A stretch of DNA of 64,000 nt, taken from Lytechinus variegatus (taxonomy: Eukaryota > Echinodermata > Echinoidea > Temnopleuroida > Toxopneustidae). Positions 1 through 64,000 of the stretch are shown here, piece by piece. The translations under genes and the position numbers were made by a program. The stretch spans positions 17,839,190 through 17,903,189 of the forward strand of contig NC_054740.1 in NCBI RefSeq assembly GCF_018143015.1, in the 5' to 3' direction. Each line of letters opens with the position of its first letter. Position 1 is the stretch's first letter. Under the pieces are notes generated by a model, which saw only the letters and a program-made list of their open reading frames with translations, searched no databases and was not told the DNA's origin.

Positions 1-104
1 AATGATAAAAGGCCTAAAATAAAGATTACTGTAATACTTGTTTTATTAAATCTTTCCTTGTCCATTACCTAAACATTTCTTAATTAAAGCATATTATGGC
101 CCTA

Positions 105-321
105 CACTGTTAAAAATAATTTAAACAACTCTGTTTACTATTTGAATCGCACAGTAAATGTTTAAAGATTTTAAACAAGTGTTCAAAATTTTAAACAACA
201 ATGTTTAAATACAAATATTCAATTTTCAATATTTAAAGCATGGATGTTTTAGATTTTTAAAACATTTTAAAACAACTACTGTGCGATTCACATAGTAATC
301 AGCGTTGTCTGAATTATAGTG
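105..321. mobile_element. MITE with long inverted repeat (CACT-ended)
   Basis: The element starts CACTGTTAAAAA and ends in TATAGTG. Its interior is also an inverted repeat: a block containing GAATCGCACAGTAA near the left end recurs as its reverse complement near 281-299. There is no coding capacity. It resembles other CACT-ended elements at 13307, 20518 and 39643, but the terminal match on the right side is weaker here. Confidence 0.55.
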
Positions 322-2285
322 TAGAAAGTTATTGCAAATTTTGTCATCCATTTGAAGCCCTCTAAAATGTAGATCTGTATTTTTACCCTTCAGTACAATT
401 AGTGCAGCTATAATGAACGGGAATGATATCGGTACTTTATAGTTCCTCCAGCTCCTGTACTGCGATTCTAATGTTACAGCACATACAACAAGTGTGGGTG
501 GATGTGGGTGTCGTGTGTGTTTGTTGGGAATTAAATCATATAGTTTTTTCCGCAGATTAACATGCCATGTCTATGATTGAGTATGTAGCAATATCCCGTT
601 GAGAAATCACCACGTGTCGGGGTTAAGTGGGTTTCCAGTTCTGCTACTCAGGTAGTTGGGTGTAATCGTCAAGATCTTTTTGATGACATTTTCACCAACT
701 AACCATGAACCATATGAACTATGCCCTCTTAATCTGACGAGAGATTGGGAGGGCTGTGTCAGAATATAAAATCTTACCCTGATGTGTTTGTAAGTTATTG
801 TAACAGTTACTGTCTTTGAGAAACACACATTTGAGCAGTTCATTTTATCCATCCATGCGTGTACCAAAGCTCCTTGATTTTACCATGGGATAATAGGTCC
901 ATGATTTTACTCATCTCTATCACGCCTTCTGCGTTGTTCAATATTACTTGCCACCCCGGCTCCACCCCCCCCCCCGAACTGTTTTTTTCTCTCTCCTTTT
1001 GTATCTGTCTAAAATCTGCTGGTATCTTCTGTTCTATTATCAATCAGAGAGTTCTACTTCCACACAATAAGACTACTGTAAACCGACGATCCTACTGTAT
1101 ATTCATGTATCGAGCTATTACAATGGTAATATGGTTTCTTGACTTGGGGCATATAGGGGCGTGGAAGAGGAAACCAAAATGATGTCCTGTCTCACGTAGC
1201 GTTGTGCATCGTACACATAATATACTCACCGGGTGTCAAATATAGTCTCTCTTTCTAAACATTTGAGACTCATTTCATGCTGTAGGGGATCGTGATAGAA
1301 TAAAGAGATAACAATGTTCTCTCAACAAATTTGAATTTATAAACGAAATGGGGAATTATTCGAATCCATCATTAACGCATTCCAGACCTTTTTAAATTAT
1401 TATTTATCTACTAGTATCGACCTACATAACTATAGGCGTCGTAATTGTATAGGCCTATAGATGATTAACATCACTTATTGAGTTATGTCTATAATTATAG
1501 GCATGTTTTTGCTGTTTTAATTGGTTTTTACAAAATAACAATTACAAACAACAAAAGATAGGTTATATGAACATTTTAAACACCTTTACAAGCCAAGTTA
1601 GCGCAAATTAATTAAATAAGCCCCAAACATCCATCCACACACCGGACACTCCATACCACTCACCCCCCCACACACACACACACGTCTTCCCATTGTTTAA
1701 AAGAGTTGCATGAAATAAAACTAACTTTATACATTTCTATATTTCAATAGAGGACCCTCATAGCATTTACAGCATTATAGCATGGCATGTACAAAATATA
1801 TGAACCAGTGTGAATTATCTTTAAAACTGTATGCTCCATTTCTGGAAATGAGCATTCAACTCGTTCTTTTTTTTTGCAATCTTAGATTCTACACTTTGTT
1901 TAGATTTTACGATTGGTGTAAATACTTCAAACCTTATTTTGTTTTCCTGAAATTCAAACGAGTAAACATAAAACTTCAAATGCAGAAATAGAACATTAAT
2001 ACAAGAGTCATGTTTGCGTCCAGTATACAGCAAACATATACATGTAATTGAATTTGGTGAATATAGGAATACGTTTGGAACGGATTCAAGAATCATCACG
2101 TTATGCAGTCCTCAAAACTTACGGGCTACGTACTGGTCGGAGACAAGAGAAATAAATTTGTTGCCATATTGTGGGCTTGTGAAAATAAATATTCTATTTA
2201 TTGGTGGCAGCACAAGCACCAAGAATTTAAACAAAGATGAACTAAAATAGAAAGATTAAATTCGATTATTAAGGCAGATGCATCT
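322..2285. other. Non-coding stretch upstream of the sulfotransferase exon
   Basis: No coding exon is recognised here. Short open frames show no domain and no convincing splice context. A short CA-dinucleotide run lies near 1670-1683 and a C-homopolymer near 966-975. Upstream exons of the sulfotransferase could lie here as untranslated or very short exons, or before the window. Confidence 0.5.
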
Positions 2286-2346
2286 GAACCGATGGTCATA
2301 AGGGGTTTCAGCACCGGAACCGATGGTCATGCGGGGTTTCAGCACC
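2286..2346 (+). repeat. 31-bp tandem repeat, two copies
   Basis: A 31-bp unit beginning GAACCGATGGTCAT and ending GGGGTTTCAGCACC occurs twice in tandem, with two or three differences. It lies about 130 bp before the splice acceptor of the sulfotransferase exon. Confidence 0.8.
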
Positions 2347-2473
2347 ATTCCTTCATTTTGTCAATAAATGTATACGTGAAGATTACCATATCTGGTTATG
2401 TATTTCAAAAGCAATGAAAATCAAATCAATTTAGGCCTCATATGTCCTCGTCTTTTGTATATTCTTTTCATAG

Positions 2474-3385
2474 TCCGCTCCAGAAGTGAAAGACAACCAG
2501 GTTCTACGGCAGAAGACTCTTCTCCAGGCATGTACTGATCTAGAGTTTGAAGAACATCCATCTCGAGAACATAACCTAACCTCGGCAGAACTCGCCAGTC
2601 TCAAGAACACCTTTGTCATTGACAAACATAAACTTCTCTTCTGCTATGTACCAAAGGTAAGCTGTACCAGCTGGAAACATCTATTTCTTGTTTCCTACCA
2701 AATTTTCAACCCCGAAGTAAAACATAAAAGTGTGCATACTGAGTTTGAAAGAGTCTTCATGAAGGTCGGAAGGTTGGCGGAAAAGGATGCTAATCGGATA
2801 ATCAAAGACTATAGACAGTTCTTGTTTGTTCGTAACCCGTTCTCGCGTGTCCTGTCGGCTTACCGTGAAAAAATCGAATACAAGAACCCAAGTAGCCCGG
2901 ACCAGAACCACTACCCAAACTTCATCACCCGGTGGCTTAAGAAACACCATCTTGGACACTACCGAAGGAGAAATAACACCGCCGCTTACTCCTTTCCAGA
3001 ATTTGTCAGTTACTTCATTGCAAGGCGAATAGAAGACGAACACTGGAATGACCAGTATAACTTATGTCAGCCATGTCTGGTCGAGTATGACTTCATTGGA
3101 AAGTATGAGACCTTGCAAGATGATGTGGAACGTTTCCTGGGAACAATACCCAATGGATCGTCCTTGGTGTTTCCTAAAGCAGACCCTCAGAAGTTCACTC
3201 GGCATAGCTCGAGTGATGAGAATATGTCCAGGTATTATCAGAAGATCCGTGATAAAGATTTTAAGTCACTGATCGAGTGTTTATATCCAGATCTTCGATT
3301 ATTCGGGTACTCCATTCCTACAGTTATCCAAAGGCCATGGCTGAAGTTATCAAGCAAATACACCAAGCTGGTTGATGTTGGCTGA
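2474..3385 (+). CDS. Carbohydrate sulfotransferase (HNK-1ST/CHST8-14 type), last coding exon
   Basis: The protein should transfer sulfate from PAPS to a sugar hydroxyl on glycoprotein or glycosaminoglycan chains in the Golgi lumen. The exon encodes 303 residues. The 5'-phosphosulfate-binding motif VPKVSCTSWKHLF lies at about residues 59-71 of the exon, and the 3'-phosphate-binding motif FVRNPFSRVLSAYR at about 118-131. The family signature CQPCLVEYDFIGKYETL follows. An in-frame TAG forms the splice acceptor itself (TTCTTTTCATAG, pyrimidine-rich), so the exon begins at 2474 in phase 0 and has no plausible initiator. The Golgi signal anchor expected in this family must therefore be on an upstream exon, not seen. 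The reading frame closes with TGA and a poly(A) signal follows at 3601. The family is clear, but the acceptor sugar (GalNAc-4 type, dermatan or HNK-1) cannot be decided from this exon. Confidence 0.9.
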   Translation, partial: SAPEVKDNQVLRQKTLLQACTDLEFEEHPSREHNLTSAELASLKNTFVIDKHKLLFCYVPKVSCTSWKHLFLVSYQIFNPEVKHKSVHTEFERVFMKVGRLAEKDANRIIKDYRQFLFVRNPFSRVLSAYREKIEYKNPSSPDQNHYPNFITRWLKKHHLGHYRRRNNTAAYSFPEFVSYFIARRIEDEHWNDQYNLCQPCLVEYDFIGKYETLQDDVERFLGTIPNGSSLVFPKADPQKFTRHSSSDENMSRYYQKIRDKDFKSLIECLYPDLRLFGYSIPTVIQRPWLKLSSKYTKLVDVG

Positions 3386-3600
3386 TATATAAGAGTTCTC
3401 ATCCTAGTGTTCCGGCAAGGCAATTATAATCTAAGGTGCTATCACACCATCAGGTATTAACGTCATCGAAGGCTTTCGAGATCCATTATCATTGGGTGGT
3501 TTGTGTTGAAATTTGATCTCTGTAAATCATTGAACACATGCAGTCATCATGCTTCGTCTTTCCTTCTTCTTTCTAAATTACGGGTTTCTACCTAGATTAT

Positions 3601-3606
3601 AATAAA
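3601..3606 (+). terminator. Poly(A) signal of the sulfotransferase gene
   Basis: AATAAA lies 216 nt after the stop codon, a normal position for the 3' end of this transcript. Confidence 0.6.
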
Positions 3607-4239
3607 AACATATTTGAGGTTACTATAACCACAAGTTTATTATAAAACCAAAAAAAAAAACTTATGAGATAGAAACAGTAAGATTTATATAATACACGTG
3701 GTATTTGATGTTGTTACTGTTGTCATATTATTTTTGTGATTGCAAAGTGCCTTTAGATTACTGATATATAATGGAACCATGAAGAAGATGTGGGTCTGTA
3801 GGATATACTCCGGGGATACGGACGAAATCGAAGCTGAAGTCGTTGACACACAGCTGAATAATGTTCAAACCCGTGCAATTTATTATTATAATTATTATCC
3901 GGGGGGGGGGGTGGGTCAAAATTGCTGTACTGCGCCTGTACACATGCGTGATCAAATTATTTCTAAACACCCCTAAACGAGTTTTTCATGTGTGCAAAAT
4001 ACATCCTTTAACCAGTTTTTCGCGTGCTTTATTTACATATTTTGGCCCCTGAACAAGTTTTCGCCAGAATATGACCCCGGTGAAAAAGCTTGAGGACAAA
4101 CATACCCTAAACACGTTTGGCTAGTCTTAAAAAAAAAAGCTTTGGAAAAATACCCTAAATACGTTTGACCCCGCGATTGATTATTGACCAGTCTTTCAAA
4201 ACCACCCCTTTTTTGTTAAAATCGGTGTTTTTGATACCC

Positions 4240-4420
4240 TTAAAGGGGTGGTCCAGGCTGAAAGTATTTATAGCTTAATAAATAAGAGTAGAATTCACTG
4301 CTATCATTAAATAATATTTGGTATTGATTGATTATTCGTATGGTATGTATTACAAAATACAAAGAAAAATTTGGAAACATCAATGTTCGGACAAAATGGC
4401 CCATAAATGTCGATGTTCAT
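4240..4420. mobile_element. Truncated TTAA-type MITE (left end)
   Basis: The stretch begins TTAAAGGGGTGGTCCAGGCTG. This matches the left end of the complete element at 38510 (TTAAAAGGATGGTCCAGGC), and the similarity continues through the following AAATAAATA stretch. No right terminus was found, so the copy looks truncated. Confidence 0.5.
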
Positions 4421-5565
4421 TATTTCCAGTGGAGTCATTCAACGTAAGGAGTTGTTACATGTAACAGTAATAAAAACAATTATGATAATGAAAAATAAAA
4501 CAATAATAGTGACGAAAGGTAAAATGCCGTGCATGTTCACAATAAAAGTAAGAACCATATATTGTGTATTTTTTTAAATCACCTGTTTATGTTAATATTT
4601 TTACTTGTTTACATTATTCATTTATTTTTATTACAGAATATAAGAATTTTATATAAGATTAATCGTAATCAAGATCTCGCATTATGTTATCCTCTTGTCT
4701 TGTATTATGGTTTTAATTGTATGTACTACCTCGGTAGTAATGTGCCAGGACCTATACTTCTCTCTTCATTGTGTTAGTAACTATTATATTTCATATGGAC
4801 AATGATCCTTTATTGCGTGATGAATTTAAGTGATACATAGTCAAATCTCATGAGATGAAGCGCGTGGACCAAGTTACCGCTTTCGTGTCAACAATATCAC
4901 AGTCAAGTAAAACGAAAGAGCGCCATCTTCACCGATCAACATGACCTGTGTTAATCCATCCCAAATTGTTTATATAAATATTGGATTAAAAATCTTTGGT
5001 CATGTGAAAATATGATTACTTCGTCAAACAGATGATTACTTCAAAAAGGAAAAAGAAAAATACAACAGGCTAGTTGGAAAGTCACATTATAAAATTTATC
5101 ATGTGTTTTTTGTAACTTATAATTTTTAATAGATTTCATTGAAAACTTGTAAATATCTGAAAATAATCGATGTGATATTGGACATTCATCCCTGAGAGAT
5201 ACTGTATATATGTACTTGTTTGACCCATTATCTCTAATTAACCATTAAAATTATTTATTTCAATAATATTACCTTCAGTAGGTAGTTGAAGATCTAAAGG
5301 ATAATTATGCAGGCCAGAGTCAGGTACTCATTTTTCTAATAGGACAAAACGACATATAATGCAAATCGAAAGGTCATTTGACCATTATTAGTTTTTGTAA
5401 TTGTTATTTGGACACACTTTATGCATCTTATGTGAAAAATCTTATGTGATAATGAACTGATATGAATGCATTAATATAATGATGCTTTGTTATCACTCAT
5501 CATAATGTAAATTATGATCGTGCAATAAAATAATGACAAATCTCATGTTTGTCTGATGGTGTTTT

Positions 5566-5774
5566 GAGAAGGAAGGAGAGAAAGAAAGAAAGAAATAAAT
5601 AAAGAAAGAAAGGGGAAGTAAGGAAGGAAGAAAGAAAGGAGGAAGGAAGGAAAGAAGAAAGGGGAGAAAGGAAGAAAGAAAGAGGAAGGAACGAAGAAAA
5701 GACAGAAAATAAGGAAGAAAGAAAGCTAGAGACAGAAAAATGACAAACAGAAGGAGAGAAAGAGAAAAAATGAA
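5566..5774 (+). repeat. Homopurine GAAA/GGAA tract of about 200 bp
   Basis: Nearly every base on the + strand is a purine, mainly GAAA, GGAA and GAGA units with few interruptions. The complementary strand reads as an artificial Leu/Ser/Phe-rich open frame that is not a gene. Confidence 0.9.
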
Positions 5775-5964
5775 GCCGCCCATGTCACACCTTACGAATG
5801 TTCGCGATCCGATTTTGGTACAAATCGCATTTTGCTCATTTTCTGAAATTGTGAATGGAACATATCATTCTATCAATTGAAAGAATACTAATATAACCAT
5901 CTTTAAAGATTGCAAGCCCATATTTTCGAGTAAAGGCCAAAGTAGTTTCAAATCGTAGCCAATC

Positions 5965-6570
5965 TTAAAGGGGAATCCAACCCAAATAAAAACTTGTTTT
6001 TATGAGGAAAAGAAAAATCAGACAATTTGATAGGTGAAACGTGAAAGTTTGAACAATATTGGACAAACAACAAGAAAGTTATGAATTTTTAAAAGTTGTA
6101 AATATTGGTAATCACTATACCCATGAAGACTTCAAATTGGCCGCATATAGGATGTCATAGTGATGTAAGGCAAGGACTACTCCTCCATGTACTCTAATAC
6201 ATATTATGGCTAAAATGTCATTTTTCCCCAAAGTTTTATTTCTATTTATTTTTTTTTTCATGAGGACAAAACAATATACTACCTGTGTTATATTTAGATC
6301 ACTGTCCCAGGGGAGTGGATATTTAGGAGAAAACCACAAATCCCTGATAATAAAGTACATGGCCTATGAGAAAGTTGTCCTTGCCCCCTTTTCATAATTT
6401 ACTTACTCAGTTGCCAATTTGAAATCTGCATAGTATTAGTGATCTCAATTTTAAAGCAGCTATAACTTTCTTATTGCTTGTTCGATTTCTTTCAAACTTT
6501 CACCATTCTGTTTAATTTTTTTCTCCTGGCCAACACAACATTTTATGGCCATGGCTGGATTCCCCTTTAA
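5965..6570. mobile_element. TTAA-flanked MITE, about 606 bp
   Basis: The element opens with TTAAAGGGGAATCCAACCC and closes with GGCTGGATTCCCCTTTAA, its reverse complement with few mismatches. TTAA at both ends matches the target duplication typical of piggyBac-type elements. It has no open frame of note. Confidence 0.75.
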
Positions 6571-7012
6571 GACTGCTATGACGTCATTACGACTATAATT
6601 TGCTTTTATTCTGAGAAGGATGATAGCATAGTCACATATTTGAGTATTAGTAAGATGATTTCGAACATTACACAGTAAGATATTCCAAGTCTCAATATTA
6701 GCATCAAATTCTACTACGTTTTATTCCAAAATTGAGTCGCAGACCAATCGTAAGGTGTGTGGTCGCCTTTATATGTACATTATAGCGAACTTTCATCAGT
6801 TTTGGCGTGATTAAATAAAGTTTAAGCTTCAACCAACCTTTAACCAATTTAGAATGGCATAGTGATGTACAACTATATGAACTTTCAAAATTCACAACCT
6901 TGTTTGTCCAATTTCAAGACAAATTTTATTCATCTTAATATTGTTTTACCAGTCCTGTTCTTTTCTTCTTTTGTAATGGCTGTACATGTTCTGGGTTGAA
7001 TTCCCCTTGATA
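6571..7012. mobile_element. Degraded copy of the neighbouring MITE
   Basis: The right side resembles the preceding element: a stretch with TTTGTCCAATTTCAAG, then GGGTTGAATTCCCCTT. A clear left terminus is absent, so this looks like a partial, older copy. Confidence 0.4.
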
Positions 7013-7333
7013 ACGCAATATTTGTGGGTCATTATTAATGGTGTGTAAAAAAGAATCACCACTCTTTCAATTTATAATAAAGCGATTTATCTTTGCCCCT
7101 TTTAAAATCATTCAAACAAGTCTTCTTTGTATACACAGGACGTGATCATGCACAAACACGGATGACCCGAACGCTGTATGTTTGTACGAATAATTACGTT
7201 ATGTCTTAAGGTGTTAAAATTCTGTTCCTACTTCTTATATGCAGAGAATGATGGGGGGGGGGCGTTAAAATTTTGACGCGATGACTTAAAAAATCTCACT
7301 ATCCCTTTTTTCCCAAGATACTCGTCACCATTG

Positions 7334-7555
7334 TTAAAGGACAAGTCCACCCCAACAAAAACTTGATTTGAATAAAAAGAGAAAAATTCAACTGGCTCGT
7401 TCATATAACTATTTTGTTGAAAATAAGCGAAACTTTGAAATGTCATAACTTTCTTATTTTACATCCGATTTTGATGAAATTTTCAGCATTGTGCTTGTTT
7501 GATTTTTCTCTATTGATTCAAATCAACATTTTTCTGAGGTGGACTTGACCTTTAA
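7334..7555. mobile_element. Short TTAA-type MITE (222 bp)
   Basis: The termini TTAAAGGACAAGTCCACC and GGTGGACTTGACCTTTAA are inverted repeats. Both ends are nearly identical to those of the 624-bp element at 34518, so this is an internally deleted copy of the same family. Confidence 0.8.
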
Positions 7556-9136
7556 GATGAATCTCTATAAACATATCAGGTCGAAAAGTTAAGAGAGGCG
7601 ATGGTATATACAAGCAAAATGCTTTTACTGGAGAATCTGAAAGATAAAACAAAATAAAGATTAATGATAGAAAGATAAAACAAAATAATACAGAAAAAGG
7701 AGATTATATTTTGCAGGGAGAGATGGACAAAGGGAAGAGCATAATAGAGTGTGAGCTAGAGATAGAGAGACTAAGATGTACATCGGGGGGGGGGGGGTAA
7801 AGATAATACATAGGGGGAGATGCAGAGAAAGAGAGGTTGAAATATATTCTTTCATTTACCAGATAATCCAAGAAACGGTTACACTATTTATCTTCAAAAG
7901 CAGTATTTGGTGAACCTTTGGACGTGTCTGCCGGCACAACGCAAATAACAAAGCAACCCAACAACATACATGACATACACAAGTGTATAATCCCCCCTTT
8001 TTTCTTCGAAATTTTCATTTTAATCTATAACTTTTTTACTTTCGTTTTTTAAAGTCAGGTCCAACCTAAACGTCGTATAATTATTTTGAACTAAATCGCA
8101 ATCAATGCATTTAAAAATTTCCGTACGGTAAACCATTCATATAAATACAAATCGATAGTGAATGGAACTGTATGACTTCTTAATATGACTAAGCAAGATG
8201 TTTTTTTTTTTAAATTACATAACCCTAATTTTCTTCTCTTTTTTTCTAACTAAAACAATAATCAAAGACACTTGCAGGCCATTCATTCATTAGTTTCAGA
8301 ACAGAAACACAGCATGTCACTTATCATGTGATATTCTGTTTAAAGTAATCTGAATTTTTAATTTTAATGAAGTCTGCTACTATGGAGTATATGAGAAATA
8401 TAGGAGATGATTCATTCATTGAACATGGAGAAGCAAACATTTTTAGAGTAAACAAAATGTTAGTGTACTCGAAAGAAATAAAATAACAAGGCAGTTAGAA
8501 GGATTCTACAAGAATGAGTTGAAAGGTCATTGTAAATAACGAGGAAATACCTATGAACAATGACATTATCTCAGAGATAACGTTATTCTATTACGAATCA
8601 ATGGTGATTATTACACTCCGGTATTTTAATCTCTTTTGACACATTTTGGGATTCCATGCTGCACGTTCGGTGCAAACAATAAAAGGAAAGATCAGATTTT
8701 TTTAGTCGAAACTAAGAATTTAAATTAATGCATTAAAGAAATAAGCAGGGAAATACTCTGAAATTAAATTATATAGCATTATAAACATGTCGTACTTTCA
8801 TAATTGATTTTTTTTAATAGCCTTGTGAGAAAAGTGGAAATCAATTATGAAATAACCAACTTACTTGAAGTATTTTTCTCAATGTATTTTGGCTATTCAT
8901 ATGTTTTTAGGAGAGAATAAAAAAAAATCTTGAGTAGAAATGTTATCAATTTATAAACACGGAATTGAACCCTTCATGTTTGGCGTCAGAATTTGAGACT
9001 ACATGGAAATGTATACAAAGGAGTAAACAAGAACATTATTGTTATTCTACCCCCAAATTTGTCGATACCAATTATTATTTTGGCCCTATTCCCAATCGTA
9101 ACGAATACTTGTCAACTGTGATTTCGGATAGGGTGC

Positions 9137-9170
9137 TATAAAACACCCTCCCACTGGCTGAGTGGGCGGT
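9137..9170 (+). promoter_or_regulatory. Possible TATA-type core promoter
   Basis: TATAAAA at 9137 is followed about 25 bp later by GTGGGCGG, a GC-box-like word, in a locally less AT-rich patch. It could be a start region for M6 gene A, which lacks a first exon. A chance match in AT-rich DNA is also likely, and no in-phase first coding exon was found downstream. Confidence 0.15.
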
Positions 9171-9989
9171 GTACACAGAAAGCGTGTGTATTCAAGGTAA
9201 TCTTTCTACTCATATTCTAGGGAATCGAATTGAAAATTGTCTGTGTGTGTTGTTTGAGTGCCGAAAGCCAGTTATCTTCGAGCGTACTATATTCACTGGT
9301 ATTCACACACTGATGCTTCTCGTACAGTAGTATTAGTATCTGGATACCGAGTTCACCGTGTGCTGTTGTGTTTAAATCACTGTTCATGAATGTAAGTATA
9401 AACATTATTGATTTTGTGTGATGTTCTTTCACCAACGTGCATTAACACTGATTTTTTAACAGGCTACTTACTTAGATTAACGCATTTTGTGTTGCGAGGC
9501 TTTATATCTCAAGGTAATTGTTTTAATCACTGTATAGGTAGCCTATAAGAGTTCCTTTAGAGAATACAAATATTTAATATAATACATATATTCTTTTTGT
9601 TAGAACATAATAAATCTAACCTTCGGAAAGAGTCATGTGGGTGCTCGTTTCATTTCATAGCATTTTGCATATACATGTACATGTAAGGAATCACCCACAG
9701 CAGTCATGGCGCCTTGCATGTTATACGAGACGCCGCGGAAGTCGTGCATGTTGTACGAAGAAATACATTGCACAATAAAACAGGGTCTGCTTATACTGCA
9801 TCAGATGTGTCAAGCATGACTGTCATTATGGACTTTGTTCTTAAGATTTTGCCACAAAAGGCGAAGCTTATAAATTATAAAGATAAGAACACTATTTTGA
9901 ATCTCATTGTTGATTTGCCTATATCAACTATAAACCATGAGATGCAAAACACACGAAACGGATATACCCAGCATGCTCGACCTATAGGC

Positions 9990-10080
9990 CTATTATTATT
10001 ATTATTATCATCATTATTATATTCATTGTCGTTATTATTATTATTATCATCATCATCGTCATCATAATCAAATCATCATT
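9990..10080 (+). repeat. ATT/ATC trinucleotide microsatellite
   Basis: Runs of TTA and TCA triplets with interruptions extend over about 90 bp. Confidence 0.85.
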
Positions 10081-10503
10081 GCTCCCTATGCCTCTATTTT
10101 CATTGTACATAATCATGTGATACCTAGTACTTGTCGGGTATATATACCACACACCAACATTTATAATTTAATCATGACAGTTTAAATCCTGATCATGAAG
10201 AAGTATTGACAAGAACTAAATACCAAGAGGAACATGAATTGTGTATATGTGCATTATGACTCATATGTTTTTGTCAGTTTGATTAGTTCAACTGGCATAC
10301 GGCAGTGGCGGGGGCATTATGCAAGTCGGAGCAAACATAAAAACGAAATTAGGACGAGGCAAGAATTAACTGAATTTAATCATTGATTGACGCATTGTGT
10401 GTTTAAGTCCTTTAGGTAAAAAAATATCAAATGAATTTCACTGAAATGGGCTGAAACTTGGGGACACCCCAATTTTTTTTTCCTGCTTTGAAGATTTGTA
10501 CTT

Positions 10504-11953
10504 TAGAATCACAACCGCGTAGCCAGGATTTCATTTTGGAGGGGGCGGTAAATGCACGCGAAGCGTGCCAACACTTACAGAGCGCGCGAAGCGCGCTCCC
10601 TAGGGGGTGGGTGCAGGGAGGGGGAGTTTCCCCCTCCCGCGCGAAGCGCGAAGCTTTTAGTGTTTCATAAATTAAAATGAAAAGGAGCCGTTTCTCTTGT
10701 CTCTAGTACCTCCAATTCGGTTGACTATATTGCAATTTTGAACCTTGTTTTCAAAAGTGATTGTGAATGCACAAAAGAGGTATACAATGGAGGAAATTAA
10801 AATGATAATAACTCCGCGCGAAGCGCGGAAGCTAGAGCGTTAAATCAATTTTTCTCGCCATAAAAAGGGTCCCGAGAAAAGGGTTTTCTCAAAGATATAT
10901 TGAATACTTTGGAAAGATCAGATTTGATTACAAACAATTTAGCAACAGTGCATATTTTTAACTCCCAAAACAGAGGAGAAGATTGGTAGAGGAAGATATT
11001 CCTCCCCGCGCAGAGCAATGAAACTCTGAAATTTCAAAGGGCTGACGTTTCATCAAATGTAGATATCTCTTATACCCAATCGGCTCTAATTCAATTGATT
11101 TTCTAAGATTATTGAACTTCATTACAAGGAAAATAGTGCGCAAAAAGTTGAAACTTCTGCGATGCATTGAAACTATCTATCTATATAAAAAAAAGGATGT
11201 CTATTTTTTCTGACTTATCCTGAAGCGCTTCATTTTGAATATAAAGAAACTTAAGTGTCATTCAAAATTTCAAACTGAGGGCGCAAAACAGGACAGGAGA
11301 TGAATGTATACAGGGAAATGACATGAAGTTTAATACAATTTGATAAAAAATATTGTACTTTTTTATTTAATACGACACGAATTTCATACCTTCCTCTTTT
11401 TAAATTAGGAACCTGTTTGCCCCAAAATTATGGTTGTTTAGTAATGAGCTGAAAAGCGGGAGAAGTTGACTTTATGGAGGTGACGGCAGAAACTGATATA
11501 AAGATTTTACCCGCCCGGAGCCGACCAGACCAGAAGTTGCGCGATCAATTGAAAAAAAAGATAACTTCATATATTTACTTCGGCCTAACCTTACTCAAAT
11601 TCATGCCCTAATATTTTAACTTTAACTGGCAAGAAGCACATAGCTGAGGTGGAAAAACAGGGTTAGAGAAAGGTGGGGGAAACAATGGAGAACTTCAATA
11701 TTGTCATTTAACCGCGCGCAGCGCGGAAGCAAAATTCATATATAAATTTAGAGCAAGAAGAGTGAAAGAGTTTCTCTTTTGAGAAAAAAATAAAGAATAA
11801 AAAGGAAAAAAAACACAAAGCTACCTTCCTTTCTTCCCTTCCCTTTTCCTTTTCTCCTCTCTTTTTTCCATTCTTTTTTTTCTTCTTGGGGACGTTTTGG
11901 GGGGGCGACCGCCCCCACCGCCCCCTCCCCCTGGCTACGCGCCTGTAGAATCA
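10504..11953. mobile_element. hAT-type non-autonomous element with 8-bp target duplication
   Basis: The element spans 10512-11945. Its left end is CAACCGCGTAGCC and its right end, read in reverse complement, is CAGGCGCGTAGCC. It is flanked by perfect 8-bp direct repeats TAGAATCA at 10504-10511 and 11946-11953. The interior holds several small GC-rich palindromes built on GCGCGAAGCGCG (for example near 10580, 10640 and 10815), unlike the AT-rich surroundings. No transposase open frame is present. The 8-bp duplication and CAG...CTG ends point to the hAT superfamily. Confidence 0.85.
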
Positions 11954-13306
11954 TGACAAAGTTCGGAACCTCGTCTGCACGGTAGACCTATAATAGGACT
12001 GCTTGATTGATTTATGCAAAGATAAAACTTAAACTCTTACGTTTTAAATTTGGCAGCACATTATATACAACTGATATTGTACGTATATTTTTGGAAAACG
12101 TAAAGAGGGATTTTAAACAACCTTAATTGCCCCTATCTGAGATAGTACGTTATTTCCGTGACTTGCCATTCGAAAATTCTATGTACTAAACGTTATGCCA
12201 CACTCGTTTGAAGAGGTTCAAGAGACATGTATTTTGATTGCGAGTGTTGTTTGTCAGGTTTTGAAATCACATGGACTTTGACATCTCTCTCTCCTTCTTT
12301 CCCCCTCTATCCCTCTCTCTACCTTTCATGTACTGACATTTTTCTCTCGATGACGTCAAACGGGGTATGATCTGTCAACTTGTTATAATTTTGTTTCATA
12401 TAATCATAACTCTTTGGAAATAAACCTCTTTTAATCAATACTTTTTTTTATTTATAAGAGACAAATTCAGTTCTTTATAAGATTTTGCTTGTCTTAATGA
12501 TCTAAATTATTACGAGTTGGCAATTGGAAATAAAAAAAAAACCTTTTGATTGTAGGAAGTTATTGTTCAAAACTTGCAGAATTGGCATTAGACTTATATT
12601 AGTCTGCTTGTTTCCATGTCATTAAATTTTGGGGCCAATATAACTGGAGTTGTCTTCTTTTAATAGTCAAACTATGTATTGTGAGGTCTTGGGGTAAGTA
12701 ATGTTTATATCATAAATCACGAGACGTTGACATTGACACGATCAGTCTAGAATTACGATGTCTCCTTGACGGTGATACTGTCGATCACCAAGATGTTTAT
12801 AGCAACTTTATATGAGGGAAGTTTGATGAGATTGGGATTTATGTACAAGGAGTATATTGAACTAGGCATATATTGCTTCGTGATTAAATCATTTTTGAAC
12901 ATACCTGTTCATTCGATCAAATTACCGATAACAGTGTAAGTATATGAGGTGGTGTTATTTCACCGACGATCCTATATGTTGTAAAGACGGGCTAGGCGAG
13001 TTTTTTTGTGTGTATGCGATATTTTACCTCCCAGCAAAATGACATCGAATTATTTACCACTTTTCTGGCACTCTAGAAGTGCATAATTTACTTCGATTAT
13101 TTTGTGGTGGTACTTGAACATGCCTGTCAAACGAGGCATTTATCATGCATGGTGATAAGGGATGATATCTAAAAACATTTGACGGGAATGGAAAAGGAGA
13201 AACTGAAAATGGTGAGGGTGCATTTGAATAGTAGCAGGAGAATAAAAGTATTGTGGAAAAAAAGAGAGGGGTGCTTTAAATAAGATAAGAAAACCCTTTT
13301 CATCTT

Positions 13307-13579
13307 CACTGTTAAAAACCCTGATTTTACAGAGAAAAAAAGAGAAGATTTTGCAGAAAGCAATAACAGAATCATTCTGTAAATTCATAAAACAGGGATT
13401 GTTAACAGAACAGGTCTGTTTAAAAAGGGGAAAAGGGTGTTTTCTTTAAGGAAATTTGTAAGGTTCCATACACCAAATACCAATATCCTGTAAGATTACG
13501 CAATCTGGTAAGATTACAGGTGTTCTCGAGACTCTGCTGCAGGACCTTCTTTTATTTTAAGGATATTTTTTTAACAGTG
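13307..13579. mobile_element. MITE with CACTGTTAAAAA termini (273 bp)
   Basis: The element begins CACTGTTAAAAACCC and ends TTTTTTTAACAGTG, an inverted repeat of about 12 bp. The interior is unrelated to the other CACT-ended elements in the window. Confidence 0.7.
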
Positions 13580-14122
13580 TATATATAAATATACTTTGTG
13601 TCTTTGGAAAATGCCAGAAATTGATTCTAAGTAAAATATTTTGCTTTTTTTAATCAACCCTTTTATTCCAGATGTTCACGATAAGAAAGATTGATTCTGT
13701 TTATCGTCAACTTTCTTTTCAGATGTTCACGACGAGAAAAATTCATCAGTAAGTTTGGCCAATACTGACGACCGCAGCCTAAATGGACACTGACAAAACA
13801 TCCAATAACATTCGAGAGAAGAGAAATACGCAAATTCTTGAAAATTAAAGGTTTGACTCTATAGCAATGTAGGCTGAAATGATTAATCAAAAATTAATCA
13901 GAAATCAAATATAGACCTACTAAGATCTGAAATGAACAGACACAGCAATCTCCAAAGGTTTACAATCTCAGAAATCGAGATAAACAAACAATCGTTGTAT
14001 TTTGTGATTCCGTTTCTGTCGAATGACCTACATCTCCCTGTACCAGTTGTGGTCAATTTATCACGAAGCTTGTCATCCTACTGAACTTGGAAAGAGATCT
14101 GGTTACTAAGGAAGCTATCAGA

Positions 14123-14166
14123 GGGTCAAAGGTCATACACAGATAACCACGGCAGGTCAAGGGTCA
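14123..14166 (+). promoter_or_regulatory. Two DR1 nuclear-receptor-type sites
   Basis: GGGTCAAAGGTCA (14123-14135) and AGGTCAAGGGTCA (14154-14166) are each two AGGTCA-like half-sites in direct repeat with one spacer base. This is the DR1 form bound by HNF4, RXR-PPAR and COUP-TF. They lie about 800 bp before the first recognised exon of M6 gene A. Two DR1s within 44 bp are unlikely by chance, but function is inferred. Confidence 0.4.
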
Positions 14167-14964
14167 GCATGGATGGGGATCCGGTGAGGCACCCTGGAGA
14201 AAAAGAGGAACAGAAAAGTGAGGATAATCAATTATTTCTAAGTATTTATAACTGCTTTCTATCAAGCTATCCTCTAAGTGTTCTATATCATCTTGTATAG
14301 CTTATAAAGTACAAAGCAAGCTTCAAGACAGTGAAAATTCTTGTATTGGGAAAAATATTCCTATCAAAATTTGTATCATTCTTCTACCTAAGTTTCTACA
14401 AATTCATCATCAATTCAAATTAGCAGAAACATTTTCAGATAGAACTACATTAATGATAAAAAAATAACAAATTGCCAGCTTAACTCAAATTTTCAGCTAT
14501 AAAAAAATTATATGTTATTTCGTATTCCAATCATGATTATGACTTAACATTTACAAATTAAAAATGAGTATGACCTAATATTTGGAGGAGCTGTTTAGGA
14601 AAAATAAAGATGATTATGAGTCCAGTCATTTGAGAAATATCTGATTAATGTAATTTTCTTTCGGAAGATTTCAAGGGTGTTTCTGTTATACCTAAATGTA
14701 ATACCTTGTTCCATCTTTCTTAGATTTTAATTCAATCTAAAGATGTGATTGGAGACCAATCTAAAATCAATTCTATTCAAGTTTTTAATGTACTTTGGGA
14801 CAGTGTCAGGAAAATGCCTGTACGCCAACAAAATGATCACAGAGTAAAAGAAAATTAAGTTAAGACTGTTTATTATCAGAGTGGTCGCGACGAAACGAGT
14901 AAATAAATATTGAGCGAACCCTTGTCGTCTAAATCATATTTTCCCGCTCTTTTTCGATATACAG

Positions 14965-15127
14965 CTTCTTGCAAAGACTGTTGTGAAAGGATTGCCTGGT
15001 CGTCGATCGTTGCCACTTTCATCACAGTGATCGGTGCCGTGTTGGTAGTCGTATGCGTAGGCTTTAATAGTCGGCTTGCTAGACCTCTATTCGCCAACAC
15101 TTATATAGAAGATGCTGTCATTACTTG
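14965..15127 (+). CDS. M6 gene A, exon with first membrane segment
   Basis: The acceptor is GATATACAG and the donor GTAAGA. The exon enters in phase 1 and leaves in phase 2, splitting a Trp codon. It encodes the CKDCC cluster, membrane segment 1 (about WSSIVATFITVIGAVLVVV) and the first extracellular loop. Confidence 0.85.
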
Positions 15128-18100
15128 GTAAGAATCACGAGATATTTCATATGAATAATAATAATGATGTAGTATGAATTGCTAACTGACTTAACTCAAT
15201 GAAAATTTAAATGAAAAAGACATATAATCTCTGCAAGGGGGTATAATATTGGCGTTACACGATATTTTGTCAAAATAAAAAAAATGTAGACGAGAGATGA
15301 ATGAATCAGAATGTAAAAGATCTTCCGCTTCAAAATGATGTCTAAAGCAGGGTTAATTTTCATAAGTTATTCATTGAAATAAATTTCCGAGTATATCAGA
15401 ACGATTAAAAAGAGATAATTGAGTAGGCAAGTTTATTAGTTGTAAACTATGGCCCGTATTCTGAACTCGGGTTTAAATCAAACCCTGGTTTAAAGTTGTG
15501 GTTTAACTATGGAGAGCCAATTAGGGTACAAATCCCTAACAGTACACATCCAATGTATTAACTCATATGACGCCCAAATTATCTGGGAATGATTACTGAA
15601 GTATTTTGATGTATTTTTCTTCATTATGAAAGCATAAGGAAACGGAGTAGTAAATATAAGAAATATATATAGGCCCACAATATAAGCAGAATTTTCGAGT
15701 TTTTGGCTCCCCATAATTTTAGACCACACTTAGACCATGGTTTAAGTTAAACCTGACTTCAGAATACGGGCCTATGTGTTTAAATGTTAAGGGAAAACAT
15801 AAGAGCGTACTTCATTTTTTTGTGACAGGTTCTCTTGGATTGAGATTGGTGCTTATGTTGGAGTAGTGATAATGGTTGCTATGGTTATTCTATTCTTTTC
15901 TTCTGGCTGCATGGCAACGGGATATCAGAACGCATCAACATGGTGTGCATTTAATAAAGCTCAAACGGGCAGGAGGCAGCTTATCGCTGTAAGATTTACT
16001 TTGACTTCTTTTTCAACTTAGTTTTCTATTAAATATGATTATAAATATATGTCTAATTATTCTCGGTGATACTTTGTCCATCCTTCCGTATTTCTGTGTC
16101 ATGGTTAAGTGGTGTTTTCTGGTGGCGCACTATTTCTCCATTATTCTTTCATCTTTTCTTAGCATCGCTCATTTCCTATCCCCTTTAATTTAAATTGAGA
16201 GAGTTAGAAAGAGAGCAGGGAAGAGAGAGAGAGAGACAGAGAAAGGGAGAGAGAGAGAAGAGGGGGCACATCAGGTAAAAGGAGAGATTGGAAGCTTGAG
16301 CATCCTTTTGTACTGATGATAATATATTTCCTCCTAGTTCCTGAATGAAAATTAACAGATTTAGATCTTAAAATGATATTCAGTGTATAGTCTTAGAATA
16401 AATCCTGTTCACATTCCGATTCATCTTTTTCCCAGTTTATGATCCTGGCGTACATAATCAACCTGGGCTGGTATGTATTCTTCTTTGGTGCATCTATTCC
16501 TACTGTCTTCTTCATGATGTTAAACAATGGAGTCTGTACCAATACAGTATTTACCGTCTCTACCTGTCTTGATCTTAGGCAGTTTGGTGAGTATGATGAA
16601 TGAGAAACATATACATATGGATTTTGATGCAATAGTTCATGTCAATATTAATGGGAATAGTGGATACTTAAATTTTTGTTTCTCACCATATGTTCACAGT
16701 ACTAGAATAGAATCAACACCTTTTTAAAAAAATGTACAGGTCCCACTTTTTCATCCCTCGATTCCAGCCATGTTGTGTTTTCCTTCAGCAAGAAATTTAC
16801 CCATATTGTGCTGCACTCAACCAAGGTGAGGTGAATGGGTACCGACGTGTAGTAATTCCTCTAATAGTTGTGAGCACCGGAATCGGTATAGAGTAGCTTA
16901 GCCGGGTAATAGGAGCGCCTTGAGCACCCAACAAGGTTGATATGCATGTATGTGCCCTATTATTAATATCACCAGTACACAGCATGAAACACCTTATAAT
17001 GGAGAGTGTAGATTTATTATCTTAACATGCAAAGGAGAGTCGGGATTGATCTGTTTTCGGTCTTTTCTTCTTCCAATATGTTAATAAAAGTACGACTTTA
17101 TTCAATCTTTTCTTAAGTCCATTTCCTGTCATCGATTCCCCTCGTTCCCCACCCATCCTAACTCTTGTCCGTATCTCAACCTTCCGTTTCTACATCAGGT
17201 CTGGCACCTCAAAGTCTTCCTGGATCAGTCAACAGCACATTAATCTGTGATCAAAACCTTCAGGCAATATGTACAAGTGTAAGTAACTGACTGAATTCAA
17301 TGTTGGGCTGGTACTTTTTAAATAAACGGTTCTAAAAATCAACATCGTTTTCCTGAGAGGGGATGGTGTGGTGAATGCAATAATTTTCCATCTTGAGATT
17401 ATGGTTATGGATCTGGATTTAAAGAGACACCGAATCCCCGCTAAAAGCAGTGCAGGGCAACATCTCATGAATTTCGTCAGCACGAGTTGTCGTTCTCAGA
17501 CAGTTACCATAGTAACAGTCCAAGATCAGTGCTTTTCAGCCAATCCAAAACGAAGGGTTTCACTGAAATAATCAGACTTGGGATTTTAGTCAGTGATGAC
17601 AAATTTAATGAAGCATTATACAAAACAGAGGTCTCTTCCATTTCCCTAGTTCATTTGTAGCTCAGCTCCTTGTCATCTCTCTCTCATTTACTTCAGTAGA
17701 TTTTACAGAACGGGCGGGCAATGATCTTCAATTATAGACCAAATATGAACACACTATTCATAAACATCACCATCGATTGGTTGTATCTACAACTTATAAG
17801 AAAGAATGTAATTTACATCAGATTGACTTTGGACGGCTCTGGGGAATAATGAATTGTTGGAATACAATCCATGCACAATATTTTTTTGTTTGCGGTGTTT
17901 GCACTTGAATGGTATATAGCAACCGACAGACATAGTTATTTTCAATCAATATATGATTTCTATCTCTCATCTTATCCCTTTTTGTTTCTCCAGAATCTCG
18001 GATCAAACTTCATCTTAGGCGTTATTGGATGTGTGCTTGTGCTGATTGGCTTAGTAAGTAATATATTCATAATATTTCGGTACTTTCCAAAAAGGGTCGG

Positions 18101-19481
18101 CCTAGGGTCTGTTCTTTTGTGGTTGATACACCTAGATGAAAGGGGGAGTGAAAGTTTTTTAAATTGATTTGTGATTGGTAAAATTTTACAACTGAAGGCC
18201 CAGTCAACCCGAGCATCCAGTTGATTTGAATAAAGAGGGAGAAAATTTTAAAACAAATGAAACACTCTTAAGTTGGATATACTCTCAAAATGATGATTAT
18301 GATTCTTTGATTTCTTCTAATCATTCAATTCATGTTATAGTTTAGATTTCATTTAGTGTGTCAGCTTAGGGAAACGTTTAATATTTCAGTTTAATTGTAC
18401 ATGTGTCCTAGGTTTTTGAAATACACTGTAGGTCAGAGGAAAGTGAAATATTTCTTTGTAGAGGATAGATCATTAATATTAATTGTGATGTTGAACACAT
18501 GTCACTATGCACATTAGTGTTTATAATTATATATGTTTTTTCAATATTCCATAGAATCACTTCTTGATGAGCATATCAGGTAACTACAACTGGTTGAGAT
18601 TACGGAAACGAAGACAAAAGATTATGTCTGGTAAGATAAACCGACGATCAGGAACGTATGATCTCAATGCTAGTCAATACACAGAGAGACAAGAGTCACA
18701 AGATTCGAATACTCATCTACGTCGAGTTAATCTACATCATGGATCATCATCTAATATATTAACATCATCCAACACTTCTATTCCAACCGTAGCAGCGCAT
18801 GTACCTCTAGCAGCGACGTCAACGTCGTCGACCTTCTCCATACCGGTAGCGACGTCGTCAAAGGCCGACCCAGCCTCGAACTCGTCTTCCATGCAGTCAT
18901 CGAAGATCTACAATCAGACGTATGGTTTCGACGATGGTGGATTCGGGCAGCACAACTCTGCGGGTACGCGCGTCACATTTGCTGATGCGAAGCCGGCATC
19001 ATCTCCGGCTCCGAGATCGAGTTCATCTTCCGCTGCTGCACAACGTTCAACGGGAGATGGTAGGAATGATCTCGGTAAATATACAGACAGGAGCTTCGAC
19101 AGTGCGAGTCGATATGATCATTTTAATCCTGCTTTTGACGAGAATTATTGGGACAGTCAGCAATGTGCTCCTCAAGAGAAAAGCACGAATGATAACTATT
19201 ACAGCAGAGGATATAATAATAAATCATCTAAAACTAATGGTAGAGCAGCAAGCTACGACCAGGGCAACTACAATCAAGGAAATTTTAACCAAGGAAATTT
19301 TAGCCAAGAAAATGCTAATCAAGGAAATTTTAATCAAGGGTTTTATAATTATGATTACGACGCGGCAGACACGGCAGGATACCAGATGACCACTATGTCG
19401 TCATACGGACAGGATAACTCACAATCATTGACTCGAAATCGTAAAGATATGGGGAATAACTTTTACGAGTATCAACTCTAG
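14965..19481 (+). CDS. M6/proteolipid (PLP/DM20/GPM6) family membrane protein, gene A; first exon missing
   Basis: This is a four-pass membrane glycoprotein of the M6/myelin proteolipid family, whose members act at the cell surface in membrane organisation and neurite or epithelial morphology. Exons are 14965-15127, 15829-15988, 16436-16586, 17199-17278, 17994-18053 and 18555-19481, giving 513 codons plus the unseen first exon. The N-terminal part is SCKDCCERIAW, like the palmitoylated LECCARC of PLP. Hydrophobic segments fall in exons 1, 2, 3 and 5-6 of this list. The second extracellular loop has four cysteines and the hallmark CLDLRQFG, as in vertebrate GPM6. The tail after the fourth membrane segment is about 300 residues of Ser/Asn/Gln-rich sequence, against a few tens in vertebrates. 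The entry acceptor is phase 1, so an upstream exon carries the ATG. Family assignment is firm; orthology to GPM6A, GPM6B or PLP1 is not resolvable. Confidence 0.88.
15451..15772. mobile_element. MITE with GGCCCGTATTCTGAA termini, intact copy
   Basis: The left end GGCCCGTATTCTGAACTC and the right end (GACTTCAGAATACGGGCC) are inverted repeats, flanked by TAT on both sides. It sits in an intron of M6 gene A. The same family, carrying a nested insertion, is at 57381-58322. Confidence 0.8.
15829..15988 (+). CDS. M6 gene A, exon with second membrane segment
   Basis: The acceptor is TTTGTGACAG and the donor GTAAGA. The exon completes the split Trp codon and ends in phase 0. At 160 bp it is exactly the length of its counterpart in gene B. 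It encodes membrane segment 2 (about YVGVVIMVAMVILFFSSGC) and the intracellular loop with NKAQTGRRQ. Confidence 0.88.
16195..16265 (+). repeat. GA-rich microsatellite in an M6 gene A intron
   Basis: The tract consists of GAGAGA and GAAA repeats of about 70 bp between two coding exons. Confidence 0.8.
16436..16586 (+). CDS. M6 gene A, exon with third membrane segment and CLDLRQFG
   Basis: The acceptor is TTTTTCCCAG and the donor GTGAGT; the exon starts in phase 0 and ends in phase 1. It encodes membrane segment 3 and the start of the large extracellular loop, with two cysteines (NGVC, STC) and the CLDLRQF signature. Confidence 0.9.
17199..17278 (+). CDS. M6 gene A, exon for the rest of the large extracellular loop
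   Basis: The acceptor is TACATCAG and the donor GTAAGT. It encodes GLAPQSLPGSVNSTLICDQN and then LQAICTS. It supplies the third and fourth loop cysteines and one N-glycosylation sequon (NST). Confidence 0.87.
17994..18053 (+). CDS. M6 gene A, exon with fourth membrane segment
   Basis: A 60-bp phase-0/phase-0 exon with acceptor TTTCTCCAG and donor GTAAGT. It encodes NLGSNFILGVIGCVLVLIGL. Length and phases equal those of gene B's exon at 25964-26023. Confidence 0.87.
18555..19481 (+). CDS. M6 gene A, last exon: long low-complexity cytoplasmic tail
   Basis: The acceptor is ATATTCCATAG. After NHFLMSISGNYNW, the equivalent of VHYLMVLSANWA in vertebrate GPM6, the exon reads a basic stretch (RLRKRRQK) and the motif RRSGTY, which gene B shares. 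A Ser/Thr/Ala-rich part and six 5-residue NQGNF-like repeats follow. The protein ends EYQL. The stop is TAG at 19479-19481. Confidence 0.9.
   Translation, partial: NHFLMSISGNYNWLRLRKRRQKIMSGKINRRSGTYDLNASQYTERQESQDSNTHLRRVNLHHGSSSNILTSSNTSIPTVAAHVPLAATSTSSTFSIPVATSSKADPASNSSSMQSSKIYNQTYGFDDGGFGQHNSAGTRVTFADAKPASSPAPRSSSSSAAAQRSTGDGRNDLGKYTDRSFDSASRYDHFNPAFDENYWDSQQCAPQEKSTNDNYYSRGYNNKSSKTNGRAASYDQGNYNQGNFNQGNFSQENANQGNFNQGFYNYDYDAADTAGYQMTTMSSYGQDNSQSLTRNRKDMGNNFYEYQL
19260..19340 (+). repeat. 15-bp coding minisatellite (QGNFN repeats)
   Basis: Six consecutive 15-bp units, each starting CAAGGAAATTTTAA or a variant, keep the reading frame and encode QGN(F/Y)N-like pentapeptides in the tail of M6 gene A. 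The fourth unit (QENAN) is the most diverged. Confidence 0.9.
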
Positions 19482-19583
19482 TGGCTGATTACCGAATGTT
19501 ATAATTGTATTATTATTTTTAAAGAAATCATCTGTTTCGGAGAATGACAGTTAATGAAAGAAGACTTAAGCCAGAAAAATTGG

Positions 19584-19589
19584 AATAAA
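19584..19589 (+). terminator. Poly(A) signal of M6 gene A
   Basis: AATAAA occurs 103 nt after the stop codon. Confidence 0.5.
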
Positions 19590-19796
19590 ACTAGACAATA
19601 AGTGTTTAAAAAAATTATTAGCGTATTTTGAAGCAAAATGTTTCTAAGGAAGCTTAAAAATGCCACAACCTGACGAGATGACTAGATAATTTATTTTGCA
19701 ATGTCGACATAATAATGTTATTAGTCGACTTATGAAAAGTTGGATGTCAACATGGCGAGATAATGTAACTCGTCATCTCGACAAGTCGATGGCACC

Positions 19797-20346
19797 TTAA
19801 AGGGGAATGAAACCTTCGGAATAAGTAGGCTTGTGTCGAAACAGAAAAATTAAAGAAACAGATCAACAAAAGTTTGAGAAAAATCGGACAAACAATGAGA
19901 AAGTTATGAGTATTTGAATATTGCAAAATCACATGTGGGCAACGTTCCCTTTGATGGACTATGAAATACCCCCAAACATGCCAAATGTCTCTTTTTGCTT
20001 TTTCTTAAGGTGATACAAACTCTTTATCCATGATGTATTCTTTAAAAATCTGTATCACATGCCCTCCTATAGAAAGAACACATGGTCTACTGATAGATAT
20101 GATAAAAGAAGTAATTTAAGTGAAATATACACTAAAGTAATAGGGAGAGTTGTTCACAAGTGACATCACACATCCTTGTCGCATTGCCAATGAGAGGATC
20201 TCCATAGCATTAGTGATTGCAATGTTGAAATGCTCATAACCTTCTTATTATTTGTCAGATTTTTCTCAAACTTTCGTTAATCGGTTTCTTTGATTTATCT
20301 GTTTTCTCACCAGTTAACTTGTTCTAAAGGTTTCATTCTCCTTTAA
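19797..20346. mobile_element. TTAA-flanked MITE, 550 bp
   Basis: The element opens TTAAAGGGGAATGAAACCTT and closes AAGGTTTCATTCTCCTTTAA, almost perfect inverted repeats. It is the same family as the copy at 46015. Confidence 0.85.
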
Positions 20347-20517
20347 AGTTTCCGTATAAGTATATGCCCTATGCCCAAGGTCAAGTCTTGACTCAAAATA
20401 ATTATCGTGAAGGGGGGGGGGTCATATACACTCAGGCAACCTGCTCATTATACGAATACCATGATGTCATATTGCATAGTGTTGTTGAATAAATTCACCA
20501 TATTTTAATGTTTCCTT

Positions 20518-20710
20518 CACTCTAAAAACAAATCAGTCAAAAATGACAAGGGTGCAACTGTTATTCTAGTCATATTTGACTATTTTCTAGTCGTATTGTA
20601 CTAGAACATAGTTATTTCTGACTAGAATATGTCAGAAATGTGACAAGACATATCAGTTGCACCCAGCTGACTACTGGTCTAGTCAATTTGACTTATTTGT
20701 TTTAAGAGTG
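20518..20710. mobile_element. MITE with CACTCTAAAAACAAAT termini (193 bp)
   Basis: The left end CACTCTAAAAACAAAT and the right end ATTTGTTTTAAGAGTG are inverted repeats. The interior is itself a set of nested palindromes built on TTTGACTA and CTAGTCA, with GGGTGCAACTG and CAGTTGCACCC as inner arms. Confidence 0.8.
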
Positions 20711-23700
20711 TTCTTTTTTTTTACGGATATGAAGTTGGGAAATGGAAATTGGGGTCAACTCTTGATTTGGATTGAAATAACTATTTTCCTTTTTTCTCAA
20801 TCATCAAAATTTACATGTATGTATTTAATTCACACTGCTGCAATTTCGTTCCATTTTGTTCTATTTAAGCAGGCGTGTTCGGTTTACTGTACTGCTAGTT
20901 TTACTGTATTCATGTTTGTATATTTTTGGTGCGTTAATATGTGTATTTATAGTTACATTTAAATGAATACGTAATTCAAAATGAACTTCTACGGCCAGTT
21001 GTAGTCGATGTCTTCTTCATTTTCATGCTTCGATTCGAAAGATTATATAATCAGGTATCTCTCAATTCTTCCATTTAATTCTTAATCATAATTTGATTAT
21101 TCGGAATAAGTATTCCTCGTCTCTTTTTTCTTACTCGAAATCATTCCAAGTATTTTATCAGGAATAACATGTATTTCATTAAAACGATTGTTTTGATATT
21201 TTCCTTACCTTTTTTATCAGTGTGTAGATTTATTAACTTTCTTATTTTTATTCGCTACGATTAAAGGACGCAAAGTAAATCTTTTTTTTTCTTTATTTTG
21301 TATTATAGGAGGCTGGTCAACATACACAGAGCAATGTAAAATGTTAGTCAGGATGTATTACCGTAACTTCCGAAGGTATTATCTGCTAACATAACTTTAT
21401 TTATGTACATTTTCTTGTACGCCATTTTTAATAAATCCTTGAGAAGATACAATTTTGACGAAAGTTCAATGTTTTCCGTTACATTCATCAGTTGTTCTAT
21501 TTTTATGTAAACTAATTGGGTCTAAGAGTTTAAGGGAAATACGCATAATGGGAACAGAAAATATGTTTTGAAATCAATACCCTCTAAACTATTTGGATTG
21601 TAAAAGTAGACCAATTAAACAATCATAATAGCATAAGTACTAAAAAAAATATCTTTTATCTTATTGATTACATATTCATCCGATTATGGATCGGTCTTTA
21701 TGTGAAAAGATGCGATCAATTTTGGATGGTAAGGTGAACCTTTTCTTTTTCACCTCTCTCCGTCATTTCTTACATCCCTGCTTCTCCTCATTTCATATCT
21801 TTATGGGTATTTTTTCTACTCTTATGTCCCCTTTGCCCATTTCTTTTGTGCGTAATAACCCCCCCCCCCTTCGCTCTCTGGTTAGATAAAGGCATTGTAT
21901 TATTCTAAATTATTCAATTATGTCTCCTCCGGCTGATTCTCTCCCCTTCCCTCATCCGATCCCCTCGTTTCGTCTCTCTACCGAGTCTCCCCCTCTCCAA
22001 ATCTCTCTTTCTCACTCCCTTTAATACTCTCCCCTCCCTCTTGCTTATTCTTGCTTTCTAGTTTTTTTTTCCACCATCTCTTTCCCCTGCAAAACATATA
22101 AATTCCCCTGCTTAAATGAGACATACATTAATGTAAATAAAAAAATGGAGAAGAGTCTGTTTAGAAAGCTTTTTGATCTTTGCTTTATATTTCATTAGAA
22201 AAAAATGTCTGAAATATTACAATGTTCCGATCACCGCTAAAGACTTTGTATACCAAAATGACAAAATCAAACTTTCGAACATGAAAATTGATGTGAAGAC
22301 ACTCTATCGTATACTAGAATATATACATCCTGTCTGGTTTATATACAATAAGAACGATAAAACATTTATACCATACTTTGCACATCACAATTTTCGGTTG
22401 GTTTCACACAAAACATTTCAAAATACAGCAGCGCTTAAAAAAGTGATCTATTTAAAATTGTAAAGATAAAATACGATCTATATAGTCAAGATGAGATGAC
22501 TACATGTATGACAGCAGATAAGGGATCGCATCCAGTTGAGGTTTAAGAGTAAGACAAAATTGTGTTTAAAAAAGAAACGAAGCTTAGTATCAAAAAGAAG
22601 ATGACAATGTTTAAAAGTGTAAGAATTATCATTGGAAGAATTTTCAAAATCAAAGGAAGGCATAAAATAACTACACATAACAAGACAAATTCCTAAAGTG
22701 TATTTCATAATATGATTTTAAAAAAAATACATTTTTTAAAAATACCAAAAGCAATCAATGCAAAATATTTAGTTCATGTTACTCTGGCCCATAATTCATA
22801 CAGAGTACTACTATACCTAAACGTTCTTCTTCTTTTTTCAAACGAACTAAAGGCAAGATGAACAATTTGTGTTGTTTGTTTAATCAGGGCCTGCCACTGC
22901 GTTACTCTGCAAATGGTAATGATGGAATTTACGAGACAAAAAAATAGAGATCGAAAAGTATAATTCGCGAAGTTGTCTTGCTTGTATTCTTCATGGCATA
23001 TAGGATTTAGCATGTTCACATCTTGAAAGCTGTTTACAGCCTTATGCATGCATGGTAGAATGGTATAGGCATTTCTTGTTTAAACAATGAGCATTGCATG
23101 ACATTGGTACATTACTTGATAATGTTTCTCTTTTTTTATTATATTACTCATCATTTTCTCCCTATTCTAATAAGACCAATCTATATTATGTTAATATTAA
23201 TTCAATACAATTATACAAAATGTTTGGAATCTTTGGAATGTCCTCTGCATATGACTTAAAAATGCAGTTAAAACATTATACCGTTTCGCACTACAGAAAT
23301 GATATGACAGAAACAAACACACTGCAAAACAGGTCATTTACACAAATATTTAAGATGAAGATGAAGATTAACATCTTAGCTTTAAGCAGAAACCATGAAA
23401 GTCGGCTGGACATTCAAGCTTTAATATACAGCATTATATTATACATGTCAAGAATACTGCATTAAACATAGCGAGTGAATCATTTTCAAATTGAAAACAA
23501 CTCATACAACATTTCACATTTAGTTAAATAAGTGATAAAAAGATAAGAATCATCTCGTAAACCGACAGTCATACAGACTTAAATCAATGGTTCAGTGGAA
23601 TTGATAAGACTCCCCTTATAATTGTAAAAATTAGAAAACCTTCAATAACGATTACCTTACAAACGTTCTCGCAATGCATAGGCATTTTTGCACCGTTACC

Positions 23701-24585
23701 TTAAACATAATTATGTACATTAACTAATAACCTTTTCTCTCTTCAAATCAATAAATATTATACTTAATGAATACATCACAATGACATAATATCCTTGATG
23801 AATTAGGAGAATACCTGTAAAATGGATCATAAAGTCTATTCCCGTTGGGAGAGAGAATAAATTTTAAGTTAAATTATTAAGGAAATATTTGCGTATCAAT
23901 ATGTTTGGCAATGTTCATGTCTCAATGAATTAGGCACTTGACATTAACTAAAACAAATAAGGTATAATATAATGAAATTCTTTCCCTGGACTCTAATGAA
24001 ACTTGAACATGATATTAAAGTCAGAAGAAAGACAATTGATAGCTATCGTGTCGCAACGTCCTGAATTTGATATGGACAAATCACGTCACTGCTAGCATTA
24101 CACTATATTGTTTATTTACAACTGCAGACGTTTGAATTATCATCTCGAGTAAAAACCATTGTCAATGATAAAAGCAGTTCATGAAATATGTCAAAATTAC
24201 AATGTGAAATCATTATTAAACTGCCATGAAGTAAGACAGATTTCAAGGTATCTTTCTCATCAATATGTAATTATTTGCAACAATATTAAACATGTTTACA
24301 TCAAACTAATTGTTGAAAATCACAAACGACAATGTGAAAGTAGAGACAAAATGTTGCACATAACTACACAACTACATCTTAATAAAATGTGGTATGAAAA
24401 TTACTTTTTTTCCGAATTAAAAAAGAGGGATTGCTCATGGTATGCAGATAGTCATGGTGTCAGAGGTACTGAAATTCATCCTTGAATAGAACTATATAGC
24501 TCCACCACAAGAAGAGATAACTTGGCGACCAATCTAAACTTACATACCAGAACCTTCCCGTAACCTGCAGCTTAACATTTAAATG

Positions 24586-24591
24586 TTTATT
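24586..24591 (-). terminator. Possible poly(A) signal of M6 gene B
   Basis: AATAAA on the - strand lies only 22 nt past the stop codon. That is unusually close, so a more distal signal may be the one used. Confidence 0.25.
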
Positions 24592-24612
24592 TGTTCAAGG
24601 AATTCAACTGAA

Positions 24613-25587
24613 TCAGATGAAGTACTCTTGTTTATCTCTTGGAGGTGAATCATCTGATTGAAGGGTCACATAAGGTTCTCCAAACCCACCTGCAGCACCG
24701 CTACTACCTTGACTGTTTCTATTTGATGCTCCTTGGTTGATACCGCTATAGCTGCTATGCATGACCCTCTCATTATCATTGGAACCAAGAGGCCTGTTGC
24801 TGCCGTATTCTTTACCTGTATACCCCCAGTTAGTGTCCAGATTAGAACCGTAACCTTCATTGTAAGAATCTGCATTCTGTGACATATTGTTTCCAATGCC
24901 ATTCGGATTGCCATATCCATCCTTTTTCCCGTACGCATCGGGTTTTCCGTAGCCCCCGCCGTTGTTAATGTTCGCAGAGACATACGGATCCACAGGGACA
25001 TTGGCTTCATAGGACACCTGACTGGGGAATGTGTCCCGCTGGTTGTACGATTCTTGGCCTTCGTTGTCAAAGGTCTCCATGTAGGCTGCCTTCAGAGCAG
25101 GGATTTCATCGATGGTTTCCGCCGGTCCTTTGTATTCTTGACCACTAACGCCACCTCCGTAAGTAGACCCAACCAAACCACTGCCAAGGACACTTCCGCC
25201 ATAGTTGCTGTCTGTGTAGTTGCTACCACCATAGTTGCTCCCAGCGTAGTTACTTGCAGAATATCCACCATTGGCAAGTCTCAGCTCGTGCATGTTGAGG
25301 TCTTCACGACTGGATTTTAGACCGTCGTTCTTGTAAGCCCCACCCTTCAGCGTTGAACCGGAAGTAGTTGACAGGACGGCGCCGTTGGACATTCCCGACG
25401 CACCAAGGTTTCGAACTGAGGCACGGCTACCTCGCAGTGATGCTCTGGTACCAGCCAAAGATCGCTTGCTACCACGGAGACTTGTTGTACGCTGGAGGTA
25501 CGTACCAGTGCGTTTATCAACGTAACCATCCTTGAAACGATCACGCAATTTGGCGTAGTTTGCAGAGAAGTTAAGCACATAGTGGAC
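24613..25587 (-). CDS. M6 gene B, last exon: long low-complexity cytoplasmic tail
   Basis: The acceptor is TTCAATTTTAG. The exon begins VHYVLNFSANYAKLRD, then KRTGTY (compare RRSGTY in gene A). An Arg/Ser repeat block follows (RGSKRSLAGTRASLRGSRAS). Next come SNYGGSNY-type repeats and a Gly/Asn/Tyr-rich region. The last residues are EYFI, then TGA. Confidence 0.92.
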   Translation of the reverse strand, partial: VHYVLNFSANYAKLRDRFKDGYVDKRTGTYLQRTTSLRGSKRSLAGTRASLRGSRASVRNLGASGMSNGAVLSTTSGSTLKGGAYKNDGLKSSREDLNMHELRLANGGYSASNYAGSNYGGSNYTDSNYGGSVLGSGLVGSTYGGGVSGQEYKGPAETIDEIPALKAAYMETFDNEGQESYNQRDTFPSQVSYEANVPVDPYVSANINNGGGYGKPDAYGKKDGYGNPNGIGNNMSQNADSYNEGYGSNLDTNWGYTGKEYGSNRPLGSNDNERVMHSSYSGINQGASNRNSQGSSGAAGGFGEPYVTLQSDDSPPRDKQEYFI

Positions 25588-28500
25588 CTAAAATTGAAAT
25601 AAAAACACAATGATCCAATCAGGGGTCACACTCTATACTAACAAAATAAAAATAGTGGCGCCATACTGGAATCAATTGATGTTCTTGGGGAATAGACCTC
25701 AAACACAATAAACAAAAAGCACTGCGCTAGCGTCCAACAACAAATGCATCGAATCCCTAACATTACTCAAGCTTGAATTTTCACGAATCTTTATTAATTT
25801 TGCTTACTGATATTCAATAAAACAAACTGAAATGGCTCTCTATGCCATTCTGAAGTTCTCAATGAAAAGAGTTTTTGTTTATCAAATCTTTTTCCAAAAG
25901 AGGGGATTCTATAACATGATCACCATTCAAATTGAGAAGTTCTTGGAAAAGAGAGAAACTTACCAATGAGATAACCACGATGATTGCAGATGCAAGCGTG
26001 AGACCATAGAAGATAAGCACATCCTGTAGAAAGAAATGTAACATACGAAACGTTTATAGTTGAAGTGAATTCCTTATTCACGTAAATGAATGATCACGTT
26101 TGCCATAGATGAAAGCATGAAAACAAAACGATGTAATTGGTTATTCATGAAACACATCAAGAATTAATCTGACAGATAACTTTTGCGAGAAAAATGACAT
26201 GTAAAATGTCATGTTATTATTGAATGCATATTCTTGAATATAACTTGAATATATTCTTGATATCTCGGAAGACATTGGAGTTCCACTCTTTGGGTGTGAG
26301 TAAGAAAGCATATATTAATAAAATTGGGATTGATTTTTCTTCCGTTTTGTTTGCGCCATAAAAATGCAGTTAAAGCATTTGTTTTTTTTAGAATGATAAA
26401 TGATAGTTAGATGAGAAAGGAGCGAAATATGAGGATCGAGATTCACGGAACAGCATGGTTGCTAAAGACATGTAACATGACACTTAACTAAAGAGAGATA
26501 GATATACGTCACGTAAACCCCCCCCCCTCTCTCTCTCTTTTTAATTTTATGTCACGTGGGATGACGATCATTCATAAATGGCGACCATTAAGACTTACAC
26601 TGTCACTACTTTGTGTATAATTATTGTCCATGTTACATTACATACTGTCAATTTCTTTTTTTGTTATGCATGGTGAAATTAAAACAAACACCATAAAAAA
26701 AAAAAAAAAGACTTACACTGTCGCACATATAGTCTAAATCCTCATCACACATGAAGTAGTCCTCTTCGCCCTCTCCTGGTAATCTAGGGTCAGCCCAATC
26801 CACAGCATCTTGGTTGTAATCAATCAAACCTGAGTGAATGAAGATACAAAGATATAATTGAAACCTGAAATCCTAGGAGTAAATAAATCTATCAAAATAA
26901 CATGAAATCCTATAAAATATATTCAATCTTCTTCATCTACAAAAGATGGGGACCATCCATTAGTTGCCTTCATTTGATTATTTAAAAATGGGAATATTTA
27001 CTTCTCATCCTTAAACATTTTACAAACAATGCCTTTTTATTTCATCGTTTAATATTTGCGTCTTTTTGCTAGTCAACTTTTGGAAGAGTAATGACGTCAA
27101 TGAACTTTGGTATTTTGGTTCTTCACTCTTGATTTTTTTTTATCTCTCATTATATAGCCTTTTTAATTGTGACAAGAAAACAATTGCTAGTGCCAACTAA
27201 GCGGCAATATGGCCTTTTTACAGGCTATAACCCAACATTTGAAATTTTATCACATCTTTTCTCGAATAATGGTCATATTAACCACTTACCCCACTGCCTG
27301 AGATCAAGACACTCGTAATAATACCGATGTAACTGTTCGCCGTCTCTGGCCGACCTACAGATACCGGCTGCTTGCACGCTAAAGAAGAATGTTGGGATCA
27401 GCGTAATCAACAGTATGACAAGCCAGATAAGAAGCAGTATGTAAGACACTGTCATTACCTAAAGGTCAAGAGATAAAAACAGGATGAGAGGCAACCAAAG
27501 CAAATTAAAACATTTGCATGGTACCAACTTTAAAATGACATTGTTTGTAATTTCCGTTGAAACAAGAAACAAAGTGGCGAATCCATATCCTTAGGGCTTC
27601 TTTACTGAAACAGATGAGTTCCATAGATTCAATGACAGATGGGAGAATTTTCGTTCTGTGGTTGAATCGTTTGATTAATTTCCCGGTCGTATTTATTTCA
27701 TAGCTGTAAAGATCGAAAGATCGTTTGGTAAACGAGGTTATCGACATAAGCGGATCGACATGGGAATGAAAGTATTATGATTTTGATAGAAATTCGGAAC
27801 CGTTAACTTGTCAACCATTGAATGTTTCATGATGTAATAAGTCTGCGATATTTACAAACAAAATTGCTTTCTGCCAATCAGATACTAAGATTTCAATATG
27901 TCATGACAATAACCAAAGATGAAAATCACAAAACAGACGCTTCGAGAAACACTCCCCTGATTATTAGGCTTGTATCATTTTTGGTGGCAGCGGTGGGATG
28001 ATTTTCTATGTGTTGTAAAATTGACGTTTATGAAATGGAATTTTATTCTTAAAAGTTGCAATATGAAAAGATTATGCGAATTCAATCAGCAAGAGCAGGT
28101 CTAAGTCACTGACAGGAAGAAGGACGGTAGGATTTACGCTTTAATCGATTCCCATTCCTATTGATCAGGCACAATGGCGTTAACACTCAGTCTTTGCTAG
28201 TCCGCTCTTGACCTACCCCCCCCCCCCCCTTCTACTGTATCAGCCATTCGCGTATACATCTGAAGTAACATTTATATGAGCATCTTACCACTGCAGTCTG
28301 GCATCGTCCCTTGGCGCGTGTTCGGAAGCGGCAGATGAACTCCTTCCTAGTCGCTCCTGTGCCTAGGTAAGCCATAGCTAGGAAGAGCACACTGAGGATT
28401 ACCATGACGGCAGTCCCGATGGCTACACCAACCTTCACGTAGAGTAACCTAGAAGGGAGAATAAACCAGAAAAGACGGTAAAATTGGAGAAGAATATATA

Positions 28501-31500
28501 ACACTTATTATGAAGATGTAAATCAGAGTCAATTACTACTAGTATTTTGCACACTCGACTTACTTGAGGTTAAAATCCGAAAGAGCCTCATTTTCGGTAT
28601 CTATTCTGGTACACATTATACCTTGGTAACCAATTATCTATCATCCCTTGTTCACTGAATAGACTTGACCGCTCTCAGTCAAACCCTTGTTTTGGAGAAG
28701 CTTACCAATCTGACAGTGTTTCTTTGAGTGTGTTGTTCCAGAGAAAGATTTGGACCGTCTCATCGGTAGCCAGGACCACGCCCACGCAGAACCCAGCCAC
28801 GCCCAACAGGAACATAATGGTACACGTGAGGTTTGGTATTGGACATCGTAGACAACATGTCTTACATGGTCCAGGAACTGTAAAGATAAGACAAGAACAT
28901 TAATCAATGGAGCATTCAAAATTGATAGACAACGCAGAAGAGTACAACAGACCACAACATCATATTGTTACGAGACTTCGTCTTGTTCGTGGACAAGTTA
29001 CACGACCAGGGAAGTGGAAAGATTTAGAGATAAAAAGCAGTAACATCGATGGGATATTGTTCATATACTGTTGCACTCTGCCCATTGGAAAACTAACAAC
29101 ACTTCACGGGTCCGGATTCATATAGGCTTGTTATAATAACAAATGCACAATTTCTATAACAAATTTACTATCAGCCAATCAAATTGAAGTATTTCAGAAG
29201 ATTTAAAGATAATAGGCCTAACAGTTGTGGTTACGATCTCAAAATGAGTTCGAACAGAATCCGATGAATATGAGCCAAATAGCTCTGGAATAAAATGGGT
29301 AATTGATGAGCAAAATAGGGAGGTAATTCTATCAAACCTCGGGTACTTTCCGAAGCAATATTAGGACACTGTCCCACATACATGTATGTTTTTCTATATG
29401 TTAATGATCATCATAATTATCGATTTTCAGCTAAGATTTTGTGATTTTACAAAGATAAGTTTATTAATGTACCAGATCTAGATGTATGATAATATTTTGA
29501 CAATTAACCTTGATTTAAAAGACTTTCTCATGAAATAATTGTTTGCTGCAACTACTATATTATACCTTTATACTGTTATTGTAAATTTGCTATTATAAAA
29601 AGTTTTATGAAACGGGTCCCCTGAGATGTGCTATACGAATGTTCTACGAAGTGATGAGGTGAAGCAGTCATGGATCTTTAAAAGGGGGAAAAGTAAGAAC
29701 TGATGGTCCATTTAGTATATAGAAAGAGTCCACATGGAACTTGTCGCACCCATTTTAATAGGGTGGGATCTGATGCTGTTTGGAAATACGAGACGGTATC
29801 TAAGATTCATTTTGTACCTCGTTACGCTTCATATTCGAAAGGAAACATTATTGTAAAGAGTGCCAAATATTTTGACATATAACTGAAAATATTGCTTCTT
29901 CTTTTGAACACTCTTCGAAAATATTTCCTTTAAAATAAGTCAACATTCTGGCTCTTAAACATCATTAAGCCGTCAATCTGAATTCGCGTTTCATAAATTA
30001 TATGCCTACCTCCCATTAAAAAAGATGCGTCTTAATAGTATAAAGTTCGACCTCCATGTGTAATTAGAACATGTTATTCGACACTTGCTTTGTGTCAAAT
30101 TACAAATCCATCCATAATAAAAGAATGGATCATATCCTCCACATGCTGTATAAGGTGTAGTGCGGCAGTAGCCTGGGCGTTTTAACACAGGGAAATTGAA
30201 ATTTGGATCGGGATTTAAGTAAATTCACTTTTCAATGCAGCACTATAATTCATTACGATATTTAATCTTAGCTTCATTGTAATGTGAAAGGATTCATTAT
30301 ACATGTACATCGTAATCGATCTCAAAATGTTTTCTATAAAGTGTTTGAATGTTTTTGTTTAAACCGAAAACAGTCGATCAACTTTCAAATTAAATCATGT
30401 AAATCTCATCAAATAGCAACACTGTGTTATATTTTTTGAAAAAGAATTTGATTAAAAAAACACCAGCCCAAATAGTTGTTGACCAACCACTGAGTGAGTC
30501 AGCTGACGTTTAAACCACTGAAAACAAAAGAGAGTAAACAAAAAATGTTTTTGTTTGGATTGTCCTTCGCGCTCATTGATGGTGATTTACGTAAATGATT
30601 ATTATATTGTATTTTATTATATTATGAAGGCAGTAAACAAAACTTCGTTGATACAAACAAATATTTTCTTTAAAACAAATATTGACAAAATATCTGCGTA
30701 AATGTTCATCAATCGTTCATTGGCAATAAGGAAAAGTTATGTAAATGAATGTACGTGAGGATGGCGATCACGAAGTTTTTAGGACGTGCCTCCCCCTCCT
30801 CCCCGAATGTTGTACCTTAACCCATACACGTACAGTAGGCCTATTCATGGGAGAGAGGTTCACCCCCCACCCGACGTGACGAAAAAAAAAAACTCGATAA
30901 ATCACCGGGTCTGCAAATAGGCATTTTTCACAGTTTTTATGCACAACACTGCTCTAATATGTTGTTTCAAAACATATGATATTCGCGATTATTGACGTTC
31001 TAACTTCTGGAACACATATATGTACATGACATATCACGCAATTTATGTAAATAGTAGCAAAACTTTGTGTACTAATTTTTCTAAATCATTTCGGGTGAAT
31101 ACAAAATCTGGTTTACATCTGTCATCACTGCTTATCGGCGTTAATACTGCTCGCCAACTTTTGATTACCACACATGCTGAAAAGAAGAAGTTTTCATATG
31201 CAATCTATCACCTAACACACCGACAGCTAATTAACTTTATTCTTCATCGTTTACAGATGTCTAAACCCTACATCGGGAAATGCAGCACCATATAGTGCAG
31301 ACTATAATACTGTAAACTCAACTATTTGTGCTCGGGCGTTTTATCTAGAGGAAGAAAGCAGGAAGATTGGTCTTAAATTGTGTTTCGCCCGCTGTTAAAG
31401 GGGGTGCCAAGATATAGTTTTAATGTCTTGGAGAAATATCAATACATTTCCTTCGTTGAAGATTAGCTATATTTAGAAGGAAAATATACAATGAGTTTTA

Positions 31501-34500
31501 CCTAGAGTAGGCCTAGACGGAAATGTAACATCTGTGCATGCGTGTACAGAAAATTACATCATTTTCGTTCGAGTGTTTGATTTGATCCCGGGATTTGATA
31601 AGGAGTTTTTAGATTTTGAACAACTTTTTTATATTTTGCTATAGTAAAACCTTTATTTTGGGGATCATTAATTTTCATTCAGAATCTCGATAGTTTACAA
31701 TATGTGTGGAAAATTGAATTATTTTTCATGATGATTATACTATAGATAGGCTTATGTATATACCAGAATATCAAACGTAATAGTCTTGATAGTTAAATGA
31801 AATTACTAATCTGCTAAATGAGACCAAAGATTTGTTTTCTTTCTTTTTCCATTTGCTTTGGAGGATCTTCTCAATAAAGTTGAAGAGCAGAAATTGGACA
31901 TTTGTTCTGTATAGAAGCATGAATACTGGGTTGATATTAGCTCAAACTTATTATCATAATTGTACATAACGTGCCTCACACTTCACATGCCACCAGTAGC
32001 GTATAATGACCCCCCCCCCCCAACATAAAAGTAAGGATGTCAGGTATGGCGGATGGAGCAAAAGTTATAAACATGGGTGCGAGTGGGCGAAGCGAGCGAG
32101 CAATTTTTTCTACCTTTTTGATAATAAAACAGTTTTTGATATAGTATTTAGAAAATGATAAATTATGTATTTCACTCTTTCCCTTTCCTTTTTTTTTCCT
32201 TCACCTTTTTTTTTCTTGGTCGTGAAACTGATCCCTATACGGATTCCATCTTAAGTGCATGCCACAGTTTATAGTACTCGTTTACACAGTTCGTTCTCAT
32301 AAACTACTTTTATTATATTATAACGCCAGTGTATATTTTCAGGAGATACATGTAAGTGACGCAATCTTTCATGAATACATAAACTAAAGGTAATTATGAT
32401 GTCGGCAAAGTATGTGAAGCCAGCACAAAGAGAGCGTCGTGAATTAGAATTTTTATGCATTTATTTGCAGAGAAGAGAAACAAAGAACTAGTATCGCATA
32501 TAGACCCATGCAGGACATTCTGAAGTCTCTCGTATCCATCACATAAACAAATTACTGTGAAATCGAGGAGGGGTTACAGGAATTTTAAATTTGATAAGTT
32601 TCTAGCAAGCAAAATAAAAAGGTTCTCCTCCTACCCAAATGATCCTAATTACCTTCCCCAAAATTTGACAAGCATAACAAATATTCTCACTAACAAAACG
32701 ACCAAATTTGCCATCTCACTTACAAAATAAGGGGGTGAAATCAACCCCCAAAGTGGTCACTTCTCATAAGGGAGCGTCAATTATTGTGTAACTTTTTTTG
32801 CCAACATAATGCCTCCTTAGCTCCCTAGAATTCTTCATTTGGATATAAAAAGATTATCATCTTCTCACCGCAGGCATCACAGACGCATCTTCCTACGAAT
32901 ATAATCTACTTTCAATTTCGATGAAATATTTTGAGAGTGATCTGTCAAGTACTATTCCACGATTGCCATGGAAATCTAAAATGTGGCATCGAAATTTGAG
33001 CAATGCAATATTTTTTTTATTACTGATGGTTTTTACAAGCCAGTTATTGTAGAAATCAGGCGCTCAATGCGAAAAGTCGAGAAAGGGTCATGATCGTGAT
33101 AGCTCTCAAAAACATATATACAAAGAATCAGAAGCAAAGTCAATGAGAATGTTAAGTCAGTCTGTTATTGATTGAATTAAAACTTCAAAAGCGTCATCCG
33201 GTGAAGCTAAATTACCTCCATAAATTCATAGCTTTGTCTTCCTATATTCTTAAGAATGGTCATCAAGCCAGGTTGTCATTGTCTTACAACCTCACATTTA
33301 CATGTTAATGCATAATCAATTTTTTAAGCGTCACTTATCATGCTTATGTTGGCATACATAATGGCACGGTGACATGTATCTCACTTCTCCATCATGCTAC
33401 TCCATTAACATGATTAAGTTAGAGCCATGCAAATTTCAGTGATATTCATCATTCATCATTCATTCATCATTTTTGCTGTCTTTTATTAGCTTGTAAAATA
33501 TAGTTGAAATTGAAAAATAAAAATAATGAAATGAGGAATACCATAATTTGTCAAACATGTAGTTGTCAGTAGGCCTAACCGTCTAGATTTGTAGCATAAT
33601 TTCGACCCTCTTAAAATCTAGCATTATTCTTGGCACACTTTTCAAAATCTAGCATATTTCCTTGAGTATTTAGCATAGACGAGATTATGGTGAAAAGTTT
33701 TTTTTCTAAAAATGAATATGGATCTGGTATACAATGAATTTTAAGACTTTAGGACTAAATTTTAAATTAAAGAAACCATGATTTTAGATGTGGCAACACT
33801 GCTCTAATACTGCATTATTCTACATATACATGTATATCCATAATTCCAGTATAAATCATTCTTTTTAATAACCAACCGCTTTCCGTGAGAACGAGTCGAC
33901 GTCACAATGCACGTATAATTGTGGCCTGTACTCACAATGCAGATACGATCATACGCTCAATGTCATGGGTGAAGAGGCAATAGTAGAAAATATAAACTTG
34001 ACTCGAGACAAAGCAGTGGGGGTCACGAGGTCATATTTACGATTTTGAATGGCAACCTCTTGAGATGGCATGCTGGGAAAGAAATGCATTTATTCAGGTC
34101 ATTGTACGCATGTATAAACCCTGCTGTTTTCTGTTCGTATATGCATCATAATGTGTATATAGTTAACCAACATGTAGGCCTACAGTACATCTAAAATATA
34201 CAAAGAACGACGTAGAAACGATAAATCCATCCTAAAGCAATTAAAACGAGACGAAATTCATTATTTATGTAACGTATTATGCATGAATAAAATCACTCTT
34301 GTTTTAAGACAGATATATGACTGGATGAACCATAATATGCCTATTTTTTTCAGCGGTACACTATATATGGTCGAAAGAGACTTGACAACGTGTTTTTGCA
34401 ATTCGTGTAACTTTACGATTGAAAAGTAAAAGTAATATAACAGAAATTAGTTTTAATACAAGTGTGGTCAAATCTATGATACAGTTAGTCATGTTATAAT

Positions 34501-37500
34501 GATAATTGACATTGCCCTTAAAGGGCAAGTCCACCCCAACAAAAACTTGATTTGAATAAAAAGAGACAAATTCAACAAGCATACATTTGTAACACTGAAA
34601 ATTTCATCAAAATCGGATGTAAAATAAGAAAGTTATGGCATTTTAAAGTTTCGCTTCATTTCACAAAACAGTTATATGCACATCTCGGTCGGTATGCAAA
34701 TGAGGAACTGATGACATCACTCACTCACTATTTCTTTTGTATTTTATTATATGAAATATGAAATATTTGTATTTTCTCGTCATTGTCATGTGAAATGAAG
34801 TTTCATTCCTCCCTGAACACGTGGAATTCCATTATTTTAATATTTTGTGCTTCAGGCAAGGAGGTCCTACATGTAATCGTCAAATTCGTAAAAAGTGAAA
34901 TATTGTCTAATTCAAACAATAAAAAACAAAAGAAACAGTGAGTGAGTGACATCATCGACTCTCTCATTGGGATGTAACTGGCTCGTTCATATAAATATTT
35001 TGTAAAAAATAAGCGAAACTTTGAAATGTCATAACTTTCTTATTTTACATCCGTTTTTGACGAAATTTTCAGCATTGTGCTTGTCTGATTTTTCTCTAAT
35101 GATTCAAATCAACATTTTTCTGAGGTGGACTTGACCTTTAAATAAAATTTCTGACATAACATGAACATTCTCTCATGAACACATTTTTCGCAACACACTG
35201 GTATAGAACGTCCTGTAATCACCATAATTCATGCAGGAGTGTGGGTACTGCCTGCACGTATTGGGGTAATGTTTGCCATTGCAGTTAATGATTGATTTAT
35301 TTCAATGCACAAACATTAATATCTCACATCTCGAATATTTGAATTATAATTCTCGTCATCAGATACAAAGTTCATTATTTTAGTTTCATGTTCAAATCAT
35401 GCAGGAGATACACGTATACATTCTAAAATTCTTTGATTTTAACGATACACGATAGCAGTGGAAGGGTATCATTCGAAAAATGATACATGTAGCTGAACAT
35501 CAAAATGAACAAATATACGTTTTATTCAGCCCAGGAAATTGTGAAAATGCCAACCAAGACATGAAAGAATGTGTAGGCATATCAATTTATATAAGGCGTA
35601 AATATGACAAAGCCAATCACATCACTACATGTACATGATGTACATGTATAGATGTACGGGCGGGGACAATGCCCTCTTGCCTACATGTATTCTCAACATT
35701 TTGGTTTGTCAATACAGTGTATTTTTTGGCAAATTGCTCTCATTGGGTGACCTTTGATCTCTCTAGTTTGTTCTATACTTATCAGAAAAAACTGTGTATA
35801 GGATACCTCTACTCCCTCCTCTATTCAAGCGTAAATCCGCCCCAATATCATGATACAATACAGGGGCTGCGGAACGGTTTTCAAAGTGGGGGCGGTCGGG
35901 GGTGACCATGCAAAAAATCACAATCATACGGTCATTTTTTACGTTTTTGTACATGGTTTTGAAAAAAAGTAAGGGGAGGGGGGCTGAAGAACACCGCCCA
36001 CCCCCCCCCGCTTCCGCGGCCCCTGCAATACATGTTGCTTGGGTTGTGAATCGATGTTCTTGTCGGGTTCTTCCAAAAATACTTTCAGGCTTTCCTCATC
36101 TCCATCCTGGTTCGACATAACTTTATATTGGGATAATTCCATGAGACACGTTGAGTCAAAATGTTATACTACGATCTCATTATACTATTTCTAGCCCCCA
36201 AAATCACAAAATTTATGATATCTCGATCATATCTCATCCGCATACAGTTCGGGTGTCTCCACTAGAACCCCCTGAATTACATCTTGTCAATCGGCTCTCG
36301 AGAAAACTCTATTTCCCGCCTTTATTCAAACATTTGGCAGTGTTCAGTCCGCCATACTTTCCGTTGGTCTTGATAGCATCTAATATGGACTAATTCAATA
36401 TTTATATCGACGATTCCCTTATGGTATATACATGTATGTAGGCAGGAAAGGGGACAGCCCTAACCAACCCACTATTAGTCTACTGATGTTATCCTCCATG
36501 GAGAAAAGCCAAATATGGATTTTTTCCCTTCAAGCACAAAGGGGCGATCTGTCTCCCAAATAGCATGGAAGACTCTTTACATGCTCACACTGCATTTGAT
36601 GTGTAACAAATTTTAACAAAATTTCATATTGTCAATGAACTTTGAATCTATTACAAAATATATAGATATTAGGCCTATATATTTTCGAGTAAGTGTTTAA
36701 AAGAATATTTATAAATCATTTTCATCATTTAAAGAGAAAAAAAAATCTGCATTTAATGTATATATTTTGCAATTGCTTACAATATGGCAAATGCTTTGTG
36801 GAGAAAAAGTCTTTCTTTGGAAAAAAATATCACTGGAAAATCCAGACCGAGTAAGTCATTAGAACTACATGTACAAACTGATTGAATTTTTTTTTCGAAT
36901 TCTCAATGTGAAGAGAAAGATAGATTTCAGTTTGCATTGACGGAACACATTTTTTTTTACATTTTTTTTTGTATTTTTAGTTGACAGAGGGTTTTTTTTA
37001 CTGCGAAATCAAAGACCTCTCTCTACTCAATGGGGGTAATATCTGAAGCTACGTCACAAAAAAAAGAAGTGTGTTCCAAATCAGATTGGGCATCATTATA
37101 CAATTATATTGTTAACATGATTATCTGGATCATGATGAGTGCGGTTGATTCTACGCGGGAAGTTGCCCGATTTACTGGCAACCTTCGAAATTATCCGGAC
37201 GTCACAAAACCCCCGGAATTTTGGAGGATTCTCAGATGTCAATTCACAATGATGAGGTTTTCATGTCAATATATCTTCAGATATCAAGACTTCTGTTCCA
37301 ATAAATCATCTGAACGGATTATGAAACATGAACTTCGTCTTAATCAGGACCAGGTGCAGAAGCATCAGATTGACATTTTATGAAGGAGTTCTGAGCTTTT
37401 GACCTACAATTTTATCGAGTTTAGGCCAACATGGTACTATTGAGGTCATGGGCATGCCTATAACAGGTTTATCATGAAATATGAATGACGATATTTTCAA

Positions 37501-40500
37501 ATCACTCGTTGACATCTTGCATGATGTGCATAAAGAAAACACACATGGTAATATAGTATTCCATTCCATTGCTTTTTATCATAGCAGTTTTTATATGTAC
37601 TGTACCTCCATGTTTTTATAATCATTATTCAACCAATCTACCAATATGCAGTACATCGAAACTAGAGTTCATCAAACTGGTTATAAGAAAACTTCAGACA
37701 AAGTTGTTTCGACGCGCCTCTCAAAAATGTAGTCCTGAAAGCAATAAAAGTGATGGAAACAAAATGCTCTTTCTTTTCTTGAAAGGTACATGTATAAGCT
37801 CTTCTTTCCCTCCCTCCGGCCATCATTGTTAACTTGAGTTAAAGGAAATCAATGTACAAATTAATTTCTTCCTTGGATCTCGAACGCTACGCCAATTAGC
37901 ACACTAGGTCTTTGACTTCTGTTTGCCAATTTCTTATTAATCCAACTCATATTTCTTCTCGAAAATCAAAAGAGAACCGTGCCTTTAGAGAGAGATCAAC
38001 GTACCATGGGGCGCAGATGGATAAAGGATAAAGTATCATTTTAAATGAATGAGAGGAGAGTTAATACACATTTCATAGTTCATAATATTATCTTTTTTTA
38101 ATGCCCCCCTTGAGGATTCAACCACATGCAAAATTTTACACACGGTAAGTGAAAGTGTAAGAGTGATGTACATGTCTCTGTATACTATAAAAGTAGATTC
38201 ATATCAGAGGTGTTATTTTGAAAGACAATGAGCAATGAGCCCCATACCGGAGCCACCTCTACGAGGACAAATATAATTCAATTGACAATGATTATTACAA
38301 AGTACTTTCCGAGGATGAGCTAGAATATTGGTCAATAATTACATCAATCATCTTTACCCATGTCCAAACACGAGCTAATGAATTCTTCCCCTTCCTCTTG
38401 AATGACATTATCATGATTATGAAGGTATTGACTTCATCGCTGACCATGAATTTTCAGTATACATGTCCAAGAAAAACTTCATCTTCATATGCCTACTGCA
38501 TGTGGGGACTTAAAAGGATGGTCCAGGCTGAAAATATTCATATCTAAATAAATATAGTAACACTTACAGAGCAAAATGGATGAAAATTTCATCAAAATCG
38601 GATAACAAATAACGAAGTTATTGAATTTTTAACTTTATCAATATATTGTAAAAACAGTTATATGCACATCGTCATGAATAAAGGTGGGCTGGTGATGTCA
38701 CATCTCTACTTTCATTTTTCTTATGTTATTACATGAAATCATAAATTTTTTCATTTTTAAAATGATGTGTCTCCATTTTCATGATTATGATGAAGTTGTG
38801 GCAATAAATAACTCATGCACTTCATCAGTTGTCAACCCAATAATGTTTTAGTTCTTGGTAGAACATTTTTCAATAATAACAAAATACAAAAGAAAAGGTG
38901 AGGATAATTATGGCATCATCAGCCCGCCTAATGAATATTCATAAAGAAATGCCTAGAAATGTTTTAGAGTGTCATACATGTAATTACAATACAAAAAACT
39001 TTTGGCAGTACTCTATTTTTATTTCACAGAACCTTTTATTTTTATCAGTTATTACATATATCATCAAAGCTTACGTAAATCCGACAAGGTTGGGTAGTAG
39101 GATGATAATCAACTTCTTGTTTTGCCCACTATAAATTTACAGCTTCCCTTTAATTGCACCCCTGTTTAACAAATCACAAGTGTTTATACTAATTAGACCA
39201 AGATGGTGATATAAACAAAGCAGTATGGCCATAATGATCTGCGGTTGTAATCATACTTTGCCGTTTTACCTGCTGATTTCTTTGATTTCCCTATGAAAGC
39301 AATCAAACCTATAGAGGCCATGTTTTATTTAACTCGATAGCATTTCTCTTTGGCATCTGATATAATTTGAATAAACATATATGTATATCAATCGACACAT
39401 CAAATTCACTCTCGAATTTACTCGGACTCATGAATCAGAACCCATCACTGCCAAGAGACCAACTGTTTCGTAAAATTCAACAACGTATTAACTTTAGTAT
39501 AAAGAAAACTAAAGTAGAAAAAATTGTATATTCCCTAGCGTCAAGAGAGGCGATTTCTTGAGATTTTTCGTCCTTCCGGGTCCCTGTTCCAGACATATCG
39601 GCTGCCGTACAACATTTTGACATTTCAGGGACTCCCCCCTCCCACTGTAAAAAATATTGGGTAAAATTTTTTCACTACGAGGGTAATTAAGTGTCCAACC
39701 AATTTGGGGCAGTATTTTACCCAGTGCGAGAAGCATATTTTCCAATAAGGTTAAAAAATAATCAGCAATTACTTTGAAATATTATTGGCTAAATTTTATT
39801 CACACTGGATACATAAAAATGCCAATAAGAAATGCCCAATGTTGGTTGGACACATAATTACCCTATGCACTTTTACCCAATATTTTTAGAGTGACCCCCC
39901 CCCCCTCGATAATCACTCACGCTATGTAGTACGTATTGTACGAGGGTGCACCTCCACACAGTAGTAAGTATATTGGATTCATCTACATTCTTTCATCAGA
40001 ACTTCTGAAGATCACTGGCTAAGGCTTTTAAATAATCCCTCCCATCATGCATTCTGAATCACACTTTTAGGATTATCAACCGTGATAAAGTTTGTAAATA
40101 TAACTCTGTCACTTCCGTTCAGTCAATCTTAGACTTAACTCAGTCACTAAAGTTCATGAAGAGATAATTCTTGCCAATGTTTGTCCGTTTGTAATATATT
40201 GGTATAATTCATGAATTATTTATCTTCATTTAGAAAAAGGAAAAAGCACCTGCTCTATACAGTTCTAGCATATGGTAAATCGTATTCATTATCATGTTAC
40301 GCATCACATCACCATTTCATGACATAAATTTCAGTTGTCAATAAAGAGCGTTTAACATGGTTATTGCTGCTGCTGCTCTTGTTAAAATTGATAGGGATAA
40401 CATTCCTGAAAATCTTGCATTATATTATCGTATGTTATAACACAATGGATTTGGGTTGGATGACCAAAGTGAAGCATGAAAGAATAGTGGATTCTTGATG

Positions 40501-41488
40501 GTATGAGGAAGTAATATAAACACACACCACCTGAATCAATTATTCATCCACCATCACGTGGGTCTCCCAGCTATACTTTGTCATTTTTCATGCCAACATT
40601 CTTTTATTTCTTCTTCTTCTTCTCCTCCTCCTCCGTCATCTCATCTACATCTTCTCCTTCTCTTTCTTCTTCTTCTTCTCCTTCATCTCCATCTTCTCCT
40701 TCTCCTCCTCTTTCTTCTTTTTCTTCATCTTCTTCTTCCTTTTCCCATCTTCTTCCTCCTCTTCTTCTTCTCCTTCGTCTTTTCTTTGAAGATCCTCTGG
40801 TCGTACCTCTCAGGGTACAACGAGCATTTCTAAGAGCAATTAATGTCTGAAATGTGCAGTTCTGTAACTTTTTGGCAAGCAGGCAAATAGTTTTGCCACC
40901 ACTCTTCTAACAATAAAGGCCTATATAACAATATTAATTTTATATGTAAGGATTTCATTTTATTGCATTGATTTGTTGTACCCCATGCAAAGTTAACTTA
41001 AGATATTGGTTGTTCAGTGGCACTGAAGATTGTAAACTGATGGATTGATGAAACTTGAACTTTGTTGAACATTGTTACATAATTAATACGGGAAACTACT
41101 GAAATACATATAGCATGTACAGTGACATTTCACATGTGAAATTGTATATACATGTAATACATCTGCGAATCAATATTGTTGCAGGCTTTAGATTCGCATG
41201 TACATGTACATGTAATTAGTCCACGGTGTGCACATGTAGTCAACACGGCAGTCAACACTATGAATCATTCCTTTTGGCAAGAACAGATTGAACGAGAATT
41301 GTACAGGTATATCGAGAATGTTCAGTTAGAAAAAATAAACACTTTCCATTTATATTTGTTCAGTTGGAAAAAAACACATCACAAATATAAATGAAAAGTA
41401 TATAAGAATAAAATGTTCACCAATACTTACTTGAGTATGGTTCTTCGTAGTAGACCGATTCGGCCATAGAAAACCCAGCAATCGACAT
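24613..41488 (-). CDS. M6/proteolipid (PLP/DM20/GPM6) family membrane protein, gene B (complete)
   Basis: This is a paralogue of gene A with the same four-pass plan. Exons in transcript order are 41488-41431, 28877-28706, 28448-28289, 27458-27290, 26829-26717, 26023-25964 and 25587-24613. They total 1707 bp including TGA, or 568 residues. The start exon encodes MSIAGFSMAESVYYEEPYS and ends in phase 1, exactly what the next acceptor needs. The N-terminal cysteine cluster is PCKTCCLRC. The large loop has four cysteines (AAGIC, YEC, FMC, YMC) and CLDLRQWG. The sequence after membrane segment 4, LVHYVLNFSANYAKLRD, closely follows vertebrate GPM6. The tail is about 320 residues, Gly/Ser/Asn/Tyr-rich, and ends EYFI. 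Intron 1 is 12.6 kb. The family is certain; the exact vertebrate counterpart is not. Confidence 0.9.
25964..26023 (-). CDS. M6 gene B, exon with fourth membrane segment
   Basis: A 60-bp, phase-0/phase-0 exon with acceptor TTTCTACAG and donor GTAAGT. It encodes DVLIFYGLTLASAIIVVISL. Confidence 0.88.
26717..26829 (-). CDS. M6 gene B, exon with acidic part of the extracellular loop
   Basis: The acceptor is CATTCACTCAG and the donor GTAAGT. It encodes LIDYNQDAVDWADPRLPG, then a strongly acidic run containing EGEEDYFMC and DEDLDYMC. It is 33 bp longer than gene A's equivalent and supplies the last two loop cysteines. Confidence 0.87.
27290..27458 (-). CDS. M6 gene B, exon with third membrane segment and CLDLRQWG
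   Basis: The acceptor is GACCTTTAG and the donor GTAAGT; the exon starts in phase 0 and ends in phase 1. It encodes VMTVSYILLLIWLVILLITL, then the loop start with AAGIC and YYYECLDLRQW. Confidence 0.9.
28289..28448 (-). CDS. M6 gene B, exon with second membrane segment
   Basis: The acceptor is TCCCTTCTAG and the donor GTAAGA. At 160 bp it is identical in length and phase to gene A's second listed exon. It encodes VGVAIGTAVMVILSVLFLAM and an Arg/Lys-rich intracellular loop. Confidence 0.9.
28706..28877 (-). CDS. M6 gene B, exon with cysteine cluster and first membrane segment
   Basis: The acceptor is TTATCTTTACAG and the donor GTAAGC. The exon enters in phase 1 and leaves in phase 2, splitting the same Trp codon as in gene A. 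It encodes PGPCKTCCLRCPIPNLTC and then MFLLGVAGFCVGVVL. Confidence 0.9.
29107..29621. mobile_element. MITE with CGGGTCC...GGGTCCC-type ends (about 514 bp)
   Basis: The left end (CGGGTCCGGATTCATA, then TTGTTATAATAACAAA) matches the reverse complement of the right end (ACCCGTTTCATAAAA, then TTTTTATAATAGCAAA). A diverged internal part of the same family is at 53463-53808. Confidence 0.6.
34518..35141. mobile_element. TTAA-flanked MITE, 624 bp
   Basis: It opens TTAAAGGGCAAGTCCACC and ends GGTGGACTTGACCTTTAA. It is the long form of the 222-bp element at 7334. Inverted-repeat similarity extends inward over more than 60 bp. Confidence 0.85.
35861..36025. mobile_element. Short element with CAGGGGC...GCCCCTG ends
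   Basis: The left CAGGGGCTGCGGAA and the right TTCCGCGGCCCCTG are inverted repeats, with direct repeats CAATA just outside both ends. The 165-bp interior has G-runs on the left and C-runs on the right. Confidence 0.65.
38510..39153. mobile_element. TTAA-flanked MITE, 644 bp
   Basis: It starts TTAAAAGGATGGTCCAGGC and ends CTTCCCTTTAA. The interior carries the AAAATCGGA / AACGAAGTTATTGAA words shared by the other TTAA-type elements. Confidence 0.65.
39643..39893. mobile_element. MITE with CACTGTAAAAAATATTGGG termini (251 bp)
   Basis: The inverted repeats extend more than 20 bp inward (right end CCCAATATTTTTAGAGTG). An inner inverted pair, GGGTAATTAAGTGTCCAACC and GGTTGGACACATAATTACCC, shows the element is almost a full palindrome. 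Confidence 0.85.
40601..40787 (+). repeat. Pyrimidine-rich CTT/CTC tract of about 190 bp
   Basis: The tract is made of CTT, CTC and CAT triplets on the + strand. Open frames through it are Ser- or Leu-rich artefacts. It lies in intron 1 of M6 gene B, so that transcript would carry a purine-rich block. Confidence 0.9.
41431..41488 (-). CDS. M6 gene B, first coding exon
   Basis: ATG at 41488-41486 opens 19 codons (MSIAGFSMAESVYYEEPYS) plus one base before the donor GTAAGT. The phase matches the acceptor at 28877, completing an Ile codon. The exon is short, as in vertebrate PLP/M6 genes. The 12.6 kb gap to the next exon makes the link probable rather than proven. Confidence 0.7.
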
Positions 41489-44400
41489 ACTGGTATAGTC
41501 GTATTCCTGTCTCGCCACCTTGATGAAAAATAGTTGATAATCCCGGCCTCTACGGGATGAATATTATGACGATTTTCTTAAATTTGTTGTCTTTGATAAC
41601 TGATTTGATTCAAGAGCAATTGGCCCACTTTTCTATCGTCGATATCCCTTGACGTGTATATTTATATCCGTAATGGCAGATGATTTCTCAGCATCATCAT
41701 CTCATCATCATCATCGTTGGAATGAAGACACCCCTCATCATCCTTGCGTCTCTGAGTACAGAGTAGGTCCAGTAAAGAACGTTAAGTTCGTAAATAGGTC
41801 CTCACATCTTTCTCCTTCCCACCCCTGCAAGTATCATGAATTTCCAGTGAATATTTCACTATATATACCAGATCTATGCTTTGCAGGGTAGTATATTCCC
41901 AATACACTGCCTCGCGAGCTCACCTTATCCTCAGCTCGAATTAGAATCTTTACAATACAATCTATTCGCACTCTAAAGCTTCGTGGTGCATGATGGGAAC
42001 GGGGAGCAGCACGGCTCAACGGTCACGAACGGAATAGGACGTAACAAAAGAACAAGAGCTTGGGTGTTTATTATGCAAATCACATGTCAATAATAAACAG
42101 CCTGTCTGACTAATACAGCTATTCTTTGCTCTCCGTCTGATTCAACAAGCATTCCGAGTGATTCCGAGTAGATGAACGTTGCCAATTGGGCATGAGCGGT
42201 GTAGAGATTTCGTCATCCAAGTCAGTGGGGGTGCTTTCAATCCTTTAAATAAAAAAAAGATTTACAAAAATTAGTAAAAACAAACAATTATATAATGGTA
42301 AAAACAGTCAGGGCGGGAAGAGGTTAAAATGCAGATAGGGCCTATAGGTTAAACGAATAGAATGAAAATGTAAGAAATGTGATTAAACTGAATAACATTT
42401 TAAAAGTTGATTTTTCATTTTGGATTCAATGCACAGAGGGATGCCTCACCGACGTCACTGGTGTGGTCCATATACAAGATTGAGACTCTTACATCGCCAA
42501 TGAAATAAAGCCTTACTCTGGAGTTGAAAAAGTGGGACAAACGTTATTCTGGTGTAAAAATCCTGTTATTCGAAATGCAGTAATGTTTCACAATAGAAAT
42601 GATAATAATTATCAATCTTTTTTTCGAATTACAATTGATGAAGGTCCCATAAGCTAAAATTGACCATGATAACAATAGCAACTTCTGAAATAATGACTGA
42701 TTTAATTAGAAATGGAGGAGAAGCCGCAAACATGTTTTTCATAGTATCCAGATGGCTGGAAACTGATAAAGTATTTTTATACTTTGTACCATGGAGATAA
42801 GAGAGGCTATACACACCACATCGAGGCATCTGATATCCACAGTGGATGCCCCATGTTTTTTTAATAGGTGGGGGGCGAATGGAGGATAAAGCCATTCCTT
42901 CCCCACGATTTTAATGTTTATTTTCATATTAATGCATTCAAGCAAGGGATCTTATCATGAATTTGTAAAATTTGAAAAATAAAAAGTGGTTTGGGGGCAC
43001 TTTATGGAATTGAGGCCTACTTACTAAACAGTTCTTACATATACCTTTTCAGTCTTCAAAATTTCTGGGTTTAGGCAAAGATTCTGACAGGGGCATTTGC
43101 CCCACCCCTTTGATGCCGCCATTTTTCATCCCTGTGATTCCATGGCAGTGTGAACGAAACCATCCTATCTGCACACACTACAAAGGGCATCATAAGAGGT
43201 CGTACTCATCGAAGTTGATTGACGAAATTAAAATGTAAACGAGTGGGGCTAAACGATAACGTCTTCGTTTTCTCACTCATGATAATGGGTGTCACGGTCA
43301 GGATCATAAAATAATTATCAAAATGACAGTTCTGATTCTGATACGGCCTCTCTTCATTTCTTTTAATTTGAAAAAGATAAAAATAAATTGAAGGACATCA
43401 ACATTGGCAAGCTAAGGTGATGTGCCCCCGGGTGATGTGGTAACATACCTTGGCAGGTGTCTGCTCCGAAATACAATTTTCCCCTTTACTCGATCAACCA
43501 CTCAAATTACATAATGAGCCCAATTTTAGAAAGAAGTGAACTTCATAAAGGAATAAAATATGAGTTATATTTTTATGGTCTTTAAATAAAAAAAAAGAGG
43601 ACATATTTTTTTTCTAATTCTGGGCTGCCCCCATTGTAATTAGAATTCACAGCAAAGTAATGATAAACAAACTGATAATATAATGTTCATGACAATGACA
43701 ATCAAATTCTTTTCTTGATGAAACCGTTTACTACATGTATAAGGACTGGTGGTTTAGTATGTATTTTACTTCGCACATTATCATCCCTTGGTAATAATAA
43801 TAGTATACAGATATGTTCATTGTTTCAGAGCTCAATCCTTTTGTTAATTGTATTGTGATATATTGTGTCATATCAATATCATGAATATCTAGGGCCTATA
43901 TAGTAGTTTATAATAATTATTTACTAACTCCTATCTATATCTATCTAAACTACCTATCTATAAAGAATGTTTATCTACAAGATCAAGCTCAGATTTTTAG
44001 TGTGAACATAAAGAGTTAAAACTTATTTCTAAAACAATACAAAATCAATAGGCCTACATATCCTCCGTCATAATCTACGTATGGATGCTGCGCAACTGCA
44101 GTATGGTGCATTTAGATACTGTCTTCTCTCGATAGTGGATAGGATCAGGAGGACAGAGTTAAATACTCACTATTAAATCGCCATTCCTCTTCTTTTTTTC
44201 TTCTTGTAGTCCACGTTCACAGTCCTGCAGTTTGCCTGAAAAGGCCTACTGATTATCACTTCTGACTGCAGAATATACACAGTATACCATTCCACTCCAC
44301 AGGAAACCTTCAGCGACCGTATACAGTATCTGTTCCCTTCTGGATGACAACTGAAGGGCGTTGAACGTGTAGATATTTAGAATTCGAGATGGATTGAAGA

Positions 44401-46014
44401 CTCACACACTCGGGTGTTGGATTACACGTTCGTTTTATTCCAGGGCCAACGATGGGTGTGTGGGGGGGGGGGGGGGATGTACTAACAATTCTCATTGTGG
44501 AGTGTTTTTCTCCAAATGCATCCGCATGGTTTGGGACTTATGAATTGCATTATATTATAGTTTCTATATCCCCGACCCAGACCCAACCCCAGGACCCGGC
44601 CGGCTGATAGGGTCTCGTTCCTTCTTCTTTTACCGTTTTTTATGATTCAATAATCACAAATCTACGTTTGGCAGGTTTTGCATCCTGCTGATCGACCAAG
44701 AGAAAAGGGTTTTATGTTTATTTGTATTTAATATCTCTGACAGGCACATCAGTCGGTTATTTGTCAATATACATGCATTGGGTCTCATATTTGTCAGCCC
44801 CCCCCCCCCGTGGTTTGACAATCGTTTTACATCAGTTATCTCTGGATGAAAATCCAGGTCCAAACTTATTTTAAAAACTTTTTTATTGGATACAAACTAG
44901 TTGATAGAGATTTTTTTTTATAATATTTTATTTTCTTCCTCTTTCAAATCAATAAGTTTACAATCACAATTCATATAAATAAAGATTCTTTGCATGTATA
45001 CAATCAATAAACAATAAATTTCTCTTCTATAACAATGTGAAAGCAGATGGGAAAAACCCATATCAATCGACAAAATTTAAAAAAGTAAAGATTCGTCTTT
45101 GACAAGTTGCGCTGCTGCCCTCTACCGTTTACTGTCGACATAATGACTTTAATTCAAGTTCCAATCACTGATCTCTCCACTATTAAGTTGAGAGATCAGT
45201 GGTTCCAAAAGTGACACAAAAATTAAGTTCACTTGATCAAAATAGCGCAAGTTTTTTTAAGCTTAAACGGTTTTTCGTTTAGTTAAGAAACTACCAATAT
45301 CTTCTACGTAAAAATGAAATTGATCCTATAAGGCCATGCACAAAATTAATTAGCACAACTCTGTCAATATTTAAAAAAAAAACATGAAATTAATTTTCGG
45401 AGTTCAAGCGGTGAAATTCTTTTTCTGTACAAGATGTGCTCAAAGTATTCTAACTGTTTTCAGGTAGGTTAGGCTCACTGGCATTCAGATGGATGGGATT
45501 TTCAACAATCATTTACAATAAGTTTTGTTACATACATCTTGATATAATCATAATCAATAAAACAAGGAAACTTTATATGTATAATAATCAAGATAACCAT
45601 GTATCAGGTCGGAAACGGAGGAAGCTTGTAGATTGCAGCCTCCTATTACATATTCGTATGAACAATGTAAACAAAACACAAAAACAACATGGTAAAAATT
45701 TGAGCATGAATCCATTTGAATGTATAGTTAACCAAAAGAAAGAAAGAAAGAAATAAAGAAAGAAAGAAATAGAAAATAAACATACCATCAGGGACCTATA
45801 TTTTATTTTCGAAGAAGCTTGAAAACAAGGTAGCAGAGCTACGAGTACGTTTTTTGTATCTTTCGCAGTAAAATTTAAGGATTCGGTGGAATCGTTGCAC
45901 AATAATTGAATTTGGGTAGATTCTCAAATTTTTTAGCAAAAAGTGTATAGTATTCACAATGTTGCATGGGGTTTGAATGAGAAGGACAACTCCTCCCTCC
46001 ACTATTAAAGGGGA

Positions 46015-46598
46015 CTGAAACCTTTGGAAAAAAGTAGTTGTGTCAAAACAGAAAAATAAAAGAACAAAGAAAGTTTGAGAAAAATCGGACGAATAATAAG
46101 AAAGTTATGAGCATCTGAAAAAGAGCAATCACTATAATGCTATGGAGATCCTCCCATTGGCAATGCGACAAGGAAGTGTGATGTCACATTTAAAAAACTT
46201 TCCCTTTGATGGACTATAAAATACCCCCAAAATGTCTCTTTTTGTTTTTTCCTATGGTGATACAACCTCTTTATCCATGATTTATTCTTTAAAAATCTGT
46301 ATTACGTGCCCTCCTATACAAAGAACATGTGATCTACTGATAGATGTGATAAAAGAGGCCGTTTAATTGAAATATATACTGAAGTAATGGGGAGAGTTGT
46401 TCACAAGAGTTAGTGACATCACACATCTTTGTCGCATTGCCAATGTGAGAATCTCCATAGCATTAGTGATTGCAATATTCAAATGCTCATAACTTTCTCA
46501 TTATTCGTCCAAATTTTTTAAACTTTCGTTGATCTGTTTCTTTGATTTTTCTGTTTTGACACAAGCTATTTTGTTCCAAAAGCTTCATTCTCCTTTAA
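46015..46598. mobile_element. TTAA-flanked MITE, 584 bp
   Basis: It begins TTAAAGGGGACTGAAACC and ends AAGCTTCATTCTCCTTTAA. It is the second copy of the family at 19797, with matching interior words such as AAAATCGGACGAATAATAAG. Confidence 0.85.
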
Positions 46599-46872
46599 CA
46601 ACGCTGGGTACGACAATGGAAATGAATCTATATTTGCATAATTTCCCTTTTTTACATAATGCATTTTGATCGCAATGTACATGCTTAGTCTGCCCAAATT
46701 ATAGGCATAGTCATATATTTCTCATTGATTTACTTGTAATCATCGAGAATGCTCAAATTATCCGTTCATGCATGATTTTACCCCATCAAGGTCAACAAAA
46801 ATACTGAGCTTATTAAAAGATGCGTTGTGCAAACCGCGATGGGGCCCGATGCCATTGTAGTCAAGATGGATG

Positions 46873-47156
46873 CCCTCTTCCAGTGGCGTATCCAGGATTT
46901 TCCAAAAGGGGGGGGGGGGGAAATAAAACGCAAATAAAAGACATTTCGCACCAGAAAAAAAATGACAAGCAAAAAAAAAGTCTTCAAGTTCAAAAGAGCG
47001 GCCACTTGTATTGTGGCTCGTCAGGGAATCAGGGATCAGTGTGACTCGTCAGGGGGGGGGCAGGGGTACGTCCCTTGCATCAGTTGTGACTCGTCAGGGG
47101 GCAGCCTGCCCCCCTGCCACCCCCCCCCTTTGGTACGCTAATAAAGTGCCCTCTTC
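46873..47156. mobile_element. hAT-like MITE with 8-bp target duplication
   Basis: The element spans 46881-47148. It starts CAGTGGCGTATCCAGG and ends with a degenerate complement (TTTGGTACGCTAATAAAGTG). The direct repeats CCCTCTTC flank it at 46873-46880 and 47149-47156. The interior has a G-run on the left, C-runs on the right and an internal GACTCGTCAGGGG repeat. Confidence 0.65.
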
Positions 47157-47753
47157 CCTACCAAACGGCTCCCCTACCGCAAAATGAAAAAGATTAAAAC
47201 GGTTTTAAAAATATATGGTTTAATAGGGAAGAACTGTTCAGTGCTTGGTTTTATCATAGGACTAATAACAAGTTTTCTTGCTCTGAAGTCCGCCCCTTGC
47301 TGATCACTAACTAAAATTCACTGTTTACAAGTCATTACAATGTCACTATAGTTACGGAATGGTTTTATTACGTGACTTGTTATCTGTTCATTCCTCCGGT
47401 TCCTAGTTCCTCATCTTGAAAATAACGAATTATTCCACTCGGTCTCGCTTGAATAAATCATGGACCTACTGCAACATTAAGTTATTTTAGGGTGATGTCA
47501 CAGACTTCTTACCCCCCCCCTTCCCATTTGCCCTTGTTTTCACCCCCCCCCTTTCTTTTTCTTCTTTATTTAATAGGCCCTATGTTCATTATCTGTATGG
47601 GTTTTTTTTTACTTGTTTTCTGTGTTTTGGGGGTGTTATTTCTTGTATTTTTGTTTTCCTTAAAATATTCTCTGTGTACCTTTCTTCTTCCCTTTTCAAT
47701 GTCTATATTTTTATATATGGGATATTACTCAGAAAGTAAGAAGAAATAGTCTT

Positions 47754-48009
47754 TGACGTATTACGTAACAATTTGCCTCACGGATCGGAACAAAGAGCGA
47801 ATGGTATGCTCGCTCACCGCACCCAGGGTCTGACAATGGGTTTTTTAGTTTGGCGCGCCACGATTCGCCTCTGCAATTGGTCAATCTTCCAAAACGTCAC
47901 CATAAACAATCAGCTGACTGGCTGCCTCTTTCGAGCGAGTATACGTTGTGTACGTATGAGTTGGCCGCCTGTAAGGACTTGTACCGCGGGAAATCGTTGG
48001 ATTTGGCGC
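47754..48009 (+). promoter_or_regulatory. RRM1 promoter: E2F sites, CCAAT box, bZIP sites
   Basis: Within 375 bp of the ATG lie TTTGGCGCGCC (47849-47859), a strong E2F site; TTTGGCGC (48002-48009), a second E2F-like site; an inverted CCAAT box ATTGG (47876-47880); and TGACGTATTACGTAA (47754-47768), a CRE/C-EBP-like pair. No TATA box is evident. E2F control fits S-phase expression of ribonucleotide reductase, an established pattern in animals. Confidence 0.7.
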
Positions 48010-48124
48010 TGCTTTACGTTACAAACGTAGGAAGTTCAGTAGTGGAAGCTTGCTTGTTGTGGTGTCATCCTCAATCTTGTCTTTTCTTGCTATTTGATCG
48101 TTAAATCCTATTTGCTTTACCAAG

Positions 48125-48158
48125 ATGCCGATGCAGCGAACATACGTGCAGAAGAGAG
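48125..48158 (+). CDS. RRM1: RRM1 exon 1
   Basis: It encodes [11 protein letters not shown] plus the first base of an Asp codon; the donor is GTAAGA. A second in-frame ATG (codon 3) could also initiate. Confidence 0.92.
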
Positions 48159-51100
48159 GTAAGATAATTCATTAGCAAAATAAGAATTAATATCTTGTGT
48201 TTCCTAAAATAAGAATCGAAGTTCGAAGTGATTCAAAAAATATCGGTTTGAGTGAGTTACTGTGTGCCAGATTGGATGAGCTGAGACTAGTGAGCCCGTG
48301 CAAATAAGATAAATCATGACATTGCAAAGTAGAAATAGAATGTCACTATATCAGGGATTCTTTGAGAATGAGTGACCATAAATCTCTATAGATTTACATG
48401 ATTTCATGGATTTAGGAGCATTTTCAAGAAAGGGCTAACTTAGTAATTGTAAAAATATCATCTCATCACAGTCGGCAGTCGGACTTCCTAATAGGCCTAG
48501 TAATATGTTAGGCCTAAATCTAGTGCTAACTTACTAAGCTAAGGATTATCCTATAAATTTAGGAAATAAAAATATACTCTAACTCTACTAAAAGTTGAGA
48601 TTAAGAGAACAAATGCAAATAAAAGTAAAACTAGAAATGTGCCCCAAGCGTTCTTGCATGTTAATCTGAGTTGATTGTTTAGTTACGTTTAGCGGTATCT
48701 TCACATTTTCTGGCAGCCAAGTTGATGGGCTATCACTGGGTGATTTCAAGTTCGGTGTTGGTGTTGAGCACTCATTCAATGAACAAGGTTATAATATAAC
48801 CTTGTTCTCAGTTATATCTCCATGTGTGACAAAATAAGGGTGGCAATGTTTGGCTTATTTTCTCTTTTTCTTTGGGGCAAATGCTTGATTTTTTAACACT
48901 GACAGTTTCCATTAGACCTGTTAATTCATACTGCTTGGCTCTTATTTAAATTTGATTCTTTATATCATTTTTTCTTAATTAAAAATAGAGATCAAAAAAT
49001 GAAAATTTTCTTGCCATATTACTTTCCACCAATAGAGGGCGTACACAAAAATATGCCCAAAATTCAAGTTTTTGAGTGCTCTGGTGAATACAAAAATTAT
49101 TCCCACATTACTAATGATAAATAAATTAAAACTGTATGGAAATTAGTAATTTTGGTCACAAAAGTGATATTTTAATGATTTTTTAAAGTGTGTGCTCTAT
49201 ACAGCATTGGCATACCATAGTCCTACCTGTATTCTCCACAGGCCAGATGGTAGCAGTGAACAAGCACTTGTTCACTGCTACCATCTGGCCTGTGGAGAAT
49301 CTACAGGTAGGACTATGGTATGCCAATGCTGTATAGAGCACACACTCTAAAAAATCATTAAAATATCACTTTTGTGACCAAAATTACTAATTTTCATACA
49401 GTTTTAATTTATTTATCATTAGTAATGTGGGAATAATTTTTGTATTCACCAGAGCGCTCAAAAACTTGAATTTTGGGCATATTTTTGTGTACGCCCTCTA
49501 TTGGTGGATAGTAATATGGCAAGAAAATTTTCATTTTTTGATCTCTATTTTTAATTAAGAAAAAATTATATAAAGAATCAAATTTAAATAAGAGCCAAGC
49601 AGTATGAATTAACAGGTCTAATGGAAACTGTCAGTGTAAAAAAATCAAGCATTTGCCCAAAAGAAAAAGAGAAAATAAGCCAAACATTGCCACCCTTATT
49701 TTGTCACACATGGAGATATAACTGAGAACAAGGTTATATTATAACCTTGTTCATTGAATGAGTGTGAACAAGTGGGTGTTGAGTGTGAAAAGGCTGCTGA
49801 GCGTAAATAAGCGTAATTTATACAGGAAATCTGTATAAACTGTGGGTTCACCCAATGATTATAAAAACCACCATTGTGAATTTGGGCCATTAATTTTTAC
49901 CCAAAAAAAATTTCACCTCCCTACCCAAGACCTCAAATGTGGTCGTATTGATCTAATTGTTAGAGATCTAGAATTCTAGATCTACTTGCTGGCCTAGGAG
50001 AGCCTATATAGCCTAGGCCTATGGGAGACAAACTCCCTTCATGGTATGGAGAGTTACTTTGCAAAAGAAACTACCAACATGGGAACAGGGCAATTTTCCC
50101 ATCCAAAAATTTGGTAAAACTCTAGTAGGAAATGTTTAAGGAGAAATTGTACCAAAAAAATATTAAGTATCTGGGGATGAGTCTCCAATATTCATTGGTT
50201 GGGCTCCTCTACTGAGAATAACAGAATTTACCCCCCCCCCCCTTATATTTAATGTCAGCATTTCAGTGCAATTTCTGCAAGAGGATTGATTTCTTTGTGA
50301 TTGATCTTGTATGCGAGTGATTAAGAGGTGCTCACATTATATGGTATGGTTGGATCACTAGTGAATCATGAAAAATAGATAATGAAATGATGAGCCCTCC
50401 CCTATTGGAACATTTATTTGAAAATTGCTTCAAAAGATACAAAAATCTACATGTAGGCTCACATGTATAGTTGCATTTTAATTCAAACAAAGAAGAGAAA
50501 ATCTTGTGATACAGTTATTCAGAAGACAGAATTTGGGGAGTGATGTAGAAAAATAATTTTATGTCATATTCTCTTTTTCAGATGGGAGGAAGGAGAATGT
50601 CATGTTCGACAAGATCACATCTCGTATTCAGAGATTATGTTACAACCTGAATTCAGACTTCATTGACCCAGTAAGTGAACGTTTTGGGAGTTTTTTTTAC
50701 TCGTTTTGAGTCGGGCCTCCCTGTATGCCTTTTAAACTGATATCAAATGGTGTTTCATAATCATTCATTCAATAGACTTGTATAATTTTTGCATGAGGCA
50801 TTGCACACTGCCACACACCCAGTCCCTCCCCATAGTATAGAGGATATCTTGTGTTTTTGTACACTATCAAACAGTACTGGGTGGTGAAGAGAAAGAAAAG
50901 AGAGTATCAGTTAAAAACAACTTATATTTAAGAATGTGAATTATGATATTGTATTGAGCTAATCAGATAACTAGATATGAAGTACATGGGTCCAAGGTTA
51001 ATTCGCACCTATTTATTTATTGTAAAGAGTTCTTTGTTATTTTAAAAGGCTCTGCCATTCTAAACCCTGTGCACCTTGTCAAAACAACGTCTTGACAGGT

Positions 51101-54100
51101 TTCCCTTATATTACACATTCTACTGAAAATGATCGAAGTACACTCAGTTCAGTACACAGATGAATGGATTGTAAACAGATTGGATGGATTGTTGTACGAG
51201 TACACAGTAGACATGCACTTTCATCTCAATTGTTGGTGTATTTGAAGGATTGAAACAGTGAACATGCAGTAAGAACAAAATAAAAGGAAACTAGATGAAT
51301 TAATATCAGGCTTACTAAATTGTATATTATGGGTGGATAGTGGATACAGGTCCTTTTGTTATCCTTTCCAGTGATGGCAATATTATAGGGGGCAGTCCCT
51401 TACTCCTAATTTTACATGTAGTGAAAAGGGTTCAAAAATAAGATAGGAAAAAAGGATTCCAGTTTAAAAAAAAGAAATGTACGGGTTGTATCACTAGACA
51501 TGTACACGTTATTACTCCCATTTAATTCTAATCAAATTGGAAGAAAGGATTTCAGTTAAAAAAAGATGTGTGGGTCGTATCACTAGACATGTACACGTTA
51601 TTACTCCCATTTATTTCTAATCAAGAAAAATAAGATTGGAAGAAAGGATTTCAGTTAAAAAAGATGTGTGGGTCGTATCACTAGACATGTACATGTTATT
51701 ACTCCATTTATTTCTAATCAAGAAAAATTAGAACTTTATCTTTATGAAAAAAAACTGTTACATCACAAATAACCTTACTTAAAAGTTTAATGTCCTCTTG
51801 CCCAATACTTATCAAATGCTCTAGCATAGCCCCATATAAATTGTAGTACACAAGTGATCATGATAATAATTTATTTATAATTTGCCTTTTTAAAGAAATT
51901 GTATGCAAGTAACACTTTCAAACTTTGGAATGATTTATTGTCGAATACTAAAATACATATATTAGTGCTGCTCTGTCAAAGTCGATTAGATATCAAACCC
52001 ACTTCAGTGCATGAATTTTAATGTTTTTACATTATATTATTCCATTCTACAGGCTGTTATTACAATGAAGGTGATCAATGGGGTCTACCCTGGTGTGACC
52101 ACAGTCGAGCTAGATACCCTAGCGGCAGAAACAGCTGCTACCATGACAACCAAGCATCCTGACTACGCTGTCCTGGCAGCACGTATTGCCGTCTCTAACC
52201 TCCATAAAGAAACAAAGAAACTCTTCAGTGGTAAGTCCATGTCAAAGATAAGTTCTTGTAGTAGATGTCACAAAACCCTGGAGAAAACGTGTCTCAGAGA
52301 TATATCGAAAAATGTTGATTGTGATGCACCAAAGAACTAGTGTAGACTTTGGAATTACCAAAATGTTTACAAATTAATTTGTTCATGCACCTCCACAGAA
52401 ATGCATGTATAGGACTACTATAAATAGACCAAATGTTTTGTGGTGTGTTTTTGTTCAGCTTCAAATGTTGAGGCATGTGAAGAATATCCCCTACAGTGGA
52501 TCTTCTATATGATATTCCTTAACAACATAAACTTGAAAGCTGGCAATCATAAGTTTTACCTACAGGAGTTTGCTTTTAACATCCAGCAGTTTTTGTTAGA
52601 CCACACTCGTTCTTCAAATTTTGTTATTTACGAAATCATTCAGGATGATTTATAAAGATCTTTTTTCTTTTTTTTACTTTATCTGATTTCATGTATCATA
52701 AATTAAATCTTGGAAAATATGCTGGAACTGTTATGAAACATTGCAATAATATTTTTCTTCAAATAGAGAGGGACATGGAATGATTCTCATGCTCTTAATA
52801 TTTTCTTTTTCTTCTAAAGCTGTAATGACGGATCTTTACGAGTACGTAAACCCAAGGAACAATCTTCATTCTCCTCTTATCAGCAAAGAAACTATGGATA
52901 TCATCAATGAGAATGCTGATGTAAGTAAATGTGTAGATAGCTATCTTATACAGGATCAAATTGTCAATATAACAGTTGATGTTATTTTCATACAGTCCTA
53001 CACATAATAGTTTTTGTAAAAGGAATAGAATATGAAACAATAGCTAGACAATGAATCTTATAAGATTGACATATTTTTATTTCAAGTTCATGGTTTAGAA
53101 GTACAAGATATTTCAAGTCAAAATTGAGTTAAGATTGCATTCTCTGAAATAAAAATAAAATCAAAGTCAAAATTTGAAGGGTGGATTTTTCATATGTCAT
53201 TGCTTTACAATTACTGTTGAATTTACCCATTTGGCTATTCTTGGTTCGTACAGTTGTATATCCATGATATTTATACAAATTTTGTTTGTTTTCTTTCCAT
53301 AGAGGTTGAATTCTGCAGTACTGTATGACAGGGACTTTGAATACAACTTCTTTGGGTTCAAGGTGAGTGGTGTGACATGTTTACTTAGTGATGGTAAAGT
53401 GTGAAACTGGTGTTTAATCTCAAACAATATGCATTCCCTGATTCTACATCAAACATAATGCCAGTTGTGAGACGATCTCAAAATGATTTCAAACAGAATC
53501 CAATAAAATTATCAATCAAGTGTCATGAAATAGTAAAAGTAAAGTGCCAAATGATTATGGTAGATAATGTGTTAAATTGCCGAGTAGTTTGAAAGCATGG
53601 CATATCAGCCAAGTGGCCATTTTCCAAGCAATAGTAATACACTGTCCCACATGTTCTCATCTGTGTTGGCAGTCTTCAATGTGATTAATATTTATTTGAT
53701 TTCTTCAGTTCCGTTTATGGACACTAATCAGTTGTAGATGTATGATGGCATGGCAAGTACTGATTTTAAACACTTTTTTTTAATTAAATCAGTATTTGCT
53801 GCAACTACATTAGTTTAACATCAAGATTGCTAACACTGTTGTTCATTCCCCCCTTTACTTACATGTAGGCCAAAATAAAGTGAAGATTTTCCATGAATTC
53901 CAAAAAGGGGATTAGATGAATATGCCTTCAAGTCACTTCTGTGCTCATGTGAAGTAAAATTCATGTCTAATTTAGTAATCTCTTTAGCTTGTTCGATATG
54001 AGAATTTAGAGATTGAGGTGATTGAATCTAGCCAAGAAAAATTTTCTCATTTTCCATGATGTCTTTTTATTTCAGACACTAGAAAGATCCTACCTCCTGA

Positions 54101-57100
54101 AGATCAACGGCAAAGGTATGTGAAGCTTGAAGAGATCTTTTTTGTTATATTTTTTGCAGCTTTCATTAGAGAATTAGTAACCTAGAAGTAACACATATGT
54201 TCAAGAATGATTTACTGTTCTTTCATCAAACTTGATAAGTATTATGTCTAGGATATTGGTAGTGAATATTGCATTTGAAGTGAAAACAAATACAATTAAA
54301 ATTTGATTTGCAAATTACCATCTTGATGAATGTTGATATATCATTGTCTATAATTCTGAATTTCTGATATTTTCTTATAATGTAGTTGCTGAAAGACCCC
54401 AACACATGTTGATGAGAGTTGCTGTTGGTATCCATGGAAGGGACATCGATGCTGCAATAGAGGTAAGTTTATAGCCTTCCCATAATCCTTCACTCCTGAT
54501 ACACTGTAGGTAGGTTGCTGTGGGTATCCATGGAAGGGACATCGATGCTGCAATAGAGGTAAGTTTATAGCCTTCCCATAATCCTTCACTCCTGATACAC
54601 TGTAGGTAGGTTGCTGTGGGTATCCATGGAAGGGACATCGATGCTGCAATAGAGGTAAGTTTATAGCCTTCCCATAATCCTTCACTCCTGATACACTGTA
54701 GGTAGGTTGCTGTGGGTATCCATGGAAGGGACATCGATGCTGCAATAGAGGTAAGTTTATAGCCATAATCCTTCACTCATATACAAGTTTATGTTCACTT
54801 AATCTACAGCACTGGGAACCACATATCTCCTGTTTTATTTGTTTATCACATGCATGCATCGCAAAAGCAGTTGCATGCATACATTCAGAAAGTTTACCAT
54901 TATCAAATATTGTGTGAAATTTATCTGAACTCCTTAATACTTGATCATACCTCTTTTCTCTTTGTCTTTCTCTGTCTAGACGTACAATCTCTTGTCTGAT
55001 AGATGGTTTACTCACGCTTCACCGACGCTCTTCAATGCTGGTACCAATAGACCACAGCTATCAAGGTGAGACATTAAAGAGCTCTGTATAAAAGGTTCTA
55101 GTCCCTAACTTTAAAAATTAATATTGACAAGAATTAAGAAAGTGGTGCAACTTCCAATCTGAAGATCTTTTGGTCTATGGTATCTTCCGTCTTATAACAC
55201 TATTTTTTGTGTCGCCTGAATAGCAGAAGCAAGATATAGGTGCGGTTTGTCATGTGGGTTATTTTCAAACTCAGTACTGCCGCTATATTGAATCTGGTAA
55301 TGCAAGTGTGACGTCCAGAGGTGTTCCACTTGTTTGCTATGCTGTAACAGTGGAACTCTAACTGCTTGTACAGTCAATTTTTTTGTTGTTGAATAGAGCA
55401 TTATTGTCTCCTTTTTTTGGGGGGGGTGGGGTTGCTCCAGATGGTGTAATCATATTGTTAGAAATCTTTGTACAATGCCAAAAACCAGAACCCATCCAAA
55501 TGATTTGTGTTGTTAGGAGTAAAGTTTGATCACTTCTTCCTGATGTATAGCCTAATATCATAAGATAAGTTTTTGAAATGAATCATCTTGTTTTGTTTCA
55601 ATCAGCTGTTTCCTTCTAACTATGCAAGATGATAGCATCGATGGTATCTATGAGACACTAAAGAATTGCGCCCTCATCTCTAAGACGGCTGGTGGTATCG
55701 GTCTAAATGTTCACAACATCAGGGCATCTGGTAGCTACATTGCAGGGGTAAGGAATCATGTCCATATACCATTGATCAGGATGGTCTAGTTTGGGCGAGA
55801 GGTTAATTTCAGGGCTTTCAGGCCCTCGAGATGATTTCAAACCTGATGACTGACTCTGGATAACATATCCTACTAATGTCTTCTAAACATGGAATTAACT
55901 ATCAAATTTCATTTACTGAAACATTCAACTTGAAACCTTTTTTGATCCCCTCATTAATGATTTGAAATTCTGTAATGTTTCTGAAAAAATCTATTTCTAT
56001 TCCATTTCAAATTTCCATGTCTACATTGTACTTTCTTCAAGTATCACTTGAAGTATTTAAGGTATGATTTGTTCTATACAAAATAAAGGCTTCCTGTCCA
56101 AGATTGCCCAAGTCGGCACATTTTACTTGGTCCCATTCTGATTGCATTAATGGTTGATGGATAAAGAAATATTTCAGAAGTCTGAATAAAAAGTATGGCA
56201 TCTACTTCAGAAGAAGCTTACATTTTTTCATAAGTATTCCATGAATACAGTGAATCTGCTGCCTTTGTCAAATCTCTCTTTTGGGACCACATAAACCTGT
56301 TCAGCTTAATTAAAGAAATTCAACTTAGAAGGGTCAAATATAGCATAAATTTTCCTTAATCTGGTCTGAAAAAATGCTTCCACTTCGATTACTTGATTTA
56401 TTCAAATTTGACTGATCATGGCCTATATTTGTTATCTGTTCCTCTCTTTATCAGACAAATGGCAACTCCAATGGTTTATTACCCATGCTTCGTGTGTACA
56501 ACAATACAGCTAGATATGTAGATCAGGGAGGCAATAAGGTAGGTATTAAATCAACTTGTTCTATTGGAGAACATGTTTGCCCCTTAAATACATTAATGGT
56601 AATGATTATCAACAGATATAAAAGAAATGAATGAATAAATTTGAAGAAAAAAAAATTAGTACTGAAACAAGAATGACTGTCTTATTTTCAAAGTTATCCC
56701 ATTATATGAATCTTTTAAATTTGACATGATTTGCTCTTTGTACTAGGGACAAACTGATGGGCATAGTATTCCATATTCTAAGGTTATGAAGATGTTTAAA
56801 CATCTTTTGAATCCCATTTGTCCTGTGCTTTAACAGGCAAGGAATGAATAAATGAAAAAAAAAAGATGAAATGGCTACATATGACATACTATGAAAGATT
56901 AATAATAATGGTATTTTATAAAGCATCATATCAATTCTGTAAAGTGCTTGTAACTGCTCAAGACACATGTTAAGTATTGGTAAATTAAAAAGCTTTATGG
57001 AATATTTTGAATGATTCAGCCGAGATAAACTTCTTCATGATTTACAGTAGAGTAGGCACAGTTTTATGACATCTCATTGCAATGGTAAGATCTTCTTTCT

Positions 57101-60100
57101 TTCCTTCATCTAGCGTCCTGGTGCCTTTGCCATCTACCTAGAGCCATGGCATGCTGATATCCATGATTTCTTAGACTGTAAGAAGAACCACGGCAAGGAG
57201 GAACAGAGAGCTAGAGACCTATTCTATGCCCTCTGGATCCCTGATCTCTTCATGAAGAGGGTTGAAGCCGATGGTGACTGGACACTCATGTGCCCTCATG
57301 AATGCCCTGGCTTGGAAAACGTTTGGGGAGATGAATTCGAACAGCTCTACGAGAGGTGAGTCGGCCTATTTAAATATAATGGCCCATATTCTGAAGTCAG
57401 GTTTAACTCTTAACATGCCACGCACACTACTAACCCAACGCCACAGTGCTAATCCGATGCTAATCCCCTGTGCCAGCCACAAAACCCCCCTGTGCCACAT
57501 TGATTTTTGGATCGCGAGTCGTATTCACTCCTTTCAATAGTCATGATTACAATTGCTTGTAACTCTAACGATTAGTTTATCCACAAAATATTGTGTAGTA
57601 AAGTTGTAGGAAATTTCATACCCCTTATAATGGTGTCCTCATTATATGGATTGGTTATTATCTTTACCGCTAAAATATGAGTTGTATCAAGTAGTTCCAT
57701 TTTGTGGAGTGTTTTGTATGGATCAAAAAACCTAGGTCTCTTCCCTCTCAGAGGCGGAGCCATATCTTGTAAAAAATGTAGAAATACTCGAAAAATTTGA
57801 ATGTAAGCCGCGTGAGTAAGTTGATCTGTCAGAAAGCAGAGTTCGCACTGCACACAATAGTGCTAATTACGGCGTGCATGCGATGCGCAATACAATGCAA
57901 AACGGCGTAACAATGATTGTAATTCCGAATGTGCGCAGTCATGCACGAAGCAGGCGAGGGTAGGAAACAATGCAAGCACAAAGCAATCAATAGTAGGCGT
58001 GCGAGCACGAGTGTGGCATGTTATAGTAGGATACGTAGTGTGCACGAAGCACTCAATGAGTTAACTTAGACCACGGTCTAACTCTACTAAAATTATTGGA
58101 GCCAAGTAATCAAAAACTAAGTTTATATTGTATATGTGTAATATTTTGTATCCTTTTGCTTTCATAATTAAGAAAATACTTCAGTTATCATTCCCAGACA
58201 ATTATGAACAATTTGGGTGTCATATGAGTTAATAAACTGAATGTTTACTGTTAGGGATTTATGCTCCAGTTAACTCTCCATACTTAAACCACAACTTTAA
58301 ACCCGACTTCAGAATACGGGCCTATGTAAAATAATTCTGTATAGTACAGTATGTGTAAATCTGATGTCTGCTGAAAGGCTTACTGCTTTCAGCTTGATGC
58401 ACTGTGCAGTAGATTTTTTTTTGTATATGTAATGGGGAAACATTGCATCCATAATGCTGGATCAATTAGTCTTCCCTGTGATAATGATTTGATCAGGATA
58501 CCACATGATATATTACATGTTTATGTTAATTTAAAAAACTTATTAACCCCCTCCCCCCCAAAAAAAATACAAGAATTTACCATCGGGGTGCTATAATGTG
58601 TAGTTATGTATGGGAATAAAATGAAAAGGAAAGTCATAAAATGATCTTTCTCCAGAATTTGGGTTTGCAAAGGGGCAAACTCTTCACTGTTGCAACATTC
58701 ATACCAAGTCTTTCAGATGTCCATGAATTTGTTCCACTAAAATTCATTTTCTTATTTTCCTCAGGTATGAGAAAGAAGGAAAGGGTAGGAAGACAATGAA
58801 GGCCCAGGCTCTGTGGTATGCCATCATTGAATCTCAAACAGAGACTGGTACCCCATATATGCTCTACAAGGACCATTGTAACAGGAAGAGTAACCAACAA
58901 AATTTGGGAACCATCAAATGCAGTAACCTGTGTACAGAGATCGTAGAGTATTCAAGTCCTGATGAGGTCAGTAACTAAGACCCTCTTTCTTAAAACATGT
59001 CGATGAATTATGATTGAAATTGTGACACATGGCTAATAGGAAATATGTCACGAAAAGTTTTTATTCAGTATGTAAAAAAATTCAGTATGTTTTATATTGC
59101 AAGCTCAGTTTTGAAATGTTTGGGGATTGAAGACTTTTTGAAGTATATGCTAGTTCAGGTCAAATTTTCTGTTGTATATTTCATGAGTAATATACCATGA
59201 AGGAATGCCAATTCCTGTAAACAAAATCACAATATTCCTAGGGTCCTTGTCAATATCATCCTTATATGCGACCTCGTCTCTGAATGTACCGGTAATGAAT
59301 ATCTGTCTCGGTGACAAAAAAAAAGTTATGAAGGAAAAATACATTGAATAGATAGGCATCTTGATTGAATTAACTACTGAGTATTTGAATTGCAAGTTAA
59401 ATAAACTAGATCTATGTTGGGTATCTGACTCAAAACACATTTTGATTTTATTACAGGATAGATTATTGTTTAGACCTGTGTTTTGACCTATCAGCTTGTC
59501 TCACAAATATTTTTTAAGAATTGAACTCTGTAATAACTACTTGTAGTTTTCACCAATACTTTGTGTATGTTTAGCTTATCAATCTCATTGGAAAGTAGTG
59601 GAAGATCAGATTGGTAGTGATTTTTAACCTGAATGCTAAGAAAGCATGAATGCTTGTAAGCAAGCAACCAGAGGACCGACGGTTTCTCTGAGGGACCTGG
59701 TAATGAGGATTAATGCCTTACCAAAGGGCACTAGTGCACCAATTGGGATTCGAACCCTGGTCACCGGAATCCGAATCCCCCGCTCTACCGACTGAGCTAT
59801 CATGCCTCAGAGAGGTCAGTTATCTTGACACTTCATGTTTATTTGGTTGCCTATATAGGTGGCTGTGTGTAATCTTGCCTCCATTGCTCTGCCACGATTT
59901 GTGAAGCAAGACCGAACATTCGACTTCAAGAAGCTTGAAGAGGTTACCATGGTGATCACTCGCAATCTCAACAAGATCATCGAAATCAACTACTACCCAA
60001 TTCCAGAGGTAAGCAAGTTCAAACAAAATTACTCCATATTCAAACAGATATTGGTGGATGTTCCCCGGTAGAATGAAATTTAAGATATTCAGCAAAATTC

Positions 60101-63100
60101 TTTCTGATGCTATCAAATTGAATGCTATTTTAAATCAGAAAGCTATATATTTTCAAGGAAATTAAAGATGGGTAATTCCATGCAGTATATACATCTGACC
60201 TCCTTTAATGCCAGACCTTCCTATTGTAATTTGCCTCAGCTTTATGCTTGAATCACTTGAATAGTACCTGAAGCGAAGTTAGACAATTTTAGGGGATGGA
60301 CATACAAATTATTACATAGAATGTAATTCACTTTAAAATCTTGATCAAGTTGGATATAAACAATTTTGTAAATTATTGATAGGCCCATTGTGACCTATTT
60401 ACATCTAGATTGAAAGCATAAATGGTCCATTGAACATCTCAGTTGATGTATGTAAAAGTCCCAACATCATCTTTATTATTTCTTTAATTACAGGCTAGGC
60501 GAAGCAACTTCCGTCATCGTCCCATCGGAATTGGTGTTCAGGGTCTAGCTGATGCTTTCATCCTCATGAGGTTCCCCTTTGAGAGCGCAGAGGCCAAGAA
60601 ACTCAACATCCAGATCTTTGAAACCATCTACTATGCTGCTCTGAAGGCTAGCTGTGAGATTGCTGCTAAGCTTGGCCCTTATGAGACATATGAGGGCTCA
60701 CCTGTCAGCAAAGGAGTAAGTAAATATTCCTACAGGGAGCTCGCGACTTTATAGAGACATTGAAATATTTAGAGATCTTTTTTTATATCTCTCCATTTTA
60801 CCCATAATCGTGTAAGAAAATTCTCAAAACAAGTCGATGCTTCATAGACCATTAAACAGTGGTAATGACAAAACTGCTGCAGGGGTAGTCCACTTTGAGG
60901 CTAGTATAATTTTGATAAAGTAAAACTAAACATGTGAAACTTAAAAAATTATGGAAATCATTAAAAAAATACAGTCATGTCATTCCAGAAATTGTCATTG
61001 CTTTGTGAGAGAGCAATATGTTAGTATGTACAACCAATGATTTTGTAAGCAATTCTAAGTTGTTTTTTTACCTTCCACTGTAACATGCTCTCAACGTACT
61101 CGTAACTTTCTCTTACAGATTCTTCAGCATGACATGTGGGACGTGACCCCAACTGACCTCCACGACTGGGCTGCCCTCAAGGCCGACATCGCCAAGCACG
61201 GCGTCCGTAACAGTCTTCTCCTCGCTCCCATGCCAACTGCATCCACCGCTCAGATCCTTGGTAACAACGAATCCATCGAGCCGTACACCAGTAATATCTA
61301 CACGCGTCGTGTGCTTTCAGGAGAGTTCCAGGTCGTCAATCATCATCTTCTTAGGGACCTTACCGACATGGGTCTGTGGTCTGATGAGATGAAGAACATG
61401 CTCATTGCTCACTCTGGATCTATTCAGGTTGGTAGCCGACATCTTCAGTTTTTACTTATTAATACAGGGCTTGTTCCCAGTATAATATATACATCCTTCT
61501 CCGGGGTTGATCTGTCTCCTTCAAGATTGAAGATTTTTGGAGATAAAGACTCGGTGTGCGAGTAGCTTGGTTCAGGTGCAATGTGCATACCAGTGTCTTT
61601 TTTTGGGGCGGGGGGAGAGGTTAGAGGGGTAAATAGGAATCTTTTAGGCAGTTAGTCAGACAGGCAGTTTGGTGGGCAGATGGGTGTTGCAAATCTGGAT
61701 CAAACTACTTCCTCAATTTTACCTGAATATTCATGAAACTTGGCAACCACGTTGGTCTTGGAGTAAAATTGTAGATTTGAAGCAAGGTTTGCAGATGGAT
61801 GAGATATACTTCAGAATTTATAGAATAAATTGTATTTCTTGTCATGTATGATTTCTAAATTAACTTGTTGAAATCCTGTATTTAGATGAAGATGTGGTAT
61901 TCTATCAATGAGACTTCATTTTTTGTCATTCCATTTTATTCTTTCAGAACATTCCATCAATCCCAGATGACATCAAGGCATTGTATAAGACTGTTTGGGA
62001 GATCTCACAGAAGACTGTTATTCAGATGGCTGTTGACCGCGGTGCATACATTGATCAGAGTCAATCACTTAATATTCACATTGCTGAACCAAACTATGGC
62101 AAGCTAACCAGTATGCACTTCTTTGCATGGAGATCGGTGAGTTGTGCCCATTTATGATGTTGAATATTATAAGGGGGGAGGGGGGGGGGTTCACAATGAA
62201 TTAAAGAAGTGTGACTTTAAATCATGTTTAAATGCCAAAATAGAATTGACATACATCAAGTTATCTCATTGATGGAAACGCGATAACGCTCAGCATAATC
62301 TTCATCAGTACCATGATGTGTTGTATATCACATGCAATTTAGAATTTTCATGGGATTTTTTCGTCACAGTTTTTTGTGAAACGCCACCAAGTTTTCATCT
62401 TACTAATTCCAATGTCAGTTGTAAATGAATGTAGATGTCCTGCCAATACAGTAGGTTGTATCGTATTTCCACAATTACTGCACTTTGTGAATAGTGATCA
62501 TGAATCATACAATCAGCAGCTTTGTATAATATTGATAATGGGAGCAGTCTTGGGTAGAATGGTTGTGACAGAAGAGAATTTAGATTACCTGCGTTATAGT
62601 CAAAACCTCATCTGCATGTACAAACATGATCCAAAACACATTGAAAGCTCAACACCTTGTAAGATTCATCCTAGAACAAGCTTTATTCAAAGTTTGATGA
62701 TCTGACGTGAAAATAGACGTAAGACCAGAATCAAAAGGTCAAGCTTATACTGGAAATTACCCATTGATCAATTATTTATACTGGCTTGAATTGGGGTTTA
62801 TCTGATTGATTGGTGTTAGAGATCAAACTTCTTTACACAGTCAAGAAAAGTAGGTAAATCATCTAATTTTTGTATTATATTTAACAACACAAACTTTAAT
62901 ATTCAGTAACTTTATTTTTCATAACAATACATTTTTTTATGATTCTTATCAATGATCTTTATGTACAGGGTCTGAAGACGGGTATGTATTACCTTCGCAC
63001 ACGCCCAGCTGCTAACCCTATCCAGTTCACTCTCAATAAACTAAGCTTGAAGGAGAAATCAGGAACCAAGCTATCAGATGCTGAAGAACAAGAGAAGGAG

Positions 63101-63172
63101 AAGGCCAAGAATGAAGCAGCTATGCTCTGCTCTCTAGAAAACAAGGATGCCTGTCTGTCATGCGGATCTTAG
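48125..63172 (+). CDS. RRM1: Ribonucleoside-diphosphate reductase large subunit (class I RNR alpha)
   Basis: The enzyme reduces ribonucleoside diphosphates to deoxy forms in the cytosol, working with the R2 or p53R2 radical subunit. Seventeen exons give 2409 bp, or 802 residues, against 792 in human, with clear identity throughout. An N-terminal ATP-cone (about 1-97) keeps [12 protein letters not shown], the activity-site region. Catalytic residues are present: C223, then N432, C434 and E436 in NLCTEI, and C449 in AVCNLAS. The radical-transfer tyrosines are Y742 and Y743 in [10 protein letters not shown]. The C-terminal redox pair CLSCGS holds C797 and C800. All introns are GT-AG. The start ATG follows a TACCAAG context and gives [15 protein letters not shown], five residues longer than human. 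The promoter carries E2F sites. The oddity is a 96-bp tandem repeat of the exon 7 end. Confidence 0.98.
48769..49764. repeat. Near-perfect 1 kb palindrome in RRM1 intron 1
   Basis: Two arms of about 496 bp meet at 49265/49266. By eye they differ at only eight or nine positions. Each outer end has its own small palindrome, GAACAAGGTTAT followed by ATAACCTTGTTC. The right arm is bounded by CACTTGTTCAC (49265-49275) and GTGAACAAGTG (49764-49774), which look like terminal inverted repeats of a 510-bp element. This suggests two copies of one MITE in inverted orientation. There is no coding frame. Confidence 0.9.
49964..49983. repeat. 20-bp perfect palindrome
   Basis: AGATCTAGAATTCTAGATCT is its own reverse complement. 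It is isolated, in RRM1 intron 1. Confidence 0.7.
50582..50670 (+). CDS. RRM1: RRM1 exon 2
   Basis: The acceptor is CTCTTTTTCAG and the donor GTAAGT. It encodes [20 protein letters not shown] onward to DFIDP, part of the ATP-cone. Confidence 0.95.
51447..51735 (+). repeat. Three tandem copies of a unit of about 98 bp, RRM1 intron 2
   Basis: The unit contains GTATCACTAGACATGTACA and TTATTACTCC, then a C/T-rich and A-rich stretch. It recurs at about 51447, 51545 and 51645. Copies 2 and 3 are nearly identical; copy 1 is more diverged. Confidence 0.85.
52053..52230 (+). CDS. RRM1: RRM1 exon 3
   Basis: The acceptor is CCATTCTACAG and the donor GTAAGT. It encodes the activity-site region [20 protein letters not shown] and ends at KKLFS plus one base. 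Confidence 0.96.
52820..52920 (+). CDS. RRM1: RRM1 exon 4
   Basis: The acceptor is TTCTAAAG and the donor GTAAGT. It encodes [20 protein letters not shown] and on to NENAD. Confidence 0.95.
53303..53362 (+). CDS. RRM1: RRM1 exon 5
   Basis: A 60-bp exon encoding [20 protein letters not shown]. The acceptor is TTTCCATAG and the donor GTGAGT. Confidence 0.95.
53463..53808. mobile_element. Diverged internal part of the CGGGTCC-ended MITE family
   Basis: GTTGTGAGACGATCTCAAAA at the left, CACTGTCCCACAT in the middle and TGCTGCAACTAC at the right match, in order, parts of the element at 29107. The ends are missing or unrecognisable. It lies in RRM1 intron 5. Confidence 0.55.
54076..54115 (+). CDS. 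RRM1: RRM1 exon 6
   Basis: A 40-bp exon encoding [13 protein letters not shown] plus one base. The acceptor is TTTATTTCAG and the donor GTATGT. Confidence 0.94.
54386..54462 (+). CDS. RRM1: RRM1 exon 7
   Basis: It encodes [11 protein letters not shown], then [15 protein letters not shown], ending in phase 0 at donor GTAAGT. The last 45 bp and the donor are repeated three more times downstream. Confidence 0.94.
54418..54776 (+). repeat. 96-bp tandem array duplicating the 3' end of RRM1 exon 7
   Basis: Units begin at 54418, 54514, 54610 and 54706; the last is truncated. Each holds 45 coding bases ([15 protein letters not shown]), a GTAAGT donor and intronic sequence that ends ACACTGTAGGTAG just before the next unit. 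The three extra copies are identical by eye. They differ from the exonic copy at one base (GTG for GTT). Long minus-strand open frames across the array are artefacts of the repeat length being a multiple of three. Confidence 0.95.
54980..55065 (+). CDS. RRM1: RRM1 exon 8
   Basis: The acceptor is TCTGTCTAG and the donor GTGAGA. It encodes [20 protein letters not shown] and on to PQLS, ending inside the Ser codon before catalytic Cys223. Confidence 0.96.
55606..55747 (+). CDS. RRM1: RRM1 exon 9
   Basis: The acceptor is TTTCAATCAG and the donor GTAAGG. It encodes catalytic C223 in SCFLLTM, then [19 protein letters not shown] and GSYIAG of the specificity-site region. Confidence 0.96.
56455..56538 (+). 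CDS. RRM1: RRM1 exon 10
   Basis: An 84-bp exon encoding [20 protein letters not shown] and YVDQGGNK. The acceptor is CTTTATCAG and the donor GTAGGT. Confidence 0.96.
57114..57355 (+). CDS. RRM1: RRM1 exon 11
   Basis: The acceptor is CTTCATCTAG and the donor GTGAGT. It encodes [13 protein letters not shown] and on to [20 protein letters not shown], ending in a split Arg codon. Confidence 0.96.
57381..58322. mobile_element. MITE (GGCCC..TATTCTGAAGTC family) with a nested insertion
   Basis: The outer ends GGCCCATATTCTGAAGTC and GACTTCAGAATACGGGCC match the intact copy at 15451-15772, reversed. A 652-bp insertion (57409-58060) splits it, flanked by TTAACT direct repeats at 57403-57408 and 58061-58066. 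It lies in RRM1 intron 11. Confidence 0.85.
57409..58060. mobile_element. Nested 652-bp insertion
   Basis: The 6-bp flanking repeat TTAACT occurs once at the same place in the intact paralogous copy. Inside, TAACATGCCAC (57411-57421) and GTGGCATGTTA (58013-58023) are inverted repeats, and GCACACTAC/GTAGTGTGC form another pair near the ends. The insert is richer in CG and GCATGC words than its surroundings. No transposase frame was seen. Confidence 0.75.
58765..58966 (+). CDS. RRM1: RRM1 exon 12
   Basis: The acceptor is TTTTCCTCAG and the donor GTCAGT. It encodes [20 protein letters not shown], then [19 protein letters not shown] with catalytic N432, C434 and E436. Confidence 0.96.
59645..59811 (-). 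mobile_element. tRNA-derived SINE
   Basis: Read on the - strand, the head looks like a tRNA. The A box TAGCTCAGTCGG lies at 59799-59788 and the B box GGTTCGAATCC at 59756-59746. A non-tRNA body follows to about 59645. The cloverleaf is imperfect in the anticodon stem and the match continues past the acceptor region, so this is a SINE rather than a working tRNA gene. It ends about 47 bp before RRM1 exon 13. Confidence 0.8.
59859..60008 (+). CDS. RRM1: RRM1 exon 13
   Basis: The acceptor is GCCTATATAG, with a weak pyrimidine tract, and the donor is GTAAGC. It encodes [14 protein letters not shown] with catalytic C449, then [13 protein letters not shown]. Confidence 0.95.
60494..60715 (+). CDS. 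RRM1: RRM1 exon 14
   Basis: The acceptor is TTTAATTACAG and the donor GTAAGT. It encodes [20 protein letters not shown] and on to [12 protein letters not shown]. Confidence 0.96.
61119..61427 (+). CDS. RRM1: RRM1 exon 15
   Basis: The acceptor is TCTCTTACAG; the donor GTTGGT is non-consensus. It encodes [20 protein letters not shown] and [10 protein letters not shown] and ends SGSIQ. Confidence 0.95.
61948..62136 (+). CDS. RRM1: RRM1 exon 16
   Basis: The acceptor is TTCTTTCAG and the donor GTGAGT. It encodes [20 protein letters not shown], then [20 protein letters not shown]. Confidence 0.96.
62969..63172 (+). CDS. RRM1: RRM1 exon 17
   Basis: The acceptor is TATGTACAG. It encodes [20 protein letters not shown] with the radical-path tyrosines, a charged Lys/Glu-rich linker and the C-terminal CLSCGS. 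The stop is TAG. Confidence 0.97.
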
Positions 63173-64000
63173 ATTGGCTCTGACCTCATCGCAATTCTTG
63201 AAATATAATGATTATAATGAATGAAATTATTTGAAGGCTATCACCTTTTGAACATTCAATGTTCTCTCAGATGTATCATCTTCTCTAAAGTTCATTTTCA
63301 TTGACCTCAAACATGAAGGGATCGACCTATGATGTGACACTTGCTAGAACACCCTACCAAATTTACGCATTGCATTTTGGAGGAATGATCTCATGCAATG
63401 TGGGAATGCTTTGAACTAAGAGTTCTTGTTTCAACACAACATAATCTTTCAACATGAAAAGGATAGTTTTCCGATATGTAAGATCTGAGAGCCTTTTGAT
63501 ATGGACCATAGCATTGCATGGAAGACAAGACACCGCTGCTTTTGAGGCTTGATATACCTTAACCGGTTGACTGCTGAATACTTCTGTTCCCATTTGTTGT
63601 GTACATTGACCAACAGGTTCCAGTAGTCAATGGGCTGAGCGCCTATGTACAGCAGTTCTGTATTTTAGATGCAATTTTGTGGTCCTTTTGTAAAGAGATA
63701 AAAATATAGTATGAAGGTCTTGGATCTTACATAAGAGGAGAGCCAATGAAATGTTCTGAGAAAAAATGAACAATTTGAAAACTTTTTGTGCAAAGTAAAT
63801 GAACACCCATTGTCAACAACATGGGTAGGTTATTTCCTGTTGATGTGAATAACGATTTAATGTAGTTTTATTTATTACTGTGTTCATTAAGCCCATATGT
63901 CAAGTTCTCTAAGTCACCAGACAAATAACTTTCTCCCACGACTTCCAAGAAAAACCCCAAGTCAAGCATAGCACAAATTACTACTTACTTTACCTACATG
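63173..64000 (+). other. RRM1 3' untranslated region and flank
   Basis: No further coding exon is seen. No canonical AATAAA was spotted on the + strand before the window ends, so the transcript may extend past it or use a variant signal. Confidence 0.4.

Follow-up and report, generated by a model that had tools for sequence, protein, structure and literature searches.

In test genes that carry a duplicated 5' splice site, identical donors compete for one downstream acceptor. Human genes contain minisatellites at exon-intron boundaries whose copy number is variable and whose expansion is possibly due to slippage or unequal crossover (PMC2812944). In potato, a tandem duplication over an intron-exon border made a new intron, as shown by RNA reads (PMC4974935), and a review lists 188 events under the tandem duplication mechanism (PMC3443670). 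The array described here, in the RRM1 gene of Lytechinus variegatus, resembles the human boundary minisatellites (PMC2812944) in that its unit spans an exon-intron border, with 45 nt of exon and 51 nt of intron. The units are arranged head-to-tail and are highly alike (period 96, 99% matches), with a length in the range of tens to hundreds of base pairs that marks a minisatellite. No title among the matches listed in a literature search naming RRM1 referred to an array in this gene, and we do not claim that such an array is unreported. The array has the look of a fairly recent tandem repeat, ordinary in kind and moderately curious in place.

The window, by which we mean the whole 64-kb stretch of DNA analyzed, contains RRM1 on the forward strand. 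The exons were mapped by tblastn with a human RRM1 query, after which an exon table and a translation were made. The first exon was not located in this search of the window, and the located exons are called 2-17.
50582..63172, forward strand: RRM1, large subunit of ribonucleotide reductase, 16 exons (2-17), stop codon included
54386..54462, forward strand: true exon 7, 77 nt, encoding 26 residues with the first codon split (from tblastn, the exon table, and splice matrices)
54980..55065, forward strand: exon 8, acceptor score 12.6
The reading frame is intact over 790 residues across exons 2-17, and the 15 introns (270-1409 bp) are all GT-AG. Exon 7 ends in phase 0 at GAG|GTAAGT, and the acceptor of exon 8 is the top-scoring AG of intron 7, the runner-up scoring 5.0. 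A cryptic acceptor-like AG of intron 7 (score 5.0) is located at 54810, ∼60 nt downstream of the last donor of the array. The 87 residues encoded by exons 7-9 matched solved ribonucleotide reductase large subunits over their full length (best E 4.7e-48), the best-matching chains being what we take to be the human and yeast proteins. Rfam gave no match in the 64-kb window.

RRM1 is an essential gene, and no second copy of it was found in the assembly (869.6 Mb, 33 contigs) by searches in which only the best candidates were scored. All seven genome matches to the barrel domain PF02867 lay inside the RRM1 gene at this locus, and neither a second RRM1 gene nor a retrocopy with the spliced form was found in this family search. 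An 80-base exon 7 query gave four genome matches, each of them in the array, the part of exon 7 outside the array occurred once in the genome, and the array region together with exon 7 matched only at the RRM1 locus. Contigs C1-C19 have chromosome-scale lengths (96.7-23.4 Mb) and jointly make up all of the genome except ∼0.08 Mb; C20 and C21 are 5.8 and 6.6 kb.

Tandem Repeats Finder (TRF) gave 17 rows for the window, and the array has the top score among them (687). The unit, which includes the consensus donor GAG|GTAAGT, is present four times, with starts at 54418, 54514, 54610, and 54706.
54418..54764, forward strand: tandem array, 96-bp unit, 3.6 copies by TRF
54418..54513, forward strand: copy 1, the terminal 45 nt of true exon 7 (third codon GTT) and 51 nt of intron
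54514..54609, forward strand: copy 2, a 45-nt exon-like part (GTG) and 51 nt of intron
54610..54705, forward strand: copy 3, the same sequence as copy 2
54706..54785, forward strand: copy 4, a 45-nt part the same as in copies 2 and 3, followed by diverged intron sequence, with gapped homology ending at 54785
54504..54513, forward strand: CTGTAGGTAG, the last 10 nt of the unit, outside the homology with the flank behind copy 4
Copies 2, 3, and 4 agree at every position of their 45-bp exonic parts, and copy 1 is one synonymous base off (GTT versus GTG, both Val). The 51-bp intronic parts behind copies 1-3 are also identical. Behind copy 4 the intron part shows a 5-nt indel, a 1-nt indel, and one mismatch in 41 aligned columns; its local alignment score of 27 was reached by none of 2000 shuffles. 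The sequence GAGGTAAGT occurs four times in the window on both strands, always within the array, compared with a chance expectation of 0.27, and none of 100 shuffles reached four. In the window, CTGTAGGTAGG was found only at the three unit junctions, plus one further site with one mismatch. The 10 nt of CTGTAGGTAG contain both candidate AGs of the unit and are possibly junction filler that supplied them. Derivation of the unit's AG from the acceptor of exon 7 itself, by a whole-exon duplication later shortened, was not supported by alignment: the last 30 nt of the unit scored 8.0 against the 60 nt before exon 7, a value reached by 253 of 2000 shuffles. On the reverse strand, the array is traversed by two open frames, of 143 and 133 codons (54341-54772 and 54375-54776, respectively), because the unit length is divisible by three. 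A zf_CCCH_5 Pfam match on the antisense frame (22.4 bits) lies below the curated cut-off of 25 and is not credible.

The general frequency of such repeats was estimated from 20 stretches of 10 kb at fixed positions, five on C1 and one on each of C2-C16. The sampled 200 kb contained 11 arrays with a period of 30-300 bp and at least 2.5 copies, distributed over seven of the 20 stretches and covering 3346 of 200,000 bases (1.7%). Two arrays belonged to a stricter class (period 50-200 bp, at least 3.5 copies). One of these (stretch L016, 903-1234; 83 bp, 4.0 copies, 98% matches) equals the RRM1 array in regularity, and the other is 81% matched. If arrays were placed at random, one or more of the 15 RRM1 donors would fall in an array with a probability of ∼0.22, or 0.08 for the stricter class. 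RRM1 carries a second tandem array in the intron that separates exons 2 and 3 (51440-51732; period 89-98 bp, 2-3 copies), and this one is more diverged than that of exon 7. Given how common arrays are in the sample and the presence of this second one, a border repeat in one gene is no great surprise, and selection should remove many such border-spanning cases. Elsewhere in the window, an open frame of 303 codons (2474-3385) matched PF03567, a sulfotransferase family (6.7e-43), and is closely preceded by a 31-bp tandem repeat (2286-2346), and simple-repeat tracts of TTC and AGAA were present at 40608-40786 and 5567-5725, respectively.

The four donors of the array are the same 9-mer and score 14.0 bits each in a small matrix built on the 15 RRM1 donors, the highest value for the gene.
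54460..54468, forward strand: donor 1 (the true donor), GAG|GTAAGT, recurring at 54556, 54652, and 54748
Use of donor 2, 3, or 4 extends exon 7 by 96, 192, or 288 nt, respectively, and in all three cases the translation passes through the intron codons GTA AGT TTA into a TAG, placing a stop at residue 185 of the partial protein. Inclusion of one, two, or three 45-nt copies as separate exons adds 15, 30, or 45 residues with no stop. The preliminary description had reported a 96-bp unit, present four times, that copies the end of RRM1 exon 7 with its donor, and TRF and the comparison of units confirm this. Translation likewise bears out its 45 bp in phase 0, its additions of 15, 30, or 45 residues without a frameshift, and its TAG after three codons of read-through, the last of these for each of donors 2, 3, and 4. 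The statement that the copies compete with an exon 7 donor that is itself duplicated agrees with the equal scores. For the array boundaries, given as 54418..54776, the start was correct and the end falls between the TRF end at 54764 and the end of gapped homology at 54785.

Experiments with duplicated donors often favor the donor nearest the downstream acceptor, which here is donor 4, and predominant use of donor 4 would yield mainly unproductive RRM1 message. In a predicted fold of 54300-55050, the mean unpaired probability was 0.26 for donor 1 versus 0.49, 0.47, and 0.34 for donors 2-4, and thus the predicted pairing does not favor donor 1. We nevertheless infer that donor 1 is the one mainly used, given that the gene is essential, that its located exons are intact, and that the searches gave no second RRM1. 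This survival argument is weaker if the sequenced animal is heterozygous. Exon 7 (54386/54462) pairs the lowest-scoring acceptor of the gene with its highest-scoring donor by matrices of 16 and 15 sites, and its recognition may therefore lean on the multiplied donor. The accessible part of PMC8389229 held nothing of use on donor choice.

The candidate acceptors within the unit were scored with a matrix built on the 16 RRM1 acceptors only, with the 502 other AGs in RRM1 introns serving as decoys.
54512..54513, forward strand: in-frame candidate acceptor AG of copy 2, score -9.6; same at 54608 and 54704
54508..54509, forward strand: competing AG, 4 nt upstream and out of frame, score -1.1; same at 54604 and 54700
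The real acceptors scored from -4.2 to 12.7 when each was left out in turn. All 16 lie above the in-frame AG, which was equaled or exceeded by 343 of the 502 decoys; for the upstream AG, 13 of the 16 real sites were higher and 109 of the 502 decoys were equal or above. The number of AG-free bases before the acceptor was 22-109 for the real sites, 2 for the in-frame AG, and 33 for the upstream AG. The true acceptor of exon 7, at -4.2 the lowest of the gene, ranks under the upstream AG of the array; because the matrix is small and places this working acceptor last, a low score alone does not exclude use of an acceptor. If the upstream AG is used, the mini-exons are 49 nt long and the frame is broken in all seven combinations of copies, with a stop at residue 204 or 213.

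Inclusion of neighboring copies would require introns of 51 nt (in-frame AG) or 47 nt (upstream AG) between them. For comparison, the gap between two exon matches that follow each other in the profile was taken as an intron. The 72 myosin-head matches yielded 21 introns (∼161 to 8415 nt) and the 124 kinesin matches yielded 36 (∼291 to 5134 nt), to which the 15 of RRM1 were added; in the resulting 72 introns, not all independent as some genes stand in near-equal pairs on one contig, the shortest was ∼161 nt and none was below 150 nt. The gap method could miss very short introns swallowed within a match. Among 29 hand-picked matches of the 196 for myosin and kinesin, nine contained more than 20 nt of extra DNA, and no short intron was seen in the three of these that were read by eye. 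At C11:20908624 the stops sit beyond the donor of the exon, the downstream intron having been pulled into the match, and at C4:12127119 and C9:23412100 the extra DNA is mainly in-frame coding sequence. Two others, with 387 and 351 extra nt and many stops, look like ordinary introns. The accessible parts of PMC5435141 and PMC8634487 give no minimum intron length. Outside the window, several myosin and kinesin exons form pairs with equal or near-equal scores whose members share a contig at distances from less than 1 Mb to several Mb (for example, C2:10731685 and C2:12826650; C5:22979309 and C5:28174576; C12:18672049 and C12:18951094). Such pairs may have arisen by recent duplication, or the assembly may have retained both alleles; RRM1 does not belong to the genes with paired exons. 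Five of the seven copy combinations need the short introns. Single inclusion of copy 3 gives introns of 147 and 325 nt (143 and 325 nt with the upstream AG), which is borderline, and single inclusion of copy 4 gives 243 and 229 nt (239 and 229 nt), lengths within the measured range.

We consider, with a probability of roughly 0.7, that the array is a recent minisatellite expansion over the exon-intron border and that normal RRM1 message is still made via donor 1. Near-identity of the units, with a single diverged unit at the edge, is typical of a minisatellite. The expansion would have begun with a tandem duplication of ∼86 bp over the border of exon 7 and intron 7, closed with ∼10 nt unmatched to the right flank, and would then have been amplified to four copies, minisatellite-like, by unequal exchange or replication slippage. 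Exon 7 would be defined by the acceptor before 54386 and by donor 1, which of the four equal donors is the nearest, and would be spliced to exon 8 at 54980. Donors 2-4 would act as decoys whose use extends exon 7 into the TAG, and the transcripts so made would be expected to be degraded. With exons 2-17 intact and no other RRM1 copy found, some normal message must come from this locus or its other allele, and the array probably leaves that message intact or spoils part of it.

The same equality of the four donors could mean that the extra ones are used appreciably, that the TAG-containing extensions decay, and that the dose of RRM1 is lowered or regulated, carriers then being hypomorphs or mostly heterozygotes. 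The shared stop at residue 185 and the predicted accessibility of donors 2-4, no less than that of donor 1, are consistent with this, but we regard it as unlikely: RRM1 is essential and the searches gave no other copy of it, so selection against heavy use would be strong except for a rare allele, and there is no sign of regulation. It is quite improbable that the animal lacks the extra units and that these arose by the joining of alleles or an error in the consensus. Two stitched alleles could account for the T/G difference and for the unlike intron at the edge, the near-equal myosin and kinesin exon pairs may be alleles kept twice, and a heterozygosity of ∼3% for L. variegatus (PMC11310861) counts in the same direction. 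However, the 19 chromosome-size contigs suggest long reads and the 350-bp array is shorter than a long read, the exon 7 sequence outside the array occurs only once, and the units carry differences.

The preliminary description had favored exon birth, with the copies included as 45-nt mini-exons that add 15, 30, or 45 residues. Its AG-GTT before each extra copy is present, but the second AG 4 nt upstream had gone unmentioned. An AG directly before each copy, a GT donor behind it, and 45 bp in phase 0 free of stops do fit such an exon, as do the intron lengths left by copy 4 or copy 3 alone, and an exon 6 of only 40 nt suggests that the gene tolerates short exons. We find the proposal poorly supported and very improbable, because no real acceptor scores as low as the in-frame AG, the better AG upstream destroys the frame in every combination, and adjacent copies need 47-51-nt introns; in addition, the insertion would land in a segment that closely matches solved relatives of RRM1. 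We would be greatly surprised if a single copy, most likely copy 4 with its introns of 243 and 229 nt, were present as a 45-nt exon in part of the RRM1 messages, with 15 residues repeated in the enzyme and the copy number differing between animals. Were such inclusion true, an exon would here be observed at its birth, in an essential gene that has no second copy. The array would have significance for exon or intron birth only if RNA showed the copies to be used, which the sequence makes unlikely. An array that is real and varies between animals would be a natural test of the choice among four identical consecutive donors in an essential gene, and of the amount of unproductive splicing that can be tolerated there.

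Like the test genes with duplicated 5' splice sites, RRM1 has several identical donors and one downstream acceptor; unlike those constructs, the array is natural and lies in an essential gene. The human boundary cases differ in that they belong to segmental duplications of recent origin, have paralogues, and are backed by RNA (PMC2812944), whereas the searches gave no second copy of RRM1 and its splicing is predicted from sequence. As in the potato case (PMC4974935), a border-crossing duplication carries splice signals and a separate, purely intronic tandem duplication is located in the same gene; in contrast to potato, the RRM1 unit is repeated four times. The potato piece contains a real acceptor, a putative branch site, and a pyrimidine tract (PMC4974935), whereas the RRM1 piece contains a real donor (14.0) and an AG that is present but scores -9.6 in frame and -1.1 out of frame. 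Because the duplicated piece brings a donor without a good acceptor, extended exons are a likelier by-product of this array than mini-exons.
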